23,292 nucleotides of DNA from a virus. Both the position numbers and the translations under genes were made by a program. The stretch lies in the IMG/VR virus record IMGVR_UViG_3300044618_000193, positions 1 through 23,292 of that record. One strand, given 5' to 3'. Below the pieces are notes generated by a model. It ran no database searches, was not told the origin of the DNA, and saw nothing but the letters and a program-made list of their open reading frames with translations. Of this stretch, positions 1 to 23,292 are shown piece by piece; the stretch's first letter is position 1; each line of letters starts with the position of its first letter.

Positions 1-393
1 ATTTGCCACAGTGCCGGTGCCGGAAGCAGCGTTCAGCGCGTCGAGGATCAACTGATCCTGGCGGCGGCCAATCGCAGCGCCAACAACTTGAGCGAGCTCA
101 GAGCGCTCGTCAAAGTTGACCTTCTGCTGAGAAAACACATCTGAATATTCTGCTGCATTGAAATCGCTCAATGTGCAGGTAACGGTTGAAAAGCCGACGT
201 TCATCGGAGTTACATCAGTCTGCGTTACACGGGCAGTAGCCACGCCGCGACCGACTTTAGGGAATCTTACAGTGGAGCCTTCTACACCACGACGCTGACG
301 CACAGCACCAACCAGCATTGCTTTGCCCTGGTAGGCTTGCTTGACTTCAGCATCGAATAGCGTAACAAAGGCGTTCGAGAGAGAAACGGCCAT
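1..393 (-). CDS. Major capsid protein, N-terminal part (cut by window edge)
   Basis: The frame opens at an ATG (393..391) and runs off the left edge, giving 131 codons of a longer protein that starts MAVSLSNAFVTLFDAEVKQA. The N-terminus, the Arg-rich stretch VRQRRGVEGSTVRFP and the segment VTPMNVGFSTVTCTLSDF resemble HK97-fold phage capsid proteins found next to connector-type portals. Position supports this: it follows scaffold, Bbp19-like protein and portal in the same leftward order. A terminator and a candidate promoter separate it from the scaffold gene, as expected for a protein needed in many copies. Head identity is fairly secure; the exact family is not. Confidence 0.8.
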   Translation of the reverse strand, partial: MAVSLSNAFVTLFDAEVKQAYQGKAMLVGAVRQRRGVEGSTVRFPKVGRGVATARVTQTDVTPMNVGFSTVTCTLSDFNAAEYSDVFSQQKVNFDERSELAQVVGAAIGRRQDQLILDALNAASGTGTVAN

Positions 394-440
394 TTGAATA
401 CCTCATTCGGTTAATTAGTCAGGGTTTTGCGCATCGGTGA

Positions 441-529
441 GCCGCTAGTGCGGGCCTTGCTTGCTGATTACGTCAGCCGGTCGATGGCATCTCGCCACAA
501 GTAAGGGTCGGTAAACCGGTAGGCCTTAC
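441..529 (-). promoter_or_regulatory. Hairpin-rich leader upstream of the capsid gene
   Basis: Three hairpins can be drawn in the leader of the capsid transcript. The first pairs 501-506 with 524-529 (GTAAGG/CCTTAC) and encloses an inner stem 509-512/515-518. The second pairs 463-467 with 473-477. The third pairs CCGC at 442-445 with GCGG at 450-453. No start codon with a ribosome site opens a convincing gene here. The role (mRNA stability, translation control) is inference; the paired arms are seen directly. Confidence 0.35.
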
Positions 530-533
530 CACA

Positions 534-561
534 ATTGTAGGTACTTTTTGGAAAAAAGCAA
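534..561 (-). promoter_or_regulatory. Candidate sigma70-type promoter for the capsid gene
   Basis: On the minus strand TTGCTT (561..556) and TACAAT (539..534) are separated by 16 bases. The -10 matches consensus at 5 of 6 positions, the -35 at about 3. It lies just downstream of the scaffold terminator, where a capsid promoter would be needed. The predicted start would fall close to the first leader hairpin. Match quality is modest. Confidence 0.35.
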
Positions 562-562
562 T

Positions 563-589
563 AAAAAAACCCCGGCATGTTGGCCGGGG
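563..589 (-). terminator. Rho-independent terminator after the scaffold gene
   Basis: On the minus strand a 7-bp GC stem (589-583 with 576-570, CCCCGGC/GCCGGGG, 6-base loop) is followed by seven T residues (569-563). It starts 20 bases past the scaffold stop. The same stem and T-tract recur at 15329-15354. Confidence 0.9.
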
Positions 590-608
590 GGAAAGTTGCA
601 GCTGCGGG

Positions 609-1394
609 TTAATCTTTAACGTAGGTGCGAAACATGCGCTCAACCTTCTGTCGGTAGGCTGGGTCGGTTTTGTATTTAGGGTCATTTACCATTGCATAAA
701 GTTCATCTTTGCTAGGTGCGCCCTCAATCGGTGCCGACTCAATTGGGATGCGTCCCTCGTAGGCTTCGCGGATTTTCATCAGAGCATTCAGGCCGCGAGC
801 TGTGCCGCCCATGATCTTGAATTCCTCAAAGTCATCCTTGCCCCAAACGCCCTTGGCAACCAAGCCGCGAGCCCAATCGACCATGCCGTTGACCACAGCG
901 CCGCCATTAGGACCTAGCTTCTTCATTTCCTCGGCAGGGTCAACCATCTCACCGGCCATCATCTCCTGCGCCTGGGAGCGCAAAGAGGTTGCCAGATCAT
1001 CAAACTGCGCCTGGGATAATCCGTTTTCTTTAGCCCAGCCAGCAAGCGTTGATGCTATCGGGTTATCAGCAGAGTCCTCGCCGCCAAATGAACTAAGGTC
1101 ATATTTGCCATCAGCTGGTGCGTTGTGAGCGCCCTTAGAGATTTTGGCTCTCAGGTCGCGCCATGATTTGGCAATACCTTCAAGATCGGGCTCGTTGCTG
1201 TCTTTGTTCCAGAAGTTTTCTGGCCAGTAATCTGGCCGCTCCAGCGGATCCTCTGCTGGTGCTTTGTTGGGGTCGGGTGGTCGGTGATCAATATCGACTG
1301 CCTGGGTAGCTTGCGCCGGGGTGTTGGGGTCATCGACTGTAACGCTGTCGAGTAGGCCGGAGCTACCGGGCTCGACAGTTGTTGTGTCTGTCAT
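609..1394 (-). CDS. Head scaffolding / head assembly protein
   Basis: This acidic 261-residue protein lies between the Bbp19-like gene and the capsid gene, where podophages carry their scaffold. It has a disordered Pro/Asp-rich N-terminus (1-60) and a motif around residues 56-60 (YWPENFW). A helical middle follows (LAGWAKENGLSQAQFDDLA), and the C-terminus is helical with basic residues (AYRQKVERMFRTYVKD), as expected for a capsid-binding end. It starts at ATG 1394, preceded by GAGGAA, and overlaps the upstream gene by ATGA. A strong terminator follows 20 bases after the stop. The scaffold call rests on composition, size and position. Confidence 0.78.
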   Translation of the reverse strand: MTDTTTVEPGSSGLLDSVTVDDPNTPAQATQAVDIDHRPPDPNKAPAEDPLERPDYWPENFWNKDSNEPDLEGIAKSWRDLRAKISKGAHNAPADGKYDLSSFGGEDSADNPIASTLAGWAKENGLSQAQFDDLATSLRSQAQEMMAGEMVDPAEEMKKLGPNGGAVVNGMVDWARGLVAKGVWGKDDFEEFKIMGGTARGLNALMKIREAYEGRIPIESAPIEGAPSKDELYAMVNDPKYKTDPAYRQKVERMFRTYVKD

Positions 1395-1648
1395 AAGTTC
1401 CTCGCTTGATGAATCCGTGCAATGAGTTCTCGCACGACGGTCCTTTGCCCTTCAGCAAAGAAAGCGTGCGATGGGTCGGTACCTGGCACGGCAACAGGCA
1501 CATCCACATACATCTGACGCAGCCAGGCCAGCAGCTTCTGGCCGTCCTCAGTAGCAAACACCCGCAGGCAGAGCCTAGCTAGGTCTTCCCGCTGCTGCTC
1601 TACTGGCCGAACGTCAGCCGTTATTGCTTCAAGTTCATCCCAGCTCAA
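1391..1648 (-). CDS. Bbp19-like small phage protein
   Basis: This 85-residue protein has the pattern LARLCLRVFATEDGQKLLAWL followed by FFAEGQRTVVRELIARI. I recognise that pattern as the Bbp19-like family named after Bordetella phage BPP-1, which sits between portal and scaffold in many podophages. Its role is not established; a head-associated function is inferred from position. The only start that keeps the whole domain is TTG at 1648, which overlaps the portal stop codon and implies coupled translation. The stop overlaps the scaffold ATG (ATGA). Confidence 0.78.
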   Translation of the reverse strand: MSWDELEAITADVRPVEQQREDLARLCLRVFATEDGQKLLAWLRQMYVDVPVAVPGTDPSHAFFAEGQRTVVRELIARIHQARNL

Positions 1649-3240
1649 ACCGGCATCCCTTCAGGCGCTGCCCCAGCTTGTGCTTGCATGGCCATTGCCT
1701 GCGCCATTGCAGCCTCCTGCTGCTGCTGTTGCATGGTTTCCATCAGTACCGCACGCTCGGCTGCTGTATTGCGCACAGAAGCCGGCACGCCCAGCTTGTC
1801 GCCAATGTAATCAACCACGGCATCGGTCTTAATCGCCAGTGCGCCATCGGTGCCAAAGCCCTGCATCAGCTGGGTATACTGGATAATCGCGTTGACCTCC
1901 TCCATGTTCTGAGCCATAGCCAGCGGAGCCACCGGCACCACCTTGGCCTCCAGGCCGTTGACGCGCAGCGGCATGTCGATCAAGCCGCGCTCATCCATTA
2001 CCTCAAGGATCTTGGCCACCAGCGGGATCATTGTCTCGTTGATCAGGCGACCAAAGGCAGAGCCAAGATTCTGCGCGAGCTCCTTCATGCGCTCAACAAT
2101 CTCAGTAGCCGACCGTGCCGACATATTGTCTGGCGGCAGCGACTCATCCAACAGGATTCGCTTGATGTTGGCAGACAGATCGTTGATGACCAGCTGGCTG
2201 ACATTGAAGTCACCGGATCGAGGTAGCGGCAGCAAAGCAGGACCTTGTGGACCGCCATTGCGAGCCACGGGAATGATTGCACCAGGCACCAGCTTGACCG
2301 TATTGGGGTTGAGCACGCCATCATCGGCGGCAGTATAGACACCAGCAACAGCTAGGCTGGCGTTCTTTAGCAGCAGCTCTTTGACCTTGTTGAGCGTCTT
2401 AATGTCTGGCAGCGCAGTCATCAGTGGACCGCGCCCATAGATCTCGCCGGCCACCTTCATATAACGGCTAATTACCCAGGGCGAGGTTTTGCGACGGCGA
2501 TAGACCAGCTCTTCTTTGCCTTCCTTCCAGATAACGTGATAGCAGTAATCACCCCGCTTGGTATCGAAAATTGTGGCTTCCAGCAACTCAACATCGTCGG
2601 TGGGCTTTTGCTCAATCAAGCGCTGCAGTGTGTCCGGTATCTTCGCGTCTGGCCACTGGCGCTGGATCGACTCAGCCTTCATGCGCATGCGGCGGTAGAC
2701 GTTATCTACCTGCCCGTTCGCGCCCTCCTCGTAGCTGACCAGGAACAGCGGCACAGGCACAAAGTTAATCGGCGAGACATCATCACCAGGCTGCACCATC
2801 ATGCAGGCTGTGCCAACCGCCAGATCCAGCAGGAATTCACCAATAGCAATGTCAAAATTGGATTGCTTTAGAACAGCAAACATCTGGTCGCTGTAGACAT
2901 CTAGCACTGCCTGCAGCTGCTGCTTGCGATCCGCTGGGATTGACGGACCAGGCTCAAGCCTCGCCCACTTGCGCTGCGGTGGAAACACAACAGACTGCAG
3001 CCGGTTGGCAAAACGCTGGGTTGAGTTGATGGCGGTCGAGTCAAACACCCTAGCCATCTTCTTGCTGCCTGTTGCGCCACCCTCCCAAACGCCATAGAGT
3101 TGACGCTGTGGCAGGGCAAACTCATAGGCATCCTGGTACAGCTGCTGAAACTCGTCCTTCTTTCGCTGGGCGAGATCCTGCCGCTTCATGATTTCTTCAG
3201 GCTTTAGTCTCATGCCGCCCAGCGGCTCTTTGTAAGCCAT
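1645..3240 (-). CDS. Portal protein (head-to-tail connector)
   Basis: This 531-residue protein belongs to the T7-type head-to-tail connector family, a dodecameric ring through which DNA enters and leaves the head. Supporting segments include LYQDAYEFALPQRQLYG near the N-terminus, FDSTAINSTQRFANRLQSVV, VFPPQRKWARLEPG, ISRYMKVAGEIYGRGP and DESLPPDNMSARSATEIVER. The C-terminus is Gln/Ala/Met-rich (five consecutive Gln). The length is typical for the family. ATG at 3240 is chosen over an in-frame TTG at 3246 because AGAGGAAG lies upstream of it. It is followed by the Bbp19-like gene with overlapping stop and start. Confidence 0.95.
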   Translation of the reverse strand: MAYKEPLGGMRLKPEEIMKRQDLAQRKKDEFQQLYQDAYEFALPQRQLYGVWEGGATGSKKMARVFDSTAINSTQRFANRLQSVVFPPQRKWARLEPGPSIPADRKQQLQAVLDVYSDQMFAVLKQSNFDIAIGEFLLDLAVGTACMMVQPGDDVSPINFVPVPLFLVSYEEGANGQVDNVYRRMRMKAESIQRQWPDAKIPDTLQRLIEQKPTDDVELLEATIFDTKRGDYCYHVIWKEGKEELVYRRRKTSPWVISRYMKVAGEIYGRGPLMTALPDIKTLNKVKELLLKNASLAVAGVYTAADDGVLNPNTVKLVPGAIIPVARNGGPQGPALLPLPRSGDFNVSQLVINDLSANIKRILLDESLPPDNMSARSATEIVERMKELAQNLGSAFGRLINETMIPLVAKILEVMDERGLIDMPLRVNGLEAKVVPVAPLAMAQNMEEVNAIIQYTQLMQGFGTDGALAIKTDAVVDYIGDKLGVPASVRNTAAERAVLMETMQQQQQEAAMAQAMAMQAQAGAAPEGMPV

Positions 3241-3242
3241 GA

Positions 3243-3431
3243 TCAATCTTCCTCTTCGTCTTCAAGTTCAGCCTCGTCCATCATCTCCTTCAAGCCGCGC
3301 ATTGGCTTCTCTGGTTTCTTGGTGGACATGTACTGTGCAATCTTTTTACGCAGGGCAGGCGGGAGCTTTGACAGCTCGACCATGCCTTCCTTATCTTCGT
3401 ATTCTTTTTCTATAGAGATTTCGATCTTCAT
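3243..3431 (-). CDS. Small charged protein of unknown function
   Basis: This 62-residue protein is highly charged. It has a basic middle (LRKKIAQYMSTKKPEKPMRG) and a strongly acidic C-terminus ending EAELEDEEED. It has no membrane segment and no motif I recognise. Its ATG (3431) overlaps the stop of the upstream DUF6496-like gene (ATGA), and its stop lies three bases before the portal ATG, so it belongs to the head operon. Its absence from the ordinary head-gene set suggests an accessory virion or assembly role; that is inference. Confidence 0.7.
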   Translation of the reverse strand: MKIEISIEKEYEDKEGMVELSKLPPALRKKIAQYMSTKKPEKPMRGLKEMMDEAELEDEEED

Positions 3432-3583
3432 TTCTTCACCCCTTTGCTCATCCCTGCCTCAGACAATGCGATAGCAACCGCCTGGTCACGCGACTTAACC
3501 TTCTCTCCGCTGGATGATTTCAGCTTGCCAGCTTTGTACTCGCGCATCACTTTGGAAACTTTGTCTTTCATTTTGTCTGGCAT
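3428..3583 (-). CDS. DUF6496-like small basic protein
   Basis: This 51-residue, Lys-rich protein begins MPDKMKDKVSKVMREYKAGK and continues with SSSGEKVKSRDQAVAIALSE. I recognise this pattern as DUF6496-type, a short protein found in phages and bacteria with no established function. It shares an SGEK motif (residues 25-28) with the next two upstream genes. It starts at ATG 3583, one base after the stop of the preceding gene, and overlaps the following gene by ATGA. Its basic character would suit nucleic-acid binding, but that is untested. Confidence 0.8.
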   Translation of the reverse strand: MPDKMKDKVSKVMREYKAGKLKSSSGEKVKSRDQAVAIALSEAGMSKGVKK

Positions 3584-3584
3584 G

Positions 3585-3914
3585 TCAGTCCTCATCCTTG
3601 TCTAGTTTGTACTTCTCCAGCAGGTTGCGTCCCTTGGCGGCCAGCCTAGATGCGGCACCCGCTGTGCGTGGCACCGGCTCGCCCCAGGCATTTGCCGCCA
3701 ACGCCAACCGGGTTGGCCGTCCCTTGTCGTCTACCATCGGCCCGCTTGGGTTGGTGTAGAACCGAGTCAGGAAAGATCCCTTGCGGCGTGCCTTCTCGCC
3801 TGACGGTGCAGATTCTTTAACGCCCGGCTGGAGGTTCTTACTCTCGCCGGATGCCTCAAACTTGCGCCTGCCGGCCTCAGTCAGCCCACCTTCGGGATCC
3901 CTGTACTTGCTCAT
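3585..3914 (-). CDS. DUF6321-like small basic protein
   Basis: This 109-residue protein contains GGLTEAGRRKFEASGESKNL, then SGEKARRKGSFLTRFYTNPS, GPMVDDKGRPTRLALAANAWG and EPVPRT. I recognise these as the conserved blocks of a phage family annotated DUF6321. No catalytic motif is visible. The C-terminus is helical and basic (LAAKGRNLLEKYKLDKDED). It overlaps the upstream 58-residue gene by ATGA. Conserved Arg/Lys/Gly blocks and its place in the head operon suggest a small virion or DNA-associated protein; this is inference. Confidence 0.75.
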   Translation of the reverse strand: MSKYRDPEGGLTEAGRRKFEASGESKNLQPGVKESAPSGEKARRKGSFLTRFYTNPSGPMVDDKGRPTRLALAANAWGEPVPRTAGAASRLAAKGRNLLEKYKLDKDED

Positions 3915-4087
3915 GCCTTGGCCGAGTACCCTTCAAGCATTGGCCGCTTTTGCTTGCGAGTCTTGGCCGCAGCTTTAAATGCAGCATCTGTCGGCGCACC
4001 CTCGGATCCTGGGCGACGCATCTTCTCGCCGCTGCCTTCTTTGATGCGCTCACGTTTTGCGTGGATGTTTTCGTAGAGTCCCGGCAT
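3911..4087 (-). CDS. Small basic phage protein (MPGLYxNIHAKRxRI type)
   Basis: This 58-residue protein begins MPGLYENIHAKRERIKEGSG and continues EKMRRPGSEGAPTDAAFKAA. I recall the same N-terminal block in many small phage proteins of unknown function. It is basic, with an SGEK-type motif at residues 19-22 matching its two downstream neighbours. It starts at ATG 4087, immediately after the stop of the 205-residue gene, with GGAGG in the preceding coding sequence as ribosome site. It ends in an ATGA overlap with the DUF6321-like gene. Confidence 0.78.
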   Translation of the reverse strand: MPGLYENIHAKRERIKEGSGEKMRRPGSEGAPTDAAFKAAAKTRKQKRPMLEGYSAKA

Positions 4088-4705
4088 TTACGCCTCCTGT
4101 AACATTGGTCTGCGACTGCGGCGCGATACTGCCGCTAGCTTGCCGGCACGGCGCTCACCTAGTTCACGCCCGAATTCTTCCTGTATTTGGCTGCGACGCT
4201 GCTCAAACTGCGAAGAATCAAAGGCTGCAGCTCCTGATACGGTAGGCGCAGTGGGTGCAGTGGGTGCCTTCTCGGTAAAAACTGGTGGTTTATTTTTCTT
4301 ATAAACCGCCAACCCCTCTACAAAATAATCATCATCATTGATTTGACTTAAATATTTTGTTTGGCCGCTTTCAGTAAAAAAGTAATCTGTGCTCTTTTTT
4401 ACAGGCTTCATATACCCAAGTAGCGTCATTGGATTTTTTTCAACCTCTGCCAATGATTTTTGATAATCCTCTAATCTTTTTTTAAAATCTTTGGATTGTT
4501 GTTCAAAGGCCGGCAGTGTTTCGGCTTTGTACTTGGCTGCCGCCTCTTCAAAGGGAGCCATCTGCTGCGCAACCTGCTTCTGATAGTCGCTGAAAGATGT
4601 TTCGTACTGGCCGGTCAGCTCATTGATGCTGCGGTTGTATTGCTCTGCCAGACGATCAATGTCCGTCATCCTGCGCAATCGCTTCCCTTTGGGTGCGGTA
4701 GCCAT
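4088..4705 (-). CDS. Coiled-coil virion-associated protein, unknown function
   Basis: This 205-residue protein has a long helical, coiled-coil-prone N-terminal half (IDRLAEQYNRSINELTGQYE through about residue 90). A middle segment is Lys/Tyr-rich (YFFTESGQTKYLSQINDDDY). A low-complexity TAPTAPT linker comes next, and the C-terminus is Arg-rich (RRSQIQEEFGRELGERRAGK, then RRSRRPMLQEA). The DNA for roughly residues 70-145 (about 4271-4500) is visibly AT-rich against its GC-leaning flanks, which suggests a recombined insert. It overlaps the upstream gene by TAATG. A structural or ejected internal protein is possible but unproven. Confidence 0.7.
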   Translation of the reverse strand: MATAPKGKRLRRMTDIDRLAEQYNRSINELTGQYETSFSDYQKQVAQQMAPFEEAAAKYKAETLPAFEQQSKDFKKRLEDYQKSLAEVEKNPMTLLGYMKPVKKSTDYFFTESGQTKYLSQINDDDYFVEGLAVYKKNKPPVFTEKAPTAPTAPTVSGAAAFDSSQFEQRRSQIQEEFGRELGERRAGKLAAVSRRSRRPMLQEA

Positions 4706-5154
4706 TATTGCATCCTCATGCCGGCGGTAAACTCAGGCGATGTTATGCCGAGCTCTGGTGTCAGGCGCTCCTGGGAGAGCAGCGCACGGCGGCCACCACG
4801 GGTGCGAGCCTTCAGTGCGGATGCCTCAGACTGTGCCGCCTTGCGACGCTCCTCATCAGCTGCGGCCTGCACTTCCTTGGCTTTCTTTTCCATCTCAAGC
4901 CGGCCTTCTTGGTACCGCAGCTGTTGCGACTCAAACTGCTGACGCGCTGTCTGAGCCTGCTGCTCAAGCGACGCACCCTGCTTGGCATACTCTGCTGTCT
5001 GCCGAGCTAACTCATTGCGCATTGCAGCAGCGTCAGCCGCCTGTTGTTGCAATGCAGCCACCTGTTGGCGCTCTGCGTCTTTGCGCGAACGTCTTGCCTC
5101 ATTCGCCTGATAAACAGATCCACCGAGAACTGCCAAAGCCAAAGGTATAGACAT
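4705..5154 (-). CDS. Putative internal virion protein with N-terminal hydrophobic segment and coiled coil
   Basis: This 149-residue protein begins with a short hydrophobic segment (IPLALAVLGGSVYQA). A long Gln/Ala-rich coiled coil follows (residues 20-118, many heptads of QQQAADAAAMRNELARQ type). The C-terminus carries a conserved-looking Gly-Arg block (RTRGGRRALLSQERLTPELG). This architecture resembles small T7 gp14-like internal core proteins ejected into the host envelope. GGGGGTGGG precedes the ATG at 5154. It is the first gene after the terminase and a candidate promoter (5189-5216). Homology to gp14 is only architectural. Confidence 0.65.
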   Translation of the reverse strand: MSIPLALAVLGGSVYQANEARRSRKDAERQQVAALQQQAADAAAMRNELARQTAEYAKQGASLEQQAQTARQQFESQQLRYQEGRLEMEKKAKEVQAAADEERRKAAQSEASALKARTRGGRRALLSQERLTPELGITSPEFTAGMRMQ

Positions 5155-5188
5155 GATTTACCCACCCCCAATAAATACAATCAAAGCA

Positions 5189-5216
5189 ATTCTATTTCAT
5201 TTTCAATGGCTTGCAA
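5189..5216 (-). promoter_or_regulatory. Candidate sigma70-type promoter for the head operon
   Basis: In the 88-bp AT-rich gap after the large terminase, minus-strand TTGCAA (5216..5211) and TAGAAT (5194..5189) are 16 bases apart. The -10 matches 5 of 6 consensus positions, the -35 matches 4 of 6. It would drive the two virion proteins, the small-gene cluster, portal and scaffold as far as the terminator at 563-589. Confidence 0.45.
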
Positions 5217-5242
5217 TACCAAACATATATGCAAGATATAAA

Positions 5243-6796
5243 TTAAGCAAAAATATCGAAGTCCATCTTGGCCACTGTCATGCCGGGCGCTCTGCCGCCT
5301 AGCTGGTGGGTTCTTGTCATTCGGTTATATTCGCCGCCGCCCAGCATCAGGTAGCCAAATGAGTCGCCAATGTGTGAGTGTTCGTTCTTGTTGGGTGCGT
5401 CTCTGAACCGCTCTTGGCCTGCGCCGACGGCAACCCGCTTGAAGTGGTATCCACCGGCTAGAGACTTCCTCAGTAGCTTGCAGTTGCGGTTGACGATTAG
5501 CCCTGGCTTGCCGTCAATTAGGCGCTGCATGGGCGCTGCTGCGGCTTCTCGGCGTACTTTAAAGTCGTTGCTAGCTGTCGGTTGTGCGCGCAAACCAAGC
5601 GTTCTCAGGTAGTCAAATGCGGTGACCTCATAGATGCCATCACGCTGCATACCGGCTGGGTCACCCCAAATCATAACCTGATGGTTTGGGTACCGCGCAT
5701 TGAGTTCAGCGAGCAGTTGCTGGCCGAACCGCTCCAAACCCATATCAAAGGTGACAATCTCATGGTGGATCACCCAGCGGCCATTAGGCAAGCGCTGGCC
5801 AATGGTAGCCGCCGGGGTTAATCCGAAGTCGAGTCCGAGCTGGATCGGTACATCAGGCGATACCTCGGTGTCACCGGACATCAGGGAGTCGTTATATTCA
5901 GGCCAGACGGGTCTACCCTCTTGCACATAGGTGTAGAGCCCACCAGCGTAGCACTTGATCCAATCCAAGTTCTTACCCAGCAGCATCTGCTGATAGTAAC
6001 CACCCGGCAGGTTGTTGACATTCTCGGCCTTGGGGTTGACCTTCCACCACTTGCCGGCAGAGAAGATATGATCGTTTGCCTCTGGGTTGTCTGGTAGATC
6101 GGCTGGATCGACTTCAGTGATCCCGCCTGGTTGCTTCCAAAACTTCCAGGCATACGCGCCGGTCATCTTCTCTTTCTCGGCCATCTTATGCCACCAGTGG
6201 TCGTCATCCATCGGGTTGGTATCCATCCAGATACCGTGCCAGGTAGCGCCGCCGTCCCTCTTTGTGGGGTAGCGTCCTACCCGGTGCGTCAGACCGTCAA
6301 TCACCGCCTTGGGCAGCTCCCGCGCCTCGTTGACCCACGCACCTGTTAGCTCCAAAGAGAGCAGCTTCCTGACATCTTTAGGCTGGTCGAGCGCCAAAAA
6401 GATGACCTCCATGTCGATGCCTGCGGCCTCACCACGGGCTGGTAGCCGGATATGGTGGGTAATCGGCGGGGTGTAGAGCATCGGCCCGAAAGTAGACTCA
6501 GGAAAGAGATCCAACCAGGTTTTGATGGTGGTGGTCTTTAGCATCGGGTAGCTGTTTCGCACCACCGCCCAGCGGGTGTAACGGATGTTATCAATCGGGC
6601 TCGGCTTCTGCTGAATCGCCTTGGTAAAGATCTTGGCCGCACAGCCGTAGCTCTTGCCGGATCCCACCGGACCCATGATCCCCTGCACAAAAGCGTTGCT
6701 CTTGAAGAAATCGTAGATCACCGGGCTCTGGCTGAAGTCGAACCGCAGACCCTCGCTCGCTACCGTCTTGCTTGACTGCTCTTTTGTTTTTGACAC
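5243..6796 (-). CDS. terL: Terminase large subunit (ATPase and nuclease)
   Basis: This 517-residue packaging motor and genome-cutting enzyme is complete. The Walker A motif is GPVGSGKS at residues 42-49 and the Walker B-type segment is GAWVNEA at 152-158 with its catalytic Glu. MDTNP (191-195) follows at the coupling-motif position. The RNase-H-like nuclease domain shows Asp323 (LGLDFGL), Asp379 (WGDPAG) and Asp478 (HIGDSFGYL). The start is GTG at 6796, placed by GGAGG five bases upstream; no ATG lies nearby. The small subunit gene ends 18 bases upstream, giving the usual TerS-TerL pair. Confidence 0.97.
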   Translation of the reverse strand: MSKTKEQSSKTVASEGLRFDFSQSPVIYDFFKSNAFVQGIMGPVGSGKSYGCAAKIFTKAIQQKPSPIDNIRYTRWAVVRNSYPMLKTTTIKTWLDLFPESTFGPMLYTPPITHHIRLPARGEAAGIDMEVIFLALDQPKDVRKLLSLELTGAWVNEARELPKAVIDGLTHRVGRYPTKRDGGATWHGIWMDTNPMDDDHWWHKMAEKEKMTGAYAWKFWKQPGGITEVDPADLPDNPEANDHIFSAGKWWKVNPKAENVNNLPGGYYQQMLLGKNLDWIKCYAGGLYTYVQEGRPVWPEYNDSLMSGDTEVSPDVPIQLGLDFGLTPAATIGQRLPNGRWVIHHEIVTFDMGLERFGQQLLAELNARYPNHQVMIWGDPAGMQRDGIYEVTAFDYLRTLGLRAQPTASNDFKVRREAAAAPMQRLIDGKPGLIVNRNCKLLRKSLAGGYHFKRVAVGAGQERFRDAPNKNEHSHIGDSFGYLMLGGGEYNRMTRTHQLGGRAPGMTVAKMDFDIFA

Positions 6797-6814
6797 GTTT
6801 CCTCCAGAGACTCA

Positions 6815-7228
6815 TTATTCTGCGTTAGGTGCGACCACGTTGACATCAATCACGCTAGGCTTGTCGTTCTCGTCAGGGTTGTCCAGCAATCCACTCGCTT
6901 TAGCCAGCAGACGCAAAACACCTACCTTGTCATACAACTCAATGTCCAAGAAACTGTTGCCATCCTTGTCTGTTCTGACCGATACCTTCTTAATGGCCTG
7001 CAAAGCGTGTTCAGGGATCTGGTGCGCCGCCTTAACCTTTACATTGCCATCCTCATCCCAATCCATAATGTCCGTAATCTTGGTATTGGCCATGCAAAGC
7101 AAAGCGTAGCTGACCGCTTCTCGGTTTTGAACCAGGGTGTTAGAGCGCTCCAGCCTACGCTGAATCGAGCGTGTACCACCCCAGTTCGTCATAGGCGGGA
7201 TAACCGTTGACTGCTTTCGGGAAACCAT
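6815..7228 (-). CDS. terS: Terminase small subunit
   Basis: About 137 residues lie directly upstream of the large terminase gene. A helical N-terminal part (TRSIQRRLERSNTLVQNREA) would recognise DNA. The C-terminal block IPEHALQAIKKVSVR...LYDKVGVLRLLAKASGLL matches the end of small terminase subunits, where a Leu-rich helix follows a beta hairpin. ATG at 7228 is preferred over in-frame TTG (7240) and GTG (7237) because GGTGA stands five bases before it. Here the start lies five bases beyond the upstream stop codon. Assignment relies on position plus this C-terminal pattern. Confidence 0.82.
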   Translation of the reverse strand: MVSRKQSTVIPPMTNWGGTRSIQRRLERSNTLVQNREAVSYALLCMANTKITDIMDWDEDGNVKVKAAHQIPEHALQAIKKVSVRTDKDGNSFLDIELYDKVGVLRLLAKASGLLDNPDENDKPSVIDVNVVAPNAE

Positions 7229-7233
7229 GTCAG

Positions 7234-7524
7234 TCACCAAGGAATGTCGTCATCAGGAGCAGCTACCTGCGGCTGAACCTGTGGCTGCGGCTGGTAACCG
7301 TTAGATTTGGCCTCACTGTGCGCAGATCCCCTAGAAACCTTCACCCCACCTATCTTAACCTTATAAAAGTCATCACCCGCCTGGGTCTTCTTAGGTGTTA
7401 CCTCCAGCCAATGTATCGTGCCATCAGGCAACATAACATCACCCTTAAACTCAGCGTGCCAATCTTCCTTCTTATCCTTGTTGATAAACGCACTACCCTG
7501 ACCGGGCTTGTGTTCATACGCCAT
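7234..7524 (-). CDS. Small protein with SSB-like acidic tail
   Basis: This 96-residue protein starts MAYEHKPGQGSAFINKDKKE. Its strand-rich body (residues 20-70, with WHAEFKGDVMLPDGTIHWLE) is compatible with a small beta-barrel. A Gln/Pro linker (YQPQPQVQPQVAAP) leads to a C-terminus ending DDDIPW. Bacterial SSB proteins end DDDIPF, a tip that recruits replication and repair proteins, so an SSB-like or SSB-mimicking role is a reasonable inference. Start ATG 7524 has a strong AAGGAGG. It lies between the replication initiator and the terminase pair. The fold itself is not proven. Confidence 0.65.
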   Translation of the reverse strand: MAYEHKPGQGSAFINKDKKEDWHAEFKGDVMLPDGTIHWLEVTPKKTQAGDDFYKVKIGGVKVSRGSAHSEAKSNGYQPQPQVQPQVAAPDDDIPW

Positions 7525-7526
7525 AA

Positions 7527-7546
7527 AAACCTCCTTAATGAAAAAG
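7527..7546 (-). repeat. Ribosome-site repeat, copy 1
   Basis: This 20-bp unit contains the GGAGG ribosome site of the SSB-tail gene. It matches 7643-7662 at 18 of 20 positions, 116 bp away. Confidence 0.75.
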
Positions 7547-7642
7547 TAAAAGGGTGAGGTACTCGCTTATCCTTAGCCCCGAACGGTTGCCCTTCGGTCA
7601 TTACCCACAAGCGCATTCAGAATCAGCTTTCCCTCATGAAAC

Positions 7643-7662
7643 AAACCTCCCTGATGAAAAAG
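7643..7662 (-). repeat. Ribosome-site repeat, copy 2
   Basis: Second copy of the unit at 7527-7546. It places GGAGG eight bases before an ATG (7637) that is followed after only four codons by TGA. It looks like a leftover translation start or a leader peptide. Confidence 0.7.
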
Positions 7663-7666
7663 GGAG

Positions 7667-7689
7667 AAAAAATTGCGGGGAGTGCCCGC
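7667..7689 (-). terminator. Possible leftward terminator in the gap before the SSB-tail gene
   Basis: On the minus strand a 5-bp stem GCGGG/CCCGC (7689-7685 with 7679-7675, 5-base loop) is followed by TT and then, after two A/T positions, six T residues (7672-7667). The stem is short, so it is likely a partial terminator or attenuator between the replication genes and the packaging genes. Confidence 0.5.
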
Positions 7690-7986
7690 TACGCCAACGC
7701 TGGGGGTGGGGGGAAAGGGGTGCCTTTCTGACAACAGGCATGCCATAGTGACAACGCAATCGTTTCCCTGGGCGTGCGTGCTTGCCTTCGATCAAATATG
7801 GACACGTCAACAACCCCCCCCCTGCCATTTGCAGACACCTCCAGCCACCCCCCTGTCCAAAACCCATACGTTCGATTGCGATTTGGACACATCGGATTAG
7901 AGCCTCTACAAGCCTCGATCTAGCCTTACCCATGTCTGCCTATTACCCGCCATGTGATCGTGCCTTGGCGGTACCTTAAATCACGT

Positions 7987-8922
7987 TTAAACGGCATCGC
8001 CTGTCCGTCCAGCATCCCGATGTAGCTGCATGATGGAGTCAATCAGCACTCCGGGTTGTGGGATTGGCAACCCTTCACCCTGATACAAGTTAAGCAACAT
8101 TGCAATATCAGCATCTAGTTGTTCAATCGTTAATGGTTGCACAGAACTTAACCTAAGTACTTCCTCCTTAGTTAAACCTTTAATCTTATGTTTAATAAAA
8201 ACCTTAATATATTCCTCCTTAGGTGTTCTTTCTGTGTTCTGCTCAACCTCATTAGGTTGCGCATAGGTTGCGTATGTATTGCCTACTTTTTCATCACTTG
8301 GTGCAACCTTATTGGGTTGCTTATGTCTGGCTTTCTTTGCTGCAATCTCTGCTTTCATCTTAGCAACAGTTACGGTGTCCCCTGACTTTGGCATGGTGTA
8401 TTCCTTTGGTGGTTGGGTTATAGGTTTAACAACTCCTTTGATCATCTCCTGGATGCGTCTTAGTCCTTCAGGATCGGGTGTCATATCGTTCATCTGCTCC
8501 TCCTTCATGTAGGGTGGTCTGGTGTCTTCAATGCGGCTGGTGACTGCAATGGCTGTCTCTGTGTCGATGGTCGGATCAAAGACAACCCGCATAGTGTCTG
8601 GCCGGATGCCTCGGTAGTGCCGGCTTACAACCTCAACATAGCCGGCTTCCTTGAGCTTCTTTAGCTGCTTACTGATGGCCTGCCGGCTGACTCCCGCGTC
8701 CTGGGATAAGCGCAGCTGGCTTACCCAGGTAACGCCTGCCCGGTTGCAGTAGCTGCAGACCAGTGCCAGGATCCGAAACATCCCGTCAGTCAAGCGCCTG
8801 TCCTGCAATGCGCGTATTGGCATCACAGCAACCTTGCGCTGGTCTGGCGTGGGATCCTTCTCCTTGACCCTGGGCTTCTTCGGTAGTTTGAACTCAATCA
8901 CATTGCCAGGCTGTGGAATCAC
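7987..8922 (-). CDS. Winged-helix replication initiator-like protein
   Basis: This 311-residue protein carries an N-terminal winged helix-turn-helix at about residues 38-105. The supporting segments are LTDGMFRILALVCSYCNRAG, WVSQLRLSQDAGVSRQAISK and QLKKLKEAGYVEVV. This resembles phage and plasmid replication initiators. The rest is a hydrophilic linker (about 150-230) and a small helical C-terminus. The coding sequence for the linker contains iteron-like repeats (8244-8320) beside an AT-rich tract, the arrangement known from lambda O. No ATPase motif is present. GTG at 8922 overlaps the upstream stop (GTGA). A regulator rather than an initiator remains possible. Confidence 0.72.
   Translation of the reverse strand: MIPQPGNVIEFKLPKKPRVKEKDPTPDQRKVAVMPIRALQDRRLTDGMFRILALVCSYCNRAGVTWVSQLRLSQDAGVSRQAISKQLKKLKEAGYVEVVSRHYRGIRPDTMRVVFDPTIDTETAIAVTSRIEDTRPPYMKEEQMNDMTPDPEGLRRIQEMIKGVVKPITQPPKEYTMPKSGDTVTVAKMKAEIAAKKARHKQPNKVAPSDEKVGNTYATYAQPNEVEQNTERTPKEEYIKVFIKHKIKGLTKEEVLRLSSVQPLTIEQLDADIAMLLNLYQGEGLPIPQPGVLIDSIMQLHRDAGRTGDAV
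8141..8220. other. AT-rich tract beside the iterons (possible unwinding element)
   Basis: By hand count this 80-bp stretch has about 28% G+C, far below its surroundings. It lies inside the initiator gene directly beside the iteron-like repeats. It also contains a direct repeat TTCCTCCTTAG (two copies, near 8161 and 8212). Such a tract next to iterons is typical of origins, but function is inferred. Confidence 0.5.
8244..8320. repeat. Iteron-like repeats inside the initiator gene (candidate origin)
   Basis: There is an inverted repeat CAACCT-catt-AGGTTG at 8244-8259. A near copy, GCAACC-ttattg-GGTTGC, lies at 8303-8320, so equivalent bases are exactly 60 bp apart. Two tandem 11-bp units, AGGTTGCGCAT and AGGTTGCGTAT, occupy 8254-8264 and 8265-8275, one helical turn apart. 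A related GGGTTGCTTAT lies at 8314-8324. These are read directly from the sequence; origin function is inferred from the initiator context. Confidence 0.62.
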
Positions 8923-9098
8923 TGCTCCAGCCCCTCAACTTCCATGAGCTTGATCAACGTGAAAATAGCATTGGTCGGAATCGTCAACTCCTTGGCCGAC
9001 CGGTTCTTCTGTAAGCAGATGGTCTGCCACTTAACTAGGGCGTTGTAGGCTTCCTGCACCGCAGCTCTAGCCTTCGGGCTCAGTTGTGGTTCGCTCAT
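8919..9098 (-). CDS. Small helical protein of unknown function
   Basis: A 59-residue protein starting MSEPQLSPKARAAVQEAYNA. It is mostly helical, with a Lys/Trp-containing middle (LVKWQTICLQKNRSAKELTI) and no recognised motif. It overlaps the HTH gene upstream (ATGA at 9098-9095) and the initiator gene downstream (GTGA at 8922-8919). It is therefore translationally locked between a Cro-like regulator and the initiator. That position suggests an accessory role in replication control, which is inference only. Confidence 0.7.
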   Translation of the reverse strand: MSEPQLSPKARAAVQEAYNALVKWQTICLQKNRSAKELTIPTNAIFTLIKLMEVEGLEQ

Positions 9099-9310
9099 GG
9101 CAACAACCCCTTGATAGCCTTGATCTCCCAGCCGGTTATGTCATGCACCCGCAGAATAGTCTCAGCGCCTACCGGCAACCGGTTGTGACGCAGCTTTGAG
9201 ATCTGGCTCGCCTTTAACTCCAAGAACCTGGCCAGCTCGGCATCAGTCTTGAGCTTGTATTCCTTCATGATCTTGTCTAGCAACTGGTGTTTCTTACTTG
9301 GAACTTCCAT
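9095..9310 (-). CDS. Cro-like helix-turn-helix regulator
   Basis: A 71-residue single-domain DNA-binding protein. The helix-turn-helix is TDAELARFLELKASQISKLR (residues 22-41), followed by RLPVGAETILRVHDITGW, the usual XRE/Cro layout. Length matches stand-alone Cro-type proteins. GGAG precedes ATG 9310 by about eight bases. It sits inside the leftward replication operon rather than at the divergent control region. Its operator may therefore lie elsewhere, for instance among the palindromes at 11955-12049; that link is speculative. Confidence 0.82.
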   Translation of the reverse strand: MEVPSKKHQLLDKIMKEYKLKTDAELARFLELKASQISKLRHNRLPVGAETILRVHDITGWEIKAIKGLLP

Positions 9311-9563
9311 TTTTATATCTCCTCAACATGTCTTGTCGCAGCTTAAATCGAGCCTCTGAGCCGCGTTCTTTCTCAACCCCGTTCAGGTAGTCGAGCTTGG
9401 TTATTCGTGGCTTCCTAGCCTTGTCTGGTAGCTTTAAGGCATACCGGATCTCGCACTCATGCCGCCACTCTTCCGACCAGGTACAGACGGTCCTGCCGTC
9501 CAGCACTACTGGATCGGTAAACGGATGCATTCGCCCGCACAGTGGGCATGGCGCATCAGCCAA
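9294..9563 (-). CDS. Small Cys-motif phage protein (DUF7696-like)
   Basis: This 89-residue protein begins with a CPLCGRMH zinc-knuckle-like motif. TVCTWSEEWRHECEIRYALK follows, then YLNGVEKERGSEARFKLRQD. The latter two blocks recall small phage proteins that I believe are grouped as DUF7696; function is unknown. Cys residues at about 6, 9, 27 and 36 could bind a metal. To include the CPLC motif the start must be TTG at 9563, inside the end of the upstream 37-residue gene; an internal ATG (residue 12) would lose it. It overlaps the HTH gene by 17 bases. Confidence 0.68.
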   Translation of the reverse strand: MADAPCPLCGRMHPFTDPVVLDGRTVCTWSEEWRHECEIRYALKLPDKARKPRITKLDYLNGVEKERGSEARFKLRQDMLRRYKNGSSK

Positions 9564-9669
9564 GGAATCGCCTGTGATACCGCCTGGTCGCCTTGACCGC
9601 AGAGATCCAGCCTAAACCGCTGGTCTTCCACATCCAAAAACATCGCAGGATTCGCTTAGTCTTGGCCAT
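9556..9669 (-). CDS. 37-residue basic protein
   Basis: This short gene, MAKTKRILRCFWMWKTSGLG followed by WISAVKATRRYHRRFLG, is Arg/Lys/Trp-rich with a net strong positive charge. GGGAGGA lies about eight bases upstream of ATG 9669, and the gene fills the gap between two others with a TAATG overlap upstream and an overlap with the next TTG start. I recognise no family. The good ribosome site and tight packing argue that it is translated. Confidence 0.58.
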   Translation of the reverse strand: MAKTKRILRCFWMWKTSGLGWISAVKATRRYHRRFLG

Positions 9670-9866
9670 TACATTTTCCTCCCACGCAACATCCGACAGG
9701 TTTCCCGCTCCCTCTGGGTGACATCAGGATGGAAAGACTCCAGCGCACAGATGCGCTGCCACTGCTCTGGTGTCTGCTTGTGCGGCATAACAAAGATTGC
9801 ATACAGCAACCCGGTTGCAATGCCACCCGCCCAGACTCCGGCAATGATGTGCTGGCCGGCTGTCAT
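9669..9866 (-). CDS. Small membrane protein
   Basis: This 65-residue protein has one clear membrane segment (IIAGVWAGGIATGLLYAIFVM, about residues 7-27). A hydrophilic C-terminal tail follows (HKQTPEQWQRICALESFHPD and an Arg-rich end). No signal-cleavage site is obvious, so an inner-membrane anchor with a cytoplasmic or periplasmic tail is likely. It overlaps the upstream gene by ATGA and the downstream one by TAATG. Phages often carry such proteins for host takeover or exclusion; nothing specific can be said here. Confidence 0.65.
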   Translation of the reverse strand: MTAGQHIIAGVWAGGIATGLLYAIFVMPHKQTPEQWQRICALESFHPDVTQRERETCRMLRGRKM

Positions 9867-10063
9867 TTGATCCTCCGCATCGCCTTGGCCTGCTCCAGCT
9901 GCTGCTCGCGCCGGATCCTGCGAAACCGCTTGGCCAGATCTGTGTCGCTAGCCGGTATGTACTTCCAATCATCATTCCAAACGCTGGCCGTCGGGTCCTT
10001 CTCCTTCGGCTTTGGCTTGACCGTCTCCTGCTGTTGCGGCAGTGCTAACTTCAGTTTTTGCAT
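9863..10063 (-). CDS. Small basic protein overlapping the resolvase gene
   Basis: A 66-residue protein starting MQKLKLALPQQQETVKPKPK and ending in a very basic helix (LAKRFRRIRREQQLEQAKAM). Its first 92 bases overlap the 3' end of the resolvase-like gene in another frame. GGGGTGA precedes ATG 10063, so initiation inside the upstream gene is plausible. No family recognised. The ATGA overlap with the following gene supports a real gene in the chain. Confidence 0.6.
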   Translation of the reverse strand: MQKLKLALPQQQETVKPKPKEKDPTASVWNDDWKYIPASDTDLAKRFRRIRREQQLEQAKAMRRIK

Positions 10064-10391
10064 CGCTCACCCCCTCAAGTTGATCCCGCATCATCGGGAT
10101 AAAGTTGTCTAACAACAGACAGACCCGCCAGGGCTGCCCATTGCGCCTGTAAACCAATACTGGAACCTCTCCAGGCTGGGCGCAAGCCTCCACCTGCTGG
10201 CTCCATAAATCCATCTTCAAAGTCTCCTGGCGCTTAACCTCAAGCCTGAACTTCTGGATCGTGATGTCGTCAGCGCCGTCCCTGGATTGCCCCAGGTTGC
10301 GCTTGACCACGAAACCCAGCTGATCAGTCAGCAGCTTGGCCAGCTCACGCTCACCCGCAGAGCCCTTATCCCGCTTACCTCGACCGTTCAT
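9972..10391 (-). CDS. Holliday-junction-resolvase-like nuclease
   Basis: This 139-residue protein matches the small PD-(D/E)XK resolvase pattern: GSAGERELAKLL (Glu14), SRDGADDI (Asp41/42) and LEVKRQE (Glu51, Lys53). A conserved-looking WSQQVEACAQPGEVPVLVYR block follows. Such enzymes cut branched DNA during replication or packaging. The last 35 or so residues are Ala/Gly/Glu-rich and look disordered; they are also where the next gene overlaps. The start ATG (10391) overlaps the methyltransferase stop (ATGA). Family call is good, substrate unproven. Confidence 0.78.
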   Translation of the reverse strand: MNGRGKRDKGSAGERELAKLLTDQLGFVVKRNLGQSRDGADDITIQKFRLEVKRQETLKMDLWSQQVEACAQPGEVPVLVYRRNGQPWRVCLLLDNFIPMMRDQLEGVSDAKTEVSTAATAGDGQAKAEGEGPDGQRLE

Positions 10392-11752
10392 GCGCCAACC
10401 CTTATTTGAATTCGCTTACCAATCCAACCCATAACAGGCACAGCCATGCTGTTACCCAGAGCCTTGTAGCGTGGACCGTCAGGCGACTCTGGCTGCTTGC
10501 GCCAAGGGATGTTGGTGTACCCATCAGGAAAGCCTTGTAGGCGCTCGCATTCCACTGGAGTCAGACGGCGCACAGCCATTGATTGCAAAACCGCAGGCGC
10601 TGTGTTTCCACCGGCATTACTTGGTAAAGTTGGGGCAATAGCATTAGACCATCCGATACTTCTTGAAGCCGCACCTTGCCCACTTTTAAACGCACCAATC
10701 GGCTGCGCCACTGCATGACTGTTACCTTTGGTAAGCGTAAACATTGCTTCACCTTCCTCACCAACACCACAGCCTGTGCTAGCAGCAGCGTCTGGGCTTC
10801 GCATTACGTTCATTGTATTGAGCGGGATAGGCTGCGCTACGCCTTGCAGGCCGGTGGTATCCAGCGTATACATGGTGCCGTCATCCTTCCAGCCAGACCC
10901 GTTCTGACTCTTGTCGCGGCTAGATATATCGGCCAATGCGATGGGTTTTGTGGCCGGCATGACTGCACCCTCCTCAACATCTCGAGCGCCCAGCGACTGA
11001 AACATTCGCGCTGTGATCGTGCCGATCAGGTGTCCATTGGCAACGGATTGATGGGTAAGTTTTCCACCGCCGCACTCTGTATCAAGACTGCCTGCAATGA
11101 CCGGAGTTTCTACATACCATCCGTGTTCATTGTGGCCAGTGCGACTGACTCCAGTGCCTGCTTTAGTGAGGGTGGGAGTGACTTTCCCCTTTTTTCTGCT
11201 CGGCGCAGTATCCCGGCGCAGGCTTTCTGGCTCAAAAAGAACCTCGGCGGCAGCTCGCCAATCTCCAAGGTGTCCGACAACGAACACACGGCGGCGGCGC
11301 TGGGCCACTCCGAAGTACTGAGCGTCAAGCACTCTGTATGCGAACCCATACCCGAGTTCTGCCAGCGCCCCGAGGAAGGAACCAAAGTCCCGCCCACCGT
11401 TGCTACTGAGGACACCCGGCACGTTTTCCCATACGCACCACTGGGGTCTAAAGTGGTCAAGAATCCCGCAATAGACGAGGGCAAGGTTGCCTCTGGGATC
11501 GGCGAGTCCTTTGCGAAGTCCGGCGACGGAAAAAGATTGGCAAGGCGTTCCACCGACCAGAAGGTCAACTGTTCCAAGATCCCACTCCTTATAGTTAGTC
11601 ATATCACCAAGGTTTTTCACGGCTGGATAATGGTGCGCCAGCACAGCAGCAGGGAAAGGCTCAATCTCTGCAAACCCTACCGGCTCCCAGCCTAGCTGGT
11701 GCCAGGCTACTGTTGCAGCCTCAATGCCTGAACACACAGATAGATATTTCAC
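10388..11752 (-). CDS. DNA (cytosine-5) methyltransferase
   Basis: This 454-residue enzyme methylates cytosine C5 in a DNA target, probably protecting phage DNA from host restriction. The motifs in order are LSVCSGIEAATVAW (motif I, 4-17), GTPCQSFS with catalytic Cys71 (motif IV) and ENV at 109-111 (VI). QRRRRVFVVG (VIII), RRLTPVECERLQGFPDGY (IX, from 395) and YKALGNSMAVPVMGW (X) follow. The target-recognition region (about 190-390) contains several repeated TLT-type segments. The GTG start at 11752 overlaps the regulator stop (GTGA). No partner restriction enzyme is present, so this is an orphan methylase. Confidence 0.95.
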   Translation of the reverse strand: MKYLSVCSGIEAATVAWHQLGWEPVGFAEIEPFPAAVLAHHYPAVKNLGDMTNYKEWDLGTVDLLVGGTPCQSFSVAGLRKGLADPRGNLALVYCGILDHFRPQWCVWENVPGVLSSNGGRDFGSFLGALAELGYGFAYRVLDAQYFGVAQRRRRVFVVGHLGDWRAAAEVLFEPESLRRDTAPSRKKGKVTPTLTKAGTGVSRTGHNEHGWYVETPVIAGSLDTECGGGKLTHQSVANGHLIGTITARMFQSLGARDVEEGAVMPATKPIALADISSRDKSQNGSGWKDDGTMYTLDTTGLQGVAQPIPLNTMNVMRSPDAAASTGCGVGEEGEAMFTLTKGNSHAVAQPIGAFKSGQGAASRSIGWSNAIAPTLPSNAGGNTAPAVLQSMAVRRLTPVECERLQGFPDGYTNIPWRKQPESPDGPRYKALGNSMAVPVMGWIGKRIQIRVGA

Positions 11753-11934
11753 CGAGCCCCCAACAGCTGCTGTAGCCGGGTTTCTGTGCTGCTGTACTTC
11801 GGCCTCAGTGACTCAATGACCAGCTCCTCAATGATGCTGGTGCGCGATCTACGCTGATCCCTAGCCGCAGCATCCAGCAGATCCTTGGTTTCAGCGCGAA
11901 AGCGCACAAGCATTTGCTTGTATTCCTGCTCCAT
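11749..11934 (-). CDS. Ribbon-helix-helix (Arc-like) regulator
   Basis: This 61-residue protein shows the ribbon-helix-helix layout: a short strand (QMLVRFRAE), helix A (TKDLLDAAARDQ) and helix B (SRTSIIEELVIESLRP). ATG at 11934 is the right start, with AGGGAGGTG just upstream. The frame is open for 34 more codons, but that extension crosses the palindromes of the control region and is rejected. As first gene of the leftward arm it is placed to autoregulate and to switch between arms. It is co-translated with the methyltransferase (GTGA). Confidence 0.8.
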   Translation of the reverse strand: MEQEYKQMLVRFRAETKDLLDAAARDQRRSRTSIIEELVIESLRPKYSSTETRLQQLLGAR

Positions 11935-11954
11935 CAGACACCTCCCTGTAAATA

Positions 11955-11967
11955 TATCGGCAAGATA
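11955..11967. promoter_or_regulatory. Operator-like palindrome A
   Basis: TATC-ggcaa-GATA. It matches palindrome B (12036-12048) at 10 of 13 positions. It lies just upstream of the regulator's ribosome site, where a bound protein could block leftward transcription. Confidence 0.5.
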
Positions 11968-11991
11968 GCACAGCTTTTTCCTGCGTTGGTA

Positions 11992-12007
11992 GTGGTAAAA
12001 ATACCAC
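11992..12007. promoter_or_regulatory. Operator-like perfect palindrome
   Basis: GTGGTA-aaaa-TACCAC is a perfect 6-bp inverted repeat with a 4-base spacer. It lies roughly midway between palindromes A and B. It is a candidate binding site for the ribbon-helix-helix protein, the Cro-like protein or the recombinase. Confidence 0.55.
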
Positions 12008-12034
12008 AGAGAAATATTGGTTTGGGTTATTGAC

Positions 12035-12049
12035 ATATCGCTGAGATAT
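12035..12049. promoter_or_regulatory. Operator-like palindrome B
   Basis: ATATC-gctga-GATAT is a perfect 5-bp inverted repeat, second copy of the TATCG-N3-AGATA pattern. It overlaps by one base the plus-strand TTGACA hexamer, so binding here would affect rightward transcription. Confidence 0.55.
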
Positions 12050-12111
12050 ATGCGAGGATCTGTCTACGGTCACTACCGACCGCACCGCCACCGAGATACA
12101 GGAGCGTAAAC

Positions 12112-12762
12112 ATGAGCAAATATGTAGCCTACTTCCGAGTTTCCACCGAGCGCCAAGGTCAGTCTGGCCTCGGCCTTGAAGCCCAGCAAGCAGCCGTCAA
12201 AACCTACGCTGACGGCATCATCCACAGCTTCACCGAGATCGAATCAGGCAAGCACGACGACCGGCCACAGCTGGCCGCTGCCATCGCTATGTGCAAAGCC
12301 ACAGGCGCAGCTCTGCTGATTGCTAAGATTGACCGTCTGTCGCGCCAGGCAGCCTTCCTGCTGACCCTGCGTGACTCTGGTGTCCAGATCGTGGCAGCCG
12401 ACATGCCGCACGCCGGCACGTTAGAGTTTGGCATCCGCGCAGTGGTTGCCCAGCATGAGCGTGAAGAGATCAGCCGCCGTACCAAGGCAGCGCTGCAGGC
12501 AGCCAAAGCTCGCGGCGTTAAGCTCGGCAGCCCAAACCCAGCAGCTGGATCCGCAGCCGGTATCGCTAGCATTCAAGCAAGCGCAAATCAGTTTGCCCAG
12601 CGCGTTCAGCCCATCATCGCAGACATCATCGCCAAAACCGGATCGACAAGCCTGCGCTCAATCGCAGCTGCACTGACAGCTCGCGGCGTGCAGACACCTC
12701 GAGGCGGTACCAAGTGGGGTGCCAGCCAGGTTGCCAACCTGATGCAGCGAGGTGCAGCATGA
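12112..12762 (+). CDS. Small serine recombinase
   Basis: This 216-residue protein belongs to the resolvase/invertase superfamily. Catalytic Ser11 lies in YFRVST. Further active-site blocks are KIDRLSR (72-78) and EREEISRRTKAAL (116-128). The C-terminal part ends with SLRSIAAALTARGVQTPRGG, typical of the short DNA-binding recombinase domain. It is far shorter than large serine integrases (usually above 400 residues) and near invertase/resolvase size, so dimer resolution, inversion or integration are all open. GGAG precedes ATG 12112. It is first gene of the rightward arm and overlaps the next by ATGA. Confidence 0.93.
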   Translation: MSKYVAYFRVSTERQGQSGLGLEAQQAAVKTYADGIIHSFTEIESGKHDDRPQLAAAIAMCKATGAALLIAKIDRLSRQAAFLLTLRDSGVQIVAADMPHAGTLEFGIRAVVAQHEREEISRRTKAALQAAKARGVKLGSPNPAAGSAAGIASIQASANQFAQRVQPIIADIIAKTGSTSLRSIAAALTARGVQTPRGGTKWGASQVANLMQRGAA

Positions 12763-12839
12763 GCGACGACTTCTTCCTGGGAGCCATCACAGCCATGATC
12801 ATCATGGTCGTTATCTTAGTCGGCGGGGGTGTCATATGA
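12759..12839 (+). CDS. 26-residue membrane microprotein
   Basis: The sequence is MSDDFFLGAITAMIIMVVIL followed by VGGGVI. It has an acidic N-terminus and then a single strongly hydrophobic helix. Its ATG overlaps the recombinase stop (ATGA) and its TGA overlaps the next gene's start (ATATGATG), so both ends are coupled. A random frame would rarely give both junctions and a clean membrane helix. Function unknown; a modulator of a host membrane protein is one possibility. Confidence 0.55.
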   Translation: MSDDFFLGAITAMIIMVVILVGGGVI

Positions 12840-13138
12840 TGACCGGTCAGATGCTGCGCGACGCACAGCTGGCGTTCTTTGAAATGCGAGACTCCGATTT
12901 CCTCGAGCACTGCCGCACTATCGCTGCTGACATTGCCAAGCAGCATGGCCAGGTGTCGATCAATGAAGTACGCAAGGCCATCAACATACCTGAAGGCGTG
13001 CATCCATCTGTGCTTGGCGCTGTTTTCAAGTCAAAAAAATTTATAGCAATCGGTTACACCGAGGCTACCCACAAGGCCGCACATGCTAGGGTCGTGCGCG
13101 TCTACAAACTCAAGGAGGAAACATGTCAGGAAAGCTAA
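12836..13138 (+). CDS. Possible winged-helix protein, unknown function
   Basis: About 100 residues. Residues 20-95 read like a small winged helix: LEHCRTIAADIAKQHGQVSI, NEVRKAINIPEGVHPSVLGA, a recognition-helix-like segment VFKSKKFIAIG, and a wing-like YTEATHKAAHARVVRVYKL. ATG at 12836 (or the next codon, 12839) is chosen; the open frame extends upstream into the recombinase gene without a ribosome site. It overlaps the exonuclease gene by 16 bases, and carries that gene's AAGGAGG. Position with recombination genes suggests DNA binding; this is inference. Confidence 0.7.
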   Translation: MMTGQMLRDAQLAFFEMRDSDFLEHCRTIAADIAKQHGQVSINEVRKAINIPEGVHPSVLGAVFKSKKFIAIGYTEATHKAAHARVVRVYKLKEETCQES

Positions 13139-14076
13139 CCCCAAACACAATGATGTCAGCCAGCAGGCTTCCTGCGCTGTTGGGATTGTCTAAATATCAA
13201 AGCCCCAATGATGAGCTGCAGACCACCATCAATGCAATTGCCGGCATTGAATCTGACTTTGAGCAGAATGAATCAATGGCCTGGGGCGACCGGCTTGAGG
13301 AAATTATCCTGCGCGAAACAGCAAAGCGACTCCAGCTCGCAGACCTGAAGACTGAGTTTAACAAAGCGTTCTATCACGAAACACTGCCGCTGGCCTGCAG
13401 CCTGGATGGCTGCGCTGATGGTGCCGGGCAGATTGTCCGCACCGACCCAGACGCTGGGATCTATGTGATCGGCAAAGACTCCATCGAATTAGCCGGCGTT
13501 GGCGTGCTTGAGGCCAAGCTCACCGCAGTACAGCCCGAAGAAATACCGGCACTCTACCGTGGTCCTGTGCAGCTGCAGGCTCAGATGGACATCATGCAGG
13601 CCAAGTGGGGATGCGTGGCCGTGCTGTACCAGGGAACCACGCTGCGGATCTTCCTGTTTGAGCCGCACGCACAGACGCTGGCCACCATCAAGGCAGCCGT
13701 GCTTGAGTTTCAGCACAAGGTAGAAAAATTCAGAGCAACCGGCGAGATCGATTTCTACAACCCGGCGAGCAGCAAAGACGCTGACCGCATGTATCCGACC
13801 GCAGACGAAAGCCGAACGGCACACTTGCCGGAGCGAGCGCAGCATCTGGTCGGGCAGATCGTGGCCGCCAAGGCAGACATTGAGCAGGCAGAACAGAGGC
13901 GCACTGAAGCAGAGACGGAGTTGAAAGCAATGATGGGCGAGGCATCGAAGGCCAAGGTCGGCAACTACGAAATCCGCTGGCCAATGCGCTTCTACAAGGC
14001 AGCACCCCAGCGCGTCGTGCCGGCCAAGGATGCCTACAGCATTCGTCAATCCACACTATCAATCAAGGAGCTTTGA
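13123..14076 (+). CDS. YqaJ-type (lambda Exo-like) recombination exonuclease
   Basis: This 317-residue nuclease of the PD-(D/E)XK class is expected to resect dsDNA to make single-stranded tails for its annealing partner. Visible active-site blocks are WGDRLEE (54-60), SLDG with Asp95, and LEAK with Glu130 and Lys132, followed by PVQLQAQMDIM. The C-terminal part (230-270) is a helical, Glu-rich coiled coil. ATG 13123 has an ideal AAGGAGG. The RecT-like gene follows after one small gene, reproducing the exonuclease/annealase pairing of lambda Exo-Beta and RecE-RecT. Confidence 0.9.
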   Translation: MSGKLTPNTMMSASRLPALLGLSKYQSPNDELQTTINAIAGIESDFEQNESMAWGDRLEEIILRETAKRLQLADLKTEFNKAFYHETLPLACSLDGCADGAGQIVRTDPDAGIYVIGKDSIELAGVGVLEAKLTAVQPEEIPALYRGPVQLQAQMDIMQAKWGCVAVLYQGTTLRIFLFEPHAQTLATIKAAVLEFQHKVEKFRATGEIDFYNPASSKDADRMYPTADESRTAHLPERAQHLVGQIVAAKADIEQAEQRRTEAETELKAMMGEASKAKVGNYEIRWPMRFYKAAPQRVVPAKDAYSIRQSTLSIKEL

Positions 14077-14261
14077 TGGACAACCGAGAGCTGACAGACA
14101 TTGAGCAAGCGCACGCTGCAGCCTGCGTCGCGCTGCTTAATGCAGTGCCGACCATGACCGAAGAGCAAGCAAACGAAGTGGTGGACAGCCTGTCTGTCTT
14201 ATTGCTTCAGACATTAAATACTTATGTACCAGGGGATGATGATGCAATTGACTACAACTAA
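14076..14261 (+). CDS. Small acidic protein of unknown function
   Basis: This 61-residue protein is mostly helical (ADIEQ-type N-terminus, VALLNAVPTMTEEQANEVVD) and ends acidic (GDDDAIDYN). ATG 14076 follows AAGGAG by six bases and overlaps the exonuclease stop (TGATG). Its 3' end overlaps the start of the RecT-like gene by about 20 bases and carries that gene's AGGGG. It is thus sandwiched between exonuclease and annealase and may be an accessory of that pair; no family recognised. Confidence 0.7.
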   Translation: MDNRELTDIEQAHAAACVALLNAVPTMTEEQANEVVDSLSVLLLQTLNTYVPGDDDAIDYN

Positions 14262-15348
14262 GGGATTCGCTCCCGCCACTATGGGCGAGGCGATGGAGTT
14301 TTCAAAGATGCTGGCCGACTCTAGCATGGTCCCACGCGCCTACCAGGGAAAACCACAGGACATCATGGTCTGCGTGCAGTGGGGCTATGAGCTCGGCCTG
14401 GCACCCATGCAGGCGCTCCAGAATATTGCCGTAATCAATGGCAAGCCCAGCGTGTACGGCGACGCTATGGCCGCGCTGGTGCAGGCTAGCCCGGTCTGCG
14501 ATGGTATCGACGAAACCTTTGAGGGAGTCGAGGGGACGGGTGAGTTTGCCGCTGTCTGCATAGCCAGGCGCAAAGGCCGGCAGCCAGTGACAATTAAGTT
14601 TAGCGTCAATGATGCCAAGCGTGCTGGTCTTTGGAATAAGCAGGGACCGTGGACGCAGTACCCAAAGCGGATGTTGCAGATGCGAGCTCGCGGCTTCGCC
14701 CTGCGCGATGCCTTCCCTGATGTCTTGAAGGGATTGATCAGCGCCGAGGAGGCCGCCGACTACCCTGATGATGCCAAGCCCAGGCCAATCAAAGATGTCA
14801 CGCCCATCCCAGCAAACCCGCTGGATATGATTGCGCCGCCCGCACCGCCGGAGCCAATTGAGATTCAAGAGATAGTTGACGGTGTAGTTGAGATCATGAA
14901 TCAAACTCCAGTTGAAGATCTAATCGCATCTGGGAAAGCATTCTTTGATGCCGTGATGGCGGCGCAGGATACTGATGAATTGCAGAATGAGCCAGAGGAT
15001 TCTGATGCGGTAGAGAGTTATCCGCAGGGTTACCCGCTGATGGTGCCAGACATGAAGGCCGAGCGAGCCGAGGGTGAACCGGTGCCGGCCTTACTCAATA
15101 GCACCTGGTCCGACATTGATGCCTGGTGCGATGCGTATGAGGAGCTCGCAGACAAAACCGCACGCGCTGGTAAGCGTCCAGCCAGAGAGCGCATGACAAT
15201 CCTCAAAGAGCTCCGCAACGCTAACCAATCGGTCATCGAGAAGATCGACCCGGTCAAGCGGCTGCGGCACTCTGCTTCCTATGCCAAACGCCTGGCAGCG
15301 CTGGGCGCATCAATGGGTGGATCAGCAGAAAAAAACCCCGGCACTTAG
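14242..15348 (+). CDS. RecT-like single-strand annealing protein
   Basis: This 368-residue protein has an N-terminal core (to about 170) with MVPRAYQGKPQDIMVCVQWG, YELGLAPMQALQNIAVINGK and PSVYGDAMAALVQASP. WTQYPKRMLQMRARGFALRD follows. I recognise this as a phage RecT-type pattern. The rest is an acidic, Pro-rich linker and a basic helical C-terminus (ERMTILKELRNANQ). Four in-frame ATGs exist (14224, 14236, 14239, 14242); AGGGG at 14231-14235 best fits 14242. The TAG stop lies inside the hairpin of the convergent lysis terminator. Partner of the YqaJ-type exonuclease. Confidence 0.85.
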   Translation: MQLTTTKGFAPATMGEAMEFSKMLADSSMVPRAYQGKPQDIMVCVQWGYELGLAPMQALQNIAVINGKPSVYGDAMAALVQASPVCDGIDETFEGVEGTGEFAAVCIARRKGRQPVTIKFSVNDAKRAGLWNKQGPWTQYPKRMLQMRARGFALRDAFPDVLKGLISAEEAADYPDDAKPRPIKDVTPIPANPLDMIAPPAPPEPIEIQEIVDGVVEIMNQTPVEDLIASGKAFFDAVMAAQDTDELQNEPEDSDAVESYPQGYPLMVPDMKAERAEGEPVPALLNSTWSDIDAWCDAYEELADKTARAGKRPARERMTILKELRNANQSVIEKIDPVKRLRHSASYAKRLAALGASMGGSAEKNPGT

Positions 15349-15354
15349 CCGGGG
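15329..15354 (-). terminator. Rho-independent terminator ending the lysis/tail operon
   Basis: On the minus strand, stem CCCCGGC/GCCGGGG (15354-15348 with 15342-15336, 5-base loop) is followed by seven T residues (15335-15329). It acts leftward, 54 bases past the Rz stop. On the plus strand no T-tract follows, so it should not stop the RecT-like transcript. Nearly identical to the terminator at 563-589. Confidence 0.9.
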
Positions 15355-15407
15355 AAACTGGTCGGGTGGTTTGGCGCGAAGGAGGTCGCCCAGCCCGGCC
15401 AGAGTTG

Positions 15408-15878
15408 CTACTGCCTTATTGCTTGATACTGGGCGTGGCACTGCTTGAGGGAGGCGCGGAGCTCATCTGCTCTGGCAGCCTCCCCTGCAAGAAATTGCGC
15501 ATCCTCTCTAGAAAGTCCTGCTCCAGTACAGCTGGAGGGGGCGCATCCAGCGCTGGCGGTACTGGACACGGTACTGGTTTCGGCGGTGGGGCGACTCGGC
15601 CTGTCGCGCAGGCTGTTAGTAAGAGCGGCAGTGCGAGCATTAAGATCACGGATCTCACGGTCTTTATCCTTTCTTAGTAGGTCAGCGCTGGCCTGCAGTT
15701 CCTGTTCCTTCTCGCGAGCTGCAGCCTGGGCAGCAGCGTGCTCTGCCAGCTGCGCAGCCCGTTCCTTATCCCACTTCTGTTGCACCTCGGCCACGCCCAG
15801 CTCATGCCCTTGGTACAGGCCGGCACCGCCAGCTGCGGCCACCGCCAGGACAAAGCCAAGGATTAACCAGGGATTCAT
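15408..15878 (-). CDS. Rz: Rz-like inner-membrane spanin
   Basis: This 156-residue i-spanin has an N-terminal membrane anchor (PWLILGFVLAVAAAGGAGLY) and a long periplasmic helical region (VQQKWDKERAAQLAEHAAAQ to about 95). A Ser/Thr-rich stretch follows, then a C-terminal helix with Cys147. With Rz1 it would bridge inner and outer membranes and fuse them at the end of lysis. The Rz1 frame lies wholly inside it, as in lambda. The start overlaps the 58-residue gene's stop (ATGA). Order holin candidate, secreted protein, Rz/Rz1 fits a lysis cassette. Confidence 0.92.
   Translation of the reverse strand: MNPWLILGFVLAVAAAGGAGLYQGHELGVAEVQQKWDKERAAQLAEHAAAQAAAREKEQELQASADLLRKDKDREIRDLNARTAALTNSLRDRPSRPTAETSTVSSTASAGCAPSSCTGAGLSREDAQFLAGEAARADELRASLKQCHAQYQAIRQ
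15416..15658 (-). CDS. Rz1: Rz1-like outer-membrane lipoprotein spanin, nested in Rz
   Basis: This 80-residue protein has a signal peptide ending in lipobox LLTAC (Cys17), followed at once by Pro-rich sequence (APPPKPVPCPVPPALDAPPP), the hallmark of Rz1 o-spanins. It lies entirely inside Rz in another frame, ending eight bases before the Rz stop. It starts at GTG 15658 with AGGA eight bases upstream. After lipidation it would sit in the outer membrane and bind the Rz C-terminus. Confidence 0.93.
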   Translation of the reverse strand: MRSVILMLALPLLLTACATGRVAPPPKPVPCPVPPALDAPPPAVLEQDFLERMRNFLQGRLPEQMSSAPPSSSATPSIKQ

Positions 15879-16051
15879 TTTGTTGGCGGCACTTTTGTTC
15901 CGTCCAATTTTTTATGGACCTTAACATCCTTGCAGACTTTAACTTCCTTGCCTTTGCGATCCTTCTGCATGTTGCAAATCTTCTTAGTCTCCTGGGCAAA
16001 GGCAGGCATTGTCAGGGTCAAGGCCAACAGGGTTGCAAATAGCGTCTTCAT
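15875..16051 (-). CDS. Small secreted protein in the lysis cassette
   Basis: This 58-residue protein has a classic signal peptide (MKTLFATLLALTLTMPAFAQ, AFA cleavage site). The mature peptide is Lys-rich and about 38 residues long, with two Cys (positions 26 and 40). One disulfide in the periplasm is plausible. It overlaps the holin candidate upstream and Rz downstream by ATGA at both ends. I recognise no family. A periplasmic modifier of lysis or of superinfection is a guess from location. Confidence 0.72.
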   Translation of the reverse strand: MKTLFATLLALTLTMPAFAQETKKICNMQKDRKGKEVKVCKDVKVHKKLDGTKVPPTK

Positions 16052-16476
16052 TCGTCTCTCTCCGGGTGAGGTGGTTGAACAGGGGCAGGTTTGCCAGCAT
16101 AGCCAGCAGCAGCAACAGCAGCAGGATCTCCCTCGCTGCGTACTGTGGTCACAGTCGTGGTCACAACAGGAGCAGGCTTGGGTGGTGGTGCATCCTTGAA
16201 GTCAGCAGCAGTCGAGATGCCGGGTGGTGGTACGAAAGCATCCTTACCCTTGACCGCAATCAGGGTAGCCAGCGCACCGAGTATGTACTTGCTCATGTCT
16301 GAGAGCAGCAGGAAAAAATTCTTATCAGCTGGTGCCATGCCAGACATCGGCTGAGTGACAAACACCACCGAGTACATCGACAGCCCTGCCATGATGACCA
16401 GGATCAGGCAGAAGGTAATGCCGATGGTGAACTTCAGCAGAGAGTTGAGCTGTTCTTCTGTGGCTTTCAGGATCAT
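16048..16476 (-). CDS. Two-helix membrane protein, holin candidate
   Basis: This 142-residue protein has membrane segments at about 16-41 (FTIGITFCLILVIMAGLSMY and onward) and 54-75 (including YILGALATLIAVKG). A Pro-rich, charged C-terminal tail (PPPKPAPVVTTTVTTVRSEG) follows. Two helices, a polar tail and a place between the endolysin and spanin genes make it the best holin in the window. The hydrophilic tail is longer than in most small holins, so an antiholin or other membrane role cannot be excluded. It overlaps both neighbours by ATGA. Confidence 0.62.
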   Translation of the reverse strand: MILKATEEQLNSLLKFTIGITFCLILVIMAGLSMYSVVFVTQPMSGMAPADKNFFLLLSDMSKYILGALATLIAVKGKDAFVPPPGISTAADFKDAPPPKPAPVVTTTVTTVRSEGDPAAVAAAGYAGKPAPVQPPHPERDE

Positions 16477-16667
16477 GGCTTTGCCTTCTCAGGTTGAGTT
16501 ACATCTTCAGGACAGGTGCCGGTTGCAGTGCAGATCGGTGGCTTGCACTCTTTAGTCTCCCAATTCTTGGGATCCTGGCAAGGATACCTAAACCGATCCT
16601 CACAAGCGCTAGCCGCCCAGCACATGCAGAGCATGAGCGTAATGTTTCTTACGGTCTTCAAGTCCAA
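16473..16667 (-). CDS. Cys-rich small lipoprotein
   Basis: This 64-residue protein has a lipoprotein signal (LMLCMCWAASAC, lipidated Cys22). The mature part is short and Cys-rich: EDRFRYPCQDPKNWETKECK, then PPICTATGTCPED. I recall very similar short lipoproteins in other phage lysis regions; their job is unknown. TTG at 16667 is the start, supported by GGAGG five bases upstream. The gene begins 59 bases inside the endolysin gene. Outer-membrane display and possible superinfection exclusion are inferences. Confidence 0.75.
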   Translation of the reverse strand: MDLKTVRNITLMLCMCWAASACEDRFRYPCQDPKNWETKECKPPICTATGTCPEDVTQPEKAKP

Positions 16668-17247
16668 TGGTGCCTCCGTTAATCCGTTTAGTCATGGTCA
16701 AAATGTCACCGGCATCTGCCAGCTTGTTCAGGCTAGCTGTTTCCCAGTACCAGCAAGCAGACTGTGCTGCTCCCTCAAATGTCTGCATATACTCAGACGC
16801 TGCTTCTGGCGTGATGCCAAGGGATGAGGCGAACCAGAAGTAATTATCCTTGCCGGTAACCTGAATAAGACCTCGGCCTTTGTACCGAGCGCCATCACCA
16901 CTATTCTCATCGCCGTTGCCCATCCGGTTAGCGTAGACACGGTTGGCAATCTTATCTGGTTGCCTGGCGTAGGCATTGGCTGTGCCTTGGTCGGGAAAGT
17001 ATTTGGCAAAGGTCTTCATCAGACCAGCGGCGCTGTAGTTCAGGTTCTCTGTCAGCCAGACAAAGCCGCCAGACTCATGGCCACACTGTGCCATGAATGC
17101 AGCGATGCGCTTTGGTGTGTTGATCTCGTAGTCGTCAGCCAGCGACTTGCCATTCAGCTCAGTCTGCTTGCCGAACAGTGCGTCGTACCACTGCTGTGGG
17201 TATTTAGTATTGGGAACTAACTGCCTAAACTGCTGCATTGTGATCAT
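16609..17247 (-). CDS. Endolysin, glycoside hydrolase family 19 (chitinase class I-like)
   Basis: This 212-residue muralytic enzyme has AAFMAQCGHESGGFVWLTEN with the catalytic Glu58 and the second acid Glu67, then LNYSAAGLMKTF. YKGRGLIQVTGKDNY lines the substrate cleft, and the C-terminal block is TMTKRINGGTIGLEDRKKHY. In phages this family cuts the peptidoglycan glycan strand. No signal peptide is present, so release depends on a holin. It overlaps the upstream membrane gene by ATGA. GGGGTGAAGA precedes the start. Confidence 0.95.
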   Translation of the reverse strand: MITMQQFRQLVPNTKYPQQWYDALFGKQTELNGKSLADDYEINTPKRIAAFMAQCGHESGGFVWLTENLNYSAAGLMKTFAKYFPDQGTANAYARQPDKIANRVYANRMGNGDENSGDGARYKGRGLIQVTGKDNYFWFASSLGITPEAASEYMQTFEGAAQSACWYWETASLNKLADAGDILTMTKRINGGTIGLEDRKKHYAHALHVLGG

Positions 17248-17495
17248 TCTTCACCCCTCATTTCCCGTAAAACTTTTAGTCTCAGTTCTTTCATCTTGCG
17301 GGTTTCTTGTTCAGCCCGGTACAGTGCATTGTTCATGTCCATGTACATCACGCCCATCACAGGCAGCGCAATCACTAGCACAAAACACAAGACCACCACG
17401 GCGACAAGTAATGTCCACGGTACGTCTGGCTCGTTCGCAGGAGGACTAGGAGGCTTGCGAACCACACCACGACGAAAAGGATTGCTCCAACCCAT
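17244..17495 (-). CDS. Small single-helix membrane protein upstream of the endolysin
   Basis: An 83-residue protein. It has a basic, Pro-rich N-terminus (PFRRGVVRKPPSPP), a membrane helix at about 27-52 (WTLLVAVVVLCFVLVIALPV) and a charged helical tail (LYRAEQETRKMKELRLKVLR). Its first 121 bases overlap the end of the 238-residue gene in another frame, and that region also encodes a membrane helix in the other frame. It overlaps the endolysin by ATGA. It could be an alternative holin or antiholin, but nothing diagnostic is seen. Confidence 0.65.
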   Translation of the reverse strand: MGWSNPFRRGVVRKPPSPPANEPDVPWTLLVAVVVLCFVLVIALPVMGVMYMDMNNALYRAEQETRKMKELRLKVLREMRGEE

Positions 17496-18091
17496 ACCGC
17501 TTCTTCCTTCCGCTTCCTTCTCAACCTACGTTGCCGAGCAGCCTCAATCTGTAGCTTCGCAGTCTCACGCTTATGCGCTTCGTCCTGCTCAATAACGATC
17601 TGCTTCCACATCTTTTCGTACCGGCTCCACAAGTCACCAAGTTCAGCCGGTGCTTTGTAGACCATAGTCTCGCGCAACTCAGCAAACATGGCATCTAATC
17701 TTGACCGGATGATGACGCGTATTAAAGCCCGTTTGCCAACCGAATCTGCACCCGTATAAACCTGTGTTGCTTCTGCTTCCTGCTGGATAAAGACCTTGCC
17801 TATCTTGTCGTACTCATCCATCAGCACACCAAGATCATTGCCGATCTTAATGAAGACATCATTTGGATCAGCCTTAGCAATCTCCTGCACTCGCTGCACT
17901 TCAGCGACGTACTGCGCTTTCTGTGCCGGGGTTGGGTTTCCACCTGTTACCTTGTCATACTGCGACTTTAGATCTTCCAGTACATCCTTGACCTCCCCGG
18001 CTGCTCCCTTAATATCCTTATAAAGTTTACACCCGGCCTTTACTGCACTGACAGCAGCATTGGCAGCAGCAAGTAGGGTTAGCGGATCCAC
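17375..18091 (-). CDS. Coiled-coil protein with C-terminal membrane anchor
   Basis: This 238-residue protein begins MDPLTLLAAANAAVSAVKAG and continues with helical repeats (DIKGAAGEVKDVLEDLKSQY). I recall this N-terminal type from other podophages. A basic helix (about 175-195, RQRRLRRKRKEEA) precedes a membrane helix (VGAILFVVVWFASLLVLL) near the C-terminus. The start is GTG at 18091, just after the upstream stop. Its last 40 codons overlap the 83-residue gene. The role is unknown; tail-associated or membrane-targeting are both possible. Confidence 0.72.
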   Translation of the reverse strand: MDPLTLLAAANAAVSAVKAGCKLYKDIKGAAGEVKDVLEDLKSQYDKVTGGNPTPAQKAQYVAEVQRVQEIAKADPNDVFIKIGNDLGVLMDEYDKIGKVFIQQEAEATQVYTGADSVGKRALIRVIIRSRLDAMFAELRETMVYKAPAELGDLWSRYEKMWKQIVIEQDEAHKRETAKLQIEAARQRRLRRKRKEEAVWVGAILFVVVWFASLLVLLRTSQTYRGHYLSPWWSCVLC

Positions 18092-18094
18092 ATA

Positions 18095-18373
18095 TCAGAA
18101 CAGGTGCAGTTGCTTCTTCATGGCGATCAGCTCCTCGCGCAAGGCATCATTAGCCTCCTCGCACTTACGGTTCTGTTCCTCTACAGCAGCCAGCCGATCA
18201 GACAGGCGTGACACTTCCTCACGCAAGGTGGCGATAACCTGCTGCCACGCAGCGTCAGTAGCATCAGCGGCCTTGTTGCTGCGGCTGTCAACCATGATCT
18301 TCTGGTACATACCGTATGCACCAGCGCCAGCAGCGGCGATACCGACACCGAGGTTAGTCAGCCAATCATTCAC
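18095..18373 (-). CDS. Membrane-anchored coiled-coil protein
   Basis: A 92-residue protein. It has a short hydrophobic N-terminus (LTNLGVGIAAAGAGAYGMYQ) and then a coiled coil from about 45 to 90 (VIATLREEVSRLSDRLAAVE). It resembles spanin-like or DUF2730-like small phage proteins in build only. The start is GTG at 18373, with AGAGGTG upstream, overlapping the previous gene by eight bases. It belongs to the leftward tail-lysis operon. Confidence 0.65.
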   Translation of the reverse strand: MNDWLTNLGVGIAAAGAGAYGMYQKIMVDSRSNKAADATDAAWQQVIATLREEVSRLSDRLAAVEEQNRKCEEANDALREELIAMKKQLHLF

Positions 18374-18590
18374 TTGGCACCTCTGGTTCTGGGTCAGGCT
18401 CTGGCTCTGGTTCCGCTGCTACCTCCGGCACCACCACGATCTCTGGTTCCGGGTCAGGAACCTCGGTGATACCGATGGCGTTCTTCTCGTGGATCGTGGT
18501 TAGGCGCAGCCAGTTAGCTGGGTATGAGTTACCCGCAGCATCCTTGAATGGCGTGTCGAGTGGCAGGGCTTGTCCGTTTAGTAAAAACAT
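18366..18590 (-). CDS. Small protein with acidic Glu-Pro repeat tail, next to the adhesin
   Basis: This 74-residue protein has a compact N-terminal part (MFLLNGQALPLDTPFKDAAG, then YPANWLRLTTIHEKNAIGI). A tail of Glu/Pro repeats follows (PDPEPEIVV..., EPEPEPDPEPE). I recall the N-terminal block from small proteins that follow phage tail-fibre genes, so a fibre-assembly or fibre-tip role is possible. GAGGTAAC precedes the ATG at 18590, eight bases after the adhesin stop. Confidence 0.7.
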   Translation of the reverse strand: MFLLNGQALPLDTPFKDAAGNSYPANWLRLTTIHEKNAIGITEVPDPEPEIVVVPEVAAEPEPEPDPEPEVPSE

Positions 18591-18598
18591 TTGTTACC

Positions 18599-20896
18599 TC
18601 ATCGAGCCAGAGAGTTTTTAAAAGGGTGTTCGGCGAAGGCGGCAAAAATAAAAGTTGCGCCCGATCCGTTTAGGAAAGTACCGCTTGAGCGCAGTTTAAA
18701 TCCGTTAGAAAGAATGTCTGCCGCCCTATTTGTGGTGTTGGAATCTTCGGCAAACGATCCATTCGGGTATAGATTTTTGGACGCGACGTTATATTCATCT
18801 CTTGCCGTGTCATAGATAACCCAATCATCCGTGGCAGATGTTTTCTTAAACAGAATAAACCTCGGCCTAAATCCGCAGAACACAAACGGACCATCAGCCG
18901 ATCCGTTACCCGTGTAGCTGCCGAACCGCGAATAGCCTGCGACTTCGCTGAATAGGTAGGCGACGTAATTACTGCCGTTCACGTTTACCGACTTGTTCGC
19001 ATCTAGCGTTAAAACTGTTGATGAAGGTGCGGCGGTAAAGTTGCCGTCAGACTGAACTGAATCAGTGCTGTTCAAATACACGTTGTTCACATGACTTGCG
19101 AAAGACCTATGCCACGCGATCCAGAAGTTCGTGCCGCTGCGGTTCTTGATGATCGTCATGGCTGGAGCAACGCCAAGCGAGTGCGACACAGTTCGCCCAG
19201 AAGTGCCATTCCCCGTATACGTCACAATGTCGAAGCCCTGTGTTGCGCCTTCTTTCCAAAACCATCCAACAGCGTTGGTTTGACTAAGGCCAGCGTCGCT
19301 GGAATAGGTAACGCCGGTAGAATCAAACGACACGATGCCGAGCGAATCATTCGCTCCCTCTACGGCTGTGCTACTTGAATTTAATCCCTTTGCTCCTACG
19401 CCTCTTACCTTGTCATACAGATAGTGTTGATAATTTTGATTACGGGATTTATGCCATACCAGATCAGGTGCAAAACCAAGACCTGATACAACAGTGGCAT
19501 TGTTGTAAAGCGCAATATCAAAATACTGATTGCCCTTCAGGATAGTCGGCGCTGGCAGGTTTAGCGTGTTCAGTGCTTTGAAGCCTGTTGGTGGTGTGTA
19601 GCTGAAGGGGCGCTGGCCGAAGTTGACGTGATATGTTCTAGCGGTTGAACTGGCCGACGCAAGAAATACCGTTCCAGAACCAGACAGTCCAGTAAACGCA
19701 GAGCCTTGACTTACACCATTTTTATAAAAAGTAATTACTCCGGCAGCAGAGTAGGTGATGCCGATCACATCCCCGGTGGTATAGCTGTTCCCAGAATATG
19801 CGGCGTTTACTCCCGGAGACTGTTTAGTGCCATCAGAAACGTAACTGTACGAATTTCCGTTCTCAAGCTCCACACCAATATAAGTGACACCAGCGCCAGT
19901 AAGCGAAGCAACGGTAACTTCCGCATACCAGTCCGTGCTGTACATCGACCCGTAGATGCTAATTGAGCCAGTGTTAATATCAACAATACTTAGGTTGCCA
20001 TTTTTAATAAACGAAGCGCCTGTGCGCAGCGGATTCCAAACCGCATAATTCCCCCGCCCATTGCCGCCATCAGCATACTGCGTCGGCACATCCAGCATCG
20101 AGTCATACGTCACGCCAGCAGTCACGCTGATGTTGTTCGGTGTCCAGTTGTTGCCGTTGCCTGAATAGTCCTTGCCGATAGTTGTGGCAGTAGCGCCGGT
20201 GTTGTCGGAGAAGTTTAGGTAGAAGCCGTTCGTGCCGTAGGTGCCTGCGTACTTCTTTGGTTGCCAGACTCCGGTGACAGGATTGGTTTCACCGAATGAC
20301 GATGGGTCTAAGGCTTGGCCGTCGATGCTATGCGCCTCGGTCATGTAAAAATCAGAACCGTAGTACCAAGTGCCAGCAAATCGGAAGCGACCTATCTGTT
20401 CTTGACCATAGGCCGCAGTTGTCTGCAAGTTCCAGCTTGAGTTCTTGGATTGCGTGAATGATCCAGTGACCGCTTGCCGAACGCCGTTGACGTAAATGAT
20501 TGCCCGATCAGCTTGAGTGGCGTTGTCCGAGTCTCTTACAAACACTACGTGATACCAAGCAGACGGATCACGAAACACTGCGGTAGTTGTTATTTTTTCG
20601 TCACCAGCAGAAGCCCACCTGTCAGCAAGCTCAAGTTGATCTCCTGTCGTAAAACGCATGATCGCGTATTTAATATCTGCACCACTACCGTCTTCATTTG
20701 TTTCGGTAAATAAATACCTATCAGCAGTTCCGCCTAAAATTCCTCTTTTTACCCAACACGAAACTGTCCACTTCCGCAGATTGCCGGACGTTGCAACAGA
20801 CCGATCAAAGTACGCGCTTGCGCTTTCACGCAGACGAACTGACCGGCTGATCTGGTAGCCCTCGGGGCCAAGCAGTAGTGGCAGTGCGTCAATCAT
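18599..20896 (-). CDS. LamG/SPRY-like tail adhesin
   Basis: This 765-residue protein has, in order, a concanavalin-like LamG domain (about 15-235: YFDRSVATSGNLRKWTVSCW, WYHVVFVRD, YVNGVRQAVTG) and a SPRY-like domain (about 320-430: YIGVELENGNSYSYVSDG, ITFYKNGVSQG). The C-terminal region (450-765) holds three related repeats of about 100 residues, each with GxxP, FWxxW-like and YxFSE/FAEHP-type ends. I associate the last part with a phage family named DUF7483. Such domains bind sugars on host surfaces. It directly follows the tail fibre gene (ATGA). Confidence 0.82.
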   Translation of the reverse strand: MIDALPLLLGPEGYQISRSVRLRESASAYFDRSVATSGNLRKWTVSCWVKRGILGGTADRYLFTETNEDGSGADIKYAIMRFTTGDQLELADRWASAGDEKITTTAVFRDPSAWYHVVFVRDSDNATQADRAIIYVNGVRQAVTGSFTQSKNSSWNLQTTAAYGQEQIGRFRFAGTWYYGSDFYMTEAHSIDGQALDPSSFGETNPVTGVWQPKKYAGTYGTNGFYLNFSDNTGATATTIGKDYSGNGNNWTPNNISVTAGVTYDSMLDVPTQYADGGNGRGNYAVWNPLRTGASFIKNGNLSIVDINTGSISIYGSMYSTDWYAEVTVASLTGAGVTYIGVELENGNSYSYVSDGTKQSPGVNAAYSGNSYTTGDVIGITYSAAGVITFYKNGVSQGSAFTGLSGSGTVFLASASSTARTYHVNFGQRPFSYTPPTGFKALNTLNLPAPTILKGNQYFDIALYNNATVVSGLGFAPDLVWHKSRNQNYQHYLYDKVRGVGAKGLNSSSTAVEGANDSLGIVSFDSTGVTYSSDAGLSQTNAVGWFWKEGATQGFDIVTYTGNGTSGRTVSHSLGVAPAMTIIKNRSGTNFWIAWHRSFASHVNNVYLNSTDSVQSDGNFTAAPSSTVLTLDANKSVNVNGSNYVAYLFSEVAGYSRFGSYTGNGSADGPFVFCGFRPRFILFKKTSATDDWVIYDTARDEYNVASKNLYPNGSFAEDSNTTNRAADILSNGFKLRSSGTFLNGSGATFIFAAFAEHPFKNSLAR

Positions 20897-22476
20897 TTGA
20901 CATCGCTCACAAGGCGAGCAGTGATGCGGCTACTGCTCTCAACGAAATAAACCAGAACGTCTACGGCGCTGGCTGTCGTGGTCAGCGTCGGCGCTGTGCC
21001 ATTGCTGAACTTCCAGTTGCTGCCGTAGGCCAGCGTCCTCGAACCAGTTCCGTCTTGGGTGATGGTGATTGCGCCTGACTGACCTGCTGTCTGATTACTT
21101 GGATTCGCCAGTGTACGGTTACCACCCAGCGTGACGCTGAAGTTATTCGACACAGCGAAGTCAGGCGTGATCGTCGCGCCATCGGTCAGCGCTGTGACTC
21201 CACCACGCTGCGCCCTAGTAAACGTCTGCGTTACATCCGTCTTAGCGGTGTCAACGTCGTATGCCTGTACATCTACGCCTACCTCAACGTCCATTGCCTG
21301 CTGTGCTGCTGCTACTGTCGCCGCAGTGAACACGCCGATACCGACTGTCGTGCCGCCGAGGTTTGTTCTGGCTGTGCCTGCGTTTGTCAGGTCAGATAGG
21401 TTGTTTGCTTTGGCAAGGAAGTCTGTGCCTGAAACATAAGCCGCTACCCAGATGGTTCCTGTGTAGACATTCATCACACCAGTTGTGCTGTTGAAGTACA
21501 GCGCACCAGCTACAAGCGCATTACCGTCATTGTCTACCGATGGGGCAGAAGACTTAGCGCCAAGGTAGCGGTCATCAAACGAATCGAAAGATGCCAGAGT
21601 CTGGTCACGGGCAGCTTCAGCAGCAGACTGTGCCGATGACGCATTGGATGCTGATGTCGATGCACTGCTTGCAGAACTAGCCGCAGCCTGTGCATGGTAC
21701 TTAGCAGAGAATTCACCGCCAGCTACAGCGCCTGATGTCTTGGTCGCCCAATCGTTAGCCAGGGAAGCCGATGCTGCCGCTGCCGCTTCAGATGCTGCCG
21801 CTGCAACCTCAGAGTCATAAGCAGAGCCAGCGTCTACCAGCAGGAACCACTTAGCCGCATCGGTATTTGTGGAGATCGGCTGCGAACCTGTGGAGGTGTG
21901 CTGCACTAAGCACTGCCAAATGTTGTTGTTGCTGGTGTCTTTGACAATGTCTCGGACATAGTACAGCGTACCAGATGCCCAGTTGCCACGGTTGGTGCCA
22001 AGTGTTTCGCCCAGTGCTGGGTTACCGTTTGCATCAAAGCCCAGCGTCTTGTTTGCCCGCAGCGTCGCCCTGGGCAAGGTCATGTTGATTGTCGTCGGGT
22101 CAGTCTGCGGAGCTTGCAGAGCTCGGCTCAAGCCTTCCGAGTTCTGCTGGTTAAAGATGGTCTGTTGATCCAGCTCGTCGTTTAGCGTGTTGGCAAAGAA
22201 GTCGCCGCCGGTCACAAAGTCTGTGGTGCGCTGGATCGTGCGGTTGCCGACAATGGCAATCTGCGTTGCACCCGTTGGTGTCGCCGTCAGCGTCACAAAG
22301 CCGGTGCCGTTGGTGTTGATCGTGACCGTGTAGTTGGTGGTCAGGGTCAGCAGCGTATCGTCGCGGTATACCGCAATGTCGGCAGCAGCCAGAATCTCAA
22401 AGGTAAAGTTGTACGGGCCAGTGCCACTGGCTGCGTACACTACTCGCCTTGTCACATTGTTAATTGGCACGCCCAT
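20893..22476 (-). CDS. Tail fibre protein with T7 gp17-like N-terminus
   Basis: A 527-residue protein. The N-terminal domain (1-150: VTRRVVYAASGTGPYNFTFE, VYRDD, NRTIQRTTDFVTGGDF) matches the particle-attachment domain of T7-type tail fibres. Next come a short aromatic module (161-215) and an Ala/Ser coiled-coil shaft (221-292). A spacer with LAKANNLSDLTNAGTARTNL, common in fibres, follows, then a C-terminal beta-rich domain (415-527) for trimer tip or receptor contact. AGGAAGG precedes ATG 22476. It likely attaches to the tail and carries or works with the LamG adhesin encoded next. Confidence 0.92.
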   Translation of the reverse strand: MGVPINNVTRRVVYAASGTGPYNFTFEILAAADIAVYRDDTLLTLTTNYTVTINTNGTGFVTLTATPTGATQIAIVGNRTIQRTTDFVTGGDFFANTLNDELDQQTIFNQQNSEGLSRALQAPQTDPTTINMTLPRATLRANKTLGFDANGNPALGETLGTNRGNWASGTLYYVRDIVKDTSNNNIWQCLVQHTSTGSQPISTNTDAAKWFLLVDAGSAYDSEVAAAASEAAAAASASLANDWATKTSGAVAGGEFSAKYHAQAAASSASSASTSASNASSAQSAAEAARDQTLASFDSFDDRYLGAKSSAPSVDNDGNALVAGALYFNSTTGVMNVYTGTIWVAAYVSGTDFLAKANNLSDLTNAGTARTNLGGTTVGIGVFTAATVAAAQQAMDVEVGVDVQAYDVDTAKTDVTQTFTRAQRGGVTALTDGATITPDFAVSNNFSVTLGGNRTLANPSNQTAGQSGAITITQDGTGSRTLAYGSNWKFSNGTAPTLTTTASAVDVLVYFVESSSRITARLVSDVK

Positions 22477-22508
22477 GTTTCAACCCTTCCTGGTTAAATT
22501 TTACTTGC

Positions 22509-23292
22509 TTAATCTGGTTTGTAATAGATGCCAAAAGACTGACGCGCCTCACCGACATCCGTAATTTTGTCCTGAATTTCTGGGTATTCAAGCATTAGTT
22601 TCTGCTTTGAAAATCCCATAAATTTACTGTGTATCTTCTGCACCATCTTCTGCTTCTGATCTAATGGCAATAGATCAAAGCCTGGCATTGTCATGGTATT
22701 GAGAATTGTCTGCTTGGCATCAGTCTCTTTGCCGTAGATCGTCAGCAATCGGTTGTATTGCTCTGGCGACAGTTCTACTGGCGAGGATATTGCGCCCTCA
22801 CCCTCACCCAAAGTAAATGATGTCTTGCGATCTGGCACGCCGATTGGCGAGCCAATCTCTACTAGCAGATCATCCACTTCTGAGAATTGATCCGGCGATA
22901 CCTTGGTCGGCAGCACCAGCTCCAGCGGGTTGCCCTGGCTGCGCTTCATGGTGTCGCCCCACAGGTTTAACGCCTCTGGCATGGATTCGCTAAAGTAAGG
23001 CAGGCGACTGCGGTACTGGTTGAATGCCTCAACAAAACCACGCACACCCATAGGCAGCTCTGGGCTGGCTTTGGTGTCCTTCTTGGTTGGATCTAGCAGG
23101 CGATCAATATTGGCCACGGCAGAGTTGTAGACACCACCAGGCGAGCCGCCAATTACAAATCCACCAAACTGCTTGGTCAAGCCGTTGACAATCTTTTCAC
23201 CATCTACCCGGCCAGATTCATTAAAACCAATTAGCTTGCCAACATCAGCGATGCCCTGCAAATAAGGCTGCTCTTTTAGGTACTCATACAGC
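22509..23292 (-). CDS. C-terminal end of a large virion (ejection-type) protein, cut by window edge
   Basis: About 260 codons are visible and the frame stays open to the right edge (upstream residues read LYEYLKEQPY before LQGIADVGKLIGFN). The true start lies outside the window. Segments include FGGFVIGGSPGGVYNSAVAN and YRSRLPYFSESMPEALNLWG. The Gly-rich, helical character and its position just before the tail fibre gene fit a T7 gp16-like internal protein or the very large virion proteins of related phages. No enzyme motif is present in this part. It ends 32 bases before the tail fibre ATG. Confidence 0.6.
   Translation of the reverse strand, partial: LYEYLKEQPYLQGIADVGKLIGFNESGRVDGEKIVNGLTKQFGGFVIGGSPGGVYNSAVANIDRLLDPTKKDTKASPELPMGVRGFVEAFNQYRSRLPYFSESMPEALNLWGDTMKRSQGNPLELVLPTKVSPDQFSEVDDLLVEIGSPIGVPDRKTSFTLGEGEGAISSPVELSPEQYNRLLTIYGKETDAKQTILNTMTMPGFDLLPLDQKQKMVQKIHSKFMGFSKQKLMLEYPEIQDKITDVGEARQSFGIYYKPD

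Follow-up and report, generated by a model that had tools for sequence, protein, structure and literature searches.

Bacterial single-stranded-DNA-binding (SSB) proteins recruit partners through a C-terminal six-residue tip. The locus analyzed here raises the question of why a small phage protein, encoded beside the terminase genes, ends in a tip of the same type, and what such a protein might do. The window is the whole of an IMG/VR record, a linear virus fragment of 23,292 bases. The initial annotation described a 96-residue protein with a tail nearly equal to the SSB tip DDDIPF, and this is borne out by translation of the ORF, which starts with the ATG at 7524 and whose C-terminal end reads AAPDDDIPW-stop. 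The DNA pattern of the tip occurs once in the window and in none of 100 shuffles. The 96-residue ORF and its DDDIPW end are real and not a product of chance, since relatives keep an acidic-hydrophobic-Pro-Phe/Trp end despite variable linker length and bodies of down to 20% identity. The features that bear on the question are collected in Table 1.

Table 1. Positions of the SSB-like gene, its parts and the genes discussed with it in the window
Feature	Position	Strand	Basis
Large terminase subunit	5243..6796	-	PHROG 2, E 6.7e-18
Small terminase subunit (TerS-like)	6815..7237	-	Pfam Terminase_2, E 1.7e-4, below cut-off
SSB-like protein of 96 aa (whole ORF with its stop)	7234..7524	-	ORF translation; PHROG matches of relatives
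SSB-type tip DDDIPW, residues 91-96	7237..7254	-	Conservation in relatives
Linker, residues 64-90, Gln/Pro-rich, predicted disordered, length variable among relatives	7255..7335	-	
Body, residues 1-63, four predicted beta strands	7336..7524	-	AlphaFold2 and alignment of relatives
Strong Shine-Dalgarno-like stretch AAGGAGG, 5 nt before the ATG of the SSB-like ORF	7530..7536	-	Read from the sequence
O-like replication initiation protein (gene lies upstream of the SSB-like ORF)	7987..8922	-	PHROG 678, E 5.4e-9
YqaJ/RecE-like exonuclease	13123..14076	+	Pfam YqaJ, E 4.9e-9; PHROG 434, E 2.2e-36
RecT-like annealing protein, candidate tip partner	14224..15348	+	Pfam RecT, E 4.8e-7; PHROG 561, E 2.2e-51

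The surroundings of the gene start have features of their own. A 20-nt direct repeat (90%) lies at 7527-7546 and 7643-7662, one copy at the start of the SSB-like gene and the other 116 nt upstream, each with a Shine-Dalgarno-like stretch on the minus strand. No clear gene is present in the stretch of approximately 460 bp between the O-like gene and the SSB-like one. Between 7200 and 8100, a promoter scan found 0 against 1.0 expected and a terminator scan found 2 against 1.1 expected, neither count being informative, and an Rfam scan of the window returned no match.

The strength of the case for a functional tip lies in its conservation across relatives. A tblastn search of 50,697 phage records at E <= 0.01 returned two matches, the "ssDNA binding protein" of the cultured Methylophilales phage MEP301 (ORF50; 41.9% identity over residues 3-75, E 1e-11) and a hypothetical protein of BUCT555, and a scan of viral contigs with six patterns, one of them the tip itself, gave 54 pattern matches and 50 loci at E <= 1e-3. 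Because the tip was among these patterns, the scan was redone with body-only queries, namely the first 60 residues of locus L034 and of the window protein, which yielded 24 and 18 loci on 24 distinct contigs. All 24 contigs have complete ORFs ending in hydrophobic-Pro-Phe/Trp, and an acidic rule holds in 20 of them, or in 16 of the 19 distinct proteins. A poorly conserved tail, named at the outset as an observation that would speak against an SSB-type role, is thereby excluded.

A wider scan started from the distant relative L063, with the best 80 of 285 relatives kept; the tip is in none of the patterns used, the L063 protein's own tail was part of the tblastn query, and two of the best 80 ORFs are cut by a contig end. 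Among the 78 complete ORFs from these best 80 of 285, a loose rule for the ending holds in 65 and the acidic rule in 64; collapsed to 62 distinct complete sequences, the counts are 53 and 52. Contigs from these scans are often near-identical, so the tip counts are not independent. By eye, nine of the 13 ORFs failing the loose rule retain the final Pro-Phe/Trp and lack the large hydrophobic residue ahead of it; of the other four, two have an extra Asn (LPFN) and two have five extra residues past IPF (L140 and L152). In these four loci (L140:4001-4273, L152:4001-4306, L147 and L166), where one residue (Asn) or five lie beyond IPF/LPF, the usual free C-terminal Phe is thus not exposed. A scan of bacterial genomes gave 21 pattern matches, with no confirmed relative among them.

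The same picture is obtained from a set of 50 sequences, composed of the window protein, 27 hand-picked relatives (near-duplicates dropped) and 22 picked at <90% identity; the relatives in it share between 74% and 20% identity with the window protein. Pro is found at position -2 in 45/50, Phe or Trp at -1 in 45/50 and at least two acidic residues at -8 to -4 in 44/50; in the body, Gly10, Lys18 and Gly28 are invariant. Tip codons vary synonymously (GAT/GAC, ATT/ATA/ATC, CCT/CCC/CCG/CCA and TTC/TTT) across 26 rows, 25 relatives and the window, and because the residues stay unchanged, codon comparison indicates that the tip is under selection. The background rate of such tips is very low: outside the family filter, 20 of 2623 ORFs (ATG start, >=60 aa, 175 records) carry one, and closer reading assigned 14 of these to the family, as members that the filter had missed, and six to one ERF protein group.

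The relatives were also compared with annotated families. Among 50 relatives, PHROG 18154 is matched by 41 and PHROG 7364 by 34 (E <= 0.001), and both PHROGs bear the name "single strand DNA binding protein"; the corresponding counts in an earlier set, of 31 sequences and at E <= 0.1, were 22 and 13. The window protein alone matches no model in Pfam, the PHROGs (18154 and 7364 included) or NCBIfam, and is homologous across its body to annotated members of the family, among them MEP301 ORF50 and the 50 viral loci mentioned above. Relatives annotated as SSB occur in the named phages phiEcoM-GJ1 (gp15), Acinetobacter DMU1, Erwinia Y2 and Burkholderia Bm1. As far as seen, the PHROG and GenBank names are based on similarity: the annotation note of phiEcoM-GJ1 gp15 cites sequence similarity only, and MEP301 ORF50 is likewise described by similarity in the account of that phage (PMC8024684). 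Our searches of the open-licence literature yielded no experiments on this family, ssDNA binding included.

The window protein has no match to PF00436 (canonical bacterial SSB), PF05037 (DUF669) or PF10991 (Enc34/T7-type SSB), and the latter two are absent among the Pfam families matched by the 50 relatives; sweeps of 23 records with PF10991 and PF05037 gave 0 matches and no control genome matched either, so these sweeps are no evidence of absence. DUF736 (PF05284) is matched by 3/50 relatives (best E 0.0023) and not by the window protein. The window protein is thus best placed as a new and divergent representative of a widespread, little-studied family of phage SSB-like proteins that already bears a name.

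The predicted structure gives additional insight into the body. Two AlphaFold2 models, from 30 and 50 aligned sequences, agree on four strands (residues 10-14, 26-31, 37-46 and 52-61/63) and no helix, with mean pLDDT of 84-92 by ten-residue blocks over residues 11-60, mostly <60 in the tail, and pTM of 0.50 and 0.48. The strand-rich body and the Gln/Pro linker of the initial annotation are both recovered here, the latter as a Gln/Pro-rich stretch within the mostly low-confidence residues 65-96. The suggested OB fold is not supported by these predictions, which show a four-stranded sheet with no recognizable OB fold and a body smaller than a normal OB domain.

Solved structures gave no significant match. 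Against the PDB by sequence, the window protein returned chance-level butyrophilin rows only and the profiles reached best E values of 0.21 and 1.1, at noise level; Foldseek gave 0 PDB matches at E <= 0.001, its top rows being unrelated proteins (AMPK sensor, ELMO1, ribosome factors) and its mycobacterial SSB rows having a probability of 0.11-0.14. VIA-align returned no row reaching Z 5, with unrelated rows up to Z 4.4, and no OB-fold SSBs of the PF00436 type among the 50 matches listed, which does not exclude an OB fold. Rows tied with unrelated ones included Pur-alpha (3nm7; Z 4.0, rmsd 4.0, 51 aligned), WHY2 (4kop; Z 3.5-3.6, rmsd 5.6-7.2, 60-67 aligned), the T5 PC4 homologue (4bg7; Z 3.1-3.2, rmsd 3.4-4.4, 49 aligned) and other PC4-type proteins (Z 2.4-2.5), all of which are ssDNA binders with curved sheets. 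Against viral models, eight matches reached E <= 0.001, all to phage proteins for which the output gives no functional name; a protein named as SSB, from Vibrio phage JSF9, stands at rank 12 (E 0.018). A non-OB fold of the body is possible on the basis of these models.

Placing the gene into its genomic context links it to recombination and replication. Where an extended-flank locus covers enough upstream sequence, as in L069, L071, L073, L075, L076 and L081, both RecT and YqaJ are found; the remaining extended loci start close to the SSB-like gene or come from distant phages without RecT/YqaJ matches. Ten upstream proteins from eight records with more distant members comprised four ERF, two YqaJ, one PDDEXK, one RusA and two unmatched proteins, and 32 of 57 records have a match to an O-like initiator upstream of the SSB-like gene. 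Among 22 longer or complete records, RecT is present in five (four over cut-off) and ERF in nine others, 14/22 in all, and the eight without either match include DMU1, phiEcoM-GJ1, Y2 and Bm1. A canonical SSB (PF00436) was found in none of these 22 related records nor in the window (six frames), with the control matching in 10/14 genomes and the IMG/VR records possibly being fragments.

From the family annotation, the replication and recombination gene blocks, the conservation of the tail and the lack of a canonical SSB match in these records, we consider the product of the SSB-like gene likely to be a minimal phage SSB with a tip that recruits partners active in ssDNA processing, probably the phage RecT and/or host proteins. 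In such a mechanism, the ~63-residue beta-sheet body, probably as an oligomer, would coat phage ssDNA that is exposed at replication forks or produced by the YqaJ-type exonuclease, and the flexible linker would present the C-terminal DDDIPW. By analogy with the HK620 SSB, whose tip recruits Sak4, the RecT annealase encoded by the phage would be the most likely recruit, and/or host proteins that recognize DDDIPF, the tip of bacterial SSB. Host partners are proposed because phages of this group seem to depend on replication by the host; the authors of the MEP301 description report no DNA polymerase gene in that phage and infer that it depends on its host (PMC8024684). Counting against a minimal SSB are the similarity-based names, a window protein that matches no model, the lack of a significant solved structure, a body below OB size, nine contigs in which the protein is tipless and the 8/22 records without RecT or ERF.

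These nine contigs (L038-L046) also bear on a different role. Their SSB-like protein keeps the body and ends in DFSDFGM or DFSDFGI without a tip, and the ERF protein directly upstream, whose ORF ends at 4001 (3263 in L045), terminates in EEKDLPF, EEEDLPF or EDEDLPF (E[ED][EK]DLPF) in 9/9; the Pfam ERF match was tested on one such protein (L046) and in the records of L039 and L046. Four other ERF proteins near relatives do not end in a tip (L049, L052, L156 and L090, the last named as ERF by its annotation and by an ERF search of its record). It could be speculated, at rather low probability, that the protein is a recombination adaptor, itself binding ssDNA weakly or not at all, whose body attaches to the annealase or exonuclease and whose tip links these to host-SSB-coated DNA or to host proteins. 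The location of the tip on ERF instead of on the SSB-like protein, as if tip and annealase formed one unit, and the linkage with RecT/YqaJ, ERF and RusA would fit such an adaptor. They are set against the PHROG name and against DMU1 and Bm1, in whose records, without a RecT or ERF match, the neighboring protein gene is a DNA polymerase (with a tRNA between in Bm1).

A decoy was the other possibility raised initially beside a minimal SSB; the latter is retained as the best reading on PHROG names, gene context and tail, and the former has gained no evidence of its own. A decoy body would not bind ssDNA, and its free tip would fill the pockets with which host repair and replication proteins receive the SSB tip, blunting these proteins during infection. 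A tip so close to the bacterial one, a linker that could present it freely and a body whose ssDNA binding is a prediction are all compatible with this idea, which we nevertheless judge improbable: a pure decoy would not need the three residues that are invariant across 50 diverse relatives, the PHROGs of the family are named SSB, its genes adjoin exonuclease, ERF, RusA or polymerase genes, no canonical SSB was found in the 22 related records, and our literature search found no phage decoy of this kind.

The place beside the terminase genes, initially called unusual, is instead the rule in this phage group. A TerS match is present in 40 of 57 records and lies within 120 nt of the SSB-like match in 37 of these (maximum observed, 75 nt), and MEP301 ORF50 also precedes its terminase. 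The exceptions are L036, L037 and L058; in L036 (1577-2011) and L037 (802-1236), the SSB-like gene is separated from TerS by a methyltransferase-like match. The likely GTG start of TerS in the window overlaps the SSB-like stop (GTGA), the gene tool listing a TTG start at 7240. A role as a packaging accessory that is translated together with TerS, the tip being incidental, would suit this tight adjacency and is very improbable, given the 17/57 records in which the gene occurs and the retrieved sequence, from a short locus or a distant phage, shows no TerS match, the distant relatives that adjoin recombination or polymerase genes, and the conserved tip.

The junction with TerS may also be reflected in the last residue of the protein. 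At 7234-7237, TGGTGA (Trp codon plus stop) holds a GTG in frame with TerS. Among the relatives, a Trp end accompanies the TGGTGA junction and Phe ends mostly accompany TTCTGATG. The Trp tip may thus be coupled to the GTGA start overlap, and the window's branch may have Trp because TGGTGA provides TerS with its overlapping GTG start.

If the minimal-SSB reading is correct, the name SSB would rest on firmer ground than transferred annotation for a large and barely studied family of phage proteins, and the tip would predict which annealases and host proteins are docked by its members. This would bear on the dependence of RecT-type recombination on SSB tips. The nine ERF contigs offer a natural experiment on the required position of the tip. 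Phage SSBs have further been described as triggers of bacterial defence (PMC10732053). A bolder synthesis, of rather low probability, would have the family as phage SSBs whose body is a four-stranded, non-OB sheet of ~60 residues, perhaps related to the ssDNA-binding sheets of PC4, Whirly or PUR proteins, and whose bacterial-type SSB tip serves as a recruiting module that can be carried from protein to protein; one lineage would have moved this tip from the SSB to the adjacent ERF, and phage and host recombination partners would be docked via one shared, swappable peptide.

The window protein can be compared with SSBs of several designs. Like canonical bacterial SSB (PF00436), it combines a C-terminal tip with a disordered linker, and unlike it, it has a shorter body, no PF00436 match and no recognizable OB fold in the models. 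The Enc34 ORF6 and T7 gp2.5 type (PF10991) is likewise a phage SSB with a disordered acidic tail, and such tails matter in SSBs of this type; Enc34 ORF6 differs in being an OB-fold variant with 179 modelled residues (PMC5686142), and the window family has no PF10991 match. The HK620 SSB is, by analogy, the closest tested precedent for recruitment by a tip and is proposed to work alike, as its SSB-like last six residues, NDYPPF, are reported to be needed for recruitment of the annealase Sak4 and for stimulation of annealing; it belongs to the DUF669 family and is described as a 21.3 kDa tetramer (PMC5928155), the window protein being about half that size. MEP301 ORF50, annotated as ssDNA-binding protein, is of the same family as the window protein, ends in EDDLPF and stands directly before TerS with TerL downstream, in a phage that is also described as having a resolvase-domain gene and YqaJ (PMC8024684). 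It differs from the window in having RusA directly upstream in place of the O-like initiator, and a Phe tip where the window has Trp.
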